Of a stretch of DNA of 64,000 nucleotides, positions 1 to 64,000 are shown piece by piece. The position numbers and the translations under genes were made by a program. The notes under the pieces were generated by a model, which did no database searches, had not been told where the DNA came from, and saw nothing but the letters and a program-made list of their open reading frames with translations. Numbering within the stretch: the first letter of the stretch is position 1; every line of letters begins with the position of its first letter. The stretch is from contig NZ_CP058910.1 in NCBI RefSeq assembly GCF_013415885.1, forward strand, positions 2,108,001 through 2,172,000, written 5' to 3'. Source of the DNA: Halosimplex rubrum. GTDB taxonomy: Archaea; Halobacteriota; Halobacteria; Halobacteriales; Haloarculaceae.

Positions 1-1
1 C

Positions 2-355
2 GGCGACGGCGGGATGCCCTGGCTGTGGGCGTTCGTCGCCGTCTCGGCGGTCGCGTGGCTCGGCGGCTACCTCGTCTCGCGAGCCATCTCCCGCCACCGC
101 GAGTACGCCGCCGACCGCGGCGCCGCCGTCATCACCGGCAAGCCCGCCGCGATGGCCGCCGCCATCGAGACGATCACCGCCGAGATGGCCGCGACCCCCG
201 AGCGGGACCTGCGCGACCACGCCGAGATGAACGCTCTCTTCATCGTCCCGGCCGACGCGAAATCGCGACTCGTCAGGGCGATGGAGACCCATCCCGACCC
301 CGAGAAGCGCGTCGAGCGACTCTCCGAGTTGGCCGGCGAGTTCGAGGGTCGCTGA
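2..355 (+). CDS. M48 family (HtpX-like) metalloprotease, C-terminal part
   Basis: The gene is open at the left edge of the window, so only the last ~117 residues are seen. A membrane segment (about residues 6-25 of the visible part) is followed by SRAISRHREYAADRGA. In HtpX-type M48 proteases this is the helix that supplies the third zinc ligand (the Glu of REY) after the HExxH helix, which lies outside the window. A helical C-terminus with ALFIVP and a terminal HPDPEKRVERL stretch also fits HtpX proteins. The family degrades misfolded membrane proteins. The HExxH motif itself is not seen, so activity is inferred. Confidence 0.85.
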   Translation, partial: GDGGMPWLWAFVAVSAVAWLGGYLVSRAISRHREYAADRGAAVITGKPAAMAAAIETITAEMAATPERDLRDHAEMNALFIVPADAKSRLVRAMETHPDPEKRVERLSELAGEFEGR

Positions 356-439
356 CCGGGGCCACCCGCGACCGAGCGGGCGGACGGTCCGAGTCGCCGA
401 ATGGAAACGCCTTTGGCCCGGACAGTCGCATTTCGGGGT

Positions 440-1723
440 ATGAGCAACGGGGACGACGAAGCGGCCGACGAGGAGGCCGCGAACGAGGAAGCCGACGCGG
501 GCGAGGCCGAAGAGACGGCGCTGTCGGCCGACACGCTCGACCAGCGCCTCGACGACGCCGAGGAGGCCCTCGACGGCGCGGAGACCGAGGCCGACCTCGA
601 CGAGGTCGAGGAGGACCTCAACGAGATCGAGGCCGACCTCGACGCCGCGGACCTGCCCGAGCCCGACGAGGACGACGAGGACGCGGAGGACCCGGCGGCG
701 GAACTCGAGGACCGCATCACCGACCTGCGCGACCAGCTGGAGGACCAGCGCGGTCCCTACGCCGAGGACGTGGTCACCACCCTCGAAGCGGCCCAGTCGA
801 CGATCACCGACACACGCTGGACCGAGGACGGCCGCCCCGACGTGGTCGCGGCCGTCGACTCGTACCTGAAGACCGTCGAGTCGGAGATCGACACCGCCAT
901 CTCGGCCGAGAGCGGGGACAGCGAGGACCTGGCCGACGCCGTCGACCAGGTCGCGCAGGTGATCGAGGGCAGCGCCCTCGACCCCGACGAGGACGAGGAG
1001 ACCATCGCGGCGCTGCTGGAGGCCGCCGAGACCCTGCAGGACGACCTGGAGGCCGCCGAGGAGTGGGACGACCTCACCGTTCGCCAGCAGCTCGACGCCG
1101 AGGGCTTTTACGACGTGCTCGAATCGGAGAACCGCAAGGACTTCCCCGCCGAGTGGAACGCGGTGAAGGTCTACGAGGAGCTCGGCGAGGTCGAACCCAT
1201 CGTCAAGGCGCTGGAGACGTTCGATTCGGACTTCATGGAGGAGAACGTCCTCGACACGCTCTGGCGGATGGGTCCCGAGGAGGCCTACGACGCCGTCGAA
1301 CAGCGCGCCCAGAAGCGCAACGTGCGACCCGTCCAGATCCTCGGGAAGATCGGTAACGCCGACGCCACCGAGACGCTCCACGACTTCATCGACGGCGACG
1401 GCGACGCCGCCCTCCAGAAGGTCACGCTGCGCGCGCTCGGCGAGATCGGCAGCGAGGAGTCGGTTCAGCCGGTCGCTCAACGGCTCGACGCCGACAACTA
1501 CGAGATCCGCTCGGCCGCGGCCCGCTCGCTCGGCCTGCTCGGCGACACCCGCGCCATCGAGCCGCTCGCCGACGTGCTCGAAGACGACGAGGCCAACGAA
1601 GTCCGCGCCAGCGCCGCCTGGGCGCTCAACCAGATCGGCACCCAGCGCGCGCTCGACGTGGTCGCCGAGTACGCCGACGACCGCGCCTACCTCGTCCAGT
1701 CCGAAGCCGAGAAGGCGGTCTAG
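440..1723 (+). CDS. HEAT-repeat protein with acidic N-terminal coiled coil
   Basis: A 427-residue cytosolic protein. The start at the ATG of MSNGDDEAADEE is preferred over an in-frame ATG at 401 because the extra 13 residues are unlike the acidic N-terminus. Residues ~1-110 are extremely Asp/Glu-rich and helical (probable coiled coil). The middle (~110-260) is helical with no family I recognise. The C-terminal ~170 residues contain tandem HEAT/PBS-lyase-like repeats (ALGEIGSEESVQPVAQRL, SLGLLGDTRAIEPLADVL, ALNQIGTQRALDVVAEY). Such repeats form a protein-binding solenoid; the partner is unknown. No operon is evident: the upstream gap is 84 nt and a separately promoted gene follows. Confidence 0.85.
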   Translation: MSNGDDEAADEEAANEEADAGEAEETALSADTLDQRLDDAEEALDGAETEADLDEVEEDLNEIEADLDAADLPEPDEDDEDAEDPAAELEDRITDLRDQLEDQRGPYAEDVVTTLEAAQSTITDTRWTEDGRPDVVAAVDSYLKTVESEIDTAISAESGDSEDLADAVDQVAQVIEGSALDPDEDEETIAALLEAAETLQDDLEAAEEWDDLTVRQQLDAEGFYDVLESENRKDFPAEWNAVKVYEELGEVEPIVKALETFDSDFMEENVLDTLWRMGPEEAYDAVEQRAQKRNVRPVQILGKIGNADATETLHDFIDGDGDAALQKVTLRALGEIGSEESVQPVAQRLDADNYEIRSAAARSLGLLGDTRAIEPLADVLEDDEANEVRASAAWALNQIGTQRALDVVAEYADDRAYLVQSEAEKAV

Positions 1724-1761
1724 AAGAGCCGAACACGGATTCTCGCTGTCGCGTCCGCACC

Positions 1762-1767
1762 TTTATA
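1762..1767 (+). promoter_or_regulatory. TATA-like box for the phospholipase D-like gene
   Basis: TTTATA lies about 28 nt before the GTG at 1793, the spacing expected for a leaderless haloarchaeal transcript. It also supports this GTG as the start. Confidence 0.6.
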
Positions 1768-1792
1768 TCCGAGAGCGCGACCAGCCACTCGC

Positions 1793-3457
1793 GTGTCCGA
1801 AGTGGCCCGAATCGCGGTGGCCTGTCTGCTGGTGGCGGGAGCCGTCGGTCCGGCGGTCGGAGCGGTCACCCACGGCGCGGCTCCGTCGGACGCCGGGGAC
1901 GCGAGCCAGCCGTCCCAACCGCGGATCGCGGCGGTCTACCCGAACCCCGTCGCCGACGGCGACCGCGGCGAGTTCGTGGTCCTCGACGTGCCGAACCGGA
2001 CCGACCTCGGCGACTACCGGCTCTCGGACGGTGACGGAGAACTCGCCCTGCCGGATCGAACGCTCGGGGGCCGCGTCGCCGTCACGGCGGCACCCGTTGC
2101 GGTCCGAAACCTCACGCGCCGCCCGGTCCTCGCGGCGAACGGGAGCGTCGCGCTCGCCAACGGCGGGGAGCGCCTCCGGCTCCGGCGCGGCAACGCGACC
2201 GTCGCACGGGCCCGATACCGCGAGGCACCGGAGGGGAAGATCGGTCGCTTCGACGACCGCGGCGCGGTCACGTGGCGGCCGCTCGGTCGGACGAACCGCT
2301 CGGTCGCCGCGGCGACCGGCGGCCAAGTGCGGGCGTTCACGCTCCCGGACGCACCGGGCGTCCCGCTCGAGGCGATCCGCGGCTCCGACCGCCGAATCTT
2401 GCTCGCGGGCTACACGTTCACCTCCGAGCGCGTCGCGCGGGCGCTCGAACGCGCGGAGCGCCGCGGCGTCGACGTTCGCGTTCTCCTCGAGGGCGAGCCC
2501 GTCGACGGGATCACTCGGCGACAGGCGCGACTGCTCGATTCGCTCGTCGACGCCGGCGTCACCGTGAAACTCCTCGGCGGCCCCCACGGACGATACGCGT
2601 TCCACCACCCCAAATACGCCGTCGCGGACGGACGCGCGGTCGTGCTGACCGAGAACTGGAAACCGGCGGGGACCGGCGGCCACGGTAGTCGCGGCTGGGG
2701 CGCGGTCGTCTCACAGCCACGGATCGTCGGCGGGCTCGCCGAGACCTTCCGCGCCGACGCCGGGTGGCGCGGCGCCCGACCCTGGACCGAGGTCCGACGC
2801 GGGCGCTCGTTCGAGCGGGCGGGCGTCGCGAACGGCTCCTATCCGAGCCACCGGCCGCCCGAGACGGTCCCCGTGAACCGCACCCGGCTGCTCGTCGCGC
2901 CGGACAACGCCGGCGAAGCGGTCACCGCCGCGCTCGACGGGGCCGACGAGTCGATCGGCGTGCTCCAGATGAGCATCGACGGGCCGGACCAGCGCTTTCT
3001 CCGCGCCACCGTCCGGGCCGCTCGCCGCGGCGTGGACGTGCGCGTCCTGCTGAGCGGCGCGTGGTACGTCGAAGAGGAGAACCGGCGGCTGGTCGAACAC
3101 CTCCGCGAAGTGGCCGAACGGGAGGACCTGTCCCTCGCCGCGAAACTCGCCGAACCCGGGGACGACTTCGAGAAGATACACGCCAAGGGCGTCGTGATCG
3201 ACGGCGACCGGGTGCTCGTGGGCAGTCTCAACTGGAACGGCGAGTCCATCCGGCAGAATCGCGAAGTCGTCCTCTCGCTGGAGGGGGAAGCCGTCGGCGA
3301 GTACTATCGGGGTGCGTTCGAGGCCGACTGGGGCGGCGCGAGCGGCGACCGGTCGCTCCCGGTCGGAATCGTCGCCGGGGTCGCCGGCTGTCTGGTGCTC
3401 GCGACACTCGTCGCTCGGCGGATCGACTTCGGAGAGAACGTCGGAGTCCGTGGGTGA
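1793..3457 (+). CDS. Secreted, membrane-anchored phospholipase D-like protein
   Basis: 554 residues starting with GTG (TATA box 28 nt upstream). The N-terminus is a Sec-type signal (residues ~4-24). Residues ~40-150 resemble a lamin-tail/LTD beta-sandwich (IAAVYPNPVADGDRGEFVVL). Two PLD half-sites follow: HHPKYAVAD near residue 270 and HAKGVVID near residue 463, both HxKx4D, the second followed by GSLNWN. Both catalytic histidines and lysines are present, so the enzyme looks active as a phosphodiesterase. A C-terminal hydrophobic segment (~525-545) with a short basic tail would anchor it on the outside of the cell. The substrate (phospholipid or nucleic acid) cannot be read from the sequence. 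Confidence 0.85.
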   Translation: MSEVARIAVACLLVAGAVGPAVGAVTHGAAPSDAGDASQPSQPRIAAVYPNPVADGDRGEFVVLDVPNRTDLGDYRLSDGDGELALPDRTLGGRVAVTAAPVAVRNLTRRPVLAANGSVALANGGERLRLRRGNATVARARYREAPEGKIGRFDDRGAVTWRPLGRTNRSVAAATGGQVRAFTLPDAPGVPLEAIRGSDRRILLAGYTFTSERVARALERAERRGVDVRVLLEGEPVDGITRRQARLLDSLVDAGVTVKLLGGPHGRYAFHHPKYAVADGRAVVLTENWKPAGTGGHGSRGWGAVVSQPRIVGGLAETFRADAGWRGARPWTEVRRGRSFERAGVANGSYPSHRPPETVPVNRTRLLVAPDNAGEAVTAALDGADESIGVLQMSIDGPDQRFLRATVRAARRGVDVRVLLSGAWYVEEENRRLVEHLREVAEREDLSLAAKLAEPGDDFEKIHAKGVVIDGDRVLVGSLNWNGESIRQNREVVLSLEGEAVGEYYRGAFEADWGGASGDRSLPVGIVAGVAGCLVLATLVARRIDFGENVGVRG

Positions 3458-3514
3458 GCGGCGGGTCGTGACGAGCGGCGAATCGCGGCGACGAGTGGCG
3501 CCCGGCGGGACCGG

Positions 3515-5425
3515 TCAGTCCTCGGCGAACGCGGCGGAGCTACCGAGTTCCTCGTCGATCTCGGCGTCGGCCATCTTCTCGACGAGCGCGTCGATGACCG
3601 TCTCGCGCATGCCGCGGACGAACTTGATCGAGCCGACGACGAGGTGGCCGCCGCCGCTGACGCCGCCGCCGGCGACCTCCTCTTTGAGCTCCTCGACCAT
3701 GTTCGGGATGTCGAGGCGAACGCCGTCCGAGCGGAGGACGGCGAAGTCGGGGCCGTAGCCGATGGTGATGACGGGGTCGCCGGTCTCGGCGACCTTGGAG
3801 TCGTGGACCTTGCCCGTGGTCTTCCCGGGGGCGGGGTAGGTGAACCGGTGGGCGTGGTTCTCCACGTCGAGGCGGTAGAGGTGGGCGTCGTTGTCGAGGC
3901 GCTCGTGGTCGACGTGGGGCATCGCGGCGTCGAGCTGGCGCTCCACGTCGCGCTCGGCCCGGGTCGCGAGGAACGAGACGAGCTCGCGGTGGCGTTCCTC
4001 GTCGTCGCAGTCGACGTTGAGCGCGTCGGTGACGAGCTGGCCGCCGTCGTCGTACTTCAGCCAGAAGGTGGCGTAGTCGAGCGCCTCGCCCACGTCGCGG
4101 AGCTCGGCCTCGTCGTAGCCCTCCTCGCGGGCGAGCGCGAGGTAGTCGTCCATCGCGTCGGCCTCGGACCGGTCCGAGAGACCGGCGACGGCGGGGACGT
4201 GCCGGAGCTCCTCGGTGATGCCGGGGTCGATCATCCGCGCGAGTTCGACGCACATCATGCCCGTCGTGATGCGGTAGTCCTCGTCGTGGAGGTAGGGGTT
4301 GACGTGCTCGTCGAGCAGGTCCTCGACCGCGTCGGGGTCGGGATGGTGGTGGTCGACGACGACGATGGGCACGTCGTAGTGGGCGAGGTTGCGGTAGGCG
4401 GGGGTGTCCTCCTCGGTCGACCCGTTGTCGAGCATCAGGAGGAGCGGGAGGCGCTGCCCGTGGCGCTTGCGGTCTTCGAGCGCGAAGTTCAGGTCGCGGG
4501 TCACGTCCTCCATCTCGTAGTAGGGCGCCTTGCTCGGCAGGCGCTTGAGGAGGTGTTGAGCGGCGTCGGGGTCCTCGTACGTGTCCTCGATGAACCGTTC
4601 GAGGGCGACCTGCAGCGGGACGCTGGCGCAGATGCCGTCCCCGTCGGCGTGGTGACGCATCCGGATGGGCCTGCCTTCGAGGATCTCCCGGCGGAGCCGC
4701 GCTGCGACGGCGCGCAGGTCGTCGCGCAGCTTCTCGAAGGCCTCCCACTCGACGAGCGGGTCGGGGTCGTGCGGTTCGGCCAGCTCGTCGAGGTCGTCGG
4801 CCTGTTCGGTGCGGACGGTCTCTGCGTCCTCACCCTCGAGAACTCGGAGGTCGTCGATCTCGACCTGGACGGCGCCCTCGCGGGTCTCGACGTAGCCGTC
4901 GACGCGGACCACGTCGTCGAGTTCGACGTCCTCGTAGGCGCGGACGCCGGCCTCCTCGAAGGCCGTACAGGGCGCGATACCGGTCGCGTCGCGGACCTGG
5001 AAGACGGTCGGGCCGCCGGTCTGTTTGATCTGGACGACGACGCCCTCCAGCGTGACCGACTCGCCGACGACGTCGCCCAGATCGGCGACGGCGTGGCTGT
5101 CTCGGGCGATCTCTTCGATGTCGTAGTCGGGCAGGTCGACCTCGTTGAACGCGATGTCGCCGTTTTCCCGCACTTCTTCGAGTTCGACGACGAGTTCGTC
5201 GCCGACCTCGTAGGTGCCGATGAGATTCGAGGCGTGAACGAGGCCGGACACGTCGTCGGAGAGGTCGACGAAGACGCCGTACTCGACGACGCCGTTGACT
5301 TCCGCGAGGTACAGGTCGCCCTCGGAGACGTACTCGAAGTCGCAGTTCGAATCGAGGTCGTAGACGGTCGTCCCACCGTCGGGGACGGCGACGCCGGAAT
5401 CCCCGGCGTCAGATACAGGAGCCAT
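3515..5425 (-). CDS. RecJ-like DHH-family exonuclease with S1 and OB domains
   Basis: 636 residues starting at the ATG of MAPVSDAG. A TATA-like element (revcomp GTTAAAC, near 5452-5458) ~30 nt upstream makes this start better than ATGs further 5'. Residues ~28-98 look like an S1 domain (EYGVFVDLSDDVSGLVHAS), ~115-195 like an OB-fold nucleic-acid-binding domain (QVRDATGIAPCTAFE). The DHH phosphoesterase core follows: HADGDG near 256, the LMLDNGS strand and VVVDHHHPD. The C-terminal DHHA1 part holds GGGVSGGGH. All metal-binding motifs of the DHH family are visible. Archaeal RecJ-like proteins act on single-stranded DNA or RNA ends in replication and repair; polarity and substrate here are not known. 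Confidence 0.88.
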   Translation of the reverse strand: MAPVSDAGDSGVAVPDGGTTVYDLDSNCDFEYVSEGDLYLAEVNGVVEYGVFVDLSDDVSGLVHASNLIGTYEVGDELVVELEEVRENGDIAFNEVDLPDYDIEEIARDSHAVADLGDVVGESVTLEGVVVQIKQTGGPTVFQVRDATGIAPCTAFEEAGVRAYEDVELDDVVRVDGYVETREGAVQVEIDDLRVLEGEDAETVRTEQADDLDELAEPHDPDPLVEWEAFEKLRDDLRAVAARLRREILEGRPIRMRHHADGDGICASVPLQVALERFIEDTYEDPDAAQHLLKRLPSKAPYYEMEDVTRDLNFALEDRKRHGQRLPLLLMLDNGSTEEDTPAYRNLAHYDVPIVVVDHHHPDPDAVEDLLDEHVNPYLHDEDYRITTGMMCVELARMIDPGITEELRHVPAVAGLSDRSEADAMDDYLALAREEGYDEAELRDVGEALDYATFWLKYDDGGQLVTDALNVDCDDEERHRELVSFLATRAERDVERQLDAAMPHVDHERLDNDAHLYRLDVENHAHRFTYPAPGKTTGKVHDSKVAETGDPVITIGYGPDFAVLRSDGVRLDIPNMVEELKEEVAGGGVSGGGHLVVGSIKFVRGMRETVIDALVEKMADAEIDEELGSSAAFAED

Positions 5426-5847
5426 TTGTACTCGATACCGCTCCGCCGGCAGTTTAACCTTCGGAAACGCTTCGACGGCCATCTTTTCGCGGCGGAGTGA
5501 GCAAATCGCGCCTGCCCTCCGTGGAGACGGGCGTCTCCGAGGGATAACGTTGCAAGTGGTTGTCGACCACAACCAGGTCGCTGAAGCTAACCGGGTCTCC
5601 GAGCATTGGTTCTCTCCTCAACTCGCTATCAACGGAACTCCGTGAGTTCGAGTCAGTCTGTTTCTGAAATGGGGCGTTCAGCGTGACCGATTATTCGGCT
5701 ATCCCTGAGAGTTGTATCTACCAACACCATACGACTCCTTAAAATTCATATACGGTAGTGTATGTATCTATAGTCAATATTCTCCCTCTAACTATTCATT
5801 TGCTTCCGACAGATTAATTCGTCGGAGGGTATACTGGTCGAGTATGT
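5426..5847. other. AT-rich intergenic region between recJ-like and fic genes
   Basis: 422 bp without a convincing gene. The right two thirds are clearly AT-richer than the flanks. It holds the leaderless promoter of the RecJ-like gene on the left (minus strand). On the right are an imperfect palindrome (ATATAC...GTATGT, about 5749-5765) and the perfect inverted repeat described separately. The composition suggests imported DNA arriving with the Fic gene. Confidence 0.6.
5805..5826 (+). promoter_or_regulatory. Inverted repeat TCCGAC-N10-GTCGGA enclosing the fic TATA box
   Basis: Two perfect 6-bp arms flank AGATTAATTC. The AT-rich centre lies about 32 nt before the ATG at 5848, where the TATA box of a leaderless gene is expected. 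A protein bound to the arms would block TBP/TFB. Because the downstream protein ends in a winged helix, autoregulation is a natural inference, but it is only an inference. Confidence 0.5.
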
Positions 5848-7023
5848 ATGCAACGGTCAGAACTCGATTCTAACGCCCCTGGCGAACTCATCTCGTACGG
5901 CCGGAGGTCGTACTATAAGCCTGATCCGCTGCCACCGTCCCGGGACCTCGCTCTCGGGAACGATTTCTACGAGACGCTCTCAGACGCGACGTTCTGGCTC
6001 GGGAAACTCGGTGGAGTGAGTCTCGAACTCGATTTCCCGCCGGTCCTCTACACTTCTCTCCTCCGTAAGGAGGCCATGGAATCCGCTGAAATCGAAGGCG
6101 CTGACATCGACTACGACGCTCTCTACAGCCTCGAAACACGCTCGTTCGACGCCGGCGAAGACGAGGTCAGCGTCGAATCCGCGACGGGCCAGACGAAGGA
6201 CATGCAGGAGGTCCTCAACTACGAAGACGCTATCGAGGACGGTATCGAGGCGCTCGACCGAGGCGAAGACCTGACCGTCGAACGACTGCACGAATTCCAC
6301 GAGACGCTTCTCACGGGCGTTCCAGACGACCGCGTCGACACCGATACTCTCGGCGCGTACAAGACGAAACCGAACCATATCGGTGACTTTCTCCCACCCG
6401 TTCCAGACCAGGTCGACGGCCTGATGGATGCGCTGTTCACCTACTACAGAACTGGCGGGAGCTACCACCCGCTCGTAGACGTCGCGCTCTTCCACTACCA
6501 GTTCGAGACCATCCACCCGTATGGCGACGGGAACGGTCGTCTCGGCCGGCTCCTCATCATACTCCAGCTGTACGACGCGGGCTATCTCGAACATCCGAAT
6601 CTCTACCTCAGCGAATACTTCAATCGAAACAAGCCGACGTACGTCGACCGGTTGGAGGCCGTTCGATACGATGGCGATTGGGAAGCGTGGCTCTCGTTCT
6701 TCGTCGAGGGCATCGCTCGACAGGCCCACGAGTCCGTCGACCGAACACTCTCGCTGGCCCATCTCAGGCGTCAGTACGACGCCGAGTACGGGGAAAAGTC
6801 GTACACGAAGAACCGACTCGCAGTGAAACTCTTCGAACAGCCCTACGTCACGAGCAAGACAGTTCAACGACTCTTCGACGTCGAGCAACCGACGGCGTCG
6901 CGAGCGATCAACGACCTCGTCGACGAAGGGGTCCTCGAGGAAGTGACCGGAAAGGGGCGGAACAAGGAATATCGTGCCCGCGAGATCTTCGAGATTCTCG
7001 AGCAGCCACCGCAGACCTACTGA
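5848..7023 (+). CDS. Fic-domain protein with N-terminal inhibitory motif and C-terminal winged helix
   Basis: 391 residues. The Fic core motif HPYGDGNGR is at ~223-231, matching HPFx(D/E)GNGRxxR with the catalytic His. The N-terminal helix has SAEIEG (~79-84), which fits the inhibitory (S/T)xxxE(G/N) motif of class II Fic proteins, where the Glu blocks productive ATP binding. The last ~75 residues (TSKTVQRLFDVEQPTASRAINDLVDEGVLEEVTG) are a winged helix. Fic enzymes transfer AMP or related groups to hydroxyl side chains. The gene stands alone on an AT-richer patch, pointing to horizontal acquisition. The target is unknown, and no separate antitoxin is nearby, as expected when inhibition is internal. 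Confidence 0.92.
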   Translation: MQRSELDSNAPGELISYGRRSYYKPDPLPPSRDLALGNDFYETLSDATFWLGKLGGVSLELDFPPVLYTSLLRKEAMESAEIEGADIDYDALYSLETRSFDAGEDEVSVESATGQTKDMQEVLNYEDAIEDGIEALDRGEDLTVERLHEFHETLLTGVPDDRVDTDTLGAYKTKPNHIGDFLPPVPDQVDGLMDALFTYYRTGGSYHPLVDVALFHYQFETIHPYGDGNGRLGRLLIILQLYDAGYLEHPNLYLSEYFNRNKPTYVDRLEAVRYDGDWEAWLSFFVEGIARQAHESVDRTLSLAHLRRQYDAEYGEKSYTKNRLAVKLFEQPYVTSKTVQRLFDVEQPTASRAINDLVDEGVLEEVTGKGRNKEYRAREIFEILEQPPQTY

Positions 7024-7334
7024 CCACGGTGGTGACGTGCCGGATAGTTTCGTGTGTTGCTCAAACTCGCCCCCGTGGAAACATTACCCGTGTGACTGCT
7101 CGTATCAACCCTTCTCTGCGTCGTTTCCTCGCTCCCCTCGATCGCTGCGGGACTCGTTCTTGGCAAAAGGTTGGAGCCAACGGGACGACGGCTTGACCGT
7201 TGGTGAACTGCGCCTGCTCCGCTCGCGCGGATGCCGGTGATCTGTGGAGCCCCTGTACCGAGCGTTCGCGCGCCGAGGAAATCCCTGACGGAAAACGGCG
7301 GTTCGGAAGGCTTGTTACGCGGGCTACCCGACGG
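7024..7334. other. Intergenic region between fic and the JAMM gene
   Basis: 311 bp with no supportable gene. An inverted repeat CCAACGG...CCGTTGG (about 7177-7203) could form a hairpin downstream of fic. Short reading frames here look like degenerate leftovers and lack start signals. Confidence 0.5.
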
Positions 7335-7886
7335 ATGGACATGGGAATCTTCCGCTCGGGCGAGGTGGTCGGTATCGCCGAGGCCGCTCTGGAGTTCGCG
7401 CTGGAGGCCTCGGAGGACGCCCACCCCGACGAGTACATGGGGTTTCTGCGCGGCGAGGACGCCCGGAAGTTCGACCTGGACTACGAGGGCACCGTCCTGA
7501 CCGACATCCTCGTCATCCCGGGGACGGAGTCGAACCCGGTCAGCGCGACCGTCGACTCGAACATGATCCCCAACAGCTCCAGGGCCGCCGGGTCGATCCA
7601 CTCCCACCCCAACGGCGTGCTCCGGCCGAGCGACGCCGACCTCCAGACGTTCGGCAAGGGGAAGGTCCACGTCATCGTCGGCGCGCCCTACCGGAAGTCG
7701 GACTGGCAGGCGTTCGACCGGGAGGGCAACCCGGTGGATCTGCCGGTACTGGACGTCGAGATGCCGGAAGACGAGTTCTTCGACTTCTCCCAGGAGGACA
7801 TCGACGCCGAGCTCATGGAGGAGTCCGACTACGGCGCCGACGGCACGGACTTCCGCTCGGAACCCGACGAGCGGGGCGAGCGATGA
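7335..7886 (+). CDS. JAMM/MPN+ metalloprotease (desampylase-like)
   Basis: 183 residues starting at [10 protein letters not shown]; a second ATG lies two codons later and either could be used. The JAMM zinc motif is complete: [14 protein letters not shown], i.e. HxH-x7-S-x2-D, with an upstream Glu in the EYMGFLRG strand. Archaeal JAMM proteases remove ubiquitin-like SAMP modifiers from target proteins or process SAMP precursors. The stop overlaps the ribL start by 4 nt (ATGA), so the two are translationally coupled. From memory a JAMM gene also neighbours ribL in Haloferax, which would make this the less studied of its two JAMM paralogues, but I cannot confirm that here. The C-terminal ~40 residues are acidic. 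Confidence 0.88.
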
Positions 7887-8344
7887 CCGGCGACCGGTCG
7901 GGTGCGGCCCCCGGTTCGGAAGCCGTCGTCGTCGCACAGGGCACCTTCGACATCCTCCACCCCGGCCACCTCCACTACCTCCGGGACGCGAAAGCGATGG
8001 GCGACCGGCTGGTCGTCATCGTCGCCCGCTCGACGAACGTGACCCACAAGGCCTCGCCCGTCGTCCCCGGCCCCCAGCGCCGGGAGATGGTCGCCGGACT
8101 CGACCCGGTCGACGAGGCCCGTCTGGGCCACCCCGAGGACATCTTCGCGCCCATCGAGGAACTCGACCCCGCGGTCATCGCGCTGGGCTACGACCAGCAC
8201 CACGACGCCGAGGCCATTCGCGCGGCGCTGGCCGACCGCGGCATCGACTGTGCGGTCCGCCGGGCCACCGCCCACGAACCCGACTACGAGGGACTGCTCT
8301 CGTCCGGGCAGATCATCGACCGGGTCCTCGACGAACGCGGGTAA
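7883..8344 (+). CDS. ribL: Archaeal-type FAD synthase (cytidylyltransferase-like)
   Basis: 153 residues of the nucleotidyltransferase fold. [18 protein letters not shown] contains the HxGH nucleotide-binding site. ALGYDQHHD and [10 protein letters not shown] are typical of RibL, the archaeal FMN adenylyltransferase that makes FAD from FMN and ATP (or CTP). The start overlaps the JAMM stop by 4 nt. A lumazine synthase gene 2 kb away belongs to the same vitamin pathway. A glycerol-3-phosphate cytidylyltransferase-like activity is the alternative for this fold, but RibL is the standard assignment in Halobacteria. Confidence 0.88.
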
Positions 8345-8440
8345 CCGCCGTAGTCACGCTGGCGGACGGTCCGCTCCCGATGTCGACGGCTCGTATCATC
8401 TTCCCAAAGTTTAATTCACAGCGGTGCGCCCCGAGCGGGT

Positions 8441-9163
8441 ATGAAACGGGTTACGGTGGAGGACGTGCCGTCGTGGTCGTATCGGGGGCTGGAGGCGTTC
8501 CTGTATATCCCGGCGATGATCGCCGCGCTGCTGGGGTTGGGGACGGCGCTGGCGTTCGTCTTCGGGTTCGGAGGTGGGTCGACGGCGGGGGCGGCCGGCG
8601 GTGCGGGAGCGACGGGCGTCGGTACTCCCGGAGGTGAGGTCGCCGCCCTGATCGGTGGGATCGCCGCGGTGTGGCTACTCGGCCTGCTGCTGGGGCTCGC
8701 GTCGGCGGTCGCGATCCCGCTGTTCCTCTACTTCGACGCCGGGAAGATCGCCTCGCAGAACCTCGACTGGGAACCGAACCGGGGGCTGTACGCCGTCGGT
8801 GGCTTCTTCCTCAGCGGCCTCGTCGTCTGGCACTACCTCTACAGACGCCACCAGCACGTCGTCGACTGGGTCGGCTCTCAGGCGTGGTGGTACCTCGCGC
8901 TCATCGGCGTCGCCATCGGCGCCCTCGCCGCCGTCGGGAGCGCGATCGGACCGGGACTCCTGTTCCTCGGGTTCGTGGGGCTCCCCCTGTTCGCGATCGG
9001 GGTCTACAAGGACGCCACGTACGCCCGCCTCAACAGCGACTGGCGTCCCAACCCCGTGAATCACTTCCTCGCCGCCTTCTTCACCGGGCTCTTCGCGTTC
9101 CCCGCCGTCTTCTACTTCGGCTACTACGTGTACAAGCGACACGCGCATCTCGGGTTGCTCTGA
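8441..9163 (+). CDS. Polytopic membrane protein with an internal duplication
   Basis: 240 residues, about five to six membrane segments (near 17-42, 66-92, 105-127, 147-170, 170-190, 208-230). TTTAATT at ~8409 lies ~30 nt before the ATG, a good leaderless promoter. Two related units are visible: NLDWEPNR...GGFFLSGLVV...YLYRRHQHV and NSDWRPNP...AAFFTGLFAF...YVYKRHAHL, each with DWxPN, an FF/GL membrane helix and a (R/K)RHxH end. A Gly/Ala-rich loop sits at ~48-65. I do not recognise a family with known function; the paired His motifs facing one side might bind a ligand or metal, which is speculative. Confidence 0.8.
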   Translation: MKRVTVEDVPSWSYRGLEAFLYIPAMIAALLGLGTALAFVFGFGGGSTAGAAGGAGATGVGTPGGEVAALIGGIAAVWLLGLLLGLASAVAIPLFLYFDAGKIASQNLDWEPNRGLYAVGGFFLSGLVVWHYLYRRHQHVVDWVGSQAWWYLALIGVAIGALAAVGSAIGPGLLFLGFVGLPLFAIGVYKDATYARLNSDWRPNPVNHFLAAFFTGLFAFPAVFYFGYYVYKRHAHLGLL

Positions 9164-9214
9164 ACGCTCGCGAAACCGGGTCTGGACGGCCCGGTGGGCG
9201 AAACGGAACCGTGT

Positions 9215-10402
9215 CTACAGCAGGTCGTGCTCGGCGAGACGCTCGACGCCCTCGCGGAGCCGCTCCTCGTCGTTGGCGTAGGCCAGCCGGACCCAGCCGG
9301 GGGTGCCGAACGCGCTGCCCGGGACGGTCGCGACGTGGGCTGTCTCGATGGCTTCCTCGGCCCAGGCCACGTCCTGTGCCTGGTCGCCGTCGCCGTCGAC
9401 GCGGGTGTCGGCGACAGGGAGCATGATGTAGAACGCGCCCTCGGGCGTCGGAACGTCCTTGCCGTGCTCGGCGAACAGGTCGACGAGCATGTCCCGGCGC
9501 TCTTCGAAGGCGGCGCGCATCTCCTCGACGGCCTCGTCGGTGTTCGCCAGGGCCTCGACGCCGGCGTGCTGAACGAAGTTGACGGCGCAGGTCACGGAGT
9601 GGCCGTGGATCTTGCCGGCCTGGTCGACGACCGACTCGGGCGCGGCGTAGTAGCCCAGCCGCCAGCCCGTCATCGCGTAGGCCTTCGAGAAGCCGTTGAG
9701 CGTGATCGTCCGGTCTTCCATGCCCTCCAGCGTGCCGATGCTGGTGGCTTCGGCGCCGTCGTAGGTGATCTCCTTGTAGATCTCGTCGGAGATGACGGTC
9801 ACGTCGTGCTCGACGGCGATGTCGCGAACCCCTTCGAGGGCCTCGTCGGAGTAGACGGCGCCGTGGGGGTTGCCCGGGGAGTTGACGACGAGGATCTCCG
9901 TGTCGTCGGAGACCGCGTCGGCCAGGTCGTCGAGCGCGGGTTCGAGCTGGAAGTCGTACTGTGCGGTGTCGACGCGGGTGAGCGAGCCGTCCGAGAGCTT
10001 GACCATCGCCTCGTAGGAGACCCACGCCGGGTCGACGAGTGCGACCTCGTCGCCGTCGTCGATCAGGGTCTGGAACACCTCGAACAGGCCCTGCTTGCCG
10101 CCGGGGGTGACGACGACGTTCTCGGTGCCGTACTGGGAGAGGCCGTCGCCGTGCAGTTTGTCGACGATGGCGTCTTTGAGTTCGGGGATGCCGTTGGAGG
10201 GGGTGTAGCCGGTGTGGCCGGCGTCCATCGCGTCCTTGGCGGCCTGCTTGACGTTCTCGGGGGTGTCGAAGTCGACGATGTCGCCGACCGAGAGGTCGAC
10301 GACGTCGACGCCCTCGCCCTCCAGCTCGGAGGCCTTGTTGCTGATCGCGACGGTCGCGCTCGGTTCGATCCTGTCGACGCGTGCTGCGAAGTCCGGGTCC
10401 AT
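9215..10402 (-). CDS. Class I pyridoxal-phosphate aminotransferase (aspartate aminotransferase-like)
   Basis: 395 residues of fold-type I aminotransferase. Seen are the substrate-side GYTPSNGIPELKDAI, the cofactor-contacting VNSPGNPHG and SDEIYKEITYDG, and the Schiff-base lysine in NGFSKAYAMTGWRLGY. These fit the Igamma aspartate/aromatic aminotransferase group found in Archaea. Substrate cannot be decided from sequence. It is followed downstream on the minus strand by nothing coupled; ribH lies 41 nt upstream in the same direction, so ribH and this gene could share a transcript. Confidence 0.9.
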   Translation of the reverse strand: MDPDFAARVDRIEPSATVAISNKASELEGEGVDVVDLSVGDIVDFDTPENVKQAAKDAMDAGHTGYTPSNGIPELKDAIVDKLHGDGLSQYGTENVVVTPGGKQGLFEVFQTLIDDGDEVALVDPAWVSYEAMVKLSDGSLTRVDTAQYDFQLEPALDDLADAVSDDTEILVVNSPGNPHGAVYSDEALEGVRDIAVEHDVTVISDEIYKEITYDGAEATSIGTLEGMEDRTITLNGFSKAYAMTGWRLGYYAAPESVVDQAGKIHGHSVTCAVNFVQHAGVEALANTDEAVEEMRAAFEERRDMLVDLFAEHGKDVPTPEGAFYIMLPVADTRVDGDGDQAQDVAWAEEAIETAHVATVPGSAFGTPGWVRLAYANDEERLREGVERLAEHDLL

Positions 10403-10443
10403 AGTTTGTGGTGTGTGTTCGGTGTCGGTCGGTATCGGTGCGC

Positions 10444-10854
10444 TCAGGGAAGGTCTTCGACGAGGTCGACGGCGCTGTCGACGACGGTCGTGCCGTAGTC
10501 GGTGCGCGCCTTCGCCTCGGCCGCGCTCATGCCGGGACCGATGACTCCGAACGCGACCGGGGTGTCACGGTCGAGGCTCACGTCGGTGAGTCCCTGGGCG
10601 GCGGCGTCGGCGATGACGTCGTCGTGGTCGGTGTCGCCCTCGACGATAGCGCCGAGGACGGCGACGGCGTCGATATCGTCTCGACGGGCCAGTCGGTCGG
10701 CGGCCAGCGGCGTGTCGTAGGAGCCGGGCACCTCGACGGTCGCGACGATATCGGCGTCGCGCTCGGCCGCCGCCTCCCGCGCCGCGGCCTCCATCCCGTC
10801 GATGACCGACCCCTCCTTGTCGAACTGGGCGACCACCAGACCGAGCTGTACCAT
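10444..10854 (-). CDS. ribH: 6,7-dimethyl-8-ribityllumazine synthase
   Basis: 136 residues. GSYDTPLAADRL and AVLGAIVEGDTDHDDVI match the substrate-binding GAIxxGxTxH region of lumazine synthase, which condenses the ribitylamino-uracil with 3,4-dihydroxybutanone phosphate in riboflavin synthesis. The start at MVQLGLV is chosen because an upstream ATG at 10878 would lie within the TATA-like box (TTTTATG on the minus strand, ~10876-10882), which sits 25 nt before 10854. Divergent from purK. Confidence 0.92.
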   Translation of the reverse strand: MVQLGLVVAQFDKEGSVIDGMEAAAREAAAERDADIVATVEVPGSYDTPLAADRLARRDDIDAVAVLGAIVEGDTDHDDVIADAAAQGLTDVSLDRDTPVAFGVIGPGMSAAEAKARTDYGTTVVDSAVDLVEDLP

Positions 10855-10975
10855 ATCCGGGGCGAAGCGAGCGCGCATAAAAGAACTACCGAACCGGACC
10901 CGACGCGGCCGTCCGGTCCCCGCTGCCGACCCCAGAGAGACACGCTTATTCCGTCAGGTAGGCAACCTGGCGGCA
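10855..10975. promoter_or_regulatory. Divergent promoter region ribH / purK
   Basis: Contains a minus-strand TATA-like box near 10876-10882 for ribH and a plus-strand GCTTATT near 10944-10950, about 29 nt before the purK ATG at 10976. Both spacings fit leaderless starts. No PurR-like operator is obvious. Confidence 0.55.
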
Positions 10976-12193
10976 ATGACACTCACCTCGCCCGGACCCA
11001 CGCTCGGCGTCGTCGGCGGCGGCCAGCTCGGCCGGATGCTCGCCGAGGCGGCCGCGCCGCTCGGCGTTGAGGTCGTCGTCAGCGACCCCACCCCGGACGC
11101 GCCGGCCGCGCTCGTCGCTCGCGACCAGGTCGTCGGCGACTTCGACGACGCCGAGACGGTCCGCGAGCTCGCCGAACGCGCGGACTATCTCACCTTCGAG
11201 ATCGAACTCGCCGACCCGGACCTCCTCGAAGAAGTCGCCGCGGAGACCGACACGCCCGTCCACCCCGACCCCGAGACGCTGCGGATCATCGAGGACAAGC
11301 TCGTCCAGAAGCGCCGCCTCGCCGACGCGGGCGTCCCGGTCCCCGACTTTTGCGAGGTGGACTCCGCCGACGAACTCCGGGAGGCGCTCGACGACCTGGG
11401 CTACCCGGCGATGCTCAAAGCGCGGAAGGGCGGCTACGACGGCCGCGGGAACGTCCCCGTCGAGTCGCCCGACGACGTGGACGAGGCGTTCGCCGAGATC
11501 GTCGACGCCGCCCAGGGCGGCAGCCCCGAGGACCCCAGCGGCGTCGCGATGGTCGAGGAGATGGTCGACTTCAAGCGCGAACTGGCGGTGATGGGGTGTC
11601 TCGGGAGCGAACGGTGGGGTGACGGCGGCGAGCCCGAGCGCGACACGTTCCCGGTCACCGAGACGATCCACCGCGAGGAGATCCTGCGCGAGACCCGCTC
11701 GCCGCCCGAGGCCGACGAGGACGTTCGCGAGCGCGCCCGCGAAGTCGCGCTCGACGTCCTCGACGTGATGGAGGGACGCGGCGTCTACGGCATCGAACTG
11801 TTTCAGACGAGCGACGGGGAGATCCTGCTCAACGAGATCGCGCCCCGGCCGCACAACTCCGGCCACTGGACCATCGAGGGGTGTCACACCTCGCAGTTCG
11901 AACAGCACGTCCGCGCCGTGACGGGGCGGCCGCTCGGCGACACGGGCCGACGCGCGCCGACGGTCTCGACCAACATTCTGGGCGATGTCGACGATCGACA
12001 GGGCGCGACGCTCTCGGGCGAGGACGCGATTTTCGAGGCGCCGCGCGCCCACCTCCACTGGTACGGGAAAGAGGAGGTGTACCCGCTGCGGAAGATGGGG
12101 CACATTGCGCTGGTCGGCCGCACGGATGCAGCCGTCGACGACCTCCTCGCGGATGTCCGTGAAGTTCGCGACGGACTGACGTTCGAGCAGTAG
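10976..12193 (+). CDS. purK: N5-carboxyaminoimidazole ribonucleotide synthase
   Basis: 405 residues of the ATP-grasp family. The N-terminal Rossmann-like LGVVGGGQLGRMLAEAA is the PurK hallmark; KARKGGYDGRGN is the glycine-rich ATP-binding loop; FKRELAVM, YGIELFQTSDGEILLNEIAPRPHNSGHWT carries the Mg/ATP Glu and Asn ligands. It converts AIR, bicarbonate and ATP to N5-CAIR. The start is supported by GCTTATT 29 nt upstream. purE follows 63 nt downstream on the same strand, giving the usual purK-purE pair. Confidence 0.95.
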   Translation: MTLTSPGPTLGVVGGGQLGRMLAEAAAPLGVEVVVSDPTPDAPAALVARDQVVGDFDDAETVRELAERADYLTFEIELADPDLLEEVAAETDTPVHPDPETLRIIEDKLVQKRRLADAGVPVPDFCEVDSADELREALDDLGYPAMLKARKGGYDGRGNVPVESPDDVDEAFAEIVDAAQGGSPEDPSGVAMVEEMVDFKRELAVMGCLGSERWGDGGEPERDTFPVTETIHREEILRETRSPPEADEDVRERAREVALDVLDVMEGRGVYGIELFQTSDGEILLNEIAPRPHNSGHWTIEGCHTSQFEQHVRAVTGRPLGDTGRRAPTVSTNILGDVDDRQGATLSGEDAIFEAPRAHLHWYGKEEVYPLRKMGHIALVGRTDAAVDDLLADVREVRDGLTFEQ

Positions 12194-12256
12194 CTTCCGA
12201 GGGCCGCGCCGGTCCGAACCGCACAGATTACGGCCCCCGCCCGCGCAGACTCGCCC

Positions 12257-12910
12257 ATGACCGCCGACTCCGTCCAGTCGATAATCGACCAGCTACACGA
12301 CCAGGCCGAGATGGACCTGCCGAACGAAGAGACGCCCGACGTGGGCATCGTCATGGGGTCGGACTCGGACCTGCCGACGATGGCCGGCGGGCAGGGCAAG
12401 CGCCCGGGCGCCTACGCCGCGCTCGCCGACGAACTCGGCTTCGCCGAACAGACCGACTACGAGGACGCCCCGGAGAGCCGGTTCACCTTCGAGACGTTCG
12501 TCGTCTCAGCCCACCGGACGCCCGACCTGATGTACGCCTATGCGGAGACCGCCGAGCCCCGCGGGCTCGATGTGATCATCGCCGGCGCGGGCGGGAAGTC
12601 CGCAGACCTGCCGAACATGACCGCCTCCATCGCCTATCCACTCCCCGTGATCGGCGTCCCCGTCCAGGAGAAGTCCGTCGACTCCGTCATCGGGATGCCC
12701 CAGGGCGCGCCCATCACCGCCGTCGACGCCGGCAAGTCGTTCAACGCCGCGCTCACGGCGGCCCAGATCCTCTCCCGGCAGCACCCCGAGATCCGCGAGC
12801 GCCTCGTGGAGTATCATCAGGGACTGCAGGAGGACGTGGGCGAGGTGTCCCGCGACCTCCACGAGATGGGGACGCCGGGGTTCAAAGACGAGTACTGGGA
12901 CGCGGAGTAG
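12257..12910 (+). CDS. purE: N5-carboxyaminoimidazole ribonucleotide mutase
   Basis: 217 residues. GIVMGSDSDLPTM at the N-terminal substrate loop, VVSAHRTPDLMYAYAE with the catalytic His, and IAGAGGKSADLPNM are the three PurE signatures. It isomerises N5-CAIR to CAIR for purine synthesis. The ~40-residue segment between the first two motifs (GGQGKRPGAYAALADELGFAEQ) is longer than in bacterial PurE, as is usual in Halobacteria. Convergent with the methyltransferase gene, 15 nt away. Confidence 0.95.
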   Translation: MTADSVQSIIDQLHDQAEMDLPNEETPDVGIVMGSDSDLPTMAGGQGKRPGAYAALADELGFAEQTDYEDAPESRFTFETFVVSAHRTPDLMYAYAETAEPRGLDVIIAGAGGKSADLPNMTASIAYPLPVIGVPVQEKSVDSVIGMPQGAPITAVDAGKSFNAALTAAQILSRQHPEIRERLVEYHQGLQEDVGEVSRDLHEMGTPGFKDEYWDAE

Positions 12911-12925
12911 CTCGAATCGCCGGCC

Positions 12926-13723
12926 CTACGCCGGCTTCCGCCCCGATATTACCCGCACTTCGTCGCCCTGTTCGAAGGGACCACCCAGCTCGGCGAGTCG
13001 CTCGCGCAACTCCGCCTCGAAGGCCGCTTTCTCGTCGCCGAACGTCGCCGGCGAGCAAAAGGAGAGCGAGAAGACGTAGCCGACGATCCCGTCGACGGAC
13101 CACTCGCGGGTTCGCTCGAAGGTCGCCGTCTCCACGTCGGCAAATCCGTGGTCTGCGAGCAGTTCGTCGTAGGGGTTCTCGTAGGGTTCGGTGCGCGGGC
13201 CAGTGCGTTCGGGAAGGTCGTCGAGATACGACGCCGCGGCCGCGTACACCTCGTCCTGCCACGCGCGCTCGCCGCTCGTCAGCCACTCCGTGTCGCCGAA
13301 GATGGCGACGCCGCCGCCCGGAGCGGTCAGCTCGAAGATGCGGTCGAGCGTCGGGCCGCGGTCCATCCAGTGGAACGCTCGCCCCATCGTCGTCACGTCG
13401 ACCGGCCCGAGGTCGCCACCGAGGTCCGCGTCGGAACCGACGACCCACTCGACGTTCTCGATCCTCCGGTCGCGCGCGCGACGCCGGGCCTGTTCGAGCA
13501 TCGCCTTGTTGGGGTCCATCCCGACGGCGGTGCCGACGCGCGCGGCCAGGGGGAGGGTGATCTGGCCCGCGCCGCAGCCGAGGTCGAGCGCGCGCGAGGT
13601 CTCGACGTCGAGGGCGAACCGCTCGGTCAGGGACTCGAAGGGCGCTTCCCCGTACCCGGGGCGGTGGTCTGCGTAGTACGATTCGGCGCTCTCGAAGGGG
13701 TCTCCGGGGCCGTCTTCGGACAT
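12926..13723 (-). CDS. Class I SAM-dependent methyltransferase
   Basis: 265 residues starting at MSEDGPGDPF; an ATG 22 codons upstream is less likely because that extension is not acidic. ALDLGCGAGQITLPLA is motif I and GMDPNKAMLEQA the adenine-side motif; DVTTMGRAFHWMDR is motif post-II and LTAPGGGVAIFG motif III. This is the Methyltransf_11/ubiE-like small-molecule methyltransferase fold. The substrate is not indicated by context. Confidence 0.85.
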   Translation of the reverse strand: MSEDGPGDPFESAESYYADHRPGYGEAPFESLTERFALDVETSRALDLGCGAGQITLPLAARVGTAVGMDPNKAMLEQARRRARDRRIENVEWVVGSDADLGGDLGPVDVTTMGRAFHWMDRGPTLDRIFELTAPGGGVAIFGDTEWLTSGERAWQDEVYAAAASYLDDLPERTGPRTEPYENPYDELLADHGFADVETATFERTREWSVDGIVGYVFSLSFCSPATFGDEKAAFEAELRERLAELGGPFEQGDEVRVISGRKPA

Positions 13724-13982
13724 GGGGAGATCGCTCGGGTGTCGGAGGTGGACGGTCGGACGGTTCAACGTGTCGATGGACGCGACCAACAGCCGGAGCC
13801 CTCGGGCGCCCGTCGTTCGGTCGGGTCCAGTCGCCGTACCCGGATTTGACCCCTCTAGACGGCACGGAGACGGGCGCTCCGGGACGGTCTGGTGGGGGGA
13901 TCGAAGGCACCGGCCTCGGGGACGCTACGGGACGCGAACGGGAGACCTGGCCGGCTCAGGCGCCGACGACAACAATCAACCC

Positions 13983-13988
13983 TTATAT
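13983..13988 (+). promoter_or_regulatory. TATA-like box of the nuo operon
   Basis: TTATAT about 37 nt before the nuoA ATG predicts a transcript with a short leader of roughly 10 nt. The 299-bp stretch between the methyltransferase and nuoA otherwise holds nothing I can support. Confidence 0.55.
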
Positions 13989-14022
13989 GGCCCCACACCA
14001 AACCGTCGAACGATAGAGAGTC

Positions 14023-14430
14023 ATGAGTAACCCATGGATAGCCATCGGGGCGCTCGCCGTCGTCGCGCTCGCCATCCCCATCAGCATGATGGTGGTGTCG
14101 TCGCTGCTTCGGCCGAGCGTGCCGGAACAGGGGAAACGCGCCGTCTACGAGAGCGGCGAGATCCCGACGGGCGACACGCGCATCAAGTTCAACATTCAGT
14201 ACTACATGGTCGCGCTGTTGTTCGTCGTCTTCGACATCGAGACCGTCCTCATCTTCCCGTGGACGGTCATCTACCGCGACGCGGTCGCCAACGTCGGACT
14301 CGCCGAGGCGCTGGTCCCGATGCTCGTCTTCATCGGTATCCTCGTCATCGGCCTCGGCTGGGCGTGGCGTAACGGCGCCGTCAAGTGGATCCGCAGCCCG
14401 CGCGCGCAAGCACAGCGGGTCGAACAGTAA
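14023..14430 (+). CDS. nuoA: NADH dehydrogenase-like complex subunit A
   Basis: 135 residues with three membrane segments (~7-27, 64-85, 93-117). YESGEIPTG and IQYYMVALLFVVFDIETVLIFPW are the conserved loop and second helix of NuoA/FpoA. First gene of the complex I-type cluster; Halobacteria have the membrane and connecting modules but no nuoEFG, so the physiological electron donor is not settled. nuoB starts 2 nt after the stop. Confidence 0.97.
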   Translation: MSNPWIAIGALAVVALAIPISMMVVSSLLRPSVPEQGKRAVYESGEIPTGDTRIKFNIQYYMVALLFVVFDIETVLIFPWTVIYRDAVANVGLAEALVPMLVFIGILVIGLGWAWRNGAVKWIRSPRAQAQRVEQ

Positions 14431-14432
14431 CC

Positions 14433-15131
14433 ATGAGCAGCGACCACACACCAACGGCCGACGGCACAGAGACGCAATCGACCCAGGAGGCGCGGCTGGG
14501 TGAGGGAGCGGACGACCGGTTCAACTCGACGTTGCGGGAGGCGTTCGGCTCGACCCCGTTCATCCTCACGAAGTTCGACAAGTTCATGAACTGGGTGCGG
14601 GGCTCGTCGATGTTCATGCTGCAGTTCGGGATCGCCTGCTGCAGCATCGAGATGATGCACACCTACGCGGTCAAACACGACCTCGACCGCTTCGGCGCCG
14701 GCGTCCCGCGCGCCTCGCCGCGGCAGGCCGACGTGATCATCGTCCCGGGGACCATCGTCTCGAAGTTCGCCCCGCGGATGAAGCGCGTCTACGACCAGAT
14801 GCCCGAGCCGAAGTTCGTCGTGTCGATGGGGTCGTGTACCATCTCCGGCGGCCCGTTCCAGGAGGGCTACAACGTCATCAAGGGCGCCGAGGAGGTCATC
14901 CCGGTCGACATCCACGTCCCGGGCTGTCCCCCGCGTCCCGAGGCGCTCGTCTACGGCGTCGCCAAGCTCCAGGAGCGCATCGCCAACGGCGAGTCCGCCC
15001 CGGTGACGGTCAAGCCCTACGAGCTGGAGCAGTTCGGCGACCTCGAACAGGACGAGCTCGTCGACAAGCTCGCCGACGACATCGACGAGGAGGACCTGGT
15101 CATGCGCTACAACTGGAGTGACTCGCCATGA
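14433..15131 (+). CDS. nuoB: NADH dehydrogenase-like complex subunit B (N2 cluster protein)
   Basis: 232 residues starting at MSSDHTPTAD, 2 nt after nuoA. GIACCSIEMMHT provides the adjacent cysteines, SMGSCTISGGP and VPGCPPRPEALV the other ligands of the [4Fe-4S] N2 cluster. The ~45-residue acidic N-terminus is a haloarchaeal extension. The TGA stop overlaps an ATG that opens a 28-codon frame running to nuoCD (see the spacer entry). Confidence 0.97.
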   Translation: MSSDHTPTADGTETQSTQEARLGEGADDRFNSTLREAFGSTPFILTKFDKFMNWVRGSSMFMLQFGIACCSIEMMHTYAVKHDLDRFGAGVPRASPRQADVIIVPGTIVSKFAPRMKRVYDQMPEPKFVVSMGSCTISGGPFQEGYNVIKGAEEVIPVDIHVPGCPPRPEALVYGVAKLQERIANGESAPVTVKPYELEQFGDLEQDELVDKLADDIDEEDLVMRYNWSDSP

Positions 15132-15210
15132 TTTCCGATAGACGGTCTCGGTCGCTTCGCTGCGCGAGCTGCGACTATCGACCTCACGCTCGACACCGGA
15201 GGTGTCTCGC
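15132..15210. other. 79-bp spacer with a hairpin between nuoB and nuoCD
   Basis: All other nuo junctions here are 34 nt or less. This spacer carries CGATAG...CTATCG ends (about 15137 and 15175) around an imperfect GC-rich inverted repeat, and ends in a strong GGAGGTG (15199-15205) that sets the nuoCD start at 15211. The 28-codon frame that spans it (MISDRRSRS...) looks non-functional. It has the look of a small inserted repeat that restored its own ribosome-binding site. Confidence 0.5.
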
Positions 15211-16902
15211 ATGAGCCTGGAGGAGCCCGAGAGCGACATCCTCGCCACGGAGGAGCAGGTCGGCGTCTCCGAGGGCGAGGTCGACTACGACGAGCTCGCC
15301 GCGCTGCTCGGCGACACGGTGATCGACCGCGAGCGCCACGTCAACGCCGAAGGCTTCGTCGTCCGCCCGGACGAGGTGCAGGACGCCCTCTTCGCGCTGC
15401 GCAACGAGGCCGGCTTCGACCACTGTTCCTGTGTCACGGCTCAGGAGTACGACGACCGCTACGAGTCGATCTACCACCTGAAGAAGTACGACGACCCCAC
15501 CCAGGAGGTGTCGGTCGTCGTCCCCACGTCGAAAGACGACCCGGTCAGCCAGAGCGCCGAGCCGGTCTACCGGACGGCCGACTGGCACGAGCGTGAGGCG
15601 TACGACCTCGTCGGCATCGACTACGAGGGCCACCCGGACATGCGGCGGATCCTCCTGCCCGAGACCTGGCAGGGCCATCCGCTCTCCCAGGACTTCAGCG
15701 GCGAGGAGCCCCAGGTCGTCACGCTGCGCGAGCACGCGAACCCGCTTCAGGAGGACCACCGCGGCCAGGACGACACGGACACGATGTTCCTCAACATCGG
15801 TCCCCACCACCCGGCGACACACGGCGTCCTCCACATCGAGACGGTGCTCGACGGCGAGCAGGTCGCCGACCTCGACCCGGACATCGGCTACCTCCACCGC
15901 TGCGAGGAGCAGATGTGCCAGCAGGGCACCTACCGCCACCAGATCATGCCCTACCCCGACCGGTGGGACTACATCTCGGCCGGTATCCTCAACGAGTGGG
16001 CGTACGCCCGCGCGGCCGAGGACCTGGCCGACATCGAGGTGCCCGAGTACGCGCAGGTCGTCCGGACGATGTCGGCGGAGCTGTGCCGGATTGCGAGTCA
16101 CATGCTCGCGGTGTCGACGTTCGCGCTGGACATCTACGGGGACTTCACGGCCCTGTTCATGTACGGCATCCGCGACCGCGAGGCGGTCCAGAACATCCTC
16201 GAGGACCTGACCGGTCAGCGGCTGATGTTCAACTACCTGCGGCTGGGCGGCGTGGCGTGGGACCTGCCCGAGCCCCGCGAGGAGTTCTTCGAGAAGATCC
16301 GCGACTTCGTCGACGAGCTCCCCGAGCGGCTCGCGGAGTACCACGACATGATGACCTCCAACGAGATCCTCCAGATGCGGACGGTCGACACGGGCGTCCT
16401 GCCCCCGGAGGAGGCCAAGTCCTACGGCGCGACCGGCCCGGTCGCCCGCGGGTCGGGCATCGACTACGACCTGCGGCGGGACGACCCCTACGGCTACTAC
16501 GACCAGCTCGACTGGGACGTCGTCACCGAGGACGGCTGTGACAACTTCGCGCGCCTGCTCGTCCGCCTGCGCGAGGTCGAGGAGTCGGCCCGCATCATCG
16601 AGCAGTGCGTCGACCTGCTGGAGGACTGGCCGGAGGACGAGCGGGAGATCCAGTCGAACGTCCCGCGGACGCTGCGCCCGGACCCCGACACGGAGATCTA
16701 CCGCGCGGTCGAGGGCGCCAAGGGCGAACTCGGTATCTACATGCGCTCGGACGGCACGGACAAGCCGGCGCGGTTCAAGATCCGGAGTCCGTGCTTCTCG
16801 AACCTCCAGACGCTGCCGGTCATGTCCGAGGGTGAGTACATCCCCGACATGATCGCCTCGCTCGGCAGCCTCGACATCGTCCTCGGGGAGGTCGACCGGT
16901 AA
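15211..16902 (+). CDS. nuoCD: Fused NADH dehydrogenase-like subunits C and D
   Basis: 563 residues starting at [16 protein letters not shown] with a 5-6 nt spacing upstream favours this ATG over an in-frame GTG at 15202. Residues ~25-185 are NuoC (30-kDa subunit; [24 protein letters not shown]). Residues ~190-563 are NuoD (49-kDa subunit; [24 protein letters not shown], and C-terminal [13 protein letters not shown]). The fusion of C and D is normal in Halobacteria. NuoD forms the quinone cavity with NuoB. The TAA overlaps the nuoH ATG by one base. Confidence 0.97.
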
Positions 16903-17969
16903 TGGCGCCGCTGCAGTCCGCGACGCCGTTCCCGAAGATCATCGCCGACCTGCTCGGGCTCGACACCAACGAGACGTGGGTGATCGTCGTGACGAGCATC
17001 GCCGCCGCGGGCGTCATCGCGACGGTCCTGCTGTCGATGACGGCCGTGCTCGGCATCTGGGGCAAGCGGAAGATCACGGCGGCCTTTACCGACCGCATCG
17101 CCGTCAACCGTCACGGCCCCTACGGGCTGCTGATCATCCCCGCGGACGCCGTGCGCCTGCTCTCGAAGGAACTCATCGTTCCCGAGGGCGTCGACCGCCC
17201 CGCCTGGGACCTGGCACCGCTGATCATCGCCAGCTCCGCGCTGCTCGGCTTCGCGGTCATCCCGTTCGGCAACAACCTGCAGCTGGCCGACCCCGAGACG
17301 GGGCTGGCCTTCGTGTTCGCGGTCGCGTCGATCGCGTCGGCGGGCCTGCTGATGGCCGGCTACGCGTCGAACAACAAGTTCTCGTTCCTCGGCGGGCTGC
17401 GCGCGGTCGCGCAGAACCTCGCCTACGAGATCCCGCTGGTACTGACGGGCGCGTCGGTGGTCATCTTCGCCGGCTCGCTGCAGATGTCGACCATCGTCGA
17501 GATGCAGCGCCAGACGCTCGTCACCCTCGGCGGGATCCCGATCCCGTCGTGGTACGCCTTCGTCAACCCCTTCGCGTTCGTCCTCTTCCTGATCGCGAAC
17601 CTGGCGGAGGTCGGGCGCAACCCGTTCGACATCCCGGAGGCGCCGACGGAGATCGTCGCCGGCTACCAGACGGAGTACTCGTCGGTGTACTTCGTGCTCA
17701 TCTACCTCGGCGAGTTCATCCACATCTTCCTCGGCGGCGCGATCATCGCGACGATCTTCCTCGGCGGCGCCTCGGGGCCGGTGCTCCCGGGCGTCGTCTG
17801 GTTCTTCGTCAAGATGGTCTCCGTCTACCTGTTCACGCAGTGGGCGCGCTCTGCGGTCCCCCGGCTGCGTATCGACCAGCTGATCCAGGTCGGCTGGAAG
17901 GGCATGCTCGTCCTTTCCTTTGCCAACCTGGTCCTGACCGCCGTCATCGTCGGGGTGGTCAACGCGTGA
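16902..17969 (+). CDS. nuoH: NADH dehydrogenase-like complex subunit H
   Basis: 355 residues with about eight membrane helices. The family signatures GPYGLLIIPADAVRLLSKE and EVGRNPFDIPEAPTEIVAGYQTEYSS are both intact; the latter includes the acidic loop at the quinone tunnel. NuoH links the peripheral arm to the proton-pumping membrane arm. It starts inside the nuoCD stop codon, and nuoI follows after 34 nt. Confidence 0.97.
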   Translation: MAPLQSATPFPKIIADLLGLDTNETWVIVVTSIAAAGVIATVLLSMTAVLGIWGKRKITAAFTDRIAVNRHGPYGLLIIPADAVRLLSKELIVPEGVDRPAWDLAPLIIASSALLGFAVIPFGNNLQLADPETGLAFVFAVASIASAGLLMAGYASNNKFSFLGGLRAVAQNLAYEIPLVLTGASVVIFAGSLQMSTIVEMQRQTLVTLGGIPIPSWYAFVNPFAFVLFLIANLAEVGRNPFDIPEAPTEIVAGYQTEYSSVYFVLIYLGEFIHIFLGGAIIATIFLGGASGPVLPGVVWFFVKMVSVYLFTQWARSAVPRLRIDQLIQVGWKGMLVLSFANLVLTAVIVGVVNA

Positions 17970-18003
17970 CCCCGACACCGACGGCGCGCGGAGGTGACTC
18001 CCA

Positions 18004-18465
18004 ATGATAGGCATCCTCAAGTCGATGGCAACGACGATGAAACACGCGCTCGACGGCGAGACGTTCACCGTCGAGTATCCCGAGACCCCGCCGGAAGTGA
18101 GTCCGCGCTTCCGCGGCGTCCACAAGTTCAGCCAGGAGCGCTGCATCTGGTGTCGCCAGTGCGAGAACGTCTGCCCGAACGACACCATCCAGATCGTCAC
18201 CGACGACCAGCGCAACGGCGAGCAGTACAACCTCCACATCGGCCAGTGCATCTACTGCCGCCTGTGCGAGGAGGTCTGCCCCGTCGACGCCATCCTGCTC
18301 ACGCAGAACTTCGAGTGGACCGCCGACACCAAAGACGAGTTCGTCCTCGACAAGGAACAGCTCAAGAACGTTCCCTGGTACAAGGACATCGACCCGCTCG
18401 AATCCCGTGAGCCTGACCGGGGCGGCTGGATCGGCGAAGGCGACGGCGAAGTGGACTATCAGTAA
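18004..18465 (+). CDS. nuoI: NADH dehydrogenase-like complex subunit I (2x[4Fe-4S])
   Basis: 153 residues. Two CxxCxxCxxxCP clusters are seen: CIWCRQCENVCP and CIYCRLCEEVCP, both intact. GGAGGTG lies 7 nt before the ATG. NuoI passes electrons to NuoB. In Halobacteria nuoJ1-J2-K-L-M-N normally follow immediately; here they are absent from the window and the gene is followed by a repeat-rich stretch with a second copy of its own 3' end. Confidence 0.97.
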   Translation: MIGILKSMATTMKHALDGETFTVEYPETPPEVSPRFRGVHKFSQERCIWCRQCENVCPNDTIQIVTDDQRNGEQYNLHIGQCIYCRLCEEVCPVDAILLTQNFEWTADTKDEFVLDKEQLKNVPWYKDIDPLESREPDRGGWIGEGDGEVDYQ

Positions 18466-18886
18466 GCGGCTGTCCGTTTCTACTGTCCGCGCGAACGGAG
18501 CGAGCGCGGTTCCCCGGACGCGAGCGAGCGAAGCGAGCGAGTCGTCCGGATTTTTCGCCCACGTTTTTCGAGTCGAGCGGGACCGGAGGTCCCGCTGACC
18601 GTGCGAGTGGGCGCCGAGCGCCCACGAGCAGAGAGCGGTTCCCGCAGGGAGCGTAGCGACCGAGGAAACCCGACGAGAAAAAGGTGGTGGCCGTCGACCC
18701 GCTCGAATCCCGTGAGCCGGACCGGGGCGGCTGGATCGGCGAAGGCGACGGCGAAGTCGACTACCAGTAGCCCGCCACTCGTTTTCTGTCCGCGCGAACG
18801 GAGCGAGCGCGGCGGTTTCTGCCCGCGAGCGCAAATGCGGCGTCGACCCAAATAGCGATAGGGCCTCGGCCCGAACACGACAGTAG
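18466..18886. repeat. Repeat-rich junction after nuoI
   Basis: 421 bp without an intact gene. The last ~75 bp of nuoI and the ~45 bp after it (including CTGTCCGCGCGAACGGAGCG at 18483 and 18786) recur with an offset of 303-305 bp. Between the copies lie several hairpins: CCGGAC...GTCCGG followed by ATTTTT (about 18514-18555, terminator-like), GGGACC...GGTCCC (near 18579-18593) and GTGGGCGC...GCGCCCAC (near 18607-18625). It reads as a partial tandem duplication plus haloarchaeal repetitive sequence. Confidence 0.7.
18696..18770 (+). pseudogene. Second copy of the nuoI 3' end
   Basis: The last ~24 codons of nuoI (from DPLESREPDRGG to GEVDYQ) are repeated with only a few silent changes and a TAG instead of TAA stop. 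There is no start or upstream nuoI sequence, so it is not a gene. It marks a duplication or recombination breakpoint. Confidence 0.85.
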
Positions 18887-19417
18887 ATGAGTGCAGATTC
18901 GCTCGACCTGTACGAGACCCAGCGGCGGACGCTGACAGTGCTGGTGAACGAGTACCAACAGCGCGATTCGCCGGTGAACTCGACCGTCCTCGCCGAGCGG
19001 ATGGACCGAACGCCGGGGACGATCAGGAACAAGATGCCCCAGCTGGAGTCGCTGGGTCTGGTCGAAGGCGTCGCGGGGCCCACCGGCGGATACGAACCGA
19101 CGGAGAAGGCGTTTCAGGTCCTGAATCGGGATCCGGACACCGAGCGCGAGCCGGTGACGGTCGCCCACGACTTCGAGCGCGTCGACGCGACCGTCGAGAG
19201 CGTCTCGTTCACGAACGTGAACCACCCGACGGACTGCCGGGCCTGGGTGGAGTTCCAGACGGCCATGCCGTCGCTCGAAGTCGGCGACCCCGTCGCCATC
19301 GGTCCGACCGCTCGGGCGGGCCTCGTCGTGGCCGGCGAAGTTCACACCACCAACGACACCGGCAACCGGATCTCGCTGACGATCAGTCGGATGGAGGCGC
19401 CGGTCACCGACGAGTGA
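18887..19417 (+). CDS. Helix-turn-helix regulator of the archaeal Rrf2/TrmB-like type
   Basis: 176 residues. Residues ~5-75 are a winged helix of a type common in archaeal regulators: ETQRRTLTVLVNEYQQRDSP, then VLAERMDRTPGTIRNKM and LGLVEGVAGPTGGYEPT as recognition helix and wing. Residues ~80-176 are a beta-rich domain (VESVSFTNVNHPTDCRAWVEF, VGDPVAIGPTARAGLVVAGEV) that may bind a ligand. Relatives often carry C-terminal CBS domains; here the second domain is different. Targets unknown. It directly follows the nuo breakpoint and shows no functional link to it. Confidence 0.8.
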   Translation: MSADSLDLYETQRRTLTVLVNEYQQRDSPVNSTVLAERMDRTPGTIRNKMPQLESLGLVEGVAGPTGGYEPTEKAFQVLNRDPDTEREPVTVAHDFERVDATVESVSFTNVNHPTDCRAWVEFQTAMPSLEVGDPVAIGPTARAGLVVAGEVHTTNDTGNRISLTISRMEAPVTDE

Positions 19418-19494
19418 GACCGCGATCGCTCACCGGTGGCCGTCAAAAAACATGAACTTTTATTATGGATCGGTGCTTCGGAGGAGATAGACCG

Positions 19495-19530
19495 ATGTCA
19501 CGGACGCCGCTCGTCGTAGCTGTACGCTGA
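19495..19530 (+). CDS. Possible 11-residue leader peptide
   Basis: A promoter-like TTTTATTATGG (about 19457-19467) is followed by GGAGGAGA and, 7 nt later, an ATG opening MSRTPLVVAVR and a TGA. A purine-rich Shine-Dalgarno with ideal spacing is uncommon in Halobacteria, so the start looks real even though the peptide is tiny. The next gene starts 58 nt after the stop. Confidence 0.3.
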   Translation: MSRTPLVVAVR

Positions 19531-19588
19531 TTCTCTCCCCAGACGGCGCCGTCCAGTTCGCCGACCGCCCTTCGACATCACACCGCAG

Positions 19589-19813
19589 ATGAGCACACAC
19601 GCGACCCCCGAGACCCGAGACGGATCGACAGCAGAGAGCACGTTCGGCGAGCCCGAGCCCAAGATCGAGGCCGACGCCGAGAGCGATTCGAGCGTCGACG
19701 AGCCGGCGCCGATGGACCCGTTCGACGCGCACGACGCGGCGGCGACGTTCGGGTCTTCGACCGAGCGGCTGCCCAACACGGTCGACGCGGAGAACGCGTA
19801 TCTGGGCCAGTAG
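19589..19813 (+). CDS. Small acidic protein of unknown function
   Basis: 74 residues, almost devoid of hydrophobic core, with nearly a quarter Asp/Glu (GEPEPKIEADAESDSSVDEP) and no Cys or Trp. Composition and codon use are haloarchaeal and the frame is bounded by a plausible promoter at ~19460, 125 nt upstream. Probably disordered. I do not recognise a family. Confidence 0.5.
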   Translation: MSTHATPETRDGSTAESTFGEPEPKIEADAESDSSVDEPAPMDPFDAHDAAATFGSSTERLPNTVDAENAYLGQ

Positions 19814-19905
19814 GAGAGGTATCGGTCCGGTCGGGGACCGAGAGCACCGTTCAGTTCGCGTTGTAAGCCCGATTTTCCGGCGGAGAGTCGCTCGCGGACC
19901 TCGCG

Positions 19906-20202
19906 TCACTGCATCGTGACGTAGGTGAGAAAGAGCAGCGCGAGGAACTGCAGGGCGCGGAGGACGACGACGGCCTGCTGGGCGACGGGGTCGGCGGCGT
20001 AGAGCATCTGCATGCTGAAGAAGTAGTAGATCGCGACGAGGTTCTCCAGCAGCATGACGCCGGCGAAGGCGAGCAGGCCGAGGATGAGGTTGGTGCCGAA
20101 CGTTCGGTAGTTACGCAGCCAGACGACGCCGAGCGCCACCAGTAACAGGGCGTTCAGCCCCGCGAGGGCGGTCGCAACGGTGAGCCAGGTTCCCATCGCC
20201 AT
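19906..20202 (-). CDS. Small membrane protein paired with a winged-helix regulator
   Basis: 98 residues with three membrane helices (~7-28, 35-60, 73-95). The start may be this ATG or the one two codons later. It begins 4 nt after the stop of the upstream winged-helix gene, so the two form an operon; small three-helix proteins beside ArsR-type regulators recur in Halobacteria (I believe as the DUF7521 group). Function unknown; it may sense or transmit a membrane signal to its partner. Confidence 0.75.
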   Translation of the reverse strand: MAMGTWLTVATALAGLNALLLVALGVVWLRNYRTFGTNLILGLLAFAGVMLLENLVAIYYFFSMQMLYAADPVAQQAVVVLRALQFLALLFLTYVTMQ

Positions 20203-20206
20203 GATA

Positions 20207-20482
20207 TCACTCGATTTGGTCGGTTATGGTCTCGAACTCCTCGCGGTGGCGGTCGAACCGGTCCGTGAGGAAGTACATCGCGCCGTAGTCGTCGCCGCCG
20301 CGCTCGACCACGTCGTGGTCCAACAGGACGTCGAGGTGGTGTCGCACGGTGTTGTAGTCCACGTCGAGTTCCTCGGCGAGCTGGTTGGCGTTGCGCGGCC
20401 GGTCGTCGATCAACCGGATGATCCGCGCCCGGTTCTCGCCGCCGCGCGTGCCGGCGAGCAGATACCAGAGTGCCTTCTCCAT
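20207..20482 (-). CDS. ArsR-like winged-helix transcriptional regulator
   Basis: 91 residues starting at MEKALWYLLAG. This start is preferred over one 27 codons upstream because CCTAAAT (minus strand, ~20516-20522) can serve as TATA box and the upstream residues are not conserved-looking. RARIIRLIDDRPRNANQLAEELDVDYNTVRHHLDVLLDHDVVERGG is a textbook winged helix. No metal-binding Cys. First gene of a two-gene operon with the small membrane protein. Confidence 0.85.
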   Translation of the reverse strand: MEKALWYLLAGTRGGENRARIIRLIDDRPRNANQLAEELDVDYNTVRHHLDVLLDHDVVERGGDDYGAMYFLTDRFDRHREEFETITDQIE

Positions 20483-20564
20483 CGACGCTCGTACCGTCCT
20501 GTCCTCCGCCTGCGATTTAGGCGTGCTGGTTCCTCCCACGAGCCCCGCGCGGCCGTCCGCCACC

Positions 20565-22172
20565 TCACCCCACGCTCCCCGGGTCGACCGTCCGACTCAC
20601 CCAGCCGGTCGCCCCGCTGGGGTAGGCGTCCCGCTCCGTCTCGGGCTGGACCGTCCCGGTGCCGTCCGTGGCGCGGACGACCACCTCGTGGCTGCCATCG
20701 GGCGGGTCGTAGGCGTAGCGCCACTGGCGCCAGGCGTCCGCGGCGTGTTCGGGCGGGTCGTCGACCGCGCCCGTCGGGCCGGGTAGCCGTTCGGTGAGCT
20801 CCGCGTCCGTCCAGGTGTCGCCGCCGTCGGTCGACACCTCGACGCGCTCGATGCCCCGGGTGCCCGCGTAGGCGTGGCCGCCGACCGCGAGTCGGCCGTC
20901 TTCGGTCCGGGCGGTCGCGTGGAGCTTGGCGACGGTCTCGACGGGACCGGTGCCGTGCCACCCCTTCCGTTCCCAGTAGCCGTCGGCCTCGCGTTCGAGG
21001 AACGCGATCTCGGTGATCCACTTGACGCTGATCTCCCCCCAGTGACCGGGGACGAGCAGGCGGACGGGCGCGCCGTGGCTCCGCGGGAGCGGCTCGCCGT
21101 TCATCCCCAGGGCGAGGAAGCCGGTCTCCAGCGCTTCGAGGGGGAACTCCTCGTAGTAGTCGTCCGCGGCCCGGACCATGACGCAGTCGCAGTCGGAATT
21201 CGGCTTCGCCTCCTCGATCAGCGGGGCGAGGGGGACGCCGCTCCAGACGGCGGTGTCCAGCTTCTTCCCGTTGAGCGACTCGCCGACGCAGCGGAGCGCG
21301 ACGAACCGGTGCTGGAACTCACGCTCGGCCAGATCGTCGTAGTCGTACGACGGCTCTTCCTCGACCTCGCCGGTGACCGACAGCGACCAGTCGGCGGCGT
21401 CGGGCGTCGGCGAGACCGAGCTGTAGGAGACGTTGAAGAAGCGCTCGCTGACGAGCGGCTCCAGCCCGTCGAACTCGAAGGTCCGCTCCGCCGCGGCGGC
21501 GAGCTGGTCGTCCGCGTCGAACGTCGGGACCTCGACGTCCCCGTAGATCGCGGGGTCGCTGCGCCGGCGGTCGCCGTCGCCGGTGTCGCCGCCGTTCGGG
21601 TCGCCACCGGCCGCTGCGGTCCCGTCGCGGCCGACGACGTACCCCAGGGCGCTCGCCCCGACTGCGGCACCGACGGCGGTTAGCACGCGTCGGCGTCCGC
21701 CGGACGGAGTCCGGGCCGCGGGTCCGCGGGACGCGGAGACGTCGGTCACGGCGAGGACGACGCCGGCGCCGACCGCCGCGCCGAGCGAGAGGACGGGTCG
21801 GCCCGTCAGCGCGGCCGTCACCCCCCAGACGAGCGCCGGGCCGCCCAGCAGCGGGACGACGCGCTCGTCGAGCCGCCGGCCAGCCGTGACCGCGACGACG
21901 ACCGCCTGCGCGTACAGTACCACGACGACCGCCCCCGCCATGGCGAGGTTGAGCTGCTGCCCGAGGTCGCCCAGCACCGTGATCGCGAAGGCGATCAGGA
22001 ACCCGGGCATCACCCGCGAGAGCGTGCTCTCGACCGGTGCGACGACGAACCCCGGTGCGAAGCCGACCGCGGCGAACGAGCCGAGCAACGCGGCCGTGCC
22101 CGCGGCGACGGCGATGGCGACCGTGCCGGCTCCCGGCGGATACCGGTCGGCCAGCGGCGTGTCTCCTGTCAT
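20565..22172 (-). CDS. Membrane-bound sulfite-oxidase-family molybdoprotein
   Basis: 535 residues; the ATG of MTGDTPLADR is chosen because CCTATCC lies ~28 nt upstream, while a GTG three codons earlier does not fit. Residues ~1-145 hold about five membrane helices; ~155-175 is another hydrophobic segment after GGRRRVLTAVG, resembling a Tat-type anchor. The rest is a sulfite-oxidase molybdopterin domain: RFVALRCVGESLNGKKLDTAVWSG with the Mo-ligand Cys, SHGAPVRLLVPGHWG, VKWI, and a C-terminal dimerisation domain (GGHAYAGTRGIERVEVSTDGG). There is no heme domain. The cofactor domain likely faces outside. Substrate unknown; Moco genes lie at 48-54 kb. Confidence 0.9.
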   Translation of the reverse strand: MTGDTPLADRYPPGAGTVAIAVAAGTAALLGSFAAVGFAPGFVVAPVESTLSRVMPGFLIAFAITVLGDLGQQLNLAMAGAVVVVLYAQAVVVAVTAGRRLDERVVPLLGGPALVWGVTAALTGRPVLSLGAAVGAGVVLAVTDVSASRGPAARTPSGGRRRVLTAVGAAVGASALGYVVGRDGTAAAGGDPNGGDTGDGDRRRSDPAIYGDVEVPTFDADDQLAAAAERTFEFDGLEPLVSERFFNVSYSSVSPTPDAADWSLSVTGEVEEEPSYDYDDLAEREFQHRFVALRCVGESLNGKKLDTAVWSGVPLAPLIEEAKPNSDCDCVMVRAADDYYEEFPLEALETGFLALGMNGEPLPRSHGAPVRLLVPGHWGEISVKWITEIAFLEREADGYWERKGWHGTGPVETVAKLHATARTEDGRLAVGGHAYAGTRGIERVEVSTDGGDTWTDAELTERLPGPTGAVDDPPEHAADAWRQWRYAYDPPDGSHEVVVRATDGTGTVQPETERDAYPSGATGWVSRTVDPGSVG

Positions 22173-22326
22173 GGTTCCCACTGGCGACTACCCACGGATA
22201 GGCGTTGTTCGAAAACCGCTCGGACTCTCTCTAGAATTCGTTCGGGTTGACCGGGCCCGCGGTCGGGACCGGCGAGGCGGACCGCCGGAGAACAAGGCTC
22301 AAGCGCCGCCGGTCCGAGGCGAGGAT

Positions 22327-22446
22327 ATGAGCGACGCCGGCGGCCGACCCTGTCCGATCTGCGAGCGGCCGATGACTCACCGTCACTGCAAGTACGTCTG
22401 TCCGGAACACGGCGTCGTCTACGACTGCGCGGACACCTTCTACTGA
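22327..22446 (+). CDS. 39-residue zinc-finger micro-protein
   Basis: MSDAGGRPCPICERPM then HRHCKYVCPEHGVVYDC. CPIC and the later Cys/His residues form one or two C4-type zinc knuckles, as in the many zinc-finger micro-proteins of Haloferax and relatives (I believe the HVO_2523-like group). The strongly conserved CPxHGVVYDC core and the short length argue it is genuine. Function unknown; related micro-proteins influence biofilm and swarming. Confidence 0.75.
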   Translation: MSDAGGRPCPICERPMTHRHCKYVCPEHGVVYDCADTFY

Positions 22447-22466
22447 GCGCCGGCCTCGGTCGCCTC

Positions 22467-23141
22467 CTACCGGACGTCGACGCCGAGGTCGTAGCGCTCG
22501 CGGACGACCCGGTAGGTCGGTCCGGCCAGCAGGAGCCCCGAGACGGCCGTCGCGGCGGCGACCAGGGCGATCCCCTGGTCGAGCCCCTCGACCGAGAGCG
22601 TGTGCATCGACGCGCCGGCGACGACGGCGCCGACGATCCAGGGCGTCTCGCCGACGAGCGTCCCAGCGAGGTACGTCCGCGGAGATATCCCGGAGAGCCC
22701 GGCCGCCGAGGAGATCACGTCCGACGGGATCGGGGCGAGTCGCGCGGCCACGAGCCCGCGGAAGCCGCCGGTCGCCGCGACCACGCGGTCGCCGACACCG
22801 GCCGTCCGTCCGAGGATCCCCTCGTCGGTCCGGAACCGGCGGGCGACCAGGAACGGCGTCGCCGTGGAGACGGCGAGCCCCGCGGCGGCGACCGGGACTC
22901 CGATCGCCACGCCGTAGACGTACCCGACCGTCAGCGAGAGCAGACTGACCGGCCACAGGACGAGCGGTCGGGCGACGTAGAGGACGGCGAGCACGGCGAG
23001 GAAGCGCCAGGGGTCGGCCGAGAGCGCGACGAGCGACTCGAGTACCGCGGCCGGCGAGAAGACCACCGCTCCGGCCGCGAGCGCCACGGCGACGGCCGCG
23101 AGGCCACCCACCTGCCGGCGCGTCGCTCGACTGACTGCCAT
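22467..23141 (-). CDS. TVP38/TMEM64 (VTT-domain) membrane protein
   Basis: 224 residues starting at MAVSRATRRQ; the longer frame upstream is arginine-rich and not protein-like for this organism. About six membrane helices. The VTT signature is visible: LSLTVGYVYGVAIGVPVAAAGLAVSTATPFLVARRF, then LAPIPSDVISSAAGLSGISPRTYLAGTLVG. The family (DedA superfamily) contains lipid scramblases and undecaprenyl-phosphate flippases. Specific substrate here unknown. Confidence 0.88.
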   Translation of the reverse strand: MAVSRATRRQVGGLAAVAVALAAGAVVFSPAAVLESLVALSADPWRFLAVLAVLYVARPLVLWPVSLLSLTVGYVYGVAIGVPVAAAGLAVSTATPFLVARRFRTDEGILGRTAGVGDRVVAATGGFRGLVAARLAPIPSDVISSAAGLSGISPRTYLAGTLVGETPWIVGAVVAGASMHTLSVEGLDQGIALVAAATAVSGLLLAGPTYRVVRERYDLGVDVR

Positions 23142-23252
23142 CGTTTCCGGTCCAGTCCCCGCCGGCACAAGTCTTGTGGTCGCCGCCACGCTTCGGGGGG
23201 ATCGCGGCCGGACCCGGAAACGCTTACTTCGCGGGCGACCCCACCGACGCAC

Positions 23253-23615
23253 GTGGACGACCGCGTCGAACTCGGCGTCGAGCTGCTCGCCCACCTCGAA
23301 CACGCCGAGCTGTCGCTGGCTGAGGCCGTCGACCGCATCGAGACCGTGACCAGCGACCCCGCGGTCACCCGCGAGATCTTAGAGACCGCCGAGCGTCGCG
23401 GGGTCATCGACCGCGAGGGCGACACCGTCGTCCCGACGACCGGCGACTACGTCAGTTTCGACGGTGGCGACGTGGTCAGCGAGGAGGGTGAGTTCACCTG
23501 CCAGCGCTGCGGCGCCGGCATCACGACGGGCTACTTCATCGAACTCGACGCCGGCGACCACGGGCCGTTCGGCTCCTCGTGTATCAGGAAAGTCACCGGT
23601 CGCGACGAGGACTGA
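23253..23615 (+). CDS. Small protein with winged-helix-like N-terminus and C-terminal Cys motif
   Basis: 120 residues starting with GTG; CTTACTT about 30 nt upstream supports a leaderless start. Residues ~1-60 are helical and resemble a winged helix (AVTREILETAERRGVIDREGDTV). Residues ~80-115 hold CQRCGAGITTGYFI and FGSSCIRKVTG, a knuckle plus a third Cys near a conserved GSSCIRKV tail, probably binding zinc. Widely seen in Halobacteria as an uncharacterised protein (possibly DUF5830). A regulator is the most likely role. Confidence 0.75.
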   Translation: MDDRVELGVELLAHLEHAELSLAEAVDRIETVTSDPAVTREILETAERRGVIDREGDTVVPTTGDYVSFDGGDVVSEEGEFTCQRCGAGITTGYFIELDAGDHGPFGSSCIRKVTGRDED

Positions 23616-23646
23616 CCGCCGCTCCGGACCCGCCCCGTACCGACCG

Positions 23647-25203
23647 CTACTCCGAGTCGCGCCGCTGGACCAGTTGCTTGAGCGCGCGGTGTTGCCGTTT
23701 GAGCAGTTCGTTCTGGCGGTCGACCGCGTCGGTCAGCTCGTCCAGCCGCTCGGCCATCGCCTCGAACTCCTCGCGCGTGACCGGCGCGGGCTCCGTCCCG
23801 TCGGCCGCCGTCGCCGTCGAATCCGCCGCCGAGCGCGGTGTCGATGCGTCGTCGGACCCCTCGGCGGCGTCCGCGGTCGCGGTGCGGTCGGCCGAGGCGT
23901 CGCCAGCCCGACCCCGGGTCGAGCCACCCGCCTGGCCCGCCGCGTCGGCCCGCTGGGTGCTTGCCTGCCCGGAGTCCCCCCGCTGAGAGGGGGGACCCCC
24001 GCCCGCTTGCCGGGAGCCCGCCTGCTGGGCGTCGGGAGGCGAGGTGTCGGTCGCCGCGCTGTCGGCCTCGCTCCGCCGGGCGTCCGCACCCGCGTTCGAC
24101 TCGGCGGTGTCGACCGGCTCCGGCTCGGGCGCCGATTCCGCGTTCGCCGGTTCGGCGCTCGAATCGGCTCGGTCGGGGGAGTCACCTCCCGCCGCTCTCC
24201 CGGCGCTCCCGTTCGGTCCCTGGCCGTCGTTCGGATCTGGGGACTCCGACGCGGTTCCTGCGTTCGCGTCCGACCCGCGAGTCGCCGGCTCGCTGGTCCC
24301 ACCGGCGTCGGCATCGGCGGTCCGGCCGCCCGCTGTGTCGGGCGACCGACCGGCGGTCGGGTCGGAGGACTGCCCGCTCGGCCGCTCGTCCGGCTCCCGG
24401 GGCGACCGTTCGGCCGAGCGGTCGTCGTCGACGAGTCGCTCGTCGGCGTCGACGGACTCGGTCAGCTCGGCCTCGTCGCTGACGAGCGGGTCGAAGTCGT
24501 CGCCGAACGAGAAGTCGTCGCCGCCGGCTTCGGTCGCGGAGTCGACGCCGCCCGCGTCCGCGTCGTCGGCGCCGACGACGCGGTTGAGCTCGTCGATGTT
24601 GGCCACGTCGTAGTAGTTAAAGAGCGCCCCTTCGAGCGTCTGCCGGACGACCGGCGCCTTGTCGTTGGGCACCTTGATCCGCTGGGGGCGACCGCCGACC
24701 GAGAGAGCGATGCTGGTGGCGACGCTGGCGCGTTCGAACTCCAGCCCCGTCACGTCGTCGTAGGCGTAGACCTCGTAGTCCTCGGACCAGACCTGGCTGC
24801 CGATGTGTTTGATCAGCCGCCCCTCGGCGATGATGAGCGTGAGTTCGCTGAACCGATAGACGCCGGCGAGCGACTCGCGGGCCTCGATGACGCCGTCGAG
24901 CTTGAGGACGCCCTCGAGGAACAGTTCGAGCACCTTCTCGCCGCGGTTCGCGGGGACGGTGAACGACTGCGTGCCGTCGATGTACTGCATGGTGAACTTC
25001 GTCTTGCGGCGGCCCTCCGAGACCGCGAGCTGTTCGATGTCGTGGGAGTACTCCTCGACCGCCTCGTCGCTGAGCAGGCCTTCGCCGCGGTAGACGAGCG
25101 TTCGCGTCGGTGTGAGACAGACCGCGTCCTCGTCGCCGAGCGAGACGCCGGCCTGGATCTCCTCGCCGTCGAGTGCCCCCTTGACGAGGTCCGGGATGTC
25201 CAT
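23647..25203 (-). CDS. Protein with two PH-like domains, disordered linker and C-terminal coiled coil
   Basis: 518 residues starting at MDIPDLVKGAL; TTTATG 26 nt upstream fixes the start. Residues ~10-105 and ~110-200 are two beta-rich PH-like units (CLTPTRTLVYRGEGLLSDE; SELTLIIAEGRLIKHIGSQ) as found in archaeal vesicle or membrane-associated short PH proteins. Residues ~215-470 are low-complexity, rich in Asp, Ser, Ala, Gly and Pro. The last ~45 residues (EEFEAMAERLDELTDAVDRQNELLKRQ) are a coiled coil. I believe Halobacteria carry this as DUF7115. No enzyme motif; a scaffold is likely. Confidence 0.78.
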   Translation of the reverse strand: MDIPDLVKGALDGEEIQAGVSLGDEDAVCLTPTRTLVYRGEGLLSDEAVEEYSHDIEQLAVSEGRRKTKFTMQYIDGTQSFTVPANRGEKVLELFLEGVLKLDGVIEARESLAGVYRFSELTLIIAEGRLIKHIGSQVWSEDYEVYAYDDVTGLEFERASVATSIALSVGGRPQRIKVPNDKAPVVRQTLEGALFNYYDVANIDELNRVVGADDADAGGVDSATEAGGDDFSFGDDFDPLVSDEAELTESVDADERLVDDDRSAERSPREPDERPSGQSSDPTAGRSPDTAGGRTADADAGGTSEPATRGSDANAGTASESPDPNDGQGPNGSAGRAAGGDSPDRADSSAEPANAESAPEPEPVDTAESNAGADARRSEADSAATDTSPPDAQQAGSRQAGGGPPSQRGDSGQASTQRADAAGQAGGSTRGRAGDASADRTATADAAEGSDDASTPRSAADSTATAADGTEPAPVTREEFEAMAERLDELTDAVDRQNELLKRQHRALKQLVQRRDSE

Positions 25204-25382
25204 GCGTGAGGTGTACCCGTCCGAGTGCATAAATCCGGGGGTGGGAACCCGACGGCCGGCCCGCGAGCGGACGCGCCCCGCCCCGAACCGATCACCGAAA
25301 CGACGGGACGGCGGGGCCGCGACGGCGGATCGTCGGCTGAGATGAGAAGGTTAAAGACCGACACCGCAGTATCCACGAGTGC

Positions 25383-25518
25383 GCCCGGGTGGCTTAGCTG
25401 GACATAGCGCCGCACTCATAGGGTTTCCTTGCGCGGCAGGCCGGCATGCCCCCACGAGGCCCGTCAGCCTCGGACCTGGGACATGCGGAGATCGAGGGTT
25501 CGGAGCCCTCCCCGGGCA
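25383..25518 (+). tRNA. Elongator tRNA-Met (CAT) with intron
   Basis: Acceptor arms GCCCGGG (25383) and CCCGGGC (ending 25517) pair perfectly, with discriminator A. The D arm is GCTTAGCTGGACATAGC, the anticodon arm CCGCA-CTCATAA-TGCGG once the intron is removed, the T arm GAGGG-TTCGGAG-CCCTC. Mature length is 74 nt. An intron in elongator tRNA-Met is known in Haloferax and relatives. Odd points: T-loop position 58 is G rather than the near-invariant A, and the 3' end of the gene is repeated downstream. Confidence 0.93.
25421..25482 (+). other. tRNA-Met intron (between positions 37 and 38)
   Basis: 62 nt between the anticodon-loop A37 and the A38 that precedes TGCGG. GC-rich and self-complementary, as expected for a tRNA intron excised by the archaeal splicing endonuclease. 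The bulge-helix-bulge motif was not worked out in detail. Confidence 0.75.
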
Positions 25519-25519
25519 T
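25497..25519 (+). repeat. att-like direct repeat, copy 1 (within tRNA-Met)
   Basis: 23 bp comprising the T-loop, 3' T stem and 3' acceptor arm of the tRNA plus one flanking base. An identical copy lies 144 bp downstream. tRNA 3' ends are favoured integration targets of archaeal tyrosine recombinases. Confidence 0.8.
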
Positions 25520-25640
25520 TCTCTACCGTCGCGAACCTCGTGTGAGCGGCAGCTACGCAAAATGCCCGGGCGGACGAAGAACCCACAGGTTCTGCGCGAA
25601 CGCGAGTGAGCGCAGAGCAGGAAAATCGAAGATTTTCCGT

Positions 25641-25663
25641 GGTTCGGAGCCCTCCCCGGGCAT
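25641..25663 (+). repeat. att-like direct repeat, copy 2
   Basis: Exact copy of the tRNA-Met 3' end, including the unusual G at T-loop position 58. Between the copies are a GGAAAATC-GAA-GATTTTCC hairpin (25620-25638) and a GC-rich inverted repeat, but no gene. It looks like the scar of an integrated element. Confidence 0.75.
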
Positions 25664-25788
25664 ACTTTCCGTCGCTCGTATCCGAGAGTGACGACTACAC
25701 GGCGAGGCGGTACGGAGAGTGGTAAAGCGATGCGGACGGGCGGCGCGCGGAACGCGGAGAAGTGTCGGATCGGGAGCGCGACCGTCGC

Positions 25789-26379
25789 TCAGGCGTCGCC
25801 GGGGAACTCCTGGAAGAGCGTCTCGAAGTCCTCGCTCTCGCTGAGGTCCGAGACCGTCCGGTCGGCCTCTTCCCGGAGGTCTTCGACCTCGGATTCGAGC
25901 CGTTCGTACTCCGCGCTGTCTTGGAGCTCCACGAAGTCCTTCTCGGCCTCGAGAGTCGCCTTCTTCGAGGCGAGCGAGAAGAACTCCTGCATGCGCTCGT
26001 CGTAACTCTCCCGGTCGAGCATCCGCTCGGCCGCGCCGTGGAGGTCGTCGAGCATCACCGGCTTGGTGAGGTAGTCGTCGAACGGCATCTCGACGATGTC
26101 GAAGTCGGGGTCGACGGCGGTCACCATCACGACCCGGCACTCGAGTCGGCGCTCGCGCAGCGTCTCGAGGACCTCGTCGCCGTTCATCTCCGGCATCTGC
26201 CGGTCGAGAAAGACGATGTCGACCGCCTCGTCGGCCTGGTCGAGCGCCTCGTGGGGCCCGTACGCTGTCCTGACCTCGTACTCCTCTGCCAGCCAGGTCG
26301 AGTACAGGTCGGCGATGTCGCGCTCGTCGTCCACGACGAGCACGGTTTCGTCTCCGGAGTTGCGGTTCGGCGTTGTCAT
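25789..26379 (-). CDS. Response regulator with receiver and HalX domains
   Basis: 196 residues starting at MTTPNRNSG. Receiver residues ~12-120: VLVVDDERDIADLY (acidic pocket), VDIVFLDRQMPEMNG with the phosphoacceptor Asp, VMVTA and DYLTKPV with the conserved Lys. The C-terminal ~70 residues are the helical HalX domain (MQEFFSLASKKATLEAEK), found in haloarchaeal receivers without a DNA-binding domain. It probably passes phosphate or binds partners. No kinase gene adjoins; haloarchaeal kinases are typically orphan, and three lie 4-12 kb downstream. Confidence 0.9.
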   Translation of the reverse strand: MTTPNRNSGDETVLVVDDERDIADLYSTWLAEEYEVRTAYGPHEALDQADEAVDIVFLDRQMPEMNGDEVLETLRERRLECRVVMVTAVDPDFDIVEMPFDDYLTKPVMLDDLHGAAERMLDRESYDERMQEFFSLASKKATLEAEKDFVELQDSAEYERLESEVEDLREEADRTVSDLSESEDFETLFQEFPGDA

Positions 26380-26550
26380 CGTGAGTCCCGTGATTTGGAC
26401 GGACGGATTATCGACTATCGGACGAACCAGTGCATAAAACCACCCCATCGATTATCGTGTGTGAAAACCGGATCGAGGGACCGGGCGCTTCGACCGGGTC
26501 GATCCGTCCCATCGACGGCGTTATGTCGGCGAACGCCTTGGTGTCCATCG

Positions 26551-26982
26551 ATGGACGGAGCGTCGGACGACCCGCGGCGGATCCGGACGCTGGCGGTGAC
26601 CGCCGAAGACGTGGTCGCCGCGCTGGAGGCCCGGGCTCAGCGCGACCGACCGGTCGTGTTGCGGGCGACGCCGCCGTTCAGCGGTCGGATGCGCGCTCGC
26701 TTGCACGTCGCGACGGGCGAGTACGACGGGTCGCCGGCGCCGCTTCACGTCGACCCCGAATCGTTGCTCGACGACGCGGCGCCGACTTACCCGCGGCCGG
26801 CCGACACCGAGGACGAACTCCGAGCGGAGCCCGACACCGAGTACACCGTCGAACGCCACCACGACCGCCACGCGGACGCCGTCGCGACCTGGCGGGAGAC
26901 CGTCATCGACCACGTCCGCGACACCGCCACCGTCGAGACACCGTACGGCCCCCACGAGGTCGGGGTGTCGCTCCTCGGCTGA
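26551..26982 (+). CDS. Conserved-looking haloarchaeal protein of unknown function
   Basis: 143 residues starting at MDGASDDPRR. Hydrophilic, acidic; IRTLAVTAEDVVAALEARAQRDRPVVLRATPPFSGRM is followed by RARLHVATGEYDG and a C-terminal VATWRETVIDHVRDTATVE. The pattern (N-terminal helix, beta strands, long helix) looks like a small globular protein. I do not recognise it from a functional family. Its frame shows normal haloarchaeal composition and it lies convergent with nothing. Confidence 0.7.
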   Translation: MDGASDDPRRIRTLAVTAEDVVAALEARAQRDRPVVLRATPPFSGRMRARLHVATGEYDGSPAPLHVDPESLLDDAAPTYPRPADTEDELRAEPDTEYTVERHHDRHADAVATWRETVIDHVRDTATVETPYGPHEVGVSLLG

Positions 26983-27227
26983 ACCGACCGCACGAACGCG
27001 TACGTTCGCCAACCGATCACACAGTACTCGTCAACCGATCGACGAGATTGGATCTACTCGTTCGATAAAACGTCTCGCCGTTTCTCCGTCGGCGATGAAA
27101 CGAAATACGGGGTTAGTAAAACGTCCATACGCGCCCGTCGTTCGTGTGAAACGTTGTGAAATAACCGGAAGACTCGGACGGTTATAAGGTAATACCGCGC
27201 TATCGTGGAAGTACGAGGTTCCCCCGC

Positions 27228-27479
27228 ATGTCAAGTCGCTCGTCCGACCTCACGTCGTCGCTCGACCAGGCCGATGTCGGCGTCTCAGACGCCGGCAGAA
27301 GCATCGTCGCGCCGATCACCGGCGCCGCCTTCTGGGCGGCCGTCGCCCTTCCTTTCCTCCATCTGCCGCTGTTGCTGGCGACGGGCCTGTCCGCCGAGCC
27401 GTACACCGACGCGTTCGTCGCGCTGCTGGCGCTGAACGTCGTCGCACTGCTCGTCGGCCATCCGCACTACCGCGACTGA
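27228..27479 (+). CDS. Small two-helix membrane protein
   Basis: 83 residues; a polar Ser-rich N-terminus (~1-27) and two membrane helices (~30-50 and 60-77) ending in GHPHYRD. GGTTATAAGG at ~27179-27188 may be its promoter, giving a leader of about 15-20 nt. Unknown function; conserved small membrane proteins of this shape are common in Halobacteria. Confidence 0.6.
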   Translation: MSSRSSDLTSSLDQADVGVSDAGRSIVAPITGAAFWAAVALPFLHLPLLLATGLSAEPYTDAFVALLALNVVALLVGHPHYRD

Positions 27480-27567
27480 CCCGCCGAGCGACCGCCCGGC
27501 CACCTCCAGCCGGACGGTCGCGCCCTCGGGACCGCCCTCCGGCGGAGCGACCCTCCTTCCCTGACCG

Positions 27568-27960
27568 CTACTCATCGGAGCCGGCGATCGCCGCTCGCAA
27601 CCGCGGGATCTCCCGTCCGAGCGCCCGACGCTCGATCAGGACGAAGCCGCCGAAGAGACAGCAAAAGCCCGCCGCAGTCCAGCCGTCGACGACCTCCTCC
27701 AGGAACTGGAAGCCGGTGACGGCGGCGATCAGCGGGACCGCGCCGACGGCGACGGTCGCCCACTCGTCGCGGCCCCGCGGACACCAGCGGTCTGCCCGCA
27801 GGGCCGCGTACCCCAGCGTCACGACGCCGGCCACGTCGTAGCGCAGCGCCGCGAACAGGACCGGCGGGAACGCCGACAGCCCCGGCTTGATCGCCACGAA
27901 CGCCGAGCCCCACAGCGCCGACAGCGCCAGGAACAGCCCGAGGTTGCGGTACGTGGACAC
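27568..27960 (-). pseudogene. EamA-family transporter with a large internal deletion
   Basis: 130 residues in one open frame. The N-terminal ~85 residues are the start of an EamA (drug/metabolite) transporter: LGLFLALSALWGSAFVAIKPGLS, FAALRYDVAGVVTLGYAAL. The frame then jumps to a typical C-terminal end: FLEEVVDGWTAAGFCCLFGGFVLIERRAL. A normal member has ten helices and ~290-310 residues, so about 170 residues are missing in frame. Such a protein can hardly transport, though it could still be made. The damage is next to an IS6-type element. Confidence 0.75.
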
Positions 27961-28053
27961 GCGCCGCAGTTCGGGTGATCGGGCCTACCCTTTCGGCTTC
28001 GACTCTCCGACCGGTCGAAACCGGACGACTGGAACGGGACGGACCCCCCGAAT

Positions 28054-28750
28054 GGCAGTGTTCAGATAAGCCGATTCCATGCGAACGCGAAAGAGCTAAG
28101 CCAGTCATCGGCGGTTGCTGGATCGACATGACTGAAACAGTTTGAGAACGAATTAGTTCGGCGTTTTACCTCGCGAAAGACACGTTCGACGCTGTTGCGA
28201 TTTCCATGGCGTTCGTATCTGAAATCGAGGCCGTGTCGGTCGCAGGCTTCTTTCAGCGGAGTGGCGCCGTCGACGAGAAACACGGCATCGTCGACATCGT
28301 GTTTCTCGCGGAGTTCACCGAAGAACATCTCGGCGAGAGCGTTCGTTCTCGTCGGTTCAAGCTTCGTGTGGAGTAATTCGTTCGAATCGGGATCGACGGC
28401 GGCGTACAGCCAGTACTGCTCGCCGTCGATCCGGATCACGGTTTCGTCAACCGCAACGTGATCCGGTGACCGACCAGCCTCCGGCTGTAGATCGGCCTTG
28501 TGAACCCAGTTGTGAACGGTCGAACGAGCACGATTGACACCGAATACCTCTAGAAACGAAACAGTATTCGAAAGCGAAAGTCCAGCAAGATGCAGCTGAA
28601 TACTGAGCTTCATCAGCAGCTTCGGTGTCGCCTCGCGTTCAACAAACGCTAAGTCAATCTCGTCCAAACATCCACCGAGGCGGTCGTTTTCGGGCATAGA
28701 TCACTTTGAAAACGTACCGCCTCACTCTTCATCCTTATCTGAACACCGCC
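28054..28750 (-). mobile_element. IS6-family insertion sequence
   Basis: 697 bp bounded by 17-bp terminal inverted repeats GGCAGTGTTCAGATAAG (28054-28070) and, reading inward from the right, GGCGGTGTTCAGATAAG (28734-28750), with one mismatch. It encloses a single IS6-type transposase. The flanks (CCCCGAAT left, CCCTGTAC right) do not form a target duplication, which suggests replicon fusion, deletion or recombination after insertion. Confidence 0.9.
28062..28697 (-). CDS. IS6-family DDE transposase
   Basis: 211 residues. An N-terminal helix-turn-helix (LHLAGLSLSNTVSFLEVFGVNRARSTVHNWVHK) precedes the DDE core: VAVDETVIRIDGEQYWLYAAVD with the first two Asp, FLVDGA, and the Glu in NSVERVFREVKRRT. 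Length and motifs match short haloarchaeal IS6 transposases, so it looks intact. The stop codon lies in the left terminal repeat. IS6 elements move by replicative transposition. Confidence 0.92.
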   Translation of the reverse strand: MPENDRLGGCLDEIDLAFVEREATPKLLMKLSIQLHLAGLSLSNTVSFLEVFGVNRARSTVHNWVHKADLQPEAGRSPDHVAVDETVIRIDGEQYWLYAAVDPDSNELLHTKLEPTRTNALAEMFFGELREKHDVDDAVFLVDGATPLKEACDRHGLDFRYERHGNRNSVERVFREVKRRTNSFSNCFSHVDPATADDWLSSFAFAWNRLI

Positions 28751-29200
28751 CCCTGTACGGGCGAAACTTGCTTGACAAGCTGATATCCAATCCGGACTGT
28801 TTTGAAAATTTGGTTCAAACACGATCGTCATGAATCGACTGAGGCCCTTGGGTAGATCCACGAAACCGCGCTAATCGAGTATTTCGAGTGCCTATACAGC
28901 ACTCAACCCCACCACGGAGTTGTGCTGTTCGTCACGCTATCAACGACCAATTAATTGTACTGCCATGGATTAATGGCGGCCCTGTGCCGCTCTCGTTTCT
29001 CTATTTTTGATTCAGAATCGGGGATCGCCGTATTTCTGTATGACCTGCGGTCACACTCTAATATCGACGTTGCTTGCATCTAATGGGTGAGGACGGCACG
29101 TGTATCCACGGTTTCGGGACGCAAGAGAAGTTCGTCTTTCCGGGTGAGATGGTATGGACCCCGACGCCACACTTACACATATAGAACACCGAGAACAGAT
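28751..29200. other. Non-coding stretch between the IS element and kaiC-like gene
   Basis: 450 bp, AT-richer than the genome. It holds an AATTAATTGTACTGCCATGG / ATTAATGG patch near 28950-28975 with partial symmetry, and ends in CTTACACATATAG (about 29172-29184), a likely TATA region for the kaiC-like gene 17-29 nt downstream. A 33-codon frame from 29083 overlaps that promoter and is not convincing. Confidence 0.45.
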
Positions 29201-30682
29201 ATGACCGCACAAAGAGTTCCAACGAGCGTCCCAGGATTAGACGATGTTCTCAGTGGCGGGTTGCGCGAAAATCATAATGCACTGATTCGGGGGCCACCAG
29301 GTGCGGGCAAAACCATCTTCGGCTTACATTTTCTCTCTGACGGCGTGGACAACGGGGAAACAGCGTTATATATCAATCTGGGTGAACCAGGCGATTACGT
29401 CAAAGAGACCGTCGAACATTTTGATCTCAACCCGGACGGAATCCATTTCCTCGACCTCTCTCCATCTCACGAGGATTTCGACGAGGGCGAAAACTATTCC
29501 GTGTTCTCCTCAGCTGAAGTCGAACAGCCCTCGTTTATCGAAGAACTCCGCAGCACCGTCGAGGACCTCAATCCGGATCGAGTACTGCTCGACCCGATTA
29601 CCGAATTCCGCTACCTGACGACAGATGAACGCCAGTTCCGAAAACAGATTTTGAGTTTTCTTGATTTCCTCAGGGACAACGGCGCGACGGTGATATTCAC
29701 GTCGCAGGCCTCCGACTCGCTGTCTGACGATGATCTCCAGTTCCTCACTGATGCGGTCATCAACCTGGAAACCGATATCGAGGGATCGACACTCCACATC
29801 TCGAAATTCCGTGGCTCCTCCTACCAACGGGGAAAGCACTCCTACGAAATCACGGATGACGGAGTCACCGTCTTCCCGAAACTCCAGCCGGGGAAGTGGG
29901 ACCCCGAACAAATGGCTGAGACATCGGACAAACTCTCTTCGGGGATTCCCGAAGTGGACGAACTCCTCAAGGGCGGAATTGATGCCGGGACCGTGACGTT
30001 CGTCAGTGGCCCCACCGGGGCAGGCAAAACCACCACCGCGTTACAGTTCATCAAAGAGGCCGCCGGCCGCGGCGAGCGAAGTGTGATGTATTCGTTCGAA
30101 GAGTCACCAGAAACTATCCAAAAACGCTCCCGGTCGATCAATCTCCCCATCGAAGCGATGCTCGAACAGGGAACGCTCTCCATCGAAGAGATCGCCCCGA
30201 ACGAGTACACGCCAAACGAGTTCACATCACAACTCAAGACCGCCGTCGAAGACGACGAGGTGCGTATCGTCCTGATCGATGGCCTCCAGGGGTTCAAACA
30301 GAACCTTCGTGGGTACACGACGGAGCCGGAAGACGTGCTGCTCCGAATCGTGCGGTATCTTCGGGCCGCCGGCGTCTCGACCATTATTACGAACGAGGTC
30401 AGCAACATCACTGGCGAGTTCCGCGTCACCGAAGAATCAGTGAGCAACCTCGCGGACAACATTCTCTACATCCGATACGTGGAAATGGAAAGCGAACTCG
30501 GCAAGGTCATCGGCGTGTTGAAGATGCGAACGGGAGATTTCGAGCGCAGTCTCCGGGAGTTCGAAATCACGGAGTATGGGATCCGCGTCGGCGACCCGCT
30601 CGAACACATGCAGGGCATTCTCACTGGAACGCCCAGTTTCCAAGAAGACCAAAACGACGAACGGTCCCGCGATGGAGACTGA
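29201..30682 (+). CDS. Double-domain KaiC-like ATPase
   Basis: 493 residues starting at MTAQRVPTSVPG. Two RecA-type KaiC domains: CI-like (~1-235) with Walker A GPPGAGKT (~31-38), and CII-like (~245-475) with Walker A GPTGAGKT (~271-278) and SFEESPE, whose paired Glu match the catalytic pair of KaiC. In the first domain the pair is reduced to one Glu (NLGEPGD). Near the C-terminus EESVSNLADNILYIRYVE aligns by eye with the phosphorylated ISTITDTIILLQYVE of cyanobacterial KaiC: the Ser is kept, the Thr is Asn. The 3' end overlaps the next kinase gene by 11 nt, so the products are likely made together. No kaiA/kaiB is present. Confidence 0.92.
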   Translation: MTAQRVPTSVPGLDDVLSGGLRENHNALIRGPPGAGKTIFGLHFLSDGVDNGETALYINLGEPGDYVKETVEHFDLNPDGIHFLDLSPSHEDFDEGENYSVFSSAEVEQPSFIEELRSTVEDLNPDRVLLDPITEFRYLTTDERQFRKQILSFLDFLRDNGATVIFTSQASDSLSDDDLQFLTDAVINLETDIEGSTLHISKFRGSSYQRGKHSYEITDDGVTVFPKLQPGKWDPEQMAETSDKLSSGIPEVDELLKGGIDAGTVTFVSGPTGAGKTTTALQFIKEAAGRGERSVMYSFEESPETIQKRSRSINLPIEAMLEQGTLSIEEIAPNEYTPNEFTSQLKTAVEDDEVRIVLIDGLQGFKQNLRGYTTEPEDVLLRIVRYLRAAGVSTIITNEVSNITGEFRVTEESVSNLADNILYIRYVEMESELGKVIGVLKMRTGDFERSLREFEITEYGIRVGDPLEHMQGILTGTPSFQEDQNDERSRDGD

Positions 30683-32174
30683 ATTCCCCCTCACCGAGGA
30701 TATTCGCTCAAATCGGGATAGTAGAATTTCAACCGTTTTGGTTCGAACTGCAGACGAGGGAAATCGTCGCCAACTAACCAGATGGCTCACCGAGCAGGAA
30801 TCGTATGATAGAGTGGAGACGGATATTCGGACCGGCGAATTCGATTGCTGTATTCTGGATTGGGCGACACTCCTCGACAATCAGGGTGCCATTCGAACTC
30901 GAAAACAAGCGGAGCGAATTCCGCTTCCGTTCGTGTTGCTCGTCCCGGAGCAACGGGCAGACGAGATAACCAAAGCGCTTCAGGACGATGCCCGTGACTT
31001 ACATTCGCTAGTTGACGAACTACTTCGAATGCCGGTCTCGGAGCTTGAATTAGAACAACGACTCGAATCGGTTCTCAGAGCGCGTCATCAAGCGGTTGTC
31101 CTCGATGAAGAACACGAACAACTTCACGCGATCCGGGACAACCACCGCGGGCATGGAGTCATCCTCACGAACACGGATGGCATCATCGAGTACGTGAACC
31201 GTGGCTTCGAACAACAGTCGGGATATTCGAACGAGGAAGTGCTCGGAAAGACGCCGAACGTTCTCAACTCGGGCGAACACGACGAGTCCTTTTTCGCAGA
31301 CCTCTGGGAAACGATCACCTCGGGAGAGAAGTGGCACGGGGAAGTGATCAACGACCGCAAAGATGGGGAGCAATATGTTGTCGATCAAGTAATAGTGCCG
31401 CTCACGGGGCCGGAGGGTGAAATCGAGCAGTTTGTGGCGGTGAATCACGAAATCACGGAATTGCGGGAGTTAGCGAACTCGCTGAACGAGCAGCGCGACC
31501 AACTCGAACTCCTCAATCGCGTGTTACGGCACGACATTCGTAACGATATGAGCGTAATACTGGGATGGATGGAAATACTGGATGCCCACGTGGATAGCGA
31601 CGGCGAAGAGATGCTCGACCGGGTACTCACGTCAGGACGGCACGTCGTCGAACTCACGGACGTTGCCAAGACTATCGTCGAGGCGATCTTCGAAGAAGAA
31701 GATGTTTCGCTCGAATCGGTAGAGTTGGGATCGCTTCTCGAAACTGTCATCGAGACCCGAAAAGAGACGTTCGATCAAGCGACGATACGGATGGACGGCC
31801 GACCACCGGCCGTTACTGTTGAGGCCAACGAGATGCTGTCGGCCGTCTTCCGGAACCTGATCAACAACGCCGTTCAACACAACGACGCGGACGAACCGAA
31901 GGTCACGATTTCCTCGCAAGTAGACGATGGCTCGGTTCGTATCCGAGTTGCAGATAACGGGCCCGGAATCCCTGACGACCAACGAGACCAAATCTTCGAT
32001 AGCGACGAGAAGGGACTGGACAGCACGGGGACGGGAATGGGGCTGTATCTCGTCACTAATCTGGTCGATATGTACGATGGCTCGGTCTGGATTGAGGACA
32101 ACGACCCGCATGGGGCGGTGTTCGTCGTGGATCTCCCCACGAGTGACTCATCCAGTGGTGATGCCAGTGAGTGA
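30672..32174 (+). CDS. PAS-domain histidine kinase with degenerate receiver
   Basis: 500 residues starting at METEFPLTED, inside the end of the kaiC-like gene. Residues ~18-138 are a receiver-like domain: Asp in FDCCILDWATL, but the conserved Lys before Pro is replaced (LLRMPV). PAS at ~155-265 (GVILTNTDGIIEYVNRGFEQQSGYS). HisKA at ~278-345 with His-287 in LLNRVLRHDIRND. HATPase follows with N box FRNLINNAVQHND, DNGPGIP and GTGMGLYLV, all intact. No membrane segments, so it is a soluble sensor. The PAS domain has no LOV cysteine; its ligand is unknown. Confidence 0.93.
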   Translation: METEFPLTEDIRSNRDSRISTVLVRTADEGNRRQLTRWLTEQESYDRVETDIRTGEFDCCILDWATLLDNQGAIRTRKQAERIPLPFVLLVPEQRADEITKALQDDARDLHSLVDELLRMPVSELELEQRLESVLRARHQAVVLDEEHEQLHAIRDNHRGHGVILTNTDGIIEYVNRGFEQQSGYSNEEVLGKTPNVLNSGEHDESFFADLWETITSGEKWHGEVINDRKDGEQYVVDQVIVPLTGPEGEIEQFVAVNHEITELRELANSLNEQRDQLELLNRVLRHDIRNDMSVILGWMEILDAHVDSDGEEMLDRVLTSGRHVVELTDVAKTIVEAIFEEEDVSLESVELGSLLETVIETRKETFDQATIRMDGRPPAVTVEANEMLSAVFRNLINNAVQHNDADEPKVTISSQVDDGSVRIRVADNGPGIPDDQRDQIFDSDEKGLDSTGTGMGLYLVTNLVDMYDGSVWIEDNDPHGAVFVVDLPTSDSSSGDASE

Positions 32175-32267
32175 GAATACAGCAGATCTGTTCGGAAACT
32201 CTAGCAGACGGTCTACACAAGTGCTACCGAACCTCTATGTCTTCGAAGAAAGAGGTGACGGGGACTA

Positions 32268-34463
32268 ATGGAGCAACGCACGGACTCTGCGAATGAGATC
32301 GACTCTTGTGACCGGATTCTTCCGCTCCTGTCCGAGTCGGGGGACCGACGATTGGTCACCGAGTGGATCGAAGAGCATCCCTCCTACGAGCCGGCGGACC
32401 TGACAGGCAGTATTGAGGATACTGCCTTCGACGTGTGCATCATGGATACGGGGGCCTTTCAGGAACATCTCCCAGCCCTGCGCGCGAAGAAATCGGCTGC
32501 ATCACCCGTGGTGCTCCCATATCTTCTGTTACTCAACGAATCCGATCCCAACATTACCGAGATTGATGGCGGTGACCTTGCGGAAAACGTGGTGACGGAA
32601 TCGATTGATGAAATCGTCACGATGCCGATCCAGCAGGCCGAACTGCACTGGCGACTGGCAGCGTTGCTCCGCCTCCGAGAGCAGTCACTCACATTACGCC
32701 AGCGCGAGCGCGACCTCGAACGACAGGTAGATTTCCTTGAAAAAGCGCAGGACATCGCAGACGTGGGGGCCTGGGAGTACGACGTTCGTACAAACGAGAA
32801 CACCCTGACCGAGGAAGTGTACCACATACACGACCTCCCGGAAGACCGTGAACTGACGCCTGAAGAGAGCATCGAGCACTACCACCCGGATGACCAGAAT
32901 ACGGTTCGAGAGGCCTTCTGGGGAGCTGTTGAGGAGGGCGAGTCCTATGATATCGAGGTACGGCTGATCACCGCCGAGGGCGACCAGCGGTGGGTCCGCA
33001 CGCGCGGCGAGCCACAGCAGGAAAACGGCGAAGTCGTCCGCATCCGCGGGACGATCCAGGACATCACCGACCGCAAGGAGCGCGAGCGTGAACTCCGGCG
33101 TGTCAACCAGGCGGTTGAAGCTTCAGAGCACGCGATTTTCATCACTGATCCTGACGGGACGATCACGTACGCCAACCCGGCCTTTGAAGAGCTGACGGGG
33201 TTCACTCGGGAGGAAGCTATTGGTGAAACACCGGCCATCCTGGACTCCGGGGAAATGCCCGAGGGGTATTTCGAGGAGTTCTGGGAAACAATCCGCTCGG
33301 GCGAAACGTGGGAGGAAGAGGTGGTCAACCGTCGCAAGACTGGGGGGACGTACACTGCCCATCAGACCGTCGCTCCGGTCGCCGACGACGGCGACATTGA
33401 GGCATTCGTGGCGGTCCAGACCGATATCACGGAGCGCAAACAGCGAGAACAACGCCTCCAGCGACAATCACGAGCGATCGCGGACGCCCCAGTCGGCATT
33501 ACCATCTCCGACCCGGAACAGGAGGACAACCCGCTGATCTACGTGAACGACGCCTTCGTGGAGATGACAGGGTATCCGCGTGAGGAGACCTTCGGGGAGA
33601 ACTGTCGGTTCCTTCAGGGTGAGAACACGGATTCCGAGCGGGTGGCGCGGATTCGGGAAGCGATTGATAATGAGGAGCCGATTGCCATCGAGCTCCGTAA
33701 TTACCGGAAGGATGGCACCGAGTTCTGGAATCACCTCGAAATCGCTCCCGTCAGGAACGACGAGGGAGAGGTGGTCAACTACGTCGGATTCCAACAGGAC
33801 GTGACCGAGCGACGGCAACATCACCAGCAGTTAGAGACTCTCGACCGGGTCTTGCGTCACAATCTCCGTAATGAAATGAATGTGATTCGGGGGCGTGCTG
33901 AACTGATCCACTCCAAGACATCGGGCGAGGTTGCACAGTCTGCTGTAAATATTATAGATACGAGTGATGGACTGCTGGAGACAGCCGAGAAGGAACGAGC
34001 GATAACGGAAGTACTCCTGGAAGACCCGGTGGAAAAAGAACTCACTCTCAAGTCGGTACTCCAGGATATTGTTTCGACTGTTGAGTCCGTGTATCCTGAA
34101 GCGAGAGTTCAGGTCGAGTGCCCCGAAGGCGTGACTGTGAGAGCGACGGAGCGGTTTGAGGATGCACTCATTGAACTTGTTGAAAATGGGATCATTCACG
34201 ACGACTCTGACTCTCCAGAAGTTACAATCACTGTTACCCGTAGTGACGGAATAATGCATATTGACATAGCCGATACTGGACCGCAGATACCCGAGGTCGA
34301 ACAGAACATCGTAAAAGAGAATGCGGAGCGCACACCGGTGTATCACGAGAGCGGTCTTGGGTTGTGGCTCGTCAAATTGATCCTAACCCGTTCGGGGGGA
34401 ACCATCACGGTGAACGAGAATACTCCAACCGGAAATATCGTCAGGATCACGTTCCAACAGTGA
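32268..34463 (+). CDS. LOV-type, three-PAS histidine kinase
   Basis: 731 residues, soluble. Receiver-like N-terminus (~15-135) keeps Asp-60 (FDVCIMD) but has Met for the conserved Lys (VTMPI). PAS1 ~160-270, PAS2 ~280-390, PAS3 ~400-515. PAS3 carries the LOV signature GENCRFLQGENTD with the adduct-forming Cys-446, plus flavin-contacting Asn-478 (LRNYRKDG), Asn-488 (EFWN) and Gln-509 (GFQQD). The kinase part has His-531 (LDRVLRHNLRNE), a N box with ELVENG (Asn-640) and GLGLWLV; the G1 box is unusual (ADTGPQIP in place of DxGxGI). It begins 93 nt after the other kinase and is likely in the same operon as the KaiC-like ATPase. Blue-light sensing is inferred from the motif. Confidence 0.92.
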   Translation: MEQRTDSANEIDSCDRILPLLSESGDRRLVTEWIEEHPSYEPADLTGSIEDTAFDVCIMDTGAFQEHLPALRAKKSAASPVVLPYLLLLNESDPNITEIDGGDLAENVVTESIDEIVTMPIQQAELHWRLAALLRLREQSLTLRQRERDLERQVDFLEKAQDIADVGAWEYDVRTNENTLTEEVYHIHDLPEDRELTPEESIEHYHPDDQNTVREAFWGAVEEGESYDIEVRLITAEGDQRWVRTRGEPQQENGEVVRIRGTIQDITDRKERERELRRVNQAVEASEHAIFITDPDGTITYANPAFEELTGFTREEAIGETPAILDSGEMPEGYFEEFWETIRSGETWEEEVVNRRKTGGTYTAHQTVAPVADDGDIEAFVAVQTDITERKQREQRLQRQSRAIADAPVGITISDPEQEDNPLIYVNDAFVEMTGYPREETFGENCRFLQGENTDSERVARIREAIDNEEPIAIELRNYRKDGTEFWNHLEIAPVRNDEGEVVNYVGFQQDVTERRQHHQQLETLDRVLRHNLRNEMNVIRGRAELIHSKTSGEVAQSAVNIIDTSDGLLETAEKERAITEVLLEDPVEKELTLKSVLQDIVSTVESVYPEARVQVECPEGVTVRATERFEDALIELVENGIIHDDSDSPEVTITVTRSDGIMHIDIADTGPQIPEVEQNIVKENAERTPVYHESGLGLWLVKLILTRSGGTITVNENTPTGNIVRITFQQ

Positions 34464-34894
34464 GACCAGTACCGCTCTACAGCAGTCCGTCACTGTGTAC
34501 TGAGTTGTTGCCTTGTGGCGTCTTCTGGGCACTTACCAGATCGCTCCTCTTGTGAGCGTCTAGAACAGCAGTGGTACACGACGAATGCTGTGCTGACCGG
34601 TTCAGAATAACCTAACTTCGACGAACTCTATGCCAGTATGCACTCTCCATCTCGCTGGGAACTCTGAACAGCATCTGAAACGGATAGGAATGTCAGCGGT
34701 TAATTCGCGTATTCCATCTTGCACGGTTTTCGGAAGACATGCGAGATCTGTCAGAATTAATCAATCAATACGCAGTTCTCCCTGAGAGAGTGTTTCAAAC
34801 TATAAAATGGATGAAAAATGAGGGTTTCAACAGAGCCGATGAGAATTAATTGACGAGATCGTCCCGCTACTGGACATCGCAGTAGTACTGCCTG
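34464..34894. other. AT-rich non-coding region before the recombinase gene
   Basis: 431 bp, clearly AT-richer than the genome average, with several short dead frames. A stretch near 34810-34845 (ATGGATGAAAAATGAGGGTTTCAACAG begins at 34808) has the look of degraded mobile-element flank, but I cannot name the element. It probably contains the 3' ends of transcripts from both sides. Confidence 0.4.
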
Positions 34895-35833
34895 TTAGAG
34901 GTTATTCAGGTAATCCCGTCGTTGCTCCATCTTTTCGCGCTTTGTCCGTCGGTCGTAGTGCTGTTCTAATACGACTTTCGAGACATTCGCTCCGTCTGAA
35001 ACGGTGTTTTCGGGTATCTGGCTGTTGAGCGAGTGCGTGATGCTCCCACGACGAATCGCGTGCGGGCTCACACTCGACGGACAGCTGAACGCGGCGTCCC
35101 GATCAGTCGCTTCACAGTCTTCTGAATCGCGGTCGTGTGGACACTCGGCACCGTATTCGCATGGTCGAGTCGCCCGATAACAATACCCGCGTAGCGTCGT
35201 CCGGTGTGCTCGACCCTGGTGCGACGCGAGTAGCGGCTTTCGTCTCTGGTCATCCGTTACGTCCGGACGCTTGTCGACGATCCAGTCATTCAGGAGTTCA
35301 CAGAGCTGATCAGACAGCGCCACGAGTCGCTCTCCGTCCTCCTTGTTCTTGATCGCTGTTCCCTGGTCTGGACGATGACGGACATCGAGGTACTGCTCGT
35401 CTGGGTCGTAGTCGTCGACGTCCAACGCGTGCGCGGCTCCGACACGCATCATCGTGTGCCACAGTACGGCGATTGTGACGTGCCCCAACGTCGCGTACTG
35501 GTACTTTTCGAGGTGAGCCAGTACGTTCGTAGCCTGATCCGAATCAAGCATGACGTCCCGAGTGTTCTGCTCCGGCGTCAGTGACGGGGATCGGACCTTG
35601 GTGCTCAAGTCCTGGTCAACTCCATCCACCTGCTCTAACCATCTGACGAAGACTCGCAGGGTGTCCATCTGCGTCTTCTCCGAGGCGAGTGAGAGGTCGC
35701 CTTCGTCGCGTCGCCACAGTCGGTAGCGGTGAAGTTGGCGACCGGTGAACTCGTCGAGATTCCCGATACTCTGTTCGTCGCACCAGCGAACGAAGTTCAG
35801 CGCCCATCCGAACCGCTTCGGCGTGTCGTTCAT
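34895..35833 (-). CDS. Tyrosine recombinase (integrase), altered N-terminus
   Basis: 312 residues from the ATG of MNDTPKRFGW (a longer frame begins at 35896 but reads into foreign sequence). SAM-like core-binding domain ~5-90 (NFVRWCDEQSIGNLDEFTGRQLHRYRLWRRDEGD), catalytic domain with Arg in HTMMRVGAAHALDVDD, HAIRRGSITH (HxxR) and the nucleophile Tyr in EQHYDRR. The insertion with CPHDRDSEDCEAT is typical of haloarchaeal phage-type integrases. The family normally has ~20-30 further N-terminal residues; here the gene runs into the truncated TMEM175-like gene, so the 5' end is probably lost or replaced. Confidence 0.85.
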   Translation of the reverse strand: MNDTPKRFGWALNFVRWCDEQSIGNLDEFTGRQLHRYRLWRRDEGDLSLASEKTQMDTLRVFVRWLEQVDGVDQDLSTKVRSPSLTPEQNTRDVMLDSDQATNVLAHLEKYQYATLGHVTIAVLWHTMMRVGAAHALDVDDYDPDEQYLDVRHRPDQGTAIKNKEDGERLVALSDQLCELLNDWIVDKRPDVTDDQRRKPLLASHQGRAHRTTLRGYCYRATRPCEYGAECPHDRDSEDCEATDRDAAFSCPSSVSPHAIRRGSITHSLNSQIPENTVSDGANVSKVVLEQHYDRRTKREKMEQRRDYLNNL

Positions 35834-35840
35834 CGCCGGG

Positions 35841-36110
35841 GTGCTGGCGCTCACCGGCTGTAGCCTCGCACTGCTCTGGGTGTACGCCTCGCGCAAGCGC
35901 CTGCTCCAGACGGGGCTGGCCTCGCGCGCCGTGAGGTTTCAGGCGGCCCGGTTTCTCGTCGCGCCGCTGGTGTTCGGTCTCTCGATCGGTGTCGCCGCGC
36001 TGAACGCGAGGGCGGCGATGCTCACCTGGCTGTTGCTCGTCCCGATAAACGTCACCCTGCACTCGCGGCTGGCCGAGAGCGTCGAATCGGAGGCCCCGGA
36101 GAGCGGGTGA
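35841..36110 (+). pseudogene. 3' fragment of a TMEM175/DUF1211-like membrane protein
   Basis: About 90 residues: VLALTGCSLALLWVYASRKRLL, then FLVAPLVFGLSIGVAALNARAAMLTWLLLVPINVTLH, the end of a protein with the layout of TMEM175-type potassium channels (last helices of the second repeat). The frame continues upstream only through antisense integrase sequence, so the N-terminal half is gone. Composition returns here to the high GC of the chromosome. Family assignment is by pattern and moderately sure. Confidence 0.6.
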
Positions 36111-36132
36111 CCCGCGGCCGGAACCACCCGAT

Positions 36133-36139
36133 GTTTAAC
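36133..36139 (+). promoter_or_regulatory. TATA-like box of the third histidine kinase
   Basis: GTTTAAC about 28 nt before the ATG at 36164, leaderless spacing. Confidence 0.6.
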
Positions 36140-36163
36140 CCCGTTCGGACGAAGTATCGACCG

Positions 36164-37999
36164 ATGAGTACGGGCAAGCAGTCGGCGCGGGTCCTCCTCG
36201 TCAACGACTCGTCGTCGGCGGCGGAGATCGGTGGTCGACTGGCCGAACGGGTCGAGACCGTCGAGACGGTAGCGACAGTGGACGAGGTGCAGGACTCGCT
36301 GACCGACGAGCGGTTCGACTGTGTGGTCTCGGAGTGGGAACTATTCGGACGAAACGGGATCGACCTGTTGACCGCCGTCAGGGAGACCCAGCCCGCAGTG
36401 CCGGTGGTCCTGTACGCACGAGCGGGGAGCGAGGCGACGGCGAGCGAGGTGGTCGCCGTCGGCGCGACCGGCTCCGCCCCGGAGGCGGACGGGACCGACC
36501 CCCGCGAGGGGCTCGCGGCTCGGATCGAGGGCGCGATCGACGCGTCCCGTTCGGGGCGTTCGGCGGCGGCCCGCGACGAGTTACACCTCTACGAACAGAT
36601 CCTCGTGGGGATGCAGGAGGGGGCGTGTCTGTACGACCGGGACGGCCGGTTCAGGGTCGTCAACGACTACCTGGCCGAGCTCTACGGGACGACCCAGGAG
36701 GAGCTGAAGGGGCGACAGAGCGAACTGATCGAAGCGGTCCGTGAGGGAGGGTCAGGCGACCGGTATCGTGAGCTCCTCGACGGTGAGCGCGACGTGGTTC
36801 GGGGCGAGACGGAGATCGAGATGCCCGGAGCGGGTTGGATAGTCGTGGACTACCAGCTCAGTCCGTTGCGAGTCGAGGGACGGATCGAAGGGGTCGTCGG
36901 CGTCGCGGAGGATATCACGGGCCAGCGGGCGCGCGAGCGGCAACTGGAGCGCGCTCGCGAGGAACACCAGGAGCTGATCGACGGGATGAACGACACCGCG
37001 TGGGTCATCAGCATCGACGGGGAGTTCCTGGCGGTGAACGACACGGCCGTCGAGACGCTGGGATACTCGCGGGCGGAGCTGCTCGATATGCGGCCCCACG
37101 ATATCGACGCGCACCTCGACGACGAGGAGATAACGGCGCTGATCGACGATATGCCCGACGACGAGCGACAGGTGTTCGAGACGGTCCACCGGACGAGAGA
37201 CGGCGACGAAATCCCCGTCGAGATCAGCTCAAGCCTGATACCGTATCACGGCGACCCGGCGGTACTGAGCGTCGCGCGCGACATCACCGAACGCAAGCGC
37301 TACGAGCGGGAGCTACGCGAGCAGAACGACCTCCTCGAACAGCAGCGCGACGAGCTGGACGTGCTGAACCAGGTGCTCCGCCACGACTTCAGGAACGACC
37401 TGCAACTCGTGACCGCCTACACGGAGCTGCTGGCCGAGCGCGTCGAGGGGGAAGAGGCGGAGTACGTCGAGACGATCCGCGAACGGGCGAACAACGCGGT
37501 CGAGCTAACGCGGACGGCGCGGGACACGGCCGAGATGATGCAAACCCGTGAGGTCGACGACAAACGGGTCGCGCTTCGGCCCGTCCTCGAAGGCGAGATC
37601 GCCGACCTGCAGGAGATGTATCCCGGGGCGATCATCACCGTGGAATCCCCACCGCCCGCCGTCTCGGTCCGGGCCAACGAGATGCTCGGATCCGTGTTCA
37701 GGAACCTCCTGACGAACGCGATCCAGCACAACGACGCGGCCGTGCCCGAGGTGACCGTCTCCGCGACGGGCCGCGAGGGGTACGTGGCCGTCCGGGTGGC
37801 CGACAACGGGCCCGGCGTGGCCGACGAGCAGAAGTCGCAGATCTTCGGGAAGGGTGAGAAGGGACTCGACAGTCCCGGAACCGGGCTCGGGCTCCACCTC
37901 GTTCGGACGCTCGTCGAGAGCTACGGCGGACGCGTTCGCGTGGCGGACAACGACCCCGAGGGCGCCGTCTTCACCGTCGAACTCCCGAAGGCCGAGTAG
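36164..37999 (+). CDS. Two-PAS histidine kinase with pseudo-receiver
   Basis: 611 residues starting at MSTGKQSARV. Receiver-like ~8-120, in which the phosphoacceptor position reads FDCVVSEWELFGRNG: Glu replaces Asp, which could mimic permanent phosphorylation. PAS1 ~140-255, PAS2 ~270-385 (GEFLAVNDTAVETLGYSRAEL), HisKA with LNQVLRHDFRNDL, HATPase with FRNLLTNAIQHND, DNGPGV and GTGLGLHLV. Soluble. High GC and typical codon use show it belongs to the host chromosome although it resembles the island kinases. No regulator gene adjoins. Confidence 0.93.
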   Translation: MSTGKQSARVLLVNDSSSAAEIGGRLAERVETVETVATVDEVQDSLTDERFDCVVSEWELFGRNGIDLLTAVRETQPAVPVVLYARAGSEATASEVVAVGATGSAPEADGTDPREGLAARIEGAIDASRSGRSAAARDELHLYEQILVGMQEGACLYDRDGRFRVVNDYLAELYGTTQEELKGRQSELIEAVREGGSGDRYRELLDGERDVVRGETEIEMPGAGWIVVDYQLSPLRVEGRIEGVVGVAEDITGQRARERQLERAREEHQELIDGMNDTAWVISIDGEFLAVNDTAVETLGYSRAELLDMRPHDIDAHLDDEEITALIDDMPDDERQVFETVHRTRDGDEIPVEISSSLIPYHGDPAVLSVARDITERKRYERELREQNDLLEQQRDELDVLNQVLRHDFRNDLQLVTAYTELLAERVEGEEAEYVETIRERANNAVELTRTARDTAEMMQTREVDDKRVALRPVLEGEIADLQEMYPGAIITVESPPPAVSVRANEMLGSVFRNLLTNAIQHNDAAVPEVTVSATGREGYVAVRVADNGPGVADEQKSQIFGKGEKGLDSPGTGLGLHLVRTLVESYGGRVRVADNDPEGAVFTVELPKAE

Positions 38000-38019
38000 T
38001 CGGCCGTGTCGGGAACCGC

Positions 38020-39102
38020 TCACGCCTCACGTCGCTCCCGGACCAGTTCGTCGGCCGTCCGGATGGCGTCGGCCACGCGCCGGGGTGAGGCGTCGACGGG
38101 CTCTAGGTCCATCCCGTGCTCGCAGGCGCGGTCACCGACGGCCCCGATATCGCCGTCTTCGACGCCCAGTTCGTCCAGTGTCACGTCGAGGCCGATGGCG
38201 AACAGACAGTCGAGGACCTCCGAGACGGTCGCGGGGTCGGCGTCGCGGGCGAGCAGCTCCGCGACGGTGCCGAAGCCGACGAGGAGGCCGTGGGGCTCGC
38301 GAACGCCGACGTTGGTGAGGCCGATCTGGACGGCGTGGGCGCCGGCGGTGCCGCCGCTCTCGAAGCCCAGTCCGGAGAGGAGGGTGTTGGCCTCGACGAC
38401 GCGCTCGACGGCGGGGGTCACGGCGTCGCGGCGGACGGCGGCCAGCGCGTCGGGACCGTACTCGCGGACGCGGCGGTACGCCTCCTCGGCGAGCGCCCGG
38501 GCGGCGAAACTCGATTCCCCGTCTGCGTCGGTGAGACCGCCGGTGGCGGCGACGGCCTCGGCCTCGAATCGTGTGGCGACGGCGTCGCCCATGCCGTAGG
38601 CGAGGAAGCGAGCGGGCGCCGCGGCGACGACGGCGGTGTCGACGAGGACGAGTTCGGGGTTGCGGTCGCGGTAGCGGACCTCGCGGAAGTTTCCGGCGTC
38701 GTCGTAGACGACGGCGACGGTGCTCGTGGGCGCGTCGGTGCTGGCGATGGTGGGGACGACCGCCATGGTCGCGTCGATGCGGTCGGCGACGGCGGTCGCG
38801 ACATCCATCGCGACGCCCCCGCCGACGCCGACGACCAGGTCCGCGCCGGCCGCCGCGGCGTCGTCGACGTGGTCGTCGAGGGCGGGATCGGTACAGCGAT
38901 CGACGCCCGGGGCGGTGTGGACCACGTCGATCCCGGCGTCGGCGAGCCCCGTCGAGACGGCGTCGCCGGCGGTCGCGAGCGCGGTGTCGCCGCCGAGGAC
39001 GAACGCGCGTTCGGCGTCGAGGCGGTCGAACTCGGCGCCCGCGTCGTCGAGGGCGCCGGCGCCCTGGACGTAGGCGCGGGGAGAGACGAAGCGTCGGTGC
39101 AT
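38020..39102 (-). CDS. gldA: Glycerol dehydrogenase-like iron/zinc alcohol dehydrogenase
   Basis: 360 residues. VGVGGGVAMDVATAVAD is the NAD-binding GGG loop; PTIASTDAPTSTVAVVYDD is characteristic of glycerol dehydrogenase and supplies the metal-binding Asp; FESGGTAGAHAVQIGL and VREPHGLLVGFGTV hold the two His ligands. It oxidises glycerol to dihydroxyacetone with NAD. Glycerol is abundant where Dunaliella grows in brines. CTTTAGC (minus strand ~29 nt upstream) is a likely TATA box. sn-Glycerol-1-phosphate dehydrogenase is a related alternative but lacks the STDAP motif. Confidence 0.87.
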   Translation of the reverse strand: MHRRFVSPRAYVQGAGALDDAGAEFDRLDAERAFVLGGDTALATAGDAVSTGLADAGIDVVHTAPGVDRCTDPALDDHVDDAAAAGADLVVGVGGGVAMDVATAVADRIDATMAVVPTIASTDAPTSTVAVVYDDAGNFREVRYRDRNPELVLVDTAVVAAAPARFLAYGMGDAVATRFEAEAVAATGGLTDADGESSFAARALAEEAYRRVREYGPDALAAVRRDAVTPAVERVVEANTLLSGLGFESGGTAGAHAVQIGLTNVGVREPHGLLVGFGTVAELLARDADPATVSEVLDCLFAIGLDVTLDELGVEDGDIGAVGDRACEHGMDLEPVDASPRRVADAIRTADELVRERREA

Positions 39103-39233
39103 GGGCGGCGGTGGGACGGGGAGGGGCTAAAGCGTTCGGTCGGGCCGTCGCGACCGGAACGAGTCGGGCGCGACGAGCCGGCGAGTTCCTCGGTCGCGCG
39201 AACGCTTATCGGGGTCACGGCCGACACGCAACC

Positions 39234-40214
39234 ATGACCGAATCGGACCGGATCGTCGTGTTGAACCAGCCCGCACACGGGGTCCCGGCGAGCGAGTACG
39301 CCGCGGAGCTCCGGTCGCGGCTCCCGAGTTACCACGTCAAGCTCCCGCGGACGGAGGGTGAAACCCGCGAGACGATCGGCACGGCCCGGGTCGTCACCGG
39401 GATGCACATGGACGAGGAGCTGCTCGCGCGCGCCGACGACCTCGCACTGTTCGCCGGCGGCTCGGCGGGGGTCGGCCACCTGCCGCTCGACGCCTTCCGC
39501 GAGCGCGGCGTCGCCGTCACGAACGCCTCGGGCGTCCACGGCCCGAACATCGCAGAGCAGGTGATCGGGTGGCTGCTCGGCTTCGCCAGACGGCTCGACG
39601 AGGGGTGGCGCCGCGAACGGGAGCACACCTGGCAGCACTTCCGCGGCGGCGAGTTCCAGGGGTCGACGGTGACGGTCGTCGGCATGGGCGCCATCGGCGA
39701 GGCGGTCGTCGAGCGGTTGGCGGGGTTCAGCGTCGAGACGATCGGCGCCCGCTACAGCCCGGAGAAGGGCGGCCCGACCGACGAGGTCGTCGGGTTCACC
39801 GACCGGGAGGCGTTTCAGGGGGCGCTGTCGCGCTCGGAGTACGTCGTCGTCGCGGCGCCGCTGACCGACGAGACGCGGGGGCTCGTCGGCGACGGCGAGC
39901 TGTCGGCGATGCCGACCGAGGCCGTCCTCGTCAACGTCGGTCGGGGGCCGATCGTCGACACCGAGGCGCTGGTCGACGCGATCCGCGGGAACAAGCTGGG
40001 CGGCGCGGCGCTGGACGTGACCGACCCGGAGCCGCTGCCCGCGGACCATCCGCTCTGGGAGTTCGACAACGTCCGGATCACGCCGCACAACGCCGGCTCG
40101 ACGCCGAAGTACTGGGAGCGCCTGGCGGACATCCTGACCGAGAACGTCGAGCGGATCGACGACGGACAGTCCGACGACCTCCGGAACCAGGTCGTCGTGC
40201 CGGGCGGGGAGTGA
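39234..40214 (+). CDS. D-2-hydroxyacid dehydrogenase
   Basis: 326 residues starting at MTESDRIVVL; CTTATC 27 nt upstream supports it. NAD-binding VGMGAIGEAVVERLAGF (GxGxxG), and the catalytic trio: Arg in VNVGRGPIVDTEAL, Glu in DVTDPEPLPADHPLW and His in ITPHNAGST. These fit a 2-hydroxyacid dehydrogenase of the glyoxylate/hydroxypyruvate reductase type. Substrate uncertain. Divergent from gldA, so a link with glycerol-derived C3 metabolism is possible but not shown. Confidence 0.9.
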   Translation: MTESDRIVVLNQPAHGVPASEYAAELRSRLPSYHVKLPRTEGETRETIGTARVVTGMHMDEELLARADDLALFAGGSAGVGHLPLDAFRERGVAVTNASGVHGPNIAEQVIGWLLGFARRLDEGWRREREHTWQHFRGGEFQGSTVTVVGMGAIGEAVVERLAGFSVETIGARYSPEKGGPTDEVVGFTDREAFQGALSRSEYVVVAAPLTDETRGLVGDGELSAMPTEAVLVNVGRGPIVDTEALVDAIRGNKLGGAALDVTDPEPLPADHPLWEFDNVRITPHNAGSTPKYWERLADILTENVERIDDGQSDDLRNQVVVPGGE

Positions 40215-40296
40215 CGGGGTGGTGGGCGCGATTCGCGTTCGCACGAGTCGCGCATACCACCAGCAGCATTTTTCCCGTACGGTCCCTGGCACGGGT

Positions 40297-41631
40297 ATGA
40301 CTGACGGCGACGAGTCGCGGCTGCATCCGAACCGCGAGCGGCGGGACGGCGGGGCCGGGGACGGTCGAGCCCCGGACCGGGAGCCGGGCGACGACCGGGC
40401 GAACGTCTCCCGCCGGGGGCTGCTCGCGGGCTCGGCGACCGCCGGCGCGGCGCTGGCGGGGTGTTCGAGCGGTCCCGGCGACGGAACCGACACCGGAACG
40501 GCAACCGGGAGCGAGCGCGCCGGCGGCGACACCGTCGTCGTCTTCAACACGGGCGACGCGACGGTGAGCCTGGTCGACCCCACGACCGACGAGGTGGTCG
40601 ACACCCAGCACGTCGGGCTCTCCTCGTCGTTCCCGTCGAACCAGTACGCGCCCGACCTGACCACCGCTGCCGAGGACCCGCTGTGGCTCAACGTCGGGCG
40701 GGGCGTCCGCGCGGTCGCGGCGGGGTCGCTGTCAGAGGTGGCCCGCATCGAGACCGGCTCGGGGTCGAACTGGCAGGAGCTGACGCCCGACGGGGCGGGC
40801 GTCGTCGTCAGCGCCCGCGAACCCGCCCACCGGAACCTTCTGGTCGACGCCGACCGCGACTCGGGGACCTTCGGCGAGGTGGTCGCCGAGATCGACCGGA
40901 CCGACGAGGGCGGTCGCGGCGACCGGGAGGGACCGGGGCCCTGCGACGTGACCGTTCACCCCGACGGTGCGTTCGCCTACGTTCCCGATCTCTTCGGGGA
41001 CACCCTGACCGTCCTCCGGCTGGACCCGTTCGCGATCGAACGGCAGGTGGACGTGCCGGCTGCGACGGACGACGACGCCTCGGCGCCGTGGATGGGGACG
41101 GTCGCACCGAACGGCGACCGCCTGATCGTCGAGCATCGGACGGGTACCGAGAGCGTCTGGGACACAAGCGACCCGGCGAGCCCCGAACTGCTGGCGCAGT
41201 TGACGCCCGACGCCGACGGACTCGGGGAGGGCGCACTCACCAGCGAGGTCGGGCCGGAATCGCGTTACGGCTACGTGTTCACGCCGGGGACGGACGACGT
41301 GTCCGTCGTCGACATCGAGGGTCGGGAGGTGTCCGGCCGCATCGACCTCGGCGGGTCGGCGTTCGCGGGGACGTGGGATCCCGCTCGCGAGAAGTTGTAC
41401 GTCCCGGTCCAGACGAACGACGAGGTGGCGGTGATCGACGCCGACTCGCGCGAACTGGTCGAGCGGATCCCCGTGGGCTCGTCGCCCTACGGCGCGACGG
41501 CGGCCCGCGTCCGCCCCGAACCCGACGGATCGGCGAGCCTGCTCGCGGCGATGGCCGCGGTCGGCCTGGACGTGGGCGAGGCAGACACCACCTACTGCAT
41601 CGGCAACTGCGCCTGCGGCCACCGGCTCTGA
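40297..41631 (+). CDS. Tat-exported lipoprotein with YVTN-type beta-propeller
   Basis: 444 residues. Residues ~38-58 SRRGLLAGSATAGAALAGC are a Tat signal ending in a lipobox Cys, so the protein is exported folded and lipid-anchored. The rest is a seven-bladed-type beta-propeller with YVTN/SMP-30-like repeats (VVVFNTGDATVSLVDPTTDEVVDT; PDGAFAYVPDLFGDTLTVLRLD; YVPVQTNDEVAVIDADSRELVERIPVG). The C-terminus ends in YCIGNCACGHRL, a compact Cys cluster of unknown use (metal or disulfide). Substrate unknown. Confidence 0.85.
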   Translation: MTDGDESRLHPNRERRDGGAGDGRAPDREPGDDRANVSRRGLLAGSATAGAALAGCSSGPGDGTDTGTATGSERAGGDTVVVFNTGDATVSLVDPTTDEVVDTQHVGLSSSFPSNQYAPDLTTAAEDPLWLNVGRGVRAVAAGSLSEVARIETGSGSNWQELTPDGAGVVVSAREPAHRNLLVDADRDSGTFGEVVAEIDRTDEGGRGDREGPGPCDVTVHPDGAFAYVPDLFGDTLTVLRLDPFAIERQVDVPAATDDDASAPWMGTVAPNGDRLIVEHRTGTESVWDTSDPASPELLAQLTPDADGLGEGALTSEVGPESRYGYVFTPGTDDVSVVDIEGREVSGRIDLGGSAFAGTWDPAREKLYVPVQTNDEVAVIDADSRELVERIPVGSSPYGATAARVRPEPDGSASLLAAMAAVGLDVGEADTTYCIGNCACGHRL

Positions 41632-41656
41632 CCGCCGGGGGCCGAGCGGGTCGATC

Positions 41657-42202
41657 TCAGTGGACGGTGACCTCGCCGTCCTCGACGGTGATGTCGAGCA
41701 GGCTGGTCGCCTCGTAGTCGGTCCCGTCGAGGGCGCTCTCGCCGACCTTGTTGAGGACGACGACGATGTCGGCCACGTCGGCGCCGATGTCGTCGAGTGC
41801 TTCGGTGATCGCCGCGAGCGTGCCCCCGGTCGACAGCAGGTCGTCGACGATCAGGACCCGGTCGCCGTCCTCGATGTCGTTGATGTACATCTCCGAGGAG
41901 GAGTAGCCCGTCGACTTCTCCAGGGAGACCTCCTCGGGGAGCCCGTACTCGCGCTTTCTGATGACGACGAGCGGGATGTCGGTCTGCAGCGACAGCGCGG
42001 TGGCGACGTGGATCCCCATCGCCTCGGGCGCGACGATCTTGTCCACGTCCAGATCCGCGTTGCGGACGATGCCGACGACGACCTCGCGGAGGAGTGCGGG
42101 GTCTAACATCGGGACGCCGTTGCTGATGGGGTGGACGAGGTACTCGTAGCCGTCCTTGTCGATGATAGGTGCCTCGTGCAGCGACGCGCGGAGCCGTTCC
42201 AT
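41657..42202 (-). CDS. hpt: Hypoxanthine/adenine-type purine phosphoribosyltransferase
   Basis: 181 residues of the type I PRTase fold. [17 protein letters not shown] is the PRPP-binding loop and [15 protein letters not shown] an upstream substrate loop, as in archaeal HPRT, which salvages free purine bases to nucleotides using PRPP. It lies between a beta-propeller gene and the minus-strand BMP gene of a nucleoside importer, giving a salvage neighbourhood. Confidence 0.9.
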
Positions 42203-42296
42203 GCCTGGCGGTATCCGAGCGACGGGAAAAAGCTCCTCATTCGCCGGTCGCGGCCGTCGGTCGGTCGAGCCGCGAAACCGGGCGGGTCGAGCCGCG

Positions 42297-43397
42297 TTAC
42301 TCCGGCACGGAGCCCTCGACGCCCTCGACGTAGCTGCCCATGTCCTGAAACAGCGTCGTGTCGTCGGCGTCGGCGAACTTGCTGTCGGCCCACACGTCCA
42401 CGTCGCCGCTCTCGATGGCCGAGTGGGTCTCGTCGACGCTCGACTTCACGTCGTCGGGCACCTCCGGCCCCCACTCCGAGAGGCCGATGATGTCGGAATC
42501 GAGGCCCTCGAAGTAGAAGTCCGACTCCCACGACCCGTCGTGGACGGCTTCGAGGGTGGGGGCGTAGAACTCCTCCCAGTTCCAGATCGGGGAGGTGATG
42601 TAGTTATCGCCGCCCTGTTCGAGCATCGGCGCGTCGTAGCCGGTCGCCCAGATATCCGCGTCGGCGGCGGCCTGGACGGCCGCGGCGGAGTCCTGGTGCT
42701 GGGCCATCACGTCGACGCCCTGGTCGATGAGCGCGTTGGCCGCCTCCTGCTCCGTCGGCGGGTCGTACCACGTGTTCGTCCAGCGCACCTTCGTCGTCGC
42801 CTCGGGGTTGACCGAGCGCGCCCCGAGCGTGAAGGCGTTGATGCCGCGGACGACCTCGGAGATGGGCAGGGCCGCGACGTAGCCCAGCGAGTTCGCCTCG
42901 GTGAGCATCCCCGCGGCGATGCCGGCCAGATAACGCGCCTGGTACATCCGGCCGAAGTACCGGCCCATGTTCTCGCGGGTCTGGTACCCCGCGCAGTGCT
43001 CGAAGAGGGTGTCGGGGTTCTCCTCGGCGACCGACATCATCGTGTCCATGTAGCCGAAGGTGTTGCCGAAGACGATGTCGTAGCCGTCCTGGACGTACTG
43101 TTCGAAGACGGTCCGCGAGTCGGCCGGTGCGACGGCCTCGGTGTGGCCCGTCTCCAGCCAGTCGTACTGCTCGACGACGGCCTGACGGCCCTGGTCGTGC
43201 GCCCACGACCAGCCCTGGTCGCCCACTTCGGAGTTGTAGACGAACGCGGCGCGGACGGTGTCGCTCCCGTCCGTCCCGCTCCCGCCGTCACCGCTGGTGG
43301 CCGTGCCGTCGCCGCCCGACGAACAGCCCGCCAGTCCGGTCGCGCCCGCGAGTCCCAGTGCCTTGATCGCCCGTCGTCGTGTGATGTCTGTCGCCAT
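42297..43397 (-). CDS. BMP-family ABC transporter substrate-binding lipoprotein (nucleoside type)
   Basis: 366 residues. Tat-type N-terminus [20 protein letters not shown] with lipobox; a Gly/Ser/Asp-rich spacer follows. [30 protein letters not shown] and [10 protein letters not shown] are signatures of the Bmp/Med family, binding proteins for nucleosides or related compounds. It is transcribed away from the ATPase and two permeases at 43.6-47.6 kb, with 242 nt of shared promoter region. The ligand is inferred. Confidence 0.92.
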
Positions 43398-43639
43398 TGT
43401 GTGTCCCGTGACTGTCGCCGCCGGCTCGCGACCCGCCGACCGAGCCCGGCCGACCGCTCCTGTCCGATACGGATCGGTCGGAATTGATAAGGTTGCCTAT
43501 CGCGGACTGAGTACGCCTATTAGGACTACGGAGACCCTTTAGGGCCGGCCGCCTGCGAGTCCCTACCCCGCGAACTCCTCCCACGGCGGCCGCCGCGGAA
43601 CGGTATATTCAAGGACGTTCGAAGCCGTCCGGTATCGTA
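43398..43639. promoter_or_regulatory. Divergent promoter region of the nucleoside importer
   Basis: 242 bp between the binding-protein gene and the ATPase gene. AT-rich patches TTGATAAGG (~43477), CCTATTAGG (~43514) and CTTTAGGG (~43536) are candidate TATA elements, and GGTATATTC at ~43602-43610 lies about 32 nt before the ATPase ATG. Confidence 0.4.
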
Positions 43640-45430
43640 ATGGACGAGGACCCGTTCCTCCGGATGTCGGGCGTCCGAAAAGAGTTCCCGGGCGTCGTCG
43701 CCAACGACGACGTCGACTTCTCCGTCCGCCGCGGCGAGATCCACGGCCTCCTCGGCGAGAACGGCGCCGGCAAGAGCACCCTGATGAAGGTCCTCTACGG
43801 GCTGTACGACGCCGACGCCGGGAGCGTCCACCTCGGCGGCGAGCCCCTCGATCTCGACTCGCCCAAGGACGCGATCGACCGGGGCATCGGCATGGTCCAC
43901 CAGCACTTCAAGCTCATTCCCCGGCTCTCTGTCGCCGAGAACGTCGTCCTCGGCGAGCGCGAGCCCGCCGGCCCCTTCCGCGAGCGGGGCGACACCCGGG
44001 ACGCCGACGGCGACGGCGCTCCCGCCGACTCGAACGGTTGGCTCCCCGACGCGGTCCGCCGGAACCGAGTCGCCCGTGCCCTCGCCGAGCGGTTCACCAT
44101 CGGCCTGGACGCCTCGGCGGCGGAGATCGAGGCGCTGGCCGACGACTACGGCTTCGACATCGACGTGCGTGCGCCGGTCGGCGAGCTCGACGTGGGCGAG
44201 CGCCAGCGCGTCGAGATCCTCAAGGCGCTGTATCGCGACGTGGACCTGCTCATCCTGGACGAGCCGACGGCCGTGCTGACGCCGGCCGAGGCCGAGCGGC
44301 TGTTCGAGACGCTGCGGACGCTGGCCGACAGCGGCATCTCGATCATCTTCATCACGCACAAGCTCGCCGAGGCGACGGCGATCACCGACCGGGTGACCGT
44401 CCTCCGCGAGGGCGAGACCGTGGGCACCGTCGAGACGGGGTCGGTCGACCAGTCCGAGCTCGCGCGGATGATGGTCGGCCGCGAGGTGCTGTTCTCGCTG
44501 GACAAAGAGTGCGTCGAGCCGGGCGAGCCGGTGCTCGACACCGCGGGGCTGCGCGCCGAGGACGACCGCGGGATCGAGGCGCTGTCGGGGATCGACCTGT
44601 CCGTTCGGGCGGGCGAGATCGTCGGCATCGCCGGCGTGAGCGGCAACGGCCAGCGCGAGTTGGCCGAGTCGCTCGCGGGCGTCCGCGACCCGACCGCCGG
44701 GACCATCGCGGTCGACGGCACCGACCTGACGGGCGAGCCGGCGCGGTCGTTCGTCGACGGCGGCGTCTCGTTCGTCCCCGAGGACCGCCACGAGTACGGC
44801 TGCGCCGAGGAGCTGTCGGTGATGCACAACGCGGCGCTGAAGGAGCTTCGCGACGACCGCTTCGACGACGGTCCGTTCCTCGACTACGACGAACTGGCCC
44901 GGTACGCCGAAGAGATCGTCGACGAGTTCGACGTGCGCGGCGTCCACGACGTGCGCGAGGTGCCCGCCGGCGACCTGTCGGGCGGCAACCTCCAGAAGCT
45001 CATCCTCGGCCGGGAACTCGTCCGGGACCCGGACCTGCTGGTCGCCCACCAGCCGACCCGCGGCGTCGACGTGGGCGCCATCGAGTTCCTCCGCGAGGCG
45101 ATCCTCGACCAGCGCGCCGAGGGCACCGGCACCGTCCTCATCTCCGAGGACTTAGACGAGCTGTTCGACCTCTCGGACCGGCTGCTGGTCATCTACGAGG
45201 GCGAGATCGTCCACGAGACGACGCCCGAGGCGGCCGACCGCGAGCGCGTCGGCATGCGGATGACCGGCGGCGTCGCCGGCGACGGGACGGAGTCGGGCGC
45301 CGAAACGGGGACGGACGCCGCCGACCGCGCGATGACGGACGGCGGCGAGACCGGCGGTCGGACCGCCGGGGGCGATACCGGCCCGGACGAGTCCGACCGA
45401 GACGCGGCCACCCGGGGTGAGCGGCGGTGA
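43640..45430 (+). CDS. ABC transporter ATP-binding protein, two NBDs (nucleoside type)
   Basis: 596 residues with two ABC domains. The first has GENGAGKSTLMK, the signature VGELDVGERQRVEILKAL and LLILDEPTAVL; the second has IAGVSGNGQRELAE (degenerate Walker A lacking the Lys, as in RbsA-type transporters), LSGGNLQKLILGREL and DLLVAHQPTRGVDVG. The layout matches Bmp-type nucleoside importers. A ~35-residue acidic insertion at ~110-145 and a ~70-residue low-complexity C-terminal tail are haloarchaeal additions. The stop overlaps the first permease start. Confidence 0.93.
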   Translation: MDEDPFLRMSGVRKEFPGVVANDDVDFSVRRGEIHGLLGENGAGKSTLMKVLYGLYDADAGSVHLGGEPLDLDSPKDAIDRGIGMVHQHFKLIPRLSVAENVVLGEREPAGPFRERGDTRDADGDGAPADSNGWLPDAVRRNRVARALAERFTIGLDASAAEIEALADDYGFDIDVRAPVGELDVGERQRVEILKALYRDVDLLILDEPTAVLTPAEAERLFETLRTLADSGISIIFITHKLAEATAITDRVTVLREGETVGTVETGSVDQSELARMMVGREVLFSLDKECVEPGEPVLDTAGLRAEDDRGIEALSGIDLSVRAGEIVGIAGVSGNGQRELAESLAGVRDPTAGTIAVDGTDLTGEPARSFVDGGVSFVPEDRHEYGCAEELSVMHNAALKELRDDRFDDGPFLDYDELARYAEEIVDEFDVRGVHDVREVPAGDLSGGNLQKLILGRELVRDPDLLVAHQPTRGVDVGAIEFLREAILDQRAEGTGTVLISEDLDELFDLSDRLLVIYEGEIVHETTPEAADRERVGMRMTGGVAGDGTESGAETGTDAADRAMTDGGETGGRTAGGDTGPDESDRDAATRGERR

Positions 45431-46527
45431 ACCTCTCGGTCGAGCTGGAGGCCCGCGAGGACGTGCCGGCGTGGCTGGTCTACGGGACGCCCGTGTTCAC
45501 CGTGGTCGGCGCGCTCGCGCTGTCGGCGGTCGCGCTGGTCGCGCTGTCGGTCAACCCGGTCGCGGCCTACGGGACGATGTTCGTCGAGACGCTGACCAAC
45601 CCCTTCGGACTGCGCCAGACCGCGACGCGGACCGTCCCGCTCGTGCTGACCGGCCTCGCCGTGTATCTCCCGCTGCGGGCGGGCCTGTGGAACGTCGGCG
45701 CGGAGGGACAGCTGTACATGGGCGCGGTCGTCGGCACGTGGATCGGCGTGAACGTCTCGCTCCCGATGGTCGCGCTCGTCCCGCTGGCGATCCTGGGTGC
45801 GGGGGTCGCCGGCGGCATCTGGGCCGGGATCCCCGGTTACCTGCGAGCGAAGTGGGACGTCAACGAGATCATCACGACGCTGCTGCTGACGTTCGTCGCC
45901 GTCCAGATCGCCAGCTACCTCGTCCGCGGGCCGATGCAGGGCGGCCTGGGCAACATCCCGGGGAGCGCGGAGCTGCTCGACGCGGCGAAGTACCCGACGA
46001 TCCCCGTTCTGGAGGTCCACGCGGGCTTCCTGGTCGGCCTGCTGGCGGTCGCCGTCACGGCGGTGCTCGTCGCCCGGACACGGATGGGCTTCGAAGTGAC
46101 CTTCGTGGGGTCGAACCCGCTCGCGGCCGCGCAGGCCGGGATGAGTACCGCCCGCGTCTACCTGTTCGTCTTCCTCGTCGGCGGCGCCTTCGCCGGGATC
46201 GGCGGCTTCAGCGAGATCTCGGGCGTCCAGGGGCGACTCCGGCCCGCGTTCTCGCCGGACTACGGGTTCACGGCGATCCCGATCGCCCTGCTCGGGCGGA
46301 ACGGCGCCGTTCGCGTCCTGATCGCGGCGGTGTTCTTCGCTGTGCTGTTCGTCGGCGGGTCGCGCCTGGAGGTGTCCTACGGCGTCCCGGCGGCGCTCGT
46401 GGACGTGATCCAGGCGCTGGTCATCCTCTGTCTGATCACCGCGGAGTTCTTCAAGCGCTACAGCGTCGACGTGCAACTCGCCGAGGAACGGACGCCGACC
46501 GACGGCGAGCCCGGAGGTGCGGCCTGA
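45427..46527 (+). CDS. ABC transporter permease 1 (nucleoside type)
   Basis: 366 residues starting with GTG that overlaps the ATPase TGA. About nine to ten membrane helices; AGLWNVGAEGQLYMGAVVG is the conserved EAA-like loop of BPD_transp_2 permeases, and GMSTARVYLFVFLVGGAFAGIGG follows. Works with permease 2 as a heterodimer. Confidence 0.92.
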   Translation: MNLSVELEAREDVPAWLVYGTPVFTVVGALALSAVALVALSVNPVAAYGTMFVETLTNPFGLRQTATRTVPLVLTGLAVYLPLRAGLWNVGAEGQLYMGAVVGTWIGVNVSLPMVALVPLAILGAGVAGGIWAGIPGYLRAKWDVNEIITTLLLTFVAVQIASYLVRGPMQGGLGNIPGSAELLDAAKYPTIPVLEVHAGFLVGLLAVAVTAVLVARTRMGFEVTFVGSNPLAAAQAGMSTARVYLFVFLVGGAFAGIGGFSEISGVQGRLRPAFSPDYGFTAIPIALLGRNGAVRVLIAAVFFAVLFVGGSRLEVSYGVPAALVDVIQALVILCLITAEFFKRYSVDVQLAEERTPTDGEPGGAA

Positions 46528-46589
46528 TGTCGTGCCGAGCGTCGCGGTCGGTCGACCGGCCGCCGCGACCGACGGGAGGTGGCGTCTGA
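46527..46589 (+). CDS. Possible 20-residue peptide between the two permeases
   Basis: ATG at 46527 (overlapping the permease 1 TGA) with its own GGAGGTG 8 nt upstream; MSCRASRSVDRPPRPTGGGV ends in a TGA that overlaps the permease 2 ATG. The Shine-Dalgarno and start context is almost the same as that of permease 2 (GGAGGTGGCGTCTGATG), so this may simply be a duplicated initiation region. Composition is basic and not like a normal haloarchaeal protein. Confidence 0.2.
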   Translation: MSCRASRSVDRPPRPTGGGV

Positions 46590-47581
46590 TGGTCGGGTTC
46601 GCCGCGGGACTGCTCGACGCCGCCGTCCGGGCGTCGACGGTCTTCATCTTCGCGGCGCTGGGTGAGATCATCAGCGAGCGCGGGGGCGTGCTCAACCTCG
46701 GCGTCGAGGGGATGATGCTCGTCGGCGCGCTCGGCGGGTTCGCGACGACGGTCGTCACCGGTAGCTACTGGCTCGGCTTCGCCGCCGGGATGGCGCTGGG
46801 CGCGGCGCTGGCGCTGATACACGCGTTCCTCTGTATCACGCTCAAGTCCAGCCAGGTCATCAGCGGCGTCATGTTGACGCTGCTCGGGACGGGGCTGACC
46901 ACCTACTTCGGCACCGACTGGGTCAACGAATCGATCGACGGGTTCCCCCAGATGACGCTCCCGCTCGTCGGCGAGTACCTCGTCGGGATCCCGGTCATCG
47001 GCGAGGCGTTCTTCCGCTCGACGGCGCCCGACTTCATCGCGCTCGCGCTGGTCCCGACGGTGTGGTGGTTCCTCTTCCGGACGAACCTCGGGCTCGAAGT
47101 CATCTCGGTCGGGGAGGACCCAGAGACCGCCGACACCATGGGCGTCGACGTGTTCAAGATGCGCTACCTCTGTGTCCTCCTCGGTGGTGCGTTCGCCGGC
47201 GCGGCGGGCGCGCACCTCTCGCTGGCGTTCTCCCAGCTGTGGGCGACGGGGATGGTCGCCGGTCGCGGCTGGATCGCGGTCGCGCTGGTCATCTTCGCGC
47301 AGTGGCGGCCCGAGCGGGCGCTGGTCGGCGCGTACCTGTTCGGCCTGCTCGACGCGCTCCAGCTGCGCTCGCAGGGCATCGACCTGGCGCTCGATCCCGC
47401 AAGTCCGCTGGCGGGTGTCGTCAACCCCGCGCTGGAGCTGTTGATGCATCCGACGATCATGTCGACGTACCCCTACCTCGCCACCATCGTCGTGCTGGTC
47501 GTGACGGTCGTCCGCTTCGACGACTCGCGGCTCGGCGCGCCGTCGGCGTTGCTGGAACCGTACAGCCGCGAGACGGACTGA
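46589..47581 (+). CDS. ABC transporter permease 2 (nucleoside type)
   Basis: 330 residues starting at MVGFAAGLLD; GGGAGGTG (46574-46581) supports this ATG over an in-frame GTG at 46517. About eight membrane helices; GEIISERGGVLNLGVEGMMLVGALGG is the family signature and GVDVFKMRYLCVLLGGAFAGAAGAHL the second one. Partner of permease 1. Confidence 0.92.
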   Translation: MVGFAAGLLDAAVRASTVFIFAALGEIISERGGVLNLGVEGMMLVGALGGFATTVVTGSYWLGFAAGMALGAALALIHAFLCITLKSSQVISGVMLTLLGTGLTTYFGTDWVNESIDGFPQMTLPLVGEYLVGIPVIGEAFFRSTAPDFIALALVPTVWWFLFRTNLGLEVISVGEDPETADTMGVDVFKMRYLCVLLGGAFAGAAGAHLSLAFSQLWATGMVAGRGWIAVALVIFAQWRPERALVGAYLFGLLDALQLRSQGIDLALDPASPLAGVVNPALELLMHPTIMSTYPYLATIVVLVVTVVRFDDSRLGAPSALLEPYSRETD

Positions 47582-47607
47582 GCGGCCGGGCCGCCCCACC
47601 GGCGGTC

Positions 47608-48162
47608 TCAGGCGTTCTGGATCCGGTAGGGGTGGTCGACCTTGAACGCGCTGTAGGCCAGCACGCCGTGGGCGACGACCATGACGGCCAGGAAGCCGAC
47701 GTTCCACAGCGGGTTGTTGTACCAGATCAGGTCGAGCCCCCACGAGCCGTCGACGAAGGGCCACAGCGGCTCGATCGGCGTCGAGATGTCCGGCGCCGAG
47801 AGCATGTCGGCGAAGACGTGGCTGAGATAGCCGACGAGGACGGCGCCGGTGGCGAACACGAACATGCTCGAGGCGTCGAACCGGTCGCCGTCGACCCACT
47901 CGTCGACGCGGTCGGTGAGTAGCCAGGCGGCCAGCGCGCCGATGACGAGCGCCGCCGCGACGGCGAAGACTATCGTGTGCGTGAGCCCGTGGTGGTGGAA
48001 CGAGTCCGGGAACGCCATCGCGAGGTACTTGTCCGCGTCGGGTATCGGTGCCACGAAGACGGCGATGGCGACGAAGACGGCGCTGACGCGGTCGTGCCAG
48101 ACGAACCACGCCGGGAGCGCCCACAACAGCGCCATCGCCAGATGTCCCATCACGTCGACCAT
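47608..48162 (-). CDS. YdjM-type membrane-bound metal-dependent hydrolase
   Basis: 184 residues, four to five membrane helices. GHLAMALLWALP, PIPDADKYL, HHGLTHTIVF and GYLSHVFADMLS contain the His and Asp residues of the LexA-regulated YdjM/DUF457 family, thought to bind a metal within the membrane. Catalysis is undemonstrated for the family. Convergent with permease 2. Confidence 0.82.
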   Translation of the reverse strand: MVDVMGHLAMALLWALPAWFVWHDRVSAVFVAIAVFVAPIPDADKYLAMAFPDSFHHHGLTHTIVFAVAAALVIGALAAWLLTDRVDEWVDGDRFDASSMFVFATGAVLVGYLSHVFADMLSAPDISTPIEPLWPFVDGSWGLDLIWYNNPLWNVGFLAVMVVAHGVLAYSAFKVDHPYRIQNA

Positions 48163-48240
48163 TGCGCCCGCGTTTGGGGGTCGAACGGGATAGCCCGGCG
48201 GCCTGCAGGCGCAACTGGCCCGCCGGCCTCGACGGGGCGA

Positions 48241-48906
48241 TTACTCGCGGGGGTCGCGCTCACGGAGCGCCGCCAGGTCCCCGCGCGTGTTGACGTTCGT
48301 CGTCGCCTCGGCCAGCGGCGCGTCGACGGCGTCGGCCGCGACCCGCTCGACGCTCAGTTCGTCGAGCAGTCCCATCAGCGCGTCGCCCGCCGCGAGGTCG
48401 CCCAGCGCGTCGTCGAGCGCGGCTCGGCGATAGAGCGCGTGCAGCGGCTGGTCGCAGCCGTCGACGACCGGCACGACGGCGTCGACCCGTTCGCCCCTCG
48501 TGTCCCCGGGCGCGGGCGCACCGCTCTCGGTGATCCGCGCTCGGAGCGCCTCGACGCTTTCGGGCGAGACCAGCGGCATATCGCAGGCGCAGGCGAACAG
48601 CCACGGCGCGCCGGTCGCCGCGACGGCGGCCGAAAGCCCCGCGAGCGGCCCCGACAGCGAGGGGTCGTCCCGGACCGGCTCGACGGGTCGATCACCGAGT
48701 ACATCGCCCAGTCGCTCGGCCTGCGCGTCGGTCGCCACCGACAGCAGCGGCGGCCCCTCGGTCGCCGCGGCGACGGCGTCGACCGCGCGGACGACCAGCG
48801 GTCGCCCTTCGAAAGTCGCGAGCGCCTTGTCGGCGTCGCCGAAGCGGGTGCTCCGGCCGCCGGCGAGGACGACGCCGCGGACGCGCGGCCGGTCCCGATC
48901 GCTCAT
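48241..48906 (-). CDS. mobA: Molybdenum cofactor guanylyltransferase
   Basis: 221 residues from MSDRDRPRVRGV; CACAAATCC ~28 nt upstream could be the TATA box. VVLAGGRSTRFGDADKALATFEGRPLV is the nucleotide-binding loop with the catalytic Lys, and FACACDMPLVSPE carries the Mg-binding Asp. MobA attaches GMP to molybdopterin to make the MGD cofactor used by NarG-type enzymes. It lies in the Moco gene cluster next to the nitrate reductase operon. Confidence 0.88.
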   Translation of the reverse strand: MSDRDRPRVRGVVLAGGRSTRFGDADKALATFEGRPLVVRAVDAVAAATEGPPLLSVATDAQAERLGDVLGDRPVEPVRDDPSLSGPLAGLSAAVAATGAPWLFACACDMPLVSPESVEALRARITESGAPAPGDTRGERVDAVVPVVDGCDQPLHALYRRAALDDALGDLAAGDALMGLLDELSVERVAADAVDAPLAEATTNVNTRGDLAALRERDPRE

Positions 48907-49474
48907 GCCCTCATCACGGACGGCCTCGGATTTGTGGCTGTTCATCGGGGACGGCCGTCCGACCGTCGTCCATCCTACCGGACGGGCAGTCCGCTCGGCG
49001 ATAGCCGCCGACCGATCTCGGTGGCGCGCGCTGGAGCGCGCGTTCATGCGCGCGACGACACCGTGCGAGGGATGAGCGACGACAGGAGCGAATCGGCTGG
49101 GGAGGCTCGTGGCCGTCTGCGGTCGCTGTGCGGGGCGGTTGCCGGTGCAGTCGTGCTGTCGCGGTCCTGGCGGACTAAACGGGCGAGGCGCGCTCGCGTG
49201 CAGTTCAGTCGCCTGAGCGGGCCCTATCCGCGCGGGTGGTGCCGAGAGCGCGGATATCCCGGTCAGCGACCGCGAGCGCGGCGAGAGCTTTCATCGCTCA
49301 CCGTCGACTGCGGTCGATCCGACAGCTTCGGCTGCGGTCGATCCGACGGCTAGCGAGCGGGTCGCAGTCACGCCCGACGAACGAGTCGAGGCTGTCGACA
49401 CTCACGGGTGGCGACGAGCGACTCCCGAACCGGTGACGCGGAATTTACAAGCCGCCGGGCCGCCGAGTTCGGGT
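48907..49474. other. Intergenic region with repeats before the mobB-moaE gene
   Basis: 568 bp with no convincing gene. Around 49017-49054 are GCGCGCG-rich palindromes. From ~49070 to ~49290 the sequence has the look of a dispersed haloarchaeal repeat (GGGGAGGC...GGACTAAACGGG...). At 49311-49352 a 24-bp unit CTGCGGTCGATCCGAC is repeated in tandem. The right end has GAATTTAC (~49442), a TATA-like box 28 nt before the mobB-moaE ATG. Confidence 0.45.
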
Positions 49475-50308
49475 ATGCAGGTCCTGGGGATCGTCGGGCC
49501 GTCGGACTCGGGCAAGACGGCGCTGGTCGAGCGCCTCGCGGCGCGCCTCGCCGACCGCGGGCGCGTCGCGACGGTCAAACACCTCAAAACGGAGCCGGCC
49601 GTCGACACCGAGGGGAAAGACACCGCCCGGCACCGCGCCGCCGGCGCCGCGGCGACCTACGGGATCACCGACGACGACGGCTGGTTCGCCACCGGCGCCG
49701 ACCGGTCGCTCGAGGAGACGCTCGACGACCTGGCCGCCGACTTCGACTACTGCCTCGTCGAGGGCTACAGCTCGGTCGCGATGCCGACCGTCGCGCTCGG
49801 CGGGCGCGACCACGGCGGCGAGACCGTGGCGACGGCCGCCGAGGCCGACGCCGTCGACCTCGATTCGGTGCTCGCCGCCCTCGACGACCTCGAACCGTAC
49901 GAGTCGCTGGCCTCGCTGGTCGCCGAGGTGAAGCGCTCGCCCGACGCCCGCTACGCCGGCGCCGTCGCGACGTTCACCGGTCGGGTGCGCACGCAGGAGA
50001 GTCCCGACGACGAGCCGACCGAACACCTGGAGTTCGAGAAGTACGACGGCGTCGCCGAGAAGCGGATGGCGACGATCCGCGCGGCGCTCGAATCGCGCGA
50101 CGGCGTCCGCGAGGTCCGGATGCACCACCGCACCGGCGTCGTCGAGGCCGGCGAGGACATCGTCTTCGTCGTCGTCCTCGCGGGCCATCGCCGGGAGGCC
50201 TTCGAGACCGTCGAGGACGGCATCGACCGGCTGAAAGACGAGGTGCCGCTGTTCAAGAAGGAGGTCACCGTCGACGACGCCTTCTGGTCCCACGAGCGGC
50301 CCGAGTAG
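49475..50308 (+). CDS. MobB-MoaE fusion (molybdopterin synthase large subunit with MobB domain)
   Basis: 277 residues starting at MQVLGIVGPS. Residues ~1-125 are MobB: P-loop GPSDSGKTALVE, VATVKHLKTEP, and EGYSS. Residues ~140-275 are MoaE: YAGAVATFTGRVRTQ, LEFEKYDGVAEKRM, VRMHHRTGVVEAGEDIVFVVVLAGHR and VPLFKKEVTVDDAFW. MoaE inserts dithiolene sulfur with MoaD, MobB aids GMP attachment. Fusion of the two is, to my memory, seen in other Halobacteria. TATA box 28 nt upstream. Confidence 0.9.
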   Translation: MQVLGIVGPSDSGKTALVERLAARLADRGRVATVKHLKTEPAVDTEGKDTARHRAAGAAATYGITDDDGWFATGADRSLEETLDDLAADFDYCLVEGYSSVAMPTVALGGRDHGGETVATAAEADAVDLDSVLAALDDLEPYESLASLVAEVKRSPDARYAGAVATFTGRVRTQESPDDEPTEHLEFEKYDGVAEKRMATIRAALESRDGVREVRMHHRTGVVEAGEDIVFVVVLAGHRREAFETVEDGIDRLKDEVPLFKKEVTVDDAFWSHERPE

Positions 50309-50378
50309 GCGGAAGCACCGAGTGAGGCTAGCTATTTAGGGTCGGAACCTTTGCCTGAGAGGGTGGTACGTCCGTTCG

Positions 50379-51089
50379 ATGGAAAGCACTCGCTCGGCGA
50401 CGGACGCGGATGCGTCGGTCTTCGAAGTGGAGTTCGACGTTCGGGACAGCAAGTATCCGTTCGTCGGCGCCTCCGAAGCGGAGGCGTGTACGTTCGACCT
50501 CGCGGAGATGGTACCGCGACAGGACGGGGAGTACGCGGAGTTTTTCAACGTGACCGGCACCGAGGTCGAGCGGGTCGCCGACCGGGCCGAGGAGTACGAG
50601 ACGCTCGACGCGACCGTCCTGCGGGCGTGGGACGGCGGGGGCCTCGTCGAGTTCGCCGTCGCCGGCGACTGCCCCGCCATGTCGCTGGCCGAACACGGCG
50701 GGCTCCCGCGGCAGGTCCGGAGCGCCGACGGCGTCGGGCGGATCACCGCCGAGATACCGCCGCCGTACGAGGCATCGACGGTCATCGACTCGTTCCTCGA
50801 CGACACGCCGGAAGCGGAACTCGCGTCGAAGCGCCGGGTCGACTCGGTGACGCCCCTCTTCTCGAACGTGGCCTTCGAGGAGGCGCTCCACATCTATCTC
50901 ACCGACAGACAGCGCGAGGTCGTCGAGACGGCCTTCCGGGCGGGCTACTACGAGTGGCCCCGGGAAGCCACCGGCGAGGAGGTCGCCGCGGAACTCGGCA
51001 TCACCTCGGCGACGTTCTCCGAACACGTCCACGCCGCCGAACGGCGCCTCTTCTCGGCGTTGCTGTCCGGACCGAACGCCGGGGGGTAG
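50379..51089 (+). CDS. HTH-10 family regulator (bacterio-opsin-activator-like)
   Basis: 236 residues. Residues ~10-155 form a beta-rich sensory domain. Residues ~172-228 are the HTH-10 DNA-binding domain: LTDRQREVVETAFRAGYYEWPREATGEEVAAELGITSATFSEHV. It lacks the PAS/GAF modules of Bat itself. It sits between Moco genes, so control of molybdoenzyme or redox genes is possible but unproven. A TATA-like CTATTTAGG is ~45 nt upstream. Confidence 0.85.
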   Translation: MESTRSATDADASVFEVEFDVRDSKYPFVGASEAEACTFDLAEMVPRQDGEYAEFFNVTGTEVERVADRAEEYETLDATVLRAWDGGGLVEFAVAGDCPAMSLAEHGGLPRQVRSADGVGRITAEIPPPYEASTVIDSFLDDTPEAELASKRRVDSVTPLFSNVAFEEALHIYLTDRQREVVETAFRAGYYEWPREATGEEVAAELGITSATFSEHVHAAERRLFSALLSGPNAGG

Positions 51090-51133
51090 CCGGGGACTCG
51101 TGGACCGGGTGTGACTGCCGGGTCGCGGCCGTG

Positions 51134-51460
51134 TCAGGCCGTCCCGTCGGGGCGGAGCGACGCGGTCACGTCGCCGTCGGCCCGCACGGTCACGTCGCAC
51201 GACTCGTATCGGAACCGGACCGGCGAGTCCGCGGCGGTCGACCCGACTTCTCGGCGGCGGTCGACGACGCGCGCGAGGGTGTCGGTGTCGAGAGCGTCGA
51301 AGACGGGTTCCATGTCGAGCGGGTCCAGATCCGTCTCCGCCGCGACGGCGCGGACCACGCACAGGAGGGCCTTCGATTCGTCCGTCGGCCCACGGTCGGT
51401 CGGCGTCTCGATATCGCGTTCTCTCCGGTCGGCGTCGGATAATCTATCGGTTCGAAACAT
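51134..51460 (-). CDS. HalOD1 output-domain protein
   Basis: 108 residues from the ATG of MFRTDRLSDAD (an ATG nine codons upstream is possible). The C-terminal ~75 residues (SKALLCVVRAVAAETDLDPLDMEPVFDALDTDTL ... VRFRYESCDVTVRADGDVTA) are the HalOD1 domain, an output domain found alone or behind receivers in Halobacteria. Function unknown. Confidence 0.8.
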   Translation of the reverse strand: MFRTDRLSDADRRERDIETPTDRGPTDESKALLCVVRAVAAETDLDPLDMEPVFDALDTDTLARVVDRRREVGSTAADSPVRFRYESCDVTVRADGDVTASLRPDGTA

Positions 51461-51563
51461 TGTGGTAGGGGTTACCGTTGGTTCCACGAGCGGCTGTGTC
51501 CGCTAAACTTCGGTCCCTACAGTTCGAGGGTCGCCTCCGGGCCCGCCACAGACCGCCGCGCCG

Positions 51564-51818
51564 TCACCGGTCGATCTGGATGTCCTGCCGGAGGATCACC
51601 TCGTCGTCGGTGATCTCCTCGACGTACTCGTCGCGGAGCGGCCCCTCGCGGATGTCGGGGTCGTCGTCCCAGCCGACACGAGCCTCGATCCGGTCGGTCC
51701 AGCTCGGGTGAATGTCGACGTAGGCGGTGTTTCCCTCGAAGTCCTCGATCATCCCGACCTCGTCGCCGACCGGGTTGACGACGGTCTTTCCCACGCCGTC
51801 CTCGGTGTGCTCGAACAT
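51564..51818 (-). CDS. Small PRC-barrel-like protein
   Basis: 84 residues starting at MFEHTEDGVG. KTVVNPVGDEVGMIEDFEGNTAYVDIHPSW is the PRC-barrel pattern (GxxV...GxxxGxIxd...), and the C-terminal ITDDEVILRQDI completes the barrel. PRC-barrel proteins bind RNA or photosynthetic components; haloarchaeal versions are small stress-related proteins of unknown partner. Confidence 0.75.
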   Translation of the reverse strand: MFEHTEDGVGKTVVNPVGDEVGMIEDFEGNTAYVDIHPSWTDRIEARVGWDDDPDIREGPLRDEYVEEITDDEVILRQDIQIDR

Positions 51819-51916
51819 ATCCGTGCTTCGCGCCGACGTAACTCCCCGGTCGGGCGCGCACTCGCAGGGGACGACCCGGCCGTCGGCGGCGCTCACCGCT
51901 CGGCGTCGTCTTCCCC

Positions 51917-52588
51917 TCAGCGTTCGACGAGCGGACGGGTCAACAGCCAGTGGGAGAGCGCGAACACGAGGAGTGCGGCGGCCGAGAGGGCGAGCGCCGG
52001 AACGGTGACCGTCCGGCCGGCGGCCGCGACCGGCACCGACCAGCCCAACAGCACGGGCATCAGCGCGGCCGTGAACCACACGGTCATGTTACAGAAGATA
52101 CCCACCTGCCTTCGCATCACGCCGATATCCGAGGCGAAGGGATAGTCGTCGGGGGCGGCGCGGCCGCGCTCGGGCACGTACAACCACCACCCCGCGGCGG
52201 CGCTGAAGCCCAGGACCACGACGAGAGAGACGGCCGTCGCCACGGTGCCGAGCGCGAGCGATGCACGTACGCTCACCGCGAGCAGTGCGGCGAGCCCGGC
52301 GGCGGTCGCGACTTCGACGCTGGAGACGTCCCAGACGTCGTCCCACTCGGCGGCCGGGGAGTCGTCACCGGCCTCCACGTAGGTGTCGTCGTACGACGAG
52401 GTGTACACGTCGACGATCAGGGCGGCGACGGCCGCGAAGGCGGCCAGATACGTCCCGTAGAGCGCGACGAGTCCGACGAGGTCGGACGGGTCGAAGGCCG
52501 ACCCGAGCGCGTATAGCACCACCACGAGTCCTGCCCCGACCATGAACACGAAGGTTCGGTCGCGGTCGTTCGCCCCGTCCGTTGCCAT
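51917..52588 (-). CDS. Polytopic membrane protein of unknown function
   Basis: 223 residues starting at MATDGANDRD; GATTTAG 25-30 nt upstream supports it. About six membrane helices (15-35, 37-60, 90-108, 112-135, 165-185, 190-215) with an acidic loop at ~63-88 and PERGRAAPDDYPFASDIGV between helices four and five. I do not recognise the family. No partner gene shares a transcript with it. Confidence 0.75.
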   Translation of the reverse strand: MATDGANDRDRTFVFMVGAGLVVVLYALGSAFDPSDLVGLVALYGTYLAAFAAVAALIVDVYTSSYDDTYVEAGDDSPAAEWDDVWDVSSVEVATAAGLAALLAVSVRASLALGTVATAVSLVVVLGFSAAAGWWLYVPERGRAAPDDYPFASDIGVMRRQVGIFCNMTVWFTAALMPVLLGWSVPVAAAGRTVTVPALALSAAALLVFALSHWLLTRPLVER

Positions 52589-52657
52589 ACCCCGCTCCAG
52601 CACGTCACCCCATCTAAATCGACCGATCGCTCGGTCACGGCAGCGCCGCCGGTCGTG

Positions 52658-53851
52658 TCAGTGGTGGCGCTCCCACCGCTGGACGGTGACCGACTCGCCG
52701 GCGGCGACGCCTTCGAGGCTCTCGGGGACGACGACCCAGCCGTCGGCGGCGGCGACCGAGGAGAGGGCGCCCGCGCCGCCTCGAACCGGTTCGACCGCTC
52801 CCTCGCTCGTCTCGCGTACCCGGACGAACGACCGGACGCCGACCTCGCTGGCGATCTTGCGGTCGAGCGTCGCCGCGAACTCGGGGAACGGCTCGGGCTC
52901 GAAGCCGCCGGCGGCGGCGACCGCGGGGCGCAACAGCTGGACGGCGGTCACGAGACAGGAGACGGGATACCCGGGCAGGGTCAGCACGGGCGTGTCGTCG
53001 ACGACGCCGTAGCCGACGGGGTGGCCCGGTTTGAGCGCGACGCCGTGGCCGAGCACCTCGCCCAGGTCGGCCACCACGTCGGCGATCAGGTCGCGCTCGC
53101 CGACCGAGGACCCGCCGGTCGTGACGACGATATCGTGGTCCGTGTCGCGCTCGGTCGCCTCCCGCAAGGCGGCCTCGTCGTCGCCGACGATATCGCGGCC
53201 GGTGGCCGCCCCGCCCCAGCGCTCGACCAGCCGCGAGACGGTCAGGCCGTTGGTCTCGGTCGTCTCGCCGTAGCCGGGGTCGAAGTCGACCAGTTCCTCG
53301 CCGGTCGGGATCACGCTCACCGTCGGTCGCGAGCGGACGGCCACCGAGCGGTGGCCGCCGGCCTTCAGCAGTCCCAGGTCCGAGGGGCGCAGCCGACGGC
53401 CGGCCTCGAACAGCCGGTCGCCCGCCTCCACGTCCTCGCCGGCGGGCGCGACGTTCTCGCCGGGCGCGACGGCGGCGAACACCTCGACACGGTCCCCCCG
53501 TGTCTCCGTCTCCTCGACCTTCACGACGGCGTCGGCGCCGTCGGGCATCGGACTCCCGGTGTGGACGTAGCGCGCACGACCCGGCCCTACGTCCCCGTCC
53601 GTCCCGTCGAGGACGGCGGGCGAGCGGCCGCTCGCGTCGTGCGTGTCGGTCGCGCGGACGGCGTAGCCGTCCATCGCCGCGCGGTCGAACCCCGGTACGT
53701 CGCGGGTCGCGGCGACCGGTTCGGCGAGCGCCCGGCCGTCGGCCTCGGCGACGGGAACCGACTCGGTGCTCGCCGGCGGGTCGACGACCGACAGCAGTTC
53801 CTCGCGCGCGGCGGCCAGCCGCGTCACCTCCGTGAAGCCCTCGTGTCCCAT
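52658..53851 (-). CDS. moeA: Molybdopterin molybdenumtransferase
   Basis: 397 residues. PGFDRAAMDGYAVRA and HTGSPMPDGADAVVKVEE (domain II/III), VIPTGEEL, VTTGGSSVGERDL (the molybdopterin-binding GGxSxGxxD region) and LPGYPVSCLVTA are intact MoeA motifs. MoeA inserts molybdenum into adenylated molybdopterin. The start may be either of two consecutive ATGs. Some Halobacteria have two moeA copies, one possibly with a C-terminal domain; this is the plain form. Confidence 0.92.
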   Translation of the reverse strand: MGHEGFTEVTRLAAAREELLSVVDPPASTESVPVAEADGRALAEPVAATRDVPGFDRAAMDGYAVRATDTHDASGRSPAVLDGTDGDVGPGRARYVHTGSPMPDGADAVVKVEETETRGDRVEVFAAVAPGENVAPAGEDVEAGDRLFEAGRRLRPSDLGLLKAGGHRSVAVRSRPTVSVIPTGEELVDFDPGYGETTETNGLTVSRLVERWGGAATGRDIVGDDEAALREATERDTDHDIVVTTGGSSVGERDLIADVVADLGEVLGHGVALKPGHPVGYGVVDDTPVLTLPGYPVSCLVTAVQLLRPAVAAAGGFEPEPFPEFAATLDRKIASEVGVRSFVRVRETSEGAVEPVRGGAGALSSVAAADGWVVVPESLEGVAAGESVTVQRWERHH

Positions 53852-53939
53852 CACCGGCGGTTCGGCGGCGGGGACCTAAAGGAGTCCGGGAGCGCGAGCC
53901 GGCGGTCGCCGCTCGACGCCGGTGTCGCGGCCGCCGAGT

Positions 53940-54176
53940 TCACCGCATCGACGCGGCGTCGACGACGAGGCTTCGGTCGACGGATATCCATGTCGACATG
54001 CGCTCGACCCCCGCCGCGTCGGGCGGGTGGACCGTACACCGGTCGGGCCGGTCGGCGTACTTGACGAGCGCGAGTTCCAGCGTCGGCGGGTCCGCCCGAC
54101 CGGGCTGACCGGGGTCGATCGAGGGCGTTCGGGGCTCGGATGAGGAGTCGTCCGCTGACCGCGTGCGTCCCGACAT
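53940..54176 (-). CDS. Small conserved haloarchaeal protein (DUF7511-like)
   Basis: 78 residues from an ATG; a GTG four codons upstream is possible. A low-complexity acidic N-terminus is followed by LALVKYADRPDRCTVHPPDAAGVERMSTWISVD, a core I recall from a widespread haloarchaeal family. Function unknown. Downstream of the nar operon and upstream of moeA on the same strand. Confidence 0.7.
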   Translation of the reverse strand: MSGRTRSADDSSSEPRTPSIDPGQPGRADPPTLELALVKYADRPDRCTVHPPDAAGVERMSTWISVDRSLVVDAASMR

Positions 54177-54303
54177 CGTGTTACTCACTCGAAGGGTGGC
54201 CGCTGGCCCACAAGAGCGCTGCTATGAACTCACAATAGGCCAACGTAGCGGCCCGGAGCCGACGCGAACCGACCGGACGGTCCGTACCCGTCTCGCCGGC
54301 CGA

Positions 54304-55614
54304 CTACGGTCGGACGGTCCGGAGCACCCAGGTCTCGGGATTCAGCCGTTCGACCTCGAAGGGGTCGAGGTCGCCGGGGTCGTCGGCTTCGGCCGACAGC
54401 GAGGCGATAAACGAGCGGACCGGCGCCGGGTCCCGATCGGAGACGAGGACGAACGCCTCGCCCCGCTCGGTCGCGTCGAACGCCTCGCGGACGCGGTCGT
54501 GGCGACCGTCGGCGTCGACGCCCCGCAGGTCGACCGCTTCGTCGGGCACGTCGACCGCCCACACGTCCTCGACGCGCTCGCGGGCATCCTCGCCCAGCCG
54601 CTGCATCTGTTCCGGGAGGTCGCCGGGTCGGGGCGTCGCCTGGACGCTCGGGTCGAAGTCCAGCTCGGCGAGAACCGGCGCGTCGAGCCCCTCGAGCGGC
54701 TCGCCGTGTTCGAACAGGTCGTGTTCGTCGCCGCAGGTGGGGCAGGTGAACCCGGCCATGTTGACGGCGACACCGAGGACGGGCACGTCGTTCTCCTCGA
54801 ACAGGTCCAGCGAGCGAGCGGTGTCGGTCACGGCCGCGTGGAAGGGGGTGGTGACGAAGACGACGCCGTCGAGGTGGACCTCCTGGAGCGTGGTCAGCAC
54901 CACGTCGCCGGTCCCCGGCGGGAGGTCGACGATCAGGGTGTCCAGATCGCCCCAGGCGGTGTCCTCGAACAGCTCCGAGAGGGCGTCGTGGGCCATCGCG
55001 CCCCGCCAGGCCAGCGGCGCGCCCGACTCCATGAGCCCGACGCTCATCACGTCCAACTCGCTGGCCTCGACGGGCAGGGGGTTGCCGTCGTCGTCGGAGT
55101 AGACCGGCCCGGAGACTTCCAGCACCTCCGGGACGTTCGGCCCGTGGATGTCGGCGTCGAACAGCCCCACGTCGCGGTCCGCGCCGGCCATCGCACAGGC
55201 GATATGCGTCGCAACCGTGGTCTTGCCGACGCCGCCCTTCGCGCTGGCGACGGCGATCACCCGGTCCACGTCGGCGAGGCCCGTCGAGCGGTCCTCGTCG
55301 CCGGCGTGGGCCGTTTCGCGCTCGATGTGGGCGTGGTCGACGCCCGCCACGTCGGAGACGGCCTGCAGCATCGCGCTCGTCACCTGCTCGCCCTCTTTGG
55401 GCCGGAAGTCGGTCAGGTCCGCGACGACCGTGACCGCGCCCTCGGAGACGGCGATATCGGAGACGAGACCGGCCTCGAACACGTCCTTGCCCGCGTCGGG
55501 GTCCCGGACCTGCCGGAGCGCGGCCTCTACGTCGTCCTGCAGCGTGTCGTCGTTCGATTCACGTTCGGTAGCATCCTCGTCGGCGGTCGCGTCTGGGTCG
55601 GTGTGTTCGGACAT
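54304..55614 (-). CDS. Mrp/NBP35 ATPase with DUF59 and C-terminal DUF2249 domain
   Basis: 436 residues. N-terminal DUF59/MIP18 (~28-100). P-loop NTPase core (~110-345) with ASAKGGVGKTT, VDLPPGTGDV and CPTCG, the last being half of the Fe-S-binding CxxC typical of Mrp/ApbC. Residues ~355-436 (VDLRGVDADGRHDRVREAFDATERGEAFVLVSDRDPAPVR) fit DUF2249. Mrp proteins carry Fe-S clusters to apoproteins; DUF2249 is often near nitrate, nitrite and hemerythrin genes. Located 26 nt behind the HEAT gene as the last gene of the nar operon, a role in NarH or NarG Fe-S assembly is a reasonable inference. Confidence 0.85.
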   Translation of the reverse strand: MSEHTDPDATADEDATERESNDDTLQDDVEAALRQVRDPDAGKDVFEAGLVSDIAVSEGAVTVVADLTDFRPKEGEQVTSAMLQAVSDVAGVDHAHIERETAHAGDEDRSTGLADVDRVIAVASAKGGVGKTTVATHIACAMAGADRDVGLFDADIHGPNVPEVLEVSGPVYSDDDGNPLPVEASELDVMSVGLMESGAPLAWRGAMAHDALSELFEDTAWGDLDTLIVDLPPGTGDVVLTTLQEVHLDGVVFVTTPFHAAVTDTARSLDLFEENDVPVLGVAVNMAGFTCPTCGDEHDLFEHGEPLEGLDAPVLAELDFDPSVQATPRPGDLPEQMQRLGEDARERVEDVWAVDVPDEAVDLRGVDADGRHDRVREAFDATERGEAFVLVSDRDPAPVRSFIASLSAEADDPGDLDPFEVERLNPETWVLRTVRP

Positions 55615-55640
55615 AGTGGGGGAGACAGCGAGTGTCGCGG

Positions 55641-56480
55641 TCAGAGGTCGGGCCGGCGGTTCAGGTGGTCCTCGCCGGGGAGCGTGGTGTCGCCGCGGTC
55701 GAGCGCCCCGGAGAACTGCCGGCGGAAGCGACCGGGGTCGGCCTCCAGCGCCCGCGCGGCCGTGCCGCGGACGATCCGCGGTTCCGACTCGTCGTCCGCC
55801 GTCTCGGCCAGGACCTCGCGGGCGCGGTCGTCGTCGACGCCCGCCAGCAGGTGGACGGCCCACTCGCGGACGCGCTCGCTCTCGTCGTCGGCGGCGTCCA
55901 GCAGCGGGTCGAGCGCGTCCTCGCCGCGGCGCTTGAACACCGAGACGAGGGCGTTGCGCCTGACCGCGTGGTGGTCGGCGTCCAGTGCTTGCTCGATGCG
56001 GTCGGCGTACGCCTCGCGGTCGATGCGGTCGAGCGCGACGACGGCCTCGGCGCGGACCCACGGGTCGTCGTCCTCGGCGATCTCGACGGCCGCGGGGCCG
56101 GCGCGTTCGCCGCCGAGCTTCGCGAGCGCCTCGACGGCGAACTGGCGCACGTCCGCGTCGTCGTCCCCCGTCCCGGCGGTGATCAGCGCCTCGACGATGG
56201 CGGGGTCGTGGTCCTCCTCGGCGAGGGCGAGCGCGGCCCGCTGGCGCTCGACGGCGTCGCCGGTCGCGAGCCGTTCGATCTTCTCCCGGGCGCTCTCGCT
56301 GGCGATGAGCGACGTGTCGGCCGCGGCGAGTTCCCGCGGGGTCGCCTCGCCGATCGTCACGTCCTCGCGGCTCACCTCGATGTCGTCCAGCCCGGCGTGG
56401 TCGACGTCGAACCCGGGGCTCTGCTCGGGGTGGACCCGAGGGTCCGTCGGCCCGTCGGTGGCCTCCTCGGGGTCACGCAT
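55641..56480 (-). CDS. HEAT-repeat protein of the nar operon
   Basis: 279 residues starting at MRDPEEATDG, overlapping the previous gene by 8 nt. N-terminal ~70 residues acidic, then at least six HEAT repeats (RQFAVEALAKLGGERAGPAAVEIAED; RAEAVVALDRIDREAYADRIEQAL; RREWAVHLLAGVDDDRAREVLAE-like units). No enzymatic motif. A position in the operon just before the Mrp ATPase suggests a scaffold for maturation of the reductase. An uncharacterised gene is found at a comparable place in the Hfx. mediterranei nar operon as I remember it. Confidence 0.8.
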   Translation of the reverse strand: MRDPEEATDGPTDPRVHPEQSPGFDVDHAGLDDIEVSREDVTIGEATPRELAAADTSLIASESAREKIERLATGDAVERQRAALALAEEDHDPAIVEALITAGTGDDDADVRQFAVEALAKLGGERAGPAAVEIAEDDDPWVRAEAVVALDRIDREAYADRIEQALDADHHAVRRNALVSVFKRRGEDALDPLLDAADDESERVREWAVHLLAGVDDDRAREVLAETADDESEPRIVRGTAARALEADPGRFRRQFSGALDRGDTTLPGEDHLNRRPDL

Positions 56481-57504
56481 CGGGACCACCTCCGGCGGTC
56501 GCGGCGCGGGCGCCGGCCGCGGGGTCGTCGCTCGTGGCCGCGACGACGGGCGTCCACTCGCGGACGAGCACGAGGAGCCCGAGCGCGAACGCGACGGCCC
56601 GGGGGAGCGTCCCCGGGACGCCGGCGACGAGTAGCAGCGCCGCGGCGATAGCCGGCCCGAACGACCGCCGGCGGGCGTCGGCGACGACCGTCGCGACCGC
56701 GCCGCCGATCCCGACCGCGAGCAGCGCGAGCGGGACCGCCCCCGCGCCGAACGCGACGAGGACGACCGCGCCGGCGACGAACGGCGCGCTCGCCGCGAGA
56801 ACGACCACCGCGAACGCCGCGGCGGCCCACACCCCCAGATCGACGGCCCCGTCGAGTCGACGGGCCAGCGGGAGCGCGGCCAGCGTCGCGAAGGTGACGG
56901 CACCACCGGCCGGCCGGAGGGTCGTCGTCCCGAGACCGACGGAGGCCGCGAGCGACCACGCGAGCGCCAGCGCGCCAAGCGCCGCGACGGCGCCGGGGCG
57001 GGCGATCGGCGCCAGCGCGGCCCGGAGCGAGCCGGTGGCGCCGACGCGGGCGTGCGCTCGCTCGGCGAGTGCGACCGCGAGCGCGGCGACCGTCCCGACG
57101 AGGACGGCGGCGGCCGCCGGGAGCCACGCCGCGGCGTCGACCGCCCCGACGAGCCCGAAGACGCCAACGGCCGCGAGCGCGACCCGCTCGGCGCGGGCGT
57201 CGGTCTCTGCGGCAAGTCCCAGGGCCGCGAGCGCGGGGACGACCGCCGCGAACGCCGTCACGGTCGGGGCCGCGGCGCGCCCGGCCGGCGGTAGGCCACC
57301 GGGCGCGTTGCGGACGAGTCGCAGGGCCAGGACACCGGCGGTCGGGACGAGCGCGAGCGCGGCCAGGCCCGTCCCGAGCCACATCGGAAGTCCGCCAGCG
57401 AGGCGCTCGCGGGCGGCGGACCGAACGGTCCGGTCACCGGAGTCGGCGGCCGGGTTCCCGGCCCCGGCGGTCGAGTCGCCAGTGTTGGCGGCCGGTCGGC
57501 TCAC
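56473..57504 (-). CDS. Multi-helix membrane protein of the nar operon
   Basis: 343 residues starting with GTG, 3 nt after the chaperone gene. Ala/Gly/Val-rich, about ten to eleven membrane helices (first at ~38-60), almost no charged residues within. Family not recognised. It might handle export, cofactor or nitrate/nitrite movement, but no motif of NarK-type transporters (for example the NxxxGG... signature) is seen. Confidence 0.75.
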   Translation of the reverse strand: MSRPAANTGDSTAGAGNPAADSGDRTVRSAARERLAGGLPMWLGTGLAALALVPTAGVLALRLVRNAPGGLPPAGRAAAPTVTAFAAVVPALAALGLAAETDARAERVALAAVGVFGLVGAVDAAAWLPAAAAVLVGTVAALAVALAERAHARVGATGSLRAALAPIARPGAVAALGALALAWSLAASVGLGTTTLRPAGGAVTFATLAALPLARRLDGAVDLGVWAAAAFAVVVLAASAPFVAGAVVLVAFGAGAVPLALLAVGIGGAVATVVADARRRSFGPAIAAALLLVAGVPGTLPRAVAFALGLLVLVREWTPVVAATSDDPAAGARAATAGGGPDA

Positions 57505-57507
57505 GGG

Positions 57508-58224
57508 TCACTCCCCCTCCAGCCGGTCGGCCAGGTCGTCGGTGTCGGCGGCGACCAGATCGCGACAGAAGTCGGCGAGTTCGCCGTAGTAGCCCGTTCC
57601 CGGTTCGCCGTCGAGGGCGTCGGCGACCCCCTCCGAGAGGAGCGCCAGGTGGCGGTCGAGGAAGTCCAGCCGGGCGCGGGCGGCGTCGGCGTCGACGGCC
57701 GCCTCACGCCGACAGAGGTAGCCCGCGAACTCCAGTTCCAGCCGGTAGTGGTCGTGGTTCTCGCGGCGCTCGGTGTCGACCTCGACACCGAAGTAGTCGT
57801 ACGCCCGCGCCAGGTCGAGGTTCACGTCGTTCCACGACGCCTCCGGCCGATATCCGGACTCGTACAGCGACACGCTCGGCCCCTCGGCGTCGATGGTGCC
57901 GTCGGTGCGGTCCTCGACGGTCGTGTGGCCGAGCACGAACAGGTCGTTGAACCGGGCACAGACCGTCTCGCGGTCGTCGTCGGTGGTCAGGTCCGGCGGC
58001 TCGACGTCGAGACTCGTCCGGTCGAGCAGGCGTCGGCACTCCCGGTCGAGCGCGCCAGAGGCCAGCGCCTCGTGGAGTTCGGAGTCCGGTTCGGTCGTCG
58101 CGCGGGCGGCCAGCGCGTACAGCCCGCCCCGGGCCGCGGCGTCGCGGTCGGCGTCCGTCGGCGGGTCGTCGGCCGGCGCCCGGCGGTCCGCGTCCCCGCC
58201 GGATCCCGGCTCGGCGTCGCTCAC
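57508..58224 (-). CDS. narJ: TorD/NarJ-type molybdoenzyme chaperone
   Basis: 238 residues starting with a GTG that overlaps the upstream stop (TGA/GTG). Helical throughout; YALAARATTEPDSELHEAL, SLYESGYRPEASWNDV and LARAYDYFGVEVDTERRENHDHYRLELEFAGYL are the TorD/DmsD/NarJ pattern (ESxY and DHxxxELEFM motifs). It binds the Tat signal of NarG and delays export until the molybdenum cofactor is inserted. Confidence 0.85.
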   Translation of the reverse strand: MSDAEPGSGGDADRRAPADDPPTDADRDAAARGGLYALAARATTEPDSELHEALASGALDRECRRLLDRTSLDVEPPDLTTDDDRETVCARFNDLFVLGHTTVEDRTDGTIDAEGPSVSLYESGYRPEASWNDVNLDLARAYDYFGVEVDTERRENHDHYRLELEFAGYLCRREAAVDADAARARLDFLDRHLALLSEGVADALDGEPGTGYYGELADFCRDLVAADTDDLADRLEGE

Positions 58225-59048
58225 GCGGCCCCACCCCGCGTTCGGCGGACGCCCTCGATGGTCACGACGGCGACGAACAGGACCGCGAGCCCGGCGACCG
58301 TCCAGAGGATGGTCTCGTAGGGCGGCCCCTGCGGTCCGGGGCCCATGGCGAGGTACTGCCACTCGCTGACGGCCTTGCGGCCGGCCCGCTCGCCGTAGGA
58401 GCCGTTCCACAGCGCGACGGCCACGTCGACGTCCTGCTCGCCGGACAGATCGGTGCGGTTGCCGGCCATCGCGGCCTCCCGAACGAACGCGACGTGCCAC
58501 TCGCCGTCCTCGTGGACCGCCTCGGCGTCGACGGCCGACCGGTCGAACGAGGTGGTCGTCCCGGCGCCGCCGGCGAGCAGCTCCTCGGTCGTCCCGCCGG
58601 CCCAGTACCAGACGTTCACCCGGTTGCTCGTGCCGCCCATCGCGATGGGCGGGCGGGCGCTCTCGTTTTCGGGCAACTGGACGGCGACGGCGTCGGCGAA
58701 CGCCCGGAGGTCTGAGGCGTTGCGGTCGGCCGTCTCGTCGGGCCAGGAGACCCGGACGAACGCGTGGGAGCCGTTGGTCGCCGCGCGGACCTGCGCGTGC
58801 GTGGTCGAGACGTTGCTCGCCTCGGGTAGCCCGCTCGGCGCGCTCGCCAGCGCGAGTTCCACGCTCGGTACGGCGGTCCACGACTCGGCGGTCGGGTCCG
58901 TCGCGTTCGCGCCCACGTCGCCGACGGGCACCTCGTTGGCCGGCCGCGCGCTCGACAGCGTCGGCAACACGGCCGCGCCGACGACCGCGAGGACGACCAG
59001 CGCGGTCACGCCGAACCAGGAGGCGTCGGAGTCACACACCTCGCTCAT
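58221..59048 (-). CDS. Ethylbenzene-dehydrogenase-type heme b subunit
   Basis: 275 residues. N-terminal membrane helix (~12-33), a beta-rich domain (~60-235; VRVSWPDETADRN, VNVWYWAGGTTEE, DGEWHVAFVREA) of the EB_dh / dimethylsulfide-dehydrogenase gamma type that binds one heme b, and a C-terminal membrane helix (~245-267). In ebd/ddh/ser type enzymes it is the third subunit. In haloarchaeal pNAR operons it follows narH and probably passes electrons to the reductase. Start overlaps nothing; narH ends 58 nt upstream. Confidence 0.82.
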   Translation of the reverse strand: MSEVCDSDASWFGVTALVVLAVVGAAVLPTLSSARPANEVPVGDVGANATDPTAESWTAVPSVELALASAPSGLPEASNVSTTHAQVRAATNGSHAFVRVSWPDETADRNASDLRAFADAVAVQLPENESARPPIAMGGTSNRVNVWYWAGGTTEELLAGGAGTTTSFDRSAVDAEAVHEDGEWHVAFVREAAMAGNRTDLSGEQDVDVAVALWNGSYGERAGRKAVSEWQYLAMGPGPQGPPYETILWTVAGLAVLFVAVVTIEGVRRTRGGAA

Positions 59049-59106
59049 TCGTCGAACACCTCCGGAGCGAGCTCCGGCGAACTCGACTTCGCTCCGTGCT
59101 GTCGCA

Positions 59107-60174
59107 TCAGTCGAACACCCCCAGTCGGTACTGCTGTGCGGGGTTCTTGTCCTGGAGCATCTCCATCAGTTCGCTGTCCTCGCCGCGGCTCACCCGCTCG
59201 CGGTGGCGCTCGATCGTATCGAGGGCCTCGTTCACGCGGTCGCCGAACAGCTCCTCGAGGTAGTCGCGGGGGATGCGGTCGACGCCCTCGATGCTCTCGC
59301 CGTCCTCGGAGTGGCCGGGCGGCGCGTAGGGCGGGATGTAGTAGACGTTCGGCACCGTCTCGAACTCCGGGTGGAGCGGCAGCGCCACCTCGTACTCCTC
59401 GACGAGCTTGTAGATGGGGCCGTCCTCGTCGTCGAGGTAGCCCACCAGCCGCAGCTGGGGCGGACACTCCTCGGCGCAGGCGGTGGCGTGGATCTCGTCG
59501 TCCGGCCCCTCGCCCTCGATGCGCGGGTAGCAGAAGATGCACTTCTCCGATTTCTTCTTCGCCGCGTTGTAGTACACCTTCTTGTAGGGACAGCCCTCGA
59601 CGCAGTAGCGGTAGCCGCGACAGCGCTCCTGGTCGACGAGGACGATGCCGTCCTCCTCGCGCTTGTACAGCGCCTGGCGCGGACAGGCCTCGACGCAGGA
59701 GGGGTGGGTGCAGTGGTTGCAGATCCGCGGGAGGTAGAAGTAGTAGCTGTTGGGGTACTCGCCGGCGCCCTGGTCCTCGTCCCAGTTGGGGCCCCACTCG
59801 GGATCGACGTTCTGCGGGCGCAGCGGTTCGTCGCTGCCGTCGTACATGATATCCGAGTGGTTGAACTCCCAGTCGCCGCCGTAGCGCTCCTTGGCGGGGA
59901 TCTCGCCCGGCTGGCGCTCGCCGTGCTCGTCGGACTGCCAGCCGCCGCCCGAATCCTCCCAGCCCTTCGGGTAGCCCTCGCCGGGCTTGGTCTCGACGTT
60001 GTTCCAGTACATGTAGTCGCGGCCGCCGCCCTCCGTCCAGAGGGTCTTGCACGCGACCGTGCAGGTCTGACAGCCGATGCACTTGTTCAGGTCCATCACC
60101 ATCGCGACCTGGTGGTCGACCCCGTCCGCGATGTCGATGTGCGTGTCCTCCTGCTGTGCGTCGTCGGTGCTCAC
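59107..60174 (-). CDS. narH: Nitrate reductase beta subunit (Fe-S protein)
   Basis: 355 residues starting with a GTG overlapping the narG TGA. Four Cys clusters: KCIGCQTCTVACK, CNHCTHPSCVEACP, CRGYRYCVEGCPYKK and KCIFC...CAEECP. In the third cluster the Tyr replaces one Cys (CRGxRxCVxGCP), as in NarH where a [3Fe-4S] results. The chain shuttles electrons from cytochrome b to NarG. No signal peptide; it is carried out with NarG. Confidence 0.95.
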   Translation of the reverse strand: MSTDDAQQEDTHIDIADGVDHQVAMVMDLNKCIGCQTCTVACKTLWTEGGGRDYMYWNNVETKPGEGYPKGWEDSGGGWQSDEHGERQPGEIPAKERYGGDWEFNHSDIMYDGSDEPLRPQNVDPEWGPNWDEDQGAGEYPNSYYFYLPRICNHCTHPSCVEACPRQALYKREEDGIVLVDQERCRGYRYCVEGCPYKKVYYNAAKKKSEKCIFCYPRIEGEGPDDEIHATACAEECPPQLRLVGYLDDEDGPIYKLVEEYEVALPLHPEFETVPNVYYIPPYAPPGHSEDGESIEGVDRIPRDYLEELFGDRVNEALDTIERHRERVSRGEDSELMEMLQDKNPAQQYRLGVFD

Positions 60175-63100
60175 GCGTCGTCACCCCCGTCGGCGGCGTC
60201 GATATCACTGCGGTCCGGCGGATCGCCGCCGTCGGACACGTCCGACGAGGGTCGCGCGCCGGAGGCGCGCTCCCCGCCGTCGGCCATTCGCAGGCTGGCC
60301 GCCTCGCCTTCGCTCTCGCTTTCGCCGTCGTCGGCCCCCTGGTCGGCCGGGCGCACGTCGACGCGCACGTCGGAGTTGACGCCGGTCGGTCCCCAGTAGT
60401 TGGGGAAGAAATAGAGGTGTTCGCCGGTGTCCTCGGGGTACTGGACGAGCTGGGTGGGCTTCATGTACATCGGGACGAGCGTGTTGAAGTTGTCCCGGCT
60501 CGGGTACTGGAACTTCTCCCAGGAGAAGAAGTGCCGGACCGTCCCGGGCTCGCTGGACGGGTAGATCTTCGCCTGCACCTCGACGCTGCCGAGGTCGTTG
60601 AACACCTCGACGGTGTCGCCGTCCTCGATGCCGCGCTCTTCGGCATCCTCGGGGTTGAGGAAGACCGTCGGTTCCCCCCGCTGGAGGTTGAGCATCGTCT
60701 CGTTGTCCCGCCAGGTCGAGTGGATCGACCAGCGGCTGTGGGGCGTGTTGTACGAGAGCGGGTAGCTCCCGCCGGTGTTCTGCGGTCCCTCCTTGTGCGT
60801 CGGCAGTTCCTCCCCCAGTTCGAGGAACCAGTCGTGGTCGACGTAGTACTGCTGGCGACCGGTGAAGGTGGGCCAGGGCTCCTTGTCCTGCACGTAGTTC
60901 TGCCAGGGTGCGTACGCCTCGCCGTCCTCGATATCGGAGGTCCAGTGGCTGCCCGCTTCGAGCAGCCGCTGGGGCTGGTCGATCGTGTCGTCGAGGGTGA
61001 TCTGCTCGTCGGTCCCCTCCGGATTACTCTCCTCGGAGTTCTCGAGGATGTACTCGCAGGCCGCCCGGTCTTCGGCGAGCGCGCCCTCCTCGCCGCTCTC
61101 CCAGTCGCGCACGTAGTCGTCGTACACCGACTGCAGGTCGATCTCGCGGTCGAACGACCGGTCCTCGACGGGCTCGACGCCCCGTTCCGTGGCGACCGCC
61201 TGGATCTTCTCGGCCAGATCCCGGAAGATCTGCCAGTCGGTCTTCGCCTCGCCCAGCGGTTCGACCGCGGGCGTGAACGGGTGGACGTAGCTGTGCATGT
61301 CCGTCATCGAGAGGTCGTACTTCTCGTAGTGACTCGCCGCGGGGAGGACGATGTCCGAGTACAGCGCCGTCGAGTCCATCCGGAAGTTGATGTCGACGAC
61401 CAGGTCGAGCTTGGGCCACAGCTCCTCCTCGACGGCGACGTTGCCCTTGGCCTGGTTGAAGTAGTTGCCCCGCCAGACGAACATCGTCGAGGGGTCCGGT
61501 CGGGAGCCGTCCTCGCGCTCGGCGGGATAGACCGGCATCCAGTCCCTCTCGATGGACTCGCGGATCTTCGCGGCGGTGTCCTCGTCGGTGTTGTCGAGGA
61601 TGCCCGCGTGGAAGTACGTCCACAGCGTCGTCGGGACGCCCCGCACCGAGCCGGTCGGGAAGGATAGGGTCTGCCAGCCGTGGAACGTCCAGATCTTCTC
61701 CTGACCGACGTAGTGGTCCAGCCCGGTGCCCTGCTCGCCGAGGTTGCCCGTGAGGGTGACCAGCAACTGGATGGCGCGGTTCCCGAGGTCGTTGTGATAC
61801 CAGTCGTTGACGCCCTTGCCGTGGATGATCTTCGCCTTGTCGGCCTCGGCGAACTCCCGGGCGACCCGCTGGTAGGTCTCCTCGCCGACGGTCGTCTCCT
61901 CGGTGACGAACTCCGGGGTGTACTCCGCGAGTTCGTCGCGGAGGTTGTCCCACACGGATCGGACGGCGACGCTGTCGCCGTCGGCCGACTCGGCCAACTC
62001 GACCGACCGCTCGACGGAGAGTTCGGGGTCGAAGTCGAGTTCGATCGACGACTCGGGGTCGTTCTGTCCGTCCCGGTCGCCCAGCGACCCCGGCGCCATC
62101 CGCAGGTTCCCGTCGGCGTCGACCATCACGAACGTCTTCTCCGGGCGGTCGACGCCGTCGCCGACCCCCGGCACCTCGCTGGCCCGCAGGAACTTCCCGG
62201 TGTCCTCCCGCACCAGCAGCGGCATATCGGTCTGCTCCTTGAGGTGGTCCTCGTCGTGCAGCCCCTCGTCGACGATGGTCCGGGCCATCCCGAGCGCGAG
62301 CGCGGTGTCGGTGCCGCCCTGCGGCGAGAGCCACTCGTCGGTGTGGATGGCCGTCTGTGAGTAGTCGGTGAACACGCCGACGCGTTTGGTGCCGTTGTAC
62401 CCGGCGTCGAGGAAGAACTTCGCGTCGGGGATGCGCGTGACGTTGATGTTCGACCCCCACGCGATGATGTAGTCGGCGTTGTACCAGTCGGCGCTCTCGG
62501 CGTTGTCCGTCTGGGTGCCCCAGGTGATCGGCTGGCCCGGCGGCAGGTCCGAGTACCAGTCGTAGAAGCTGTGGGAGACACCCCCCAAGAGATTGATCAG
62601 CCGGCTTCCCGAGGCGAACGAGACGGGGCTCATCGCCGGGATCGGGGTGAACCCGGAGATGGCGTCGTAGCGGCCCGCCTGCACCTCGTCGACGACGTGT
62701 TCGGCGATCTCCGTCAGCGCCTCGTCCCAGGAGATGCGCTGCCACTTGCCCTCGCCGCGCTCGCCGGTGCGGCGCATCGGGTACTTGATGCGCTGGTCGG
62801 CGTTGACGTAGTCGGTGTAACAGGCCCCCTTCTGACAGCCCCGCGGGTTGGGGTCGGGGAGGCTCTCGTCGAAGTTCGGGTAGTCGCCGGCCTGCTCCTC
62901 GCGCCACACCTGGCCGTTCTTGACGTACACCTCCCACGAACAGGAGCCGGTGCAGTTGACCGAGTGCGTCGAGCGGTGTTTCGAGTCCCAGTCCCACTCC
63001 TCGCGGTAGAGGTCCTCCCACTCCCGGTAGGGGTAGTCACCGATCGGGTCGTTGACGACCTGCAGGCGAGTCATCTGGAGGAAGTCCTGGGCGAGACCGG

Positions 63101-63320
63101 TCCGGGAGGCCCCCGCGCCGGCGACGCCGGCCGCGCCGACGCCCTTCAGGAAGTCCCGGCGGGAGACGTCCACGTCGGCGCCGCCGTCCGTGGTCGCGGG
63201 GCCCTCCGCTGCGCCGTCGGCAGCGGCTCCCTCGGCGACCCCGTCGGTCCCTTCGCTGTCGGTGCTGTCGGTCGGCGGGTCGTCGGTTCGGTCGTGGTCG
63301 GTCGAGTAGTCGTCGGTCAT
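60171..63320 (-). CDS. narG: Respiratory nitrate reductase alpha subunit, Tat-exported
   Basis: 1049 residues starting at MTDDYSTDHD. After a ~50-residue acidic N-terminus comes SRRDFLKGVGAAGVAG, a Tat signal placing the enzyme outside the membrane (pNAR). NSVNCTGSCSWEVYVKNGQ, with HSVNC providing the His/Cys ligands of the FS0 cluster. YDWYSDLPPG holds the Asp expected to bind molybdenum in NarG-type enzymes, and TQTDNAESADWYNADYIIAWGSN follows. The C-terminal ~50 residues are an acidic low-complexity tail. Uses bis-MGD, hence mobA. Both ends overlap neighbouring genes by 4 nt. Confidence 0.95.
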   Translation of the reverse strand: MTDDYSTDHDRTDDPPTDSTDSEGTDGVAEGAAADGAAEGPATTDGGADVDVSRRDFLKGVGAAGVAGAGASRTGLAQDFLQMTRLQVVNDPIGDYPYREWEDLYREEWDWDSKHRSTHSVNCTGSCSWEVYVKNGQVWREEQAGDYPNFDESLPDPNPRGCQKGACYTDYVNADQRIKYPMRRTGERGEGKWQRISWDEALTEIAEHVVDEVQAGRYDAISGFTPIPAMSPVSFASGSRLINLLGGVSHSFYDWYSDLPPGQPITWGTQTDNAESADWYNADYIIAWGSNINVTRIPDAKFFLDAGYNGTKRVGVFTDYSQTAIHTDEWLSPQGGTDTALALGMARTIVDEGLHDEDHLKEQTDMPLLVREDTGKFLRASEVPGVGDGVDRPEKTFVMVDADGNLRMAPGSLGDRDGQNDPESSIELDFDPELSVERSVELAESADGDSVAVRSVWDNLRDELAEYTPEFVTEETTVGEETYQRVAREFAEADKAKIIHGKGVNDWYHNDLGNRAIQLLVTLTGNLGEQGTGLDHYVGQEKIWTFHGWQTLSFPTGSVRGVPTTLWTYFHAGILDNTDEDTAAKIRESIERDWMPVYPAEREDGSRPDPSTMFVWRGNYFNQAKGNVAVEEELWPKLDLVVDINFRMDSTALYSDIVLPAASHYEKYDLSMTDMHSYVHPFTPAVEPLGEAKTDWQIFRDLAEKIQAVATERGVEPVEDRSFDREIDLQSVYDDYVRDWESGEEGALAEDRAACEYILENSEESNPEGTDEQITLDDTIDQPQRLLEAGSHWTSDIEDGEAYAPWQNYVQDKEPWPTFTGRQQYYVDHDWFLELGEELPTHKEGPQNTGGSYPLSYNTPHSRWSIHSTWRDNETMLNLQRGEPTVFLNPEDAEERGIEDGDTVEVFNDLGSVEVQAKIYPSSEPGTVRHFFSWEKFQYPSRDNFNTLVPMYMKPTQLVQYPEDTGEHLYFFPNYWGPTGVNSDVRVDVRPADQGADDGESESEGEAASLRMADGGERASGARPSSDVSDGGDPPDRSDIDAADGGDDA

Positions 63321-63496
63321 TGTTTGGCAACGAAGATAGTCGCGAGTCCGCAGGCGACGCCGGTGGCCGCGAGGGCGATCCCCGCCGCGGTGTCGCCGCC
63401 GGTGTCGAGTCCGATCGCGATCAGCGCGACGCCAAGCAGCTTGCTCAGTCGGTCGATCCAGCGATAGGAGCGCTCGGTGACGGTCACGGCGCTCAT
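63317..63496 (-). CDS. 59-residue membrane protein between cytochrome b gene and narG
   Basis: Two membrane helices (~20-31 and 36-56) after a basic N-terminus with YRWIDRLSKLLG. Its start overlaps the stop of the cytochrome b gene and its stop overlaps narG by 4 nt, so it is translationally coupled on both sides. A comparable small ORF (orf1) lies between narC and narG in Hfx. mediterranei, from memory. Possibly an assembly or stability subunit. Confidence 0.8.
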   Translation of the reverse strand: MSAVTVTERSYRWIDRLSKLLGVALIAIGLDTGGDTAAGIALAATGVACGLATIFVAKQ

Positions 63497-63999
63497 TCCT
63501 CGCCCTCCGCGTCGGTCCGGTCGTCGGACGGTTCGTCGTCGGCCTGGTCGGTCGCTTCGGGTTCGTCGTCGCCGTTGCCGCGCAGCAGGCCGTAGGTGAT
63601 AGCCGCACAGAGCGTCGGCCAGCCCAGCAGCGCCCACCAGAGCACGGCGTTGACGGCGCCGGTCCCGGTGTCGAGCGCGTCGGCGGCGATGTTGTTCATC
63701 CCCGCGATGGACGCGACCATGATGAACGTGACGCCGAAGACGCCGACGGCGGTCTGTTTCGGCCGGTCGAGCGGGTTCAGCGAGAAGTGTTCGGGGTCGC
63801 GGTAGTAGTCGACGAAGGGCCAGGCCGCGACGGCCCCGAACACGAGCCCCGGCATGAGGATGCCGCCGACGAACTCGGCGTTGACCTCGCCGACGAGGGG
63901 GACGTGGAACGCGAGCCACGACGGGAGCAGCTTCAGGAACCCGTAGACCCACATCAGGAACCAGTCGGGCATGATGAGCGCGGGCGTGCCCGCCGGGTC
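63493..63999 (-). CDS. narC: Cytochrome b of the nitrate reductase system, C-terminal part
   Basis: Open at the right edge; ~168 residues seen. TPALIMPDWFLMWVYGFLKLLPS resembles the PxxxxPEW segment of cytochrome b (Qo site region), followed by membrane helices at ~38-55, ~80-98 and ~110-130 of the visible part and an acidic tail. In haloarchaeal nar operons a Rieske protein (narB) and cytochrome b (narC) precede narG and pass electrons from quinol. narB is presumably just beyond the edge. Confidence 0.85.
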   Translation of the reverse strand, partial: DPAGTPALIMPDWFLMWVYGFLKLLPSWLAFHVPLVGEVNAEFVGGILMPGLVFGAVAAWPFVDYYRDPEHFSLNPLDRPKQTAVGVFGVTFIMVASIAGMNNIAADALDTGTGAVNAVLWWALLGWPTLCAAITYGLLRGNGDDEPEATDQADDEPSDDRTDAEGEE

Positions 64000-64000
64000 G

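Follow-up and report, generated by a model that had tools for sequence, protein, structure and literature searches.

Doubled nuoI end in Halosimplex rubrum as probably one of a dispersed group of gene-end duplications anchored at hairpins in Haloarculaceae

Palindromic repeats without a transposase of their own are well known in haloarchaea, namely, the PATEs of Haloquadratum, the SMRs, and the MITEs (PMC3119063). The elements described in this study are likewise short, dispersed, palindromic, non-coding, and haloarchaeal, and show no clear target-site duplication; unlike PATEs, SMRs, and MITEs as described in PMC3119063, they are accompanied by a duplicate of the 3' end of the gene in front and follow a fixed junction rule. 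They also resemble the bacterial REP, REPIN, and BIME sequences (RAYT transposases), which are imperfect hairpins at gene 3' ends that sometimes occur in tandem. The repeated units of REP, REPIN, and BIME are not known to contain a host-gene tail. Elements integrated at gene 3' ends, such as prophage e14 in icd, carry an integrase and are kilobases long. As with e14 in icd, the gene 3' end is doubled here, with mostly synonymous differences, and the gene is left intact, but the present units measure about 0.2 kb, lack genes, and occur at many different hosts. Diversity-generating retroelements, too, have a near-copy of a gene 3' end downstream and a hairpin after the gene end; their variation is adenine-directed, whereas the differences seen here are synonymous and sparse and the hosts are housekeeping genes. 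Lastly, gene conversion in polyploid haloarchaea would homogenize neighbouring repeats, yet alone it explains neither the origin of the copies nor the junction. In the mainly openly accessible literature covered, no description was found of repeats that include the end of the preceding gene and join it in this way. At a probability of roughly 0.6, the doubled nuoI end is regarded here as a member of a dispersed family of hairpin-anchored tandem gene-end duplications that are homogenized by recombination.

The doubled nuoI end and its hairpin element

The window, i.e., the whole stretch of 64,000 nucleotides that was analysed, corresponds to C1:2108001-2172000 of the Halosimplex rubrum genome (G000; one contig, 4.48 Mb); the Halosimplex relatives compared include H. 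carlsbadense, H. aquaticum, H. pelagicum (G005), and H. salinum. Profile matches place all of the complex I subunits A, B, CD, H, and I in the window on the plus strand, namely, nuoA (14023-14430; PF00507, E 3.5e-32), nuoB (14385-15131; PF01058), a nuoCD fusion (15202-16902; PF00329 and PF00346), nuoH (16902-17969; PF00146), and nuoI (18004-18465; two 4Fe-4S motifs). The element's host gene is nuoI, of which strongly conserved orthologues are present in nearly all 118 family genomes. The initial annotation had reported that the nuoI end is present twice, 305 bp apart, and this was borne out: nuoI's own 3' end (tail 1, repeat D1, 18389-18465) is repeated on the same strand, stop codon included, as tail 2 (18694-18770), at a level well above chance (blastn E about 1e-32). 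The repeated unit measures 77 nt, or 25 codons plus the stop; the tails differ by three third-position changes and by their stops (TAA/TAG), and all 25 encoded residues are the same. Similarity picks up again beyond the stop in a GC-rich stretch of 27 bp (repeat D3, 100% identity, plus strand), the first copy of which is the hairpin 1 region after tail 1 (18483-18509) and the second a truncated second unit after tail 2 (18786-18812). A whole-genome sequence search found no third copy of the nuoI tail, and no Rfam match was obtained at E<=1 across 17900-19000.

Between the two tails lies, on the plus strand, a hairpin element at 18551-18687 that runs from T5-CGCCCACG-T5 (18551-18568) to GAAAAAGGTGG (18677-18687). 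It is followed by the junction TGG-C-CG (18688-18693), in which a triplet and an inserted C precede a deletion, as judged by comparison with the ancestral junction read by eye. The next gene is an HrcA-type winged-helix regulator (18887-19417, plus strand; PF03444, E 4e-24), in agreement with the earlier statement that an unrelated regulator stands in place of nuoJ-N; it is nuoI's downstream neighbour in most Halosimplex examined (near nuoI in G000, G002, G003, G004, and G005).

The element is dispersed and can be described as an imperfect hairpin, T5-N8-T5 ... A5-GGTGG. Matches to the nuoI spacer region were found at 35 further sites of the H. rubrum genome, in which the motif GAAAAAGRTGG occurs 34 times against 4 times for the reversed control; like REP and REPIN sequences, these are many-copy extragenic imperfect hairpins. 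A common fold is shared by 35 short elements: CCA(N) pairs with (N)TGG, a mismatch or wobble lies beside T5/A5, and a stem with an internal loop follows. At stem positions 1-4, pairing is maintained by CG as well as GC pairs and in most cases exceeds that of shifted controls. Pairing was counted with both element ends anchored, since RNAalifold, when applied to a MAFFT alignment, returned no structure owing to unequal loop lengths and misaligned right ends. The terminal inverted pairing is imperfect, the triplet repeat differs from a simple flanking duplication, and a parent transposon was not found. In a viral scan, the octamer core had one match, apparently coding and unrelated. The genome also holds two intact IS200-type (Y1_Tnp) genes (G000:C1:107578-107916 and 2014427-2014765) inside 1.85-kb copies that are 99.9% identical; the T5/A5 hairpin motif is absent from the 3.3-kb loci of both, so that, as far as these two loci go, the elements do not resemble PATEs or other IS200/IS605 derivatives. 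A sister element type, T5-CACCCATG-T5 ... AAAAAGATGG, has a similar abundance (G000 GAAAAAGATGG sites, e.g., L233, L244-L247, and L255-L260) and is without gene-end copies in G000. Some elements of the GGTGG type that lack a gene-end copy adjoin apparent tRNA 3' ends in reverse orientation (L238, L313, L332, L298, L304, and L324); TGG within GGTGG would then be complementary to CCA.

In some 16 genomes from eight genera, the final 75-86 nt of nuoI are copied about 110-230 bp past the stop, and shorter remnants of 25-31 nt are found in G004, G030, and L128; Halorientalis salina has three nuoI tails. The DNA between the tails is always GC-rich and palindromic; it contains two T5 runs that enclose CGCCCACG, GGTCCAGC, or a similar sequence, as well as a second hairpin and AAAAAGGTGG or something close to it, and no recombinase gene lies in these spacers of 108-228 bp. 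Junction bases are common to several genera, e.g., GGTGGGGTCGCGAGGACATCGACCC or a near variant. Gene tail and hairpin together form a unit of which two or three copies sometimes occur. Tandem second units follow tail 2 in G067, L128, L179, and G028, and such whole second units fit a tandem duplication. In H. pelagicum, which was sequenced independently, the orthologous copy has the same junction. With copy and junction shared by independent assemblies of other species, and gene order agreeing across the genus, an assembly error is extremely improbable.

Location of nuoJ-N and an inversion relative to the sister genus

A genome-wide search for nuoJ-N and what precedes it found nuoJ1, J2, K, L, M, and N complete on the minus strand at C1:2399250-2405468, 279 kb from nuoA-I (nuoJ2, which has no Pfam match, was assigned by position). 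The membrane arm subunits J, K, L, M, and N are hence encoded in the genome, though not within a single nuoA-N operon, and the suggestion that the strain had lost the pumping arm does not hold. Of the other option that had been put forward, i.e., that the rest of the complex is encoded elsewhere behind another nuoI tail, the first part stood and the second did not, given that the genome search gave no third tail and that no nuoI tail lies upstream of nuoJ in any Halosimplex. A gene that we take to be DUF7520-like is found upstream of nuoJ at a similar spacing in 8/8 Halosimplex genomes. Both nuo parts are present in the same 8/8 genomes and, where they are on one contig, lie 43-279 kb apart on opposite strands; since the separation of nuoJ-N is genus-wide, it is not a strain event.

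In the sister-genus genome G014, nuoI and nuoJ are on the same strand with a gap of 0.57 kb, and the DUF7520-like gene and cox1 are situated 35 kb downstream of nuoI/nuoJ on the other strand. In G006 and G005, the counterparts of about 17 G014 genes at 27-60.6 kb have the opposite orientation and, with one exception, the opposite order, while the flanks of this block, nuoCD-nuoI and cox1, keep their orientation. Judging from gene order, the separation of nuoA-I and nuoJ-N is a single ~35-kb inversion relative to the sister genus; its breakpoints, at nuoI|nuoJ on one side and at a convergent gene pair next to the DUF7520-like gene on the other, explain the Halosimplex order, and the greater nuoI-nuoJ distance in H. 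rubrum must reflect changes after the inversion. Because the nuoJ side is without any tail, the tail copy appears unrelated to the inversion, and the separation is probably ancestral and independent of the copy.

The initial annotation had read the identical tails as the trace of a recombination that cut the nuo operon and moved or removed nuoJ-N, and the tails do stand where nuoJ would be expected. Besides the missing tail at nuoJ, nuoI tail copies also exist where nuoJ follows within 0.3-0.9 kb (G064, G044, G085, and G036), and the same structure is found after unrelated genes. Copies thus occur whether nuoJ is adjacent or distant, and many genes unrelated to nuoI have them as well; they are therefore no scar of a nuo rearrangement, and this reading has become very improbable.

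Directly upstream of nuoJ, a stretch (CTTCAAAGGGCGTCC) is conserved in Halosimplex and the sister genus (G000:C1:2405469-2405735 and G014:C23:25646-26216), which suggests that nuoJ-N may have its own promoter. In other haloarchaeal families, nuoJ mostly follows within about 150 bp after nuoI; among Haloarculaceae, gaps of 0.3-10 kb are common and the two genes are far apart in further genera, and from these wide and variable gaps it follows that the nuoI-nuoJ junction has often changed in the family. Two genomes from the genus Halorientalis, L175 (G054) and L181 (G027), have an additional nuoCD-like gene (558 aa) in the interval from nuoI to nuoJ. ABC-transporter genes occupy this interval in G034 and in several members of genus g2 (L172, L191, L192, L204, and L206); the junction therefore accepts unrelated genes. 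Two complete nuoI genes are present in G082 (C1:2650072 and 341549), and in the MAG QS_6_71_20 a decayed nuoI-like remnant occurs just upstream of nuoJ, about 1.4 kb past the intact nuoI (L097, +1388..+1450).

Gene-end copies after other genes and the junction rule

Sites with GAAAAAGGTGG (here referred to as GG sites) in eleven Haloarculaceae genomes were scored by whether sequence in front of the element recurs behind it as a direct repeat. Among GG elements with a T5 partner, 45/67 carry a copy and about a third are without a detectable one, in a choice of genomes that favoured Halosimplex and nuoI-bearing genomes. Copies were found at 1/19 GAAAAAGGTGG sites without a T5 partner (chance 11-mers) and at 3/18 GAAAAAGATGG (GA-type) sites with a partner (Fisher p 1.7e-6 and 2.8e-4, respectively, against 45/67); a more sensitive test of GA-type sites gave one marginal copy in 16. 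The repeats after GG elements are nearly always the 3' end of the gene in front and span its last 9-60 codons. Hosts named by inspection of protein ends rather than by profile search include pheT, spt5, argF, dapD, ilvD, citrate synthase (gltA), etfA, thiolase, cysteine desulfurase, methionine aminopeptidase, and a Rieske protein, and purE is a host in Halapricum. In Haloarcula, copies are present at 6/21 sites, including one at an apparent citrate synthase; three of the six fall outside the motif definition used. Several host genes bear the element in more than one genus, which fits one ancient event per gene as well as target preference.

Could such loci be relics of integrative elements that used gene 3' ends as attachment sites, the tails being attL and attR as for e14 in icd? 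The inserts are indeed flanked by direct repeats of a gene 3' end with mostly synonymous differences, and some of the elements without a copy adjoin apparent tRNA 3' ends. Nevertheless, palindromic inserts of 108-228 bp are too small for an integrase, more than 20 different host genes each have their own tail, and the repeats run beyond the stop as tandem units, all of which makes this origin improbable.

The copy starts at the hairpin foot according to a simple rule: GGTGG is followed by a triplet of the gene's own, identical to the one that the gene has immediately ahead of the copied stretch; next come 1-2 inserted nucleotides (C, T, CC, CT, or CA) and, after them, gene sequence. This triplet rule applies in 23/27 junctions (4- or 5-nt spacers), compared with a mean of 0.56 and a maximum of 5 for random upstream triplets in 2000 draws. 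Related species share junctions (TCTC in L241, L312, and L331; CAGC in L263 and L315); as orthologous elements do so, the 27 junctions are not all independent events. Simple microhomology at GTGG, as seen in nuoI, was considered and fails at other genes, and a constant guide beside the hairpin was ruled out, since the triplet varies next to an unchanging flank. A point against the template switch favoured below is that ordinary switching at microhomologies is less regular than the fixed 3+1 junction.

Gene-end copies are more similar to the gene beside them than to its orthologues, and nuoI tail 2 is nearest its own tail 1, over any other tail, in 14/16 genomes. The differences between nuoI tails are 38 synonymous to 3 nonsynonymous (frameshifted G086 copy left out); for the other genes they are 71 to 37, i.e., the total minus three nuoI loci, including the doubtful frames L315 and L317 and the divergent L284. 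Expected synonymous fractions are 0.23-0.40, or 0.37-0.40 for a neutral copy next to a gene under purifying selection; the p-values for the synonymous excess (1e-13 for nuoI and 8e-8 for the other genes) are optimistic, since related genomes were counted as independent. This excess over a neutral copy might also be expected if the second tail were functional itself, for instance as an alternative exon that is translated or as a signal in the 3'-UTR, and were kept coding in place by selection. The copy, however, sits past a stop codon and a strong hairpin, is entered with a frame offset of 1-2 nt, and is missing from most genomes, and a function of this kind is therefore hardly to be expected. 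The synonymous pattern fits exchange between the tails, through which either would be able to serve as the gene's real end. Horizontal replacement was considered as the sole source of the pattern; it is possible for G028, in which nuoI tail 2 is nearer to tail 1 of G043 than to its own tail 1, and need not be invoked for every gene.

Possible origin and meaning of the copies

From the observed pattern we infer how gene ends may have become duplicated in tandem. A strand with its 3' end 4-5 nt beyond the folded hairpin, made spontaneously or through cutting by a putative hairpin-recognizing enzyme, would re-pair via three bases with the same triplet in the gene. Extension of the re-paired strand (template switch) would then copy the gene tail and the hairpin again. 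Later homologous recombination between neighbouring tails in the polyploid chromosome would lead to exchange and homogenization, and with each tail at times being the real gene end, both would be kept coding.

A rather unlikely alternative is that a Y1/HUH transposase acting in trans, in the style of IS200/IS605 or REP/RAYT, mobilizes the hairpin as a mini-element by cutting 4-5 nt beyond the hairpin foot, a one-ended capture taking the host gene tail along. The precise junction would be accounted for if the cut always fell equally far from the imperfect hairpin, the copies are dispersed, H. rubrum has the two Y1_Tnp genes mentioned above, and palindrome elements free of a transposase exist in haloarchaea (PMC3119063). 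Set against this, neither IS200-type locus has the T5/A5 motif, and no constant guide could select a triplet that varies per site beside a constant hairpin flank. Tandem duplication with later exchange is thus preferred here. A bolder and tentative reading is that the copies represent archaeal elements of a new class, whose spread or amplification takes the host gene's 3' end along, the copied tail providing homology for exchange within and between genomes. Since each integration would copy the gene tail, the gene would never be broken; if true, many Haloarculaceae housekeeping genes would bear self-healing insertions.

The doubled nuoI end is no damage to the respiratory complex, and a truncated tail downstream of an intact gene need not signal gene loss in annotation. 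The junction rule is testable, with examples in Haloarcula. Species of this genus are considered genetically tractable. Short palindromes repeated at the ends of genes are usually considered extragenic; here, the unit takes in the last codons of a gene, with a precise junction, and is kept coding. This bears on the origin and spread of palindromic repeats, on the identity of neighbouring repeats in polyploid archaea, and on why gene ends in the genomes considered here resemble recombination points.

Follow-up and report, generated by a model that had tools for sequence, protein, structure and literature searches.

KaiC-kinase trio of Halosimplex rubrum

We identified three genes in a row on the forward strand of a 64,000-nucleotide stretch of the Halosimplex rubrum genome (the window; contig NZ_CP058910.1, positions 2,108,001 to 2,172,000). 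They encode a tandem-domain KaiC-like ATPase and two kinase-like proteins, HK1 and HK2, each beginning with a degenerate receiver or 'pseudo-receiver' (PsR). The genes and their flanking elements are as follows.

29201..30682, + strand: tandem-domain KaiC-like ATPase (493 aa; PF06745 matched in two stretches, 2.9e-78; best solved relatives are KaiC)
30672..32174, + strand: HK1, PsR-PAS-DHp-HATPase (500 aa; start inside kaiC)
32268..34463, + strand: HK2, PsR-PAS-PAS-LOV-DHp-HATPase (731 aa; domain matches)
28054..28750, - strand: IS240/IS6-type insertion sequence, left flank (transposase 28062-28697; 17-nt inverted repeats 28054-28070 and 28734-28750)
34895..35896, - strand: tyrosine recombinase of the phage integrase family, right flank (PF00589, 5.2e-09)

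Reading frames and domain matches agree on the gene order and on the 11-nt overlap that a first-pass annotation had reported. The kaiC gene extends from an ATG at 29201 to a stop at 30682, and the overlap follows from the position of the HK1 ATG at 30672; KaiC-HK1 overlaps of 106 nt are an artefact of choosing the longest open frame. HK1 and HK2 are separated by 93 nt, and no response regulator is encoded in the operon. The surroundings bear out the earlier description of a mobile-looking island. The G+C content is 49-60% across about 28.5 to 35.5 kb compared with 65-74% outside, the insertion sequence and the integrase gene lie on its flanks, and genus-conserved sequence resumes at 35795, with a genome of the same genus matching only from that position rightwards. 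No tRNA that might mark an attachment site is present in the window.

The KaiC-like ATPase

By sequence, the ATPase is assigned to the KaiC superfamily as a tandem-domain member, with KaiC closer to it than either RadA or GvpD. PF06745 scores 263 bits against 24 bits for GvpD, and KaiC tops the matches in the PDB. The protein does not reach the cut-offs of NCBIfam circ_KaiC (172.7 vs 546 bits) or PRK09302 (269.5 vs 408 bits). The Walker A and B motifs are intact in both RecA-like domains; the catalytic glutamate pair of CII (E300/E301) is also intact, and CI has G61-E62 in place of Glu-Glu. The positions equivalent to the phosphosites of cyanobacterial KaiC were located by alignment.

30443..30448, + strand: codons of Ser415 and Asn416, which align with Ser431 and Thr432 of KaiC

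This alignment agrees with the earlier observation that the phospho-serine equivalent is kept and that asparagine replaces the threonine. The serine is invariant in all 67 aligned KaiCs. The position equivalent to Thr432 is occupied by tyrosine (36 sequences), asparagine (19), histidine (9), glutamine (2) or phenylalanine (1), and by threonine or serine in 0/67. Likewise, a search for KaiB was empty in the genome of the window and throughout 37 single-contig haloarchaeal genomes, while the Synechococcus elongatus positive control was detected, so the trio is indeed without KaiB as first described. KaiA has been reported from cyanobacteria only (PMC5520375). Because the Thr432 equivalent is missing and KaiB is absent, the cyanobacterial two-site phosphorylation cycle is unlikely to operate in the haloarchaeal KaiCs.

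These observations weigh on whether the locus is a light-entrained circadian or diurnal clock, in which KaiC would keep time for the archaeon and the LOV kinase would supply a photic input like CikA. Halobacterium shows free-running rhythms following light-dark entrainment (PMC2675056). In Haloferax the transcripts of the kaiC-homologous cir genes are rhythmic in a light-dependent manner and deletion strains are arrhythmic; CirC is the only double-domain KaiC homologue of that organism, and its gene adjoins 'fixL' (PMC3941300). In addition, the pseudo-receivers of CikA and KaiA bind clock proteins or quinones (PMC12632262). However, the missing KaiB and the loss of the Thr432 site, which leaves no ordered two-site cycle of the cyanobacterial kind, speak against such a clock, as do the lack of a LOV domain at half of the loci and the patchy, mobile distribution of the locus, which is unlike that of a core clock. 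We consider this reading improbable.

Pseudo-receivers of HK1 and HK2

The degenerate receiver at the start of each kinase is unannotated, and it was overlooked in the first-pass annotation.

30672..31121, + strand: PsR of HK1, matching no Pfam family (alignment A1; genome match G000:2138699, 3.9e-42)
32268..32717, + strand: PsR of HK2, with a receiver fold (AF2, Foldseek, profile search of the PDB)

The AF2 model of the HK2 PsR has a pLDDT of 87.4 and is matched by Foldseek to PhoB, CheY and KdpE at a probability of 1.00, and the proteins that the PsR profile matches in the PDB are nearly all receivers. The phospho-acceptor equivalent to Asp57 (D60) is kept in 40/40 sequences. The residue equivalent to Lys109, the lysine before proline in CheY, is lost, with lysine in 0/40.

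Of all features of the partner proteins, the PsR is the one most specific to KaiC. There are 41 copies in the 37 genomes, 36 of which adjoin KaiC, and 29 of 30 KaiCs have a PsR. A held-out profile recovered distant copies, including some outside the training clade, that adjoin KaiC in 17 of 22 cases. At two loci (L071 and L076) the PsR next to KaiC is joined to a transcription factor of the Bat type (HTH_10) and not to a kinase, which fits an adapter role for the domain. From genome context alone, we infer that the PsR would dock on KaiC. According to a review, the function of no archaeal pseudo-receiver has been studied (PMC12632262).

LOV domain of HK2

Three PAS-type domains follow the PsR of HK2, and the third is a LOV domain.

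32733..33467, + strand: two ordinary PAS domains, PAS1 and PAS2 (domain matches)
33462..33827, + strand: LOV domain, HK2 residues 399-520 (profile matches and AF2 model)
33603..33605, + strand: TGT codon of the predicted adduct-forming Cys446 in GENCRFLQ

PAS2 lies outside the best matches in a shorter relative (L039, genome G362). The third PAS carries N445-C446-R447, Q450, R463, N478, N488 and Q509, so that the set of flavin contacts (Asn, Asn, Gln, Gln, Arg) is complete with N478, N488, Q509, Q450 and R447/R463. It matches the YtvA LOV domain at 2.4e-36, and the NCBIfam model 'YtvA_fam' is also matched. The AF2 model (pLDDT 92.5) has the LOV/PAS fold, superposing on Meiothermus LOV (9vf7; TM 0.96, 0.7 A) and on the Brucella LOV histidine kinase (TM 0.95). 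The earlier assignment of a LOV domain with Cys446 and all flavin contacts is thus well founded in residues, profile and fold, and flavin binding is predicted.

The LOV domain might instead sense redox, oxygen or flavin status, or serve as a dimerization fold, in which case light would be incidental and KaiC still coupled. The cysteine is replaced (by A, S, R, L or P) in 5 of 34 sampled KaiC-linked LOV domains, sister operons place other PAS or GAF sensors in the LOV slot, and the neighbor of cirC is annotated as FixL-like (PMC3941300). However, the copy described here and most of its relatives keep the cysteine and every flavin contact, and a comparable domain, the ALovD-1 LOV of a haloarchaeal PAS kinase, has proven photochemistry and is a photoreceptor in up to 3 M salt (PMC12202551). 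A non-photic LOV domain is unlikely for this operon.

Kinase domains of HK1 and HK2

The catalytic boxes of HK1 (RHDIRN, NNAVQH, DNGPGI and GMGLYLV) are canonical. Those of HK2 are partly degenerate.

33828..34460, + strand: HK2 DHp and HATPase, with His (RHNLRN), N box (ENGIIH) and G2 box retained
34272..34289, + strand: degenerate HK2 G1 box DTGPQI, with Gln for the second Gly of DxGxG (alignment of KaiC-adjacent kinases)

The second glycine of the G1 box is gone in 15/15 members of the main LOV-HK2 clade and is retained in the HK1s. Since this box of the ATP lid is degenerate in its clade, HK2 possibly does not work as a typical autokinase. The earlier name 'LOV histidine kinase' holds for the LOV domain, the DHp histidine and the N box, but not for the G1 box, and is possibly misleading.

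Conservation of the KaiC-LOV linkage

A single KaiC query against the genome contigs yielded only three loci, and linkage was therefore counted in whole-genome searches of 37 single-contig haloarchaeal genomes with 30 KaiC loci. A LOV domain lies within 5 kb of KaiC at 15 of the 30 loci, where 0.40 would be expected (37-fold). LOV domains occur in 16 of approximately 36 KaiC-adjacent kinases compared with 75 of approximately 1235 others (Fisher 3e-10); such P values overstate independence because the loci are phylogenetically related. The linkage nevertheless spans separate KaiC clades, with strongly supported branches forcing at least seven changes between the linked and unlinked states.

The order KaiC-HK1-LOV-HK2 was found at eight other sampled loci (L039, L042, L049, L058, L061, L062, L063 and L142), so the trio has counterparts elsewhere and the genomic objection raised in the first-pass annotation does not apply. 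Chromosomal and plasmid copies alike keep the order and the overlap. The 11-nt overlaps recur, and a plasmid trio of Halorussus pelagicus has them at both junctions. Tandem KaiCs with neighboring kinases occur widely, beyond this island too; in the earlier proposal of LOV input beside KaiC, both the LOV assignment and the linkage stand.

Mere clustering could also bring such genes together, as signalling genes gather on mobile islands, with the LOV kinase and KaiC serving unrelated pathways. The locus does lie in a low-G+C segment between an insertion sequence and an integrase gene, and KaiC relatives are common on haloarchaeal plasmids. Clustering is, however, quite unlikely to account for a linkage this far above expectation across KaiC clades, for the conserved order and overlap on both kinds of replicon, or for a PsR that is nearly exclusive to KaiC neighbors, including matches outside the training clade.

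The LOV domain is not a constant part of the operon. Half of the KaiC loci have none, and the closest KaiCs (L036 and L037, 78-88%) pair with non-LOV kinases, from which it follows that light is not an obligatory input. Other PAS or GAF sensors fill the LOV slot in sister operons. The PsR of HK2 is 68% identical to that of L057, where KaiC is 54% identical, and 41% identical to that of L036, where KaiC is 78% identical; this discordance indicates that HK2 is exchangeable. A 94%-identical LOV domain in another genome (G203, L119) has no KaiC within 16 kb, and none was found genome-wide at E 1e-60. No neighbor family that might supply a shared output gene recurs across clades near KaiC except kinases and receptors. 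A Bat-like cluster occurs near KaiC at 11 loci, mostly at a distance, and in two the KaiC-adjacent PsR protein is itself of Bat type.

Proposed mechanism

We put even chances on the trio belonging to a family of haloarchaeal KaiC operons that act as switches with swappable sensors, in which light would act through PsR docking. Each member would consist of a tandem-domain KaiC and one or two partners with an N-terminal PsR, the module contacting the KaiC ring. The direction of signalling, the role of HK1 as output and the final response are what we infer here. HK2 would be the input arm, equipped in this operon with a LOV domain, and blue light would form the Cys446-flavin adduct. A helical linker would carry the signal to the DHp/HATPase region of HK2 and to its PsR, and the ATPase activity of KaiC or the phosphorylation of Ser415 would change as a result. 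HK1, whose relatives are often a PsR and a kinase alone, would read the state of KaiC and relay it onward as a histidine kinase. Such a system would be a light-set switch or a slow timer and not an oscillator of the KaiABC type.

A fuller version of this proposal is doubtful though worth stating. The photic input would be a dedicated, swappable, LOV-bearing, kinase-like protein that has largely abandoned autokinase activity; in blue light this protein would act directly on the KaiC ring through a previously undescribed docking PsR, and the partner kinases of KaiC in Proteobacteria would follow the same logic with different receiver-like domains.

Whether archaeal KaiC is a timer and how light reaches it have been questions since Halobacterium was reported to have diurnal rhythms (PMC2675056, 2009) and the cir genes of Haloferax to depend on light (PMC3941300, 2014). 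The module offers a predicted photoreceptor in a tandem-KaiC operon and, as a candidate for docking, a domain by which KaiC partners can be recognized class-wide, and it reveals a KaiC family always missing one of the two clock phosphosites. The question of light input to archaeal KaiC becomes testable with three proteins.

Comparison with known systems

KaiC-like ATPases have been described as hubs of signal transduction in archaea (Makarova, Galperin and Koonin 2017, via PMC5847659), and in Haloferax volcanii the cirC gene adjoins 'fixL' and its transcripts respond to light-dark cycles (PMC3941300). As far as the survey is cited, these systems share with the trio a tandem KaiC beside PAS histidine kinases in haloarchaea. 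In the same literature, with the 2017 survey represented by its citations, we found no report of the LOV domain, the KaiC-specific PsR, the loss of Thr432 or the decay of the HK2 G1 box. The novelty first claimed does not extend to the KaiC-kinase connection, which was already published, but the LOV and PsR parts appear to be new.

HK2 resembles the Brucella LOV histidine kinase and haloarchaeal kinases of the ALovD-1 type (PMC12202551) in having a canonical cysteine-bearing LOV domain in a multi-PAS kinase. It differs in the N-terminal PsR, the KaiC operon and the loss of the second G1 glycine. Seven plasmid loci in Proteobacteria (Agrobacterium, Sphingobium, Sphingomonas, Azospirillum, Paraburkholderia, Aureimonas and Mesorhizobium) have, like the trio, a kinase gene directly after that of KaiC, and the kinase opens with a receiver-like domain that is unannotated. 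However, none of the seven has a canonical LOV domain, and the receiver-like domain appears to be without a phospho-aspartate. It belongs to a different sequence family from the PsR (profile comparison E 0.007, probability 5%), a comparison that supports shared receiver-likeness and no closer homology.

The cyanobacterial KaiABC system with SasA and CikA likewise has a KaiC ring ATPase with two dedicated histidine kinases, and CikA is an input kinase with a pseudo-receiver, the role proposed here for HK2. The pseudo-receiver of CikA is C-terminal. The trio differs in its N-terminal PsR, its LOV sensor, the absent Thr432 and the lack of a detected KaiB, and its resemblance to the cyanobacterial system is one of analogy, not membership.

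The kaiC-HK1-HK2 trio

The trio lies in a haloarchaeal, single-contig genome of 4.48 Mb and consists of three genes arranged head to tail:

29201-30682, kaiC, encoding a tandem-domain KaiC
30672-32174, HK1, starting inside kaiC and encoding a PAS histidine kinase with canonical boxes
32268-34463, HK2, encoding a kinase with three PAS domains, the third of which is a LOV domain

The first-pass annotation had described the kaiC/HK1 overlap, the LOV Cys, Asn and Gln residues, and Ser and Asn at the KaiC phosphosite. All three are borne out: HK1 starts at 30672 and kaiC ends at 30682, C446, N478, N488 and Q509 are present in HK2 together with other LOV residues, and cyanobacterial Ser431 and Thr432 correspond to Ser415 and Asn416. 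By sequence, the third PAS domain matches YtvA at 2.4e-36, and structure comparison with a solved LOV domain gives a TM of 0.96. Such tandem KaiCs are often labelled as gas vesicle protein GvpD in public records (e.g. NZ_CP008875.1, NZ_CP035120.1); their GvpD score is far under their KaiC score.

Linkage of KaiC and LOV

A search for the gene order elsewhere had been suggested from the sequence alone, and KaiC-HK1-LOV-HK2 indeed recurs in other sampled loci (L039, L042, L049, L058, L061, L062, L063 and L142). A LOV kinase directly follows KaiC in many more sampled loci than carry the full trio, and in a third arrangement, which makes up one KaiC clade, it is transcribed divergently. In Halorussus pelagicus the trio is on a plasmid, both of its junctions are 11-nt overlaps, and Ser stands in place of the LOV Cys. 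Among all KaiC-linked LOV domains, those of five loci (L042, L049, L063, L140 and L143) have A, S, R, L or P at the position of the photoactive Cys, with the other flavin contacts largely retained.

Because the sampled loci were partly picked by similarity, we used a second set chosen solely for single-contig status, comprising 37 genomes with 30 KaiC loci (one a fragment) and 91 LOV domains. A LOV domain lies within 5 kb of KaiC in 15 of the 30 loci, where chance alone would give 0.40 (Poisson P 6e-19, ignoring genome relatedness). The 37 genomes encode 1271 histidine kinases, and those adjacent to KaiC carry LOV more often than the rest (Fisher P 3e-10, again ignoring relatedness). The link is present in separate KaiC clades. 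A same-genus genome (G276) has LOV kinases on both sides of a different KaiC (L145:3894-10700; 39% identity).

Genomic island

The G+C content is 49-60% across the trio versus 65-74% outside. On the left the trio is flanked by an IS240-type element (28054-28750) whose inverted repeats are 17 nt long, and on the right by an integrase gene; colinearity with a same-genus genome exists only from 35795 rightwards. Other genera or families hold the nearest KaiCs (G362, 88%; Natrinema versiforme, 88%; Halorhabdus salina, 78%); the figure for the same-genus genome is only 47%. Horizontal acquisition of the island is the simplest reading. An apparently truncated EamA-type transporter gene (27568-28129, minus strand) adjoins the IS element. 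Past this element, some 3 kb to the left of kaiC, is a REC-HalX response regulator gene (25789-26448, minus strand), whose product is a conceivable but unsupported output partner.

A pseudo-receiver shared by KaiC partners

The N-terminal ~145 residues of both HK1 and HK2 are covered by no Pfam family. Their profile gives weak matches in the PDB, nearly all to receiver domains, and the AF2 model (pLDDT 87) is receiver-like, with Foldseek probability 1.00 to PhoB, CheY and KdpE. The phospho-Asp is invariant (40/40) but the conserved Lys is missing (0/40), and we therefore term the domain a pseudo-receiver (PsR). Searching the 37 genomes yielded 41 matches with a clean gap beneath, 36 of which adjoin a tandem KaiC, and PsR is present at 29 of the 30 KaiCs. 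Distant copies are also found with a profile built from partners of the window-type KaiC clade alone (17 of 22 adjoin KaiC). Two KaiC-adjacent PsR proteins (L071:4536-6548, minus strand; L076:8510-10312, plus strand) carry Bat-type BAT and HTH_10 output and no kinase, so that such a partner of KaiC could itself contact DNA. PsR is thus a candidate KaiC-coupling module.

KaiC phosphosites

Among 67 KaiC relatives, the Ser431 equivalent and the CII Glu matching E318 are invariant, and the Thr426 equivalent is Thr or Ser. The Thr432 equivalent (30446-30448 in the window) is Tyr, Asn, His, Gln or Phe, and never Thr or Ser (0/67). Tyr is commonest (36 of 67 haloarchaeal KaiCs; 23 of the 31 linked to LOV) and is possibly a tyrosine phosphosite or a mimic. 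The 37 genomes yielded no member of the KaiB family, while the S. elongatus positive control was recovered. Given the missing Thr432 site and the KaiB result, a single-site switch is more probable than the two-site cycle of cyanobacteria.

HK2 and the proposed route

All 15 LOV-HK2s belonging to the main KaiC clade have another residue (Gln, Arg, Pro, Glu, Thr or Ala) in place of the second G1-box Gly, whereas this Gly is retained in all 44 non-LOV PsR kinases adjoining KaiCs in the main-clade similarity range. It is also kept in L142 and in LOV kinases of other KaiC clades. The HK2 His and N box are kept. HK2 may work poorly as an autokinase, may act as a phosphatase, or may regulate KaiC or HK1 under the control of light.

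The closest relatives of the window KaiC and HK1 are in L036, L037 and L039, and the second kinase in L036 and L037 is non-LOV. The PsR of HK2 is 68% identical to those of HK2s from a clade with only 54% KaiC identity, versus 41% to that of L036. This mismatch in kinship indicates that HK2 is, as judged from sequence, an exchangeable cassette. Another genome (G203; L119:3271-8920) has a kinase gene whose LOV is 94% identical to that of the window, adjoining an HK1-like gene; neither the 16 kb around it nor a search of that genome at E 1e-60 yielded a KaiC.

In the best-supported route, blue light would form the LOV adduct in HK2, and the resulting rearrangement of HK2 would bring PsR into contact with KaiC. 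The changed state of KaiC would then direct phosphotransfer from HK1 to an unlinked response regulator elsewhere. What the analysis shows is which parts are present, how they are linked and which residues they carry; each arrow of the route is inferred.

Comparison with known systems

Full-text searches that paired KaiC with LOV, haloarchaeal histidine kinases or pseudo-receivers turned up no account of the coupling described here; they covered openly licensed papers, which do not include the 2017 hub paper. The idea of KaiC as a hub is already published, as cited in PMC5847659. Haloarchaeal LOV photochemistry is known (PMC12202551), as is a haloarchaeal tandem KaiC beside a PAS kinase, cirC and fixL (PMC3941300). 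In all seven proteobacterial plasmid loci examined (L166-L171 and L173), the kinase directly 3' of kaiC opens with an unannotated receiver-like domain that has the motif LAPxGRDA and whose profile matches the PhoB receiver at 3.8e-05. The likeness seen between this N-terminus and the haloarchaeal PsR is that both are receiver-like.
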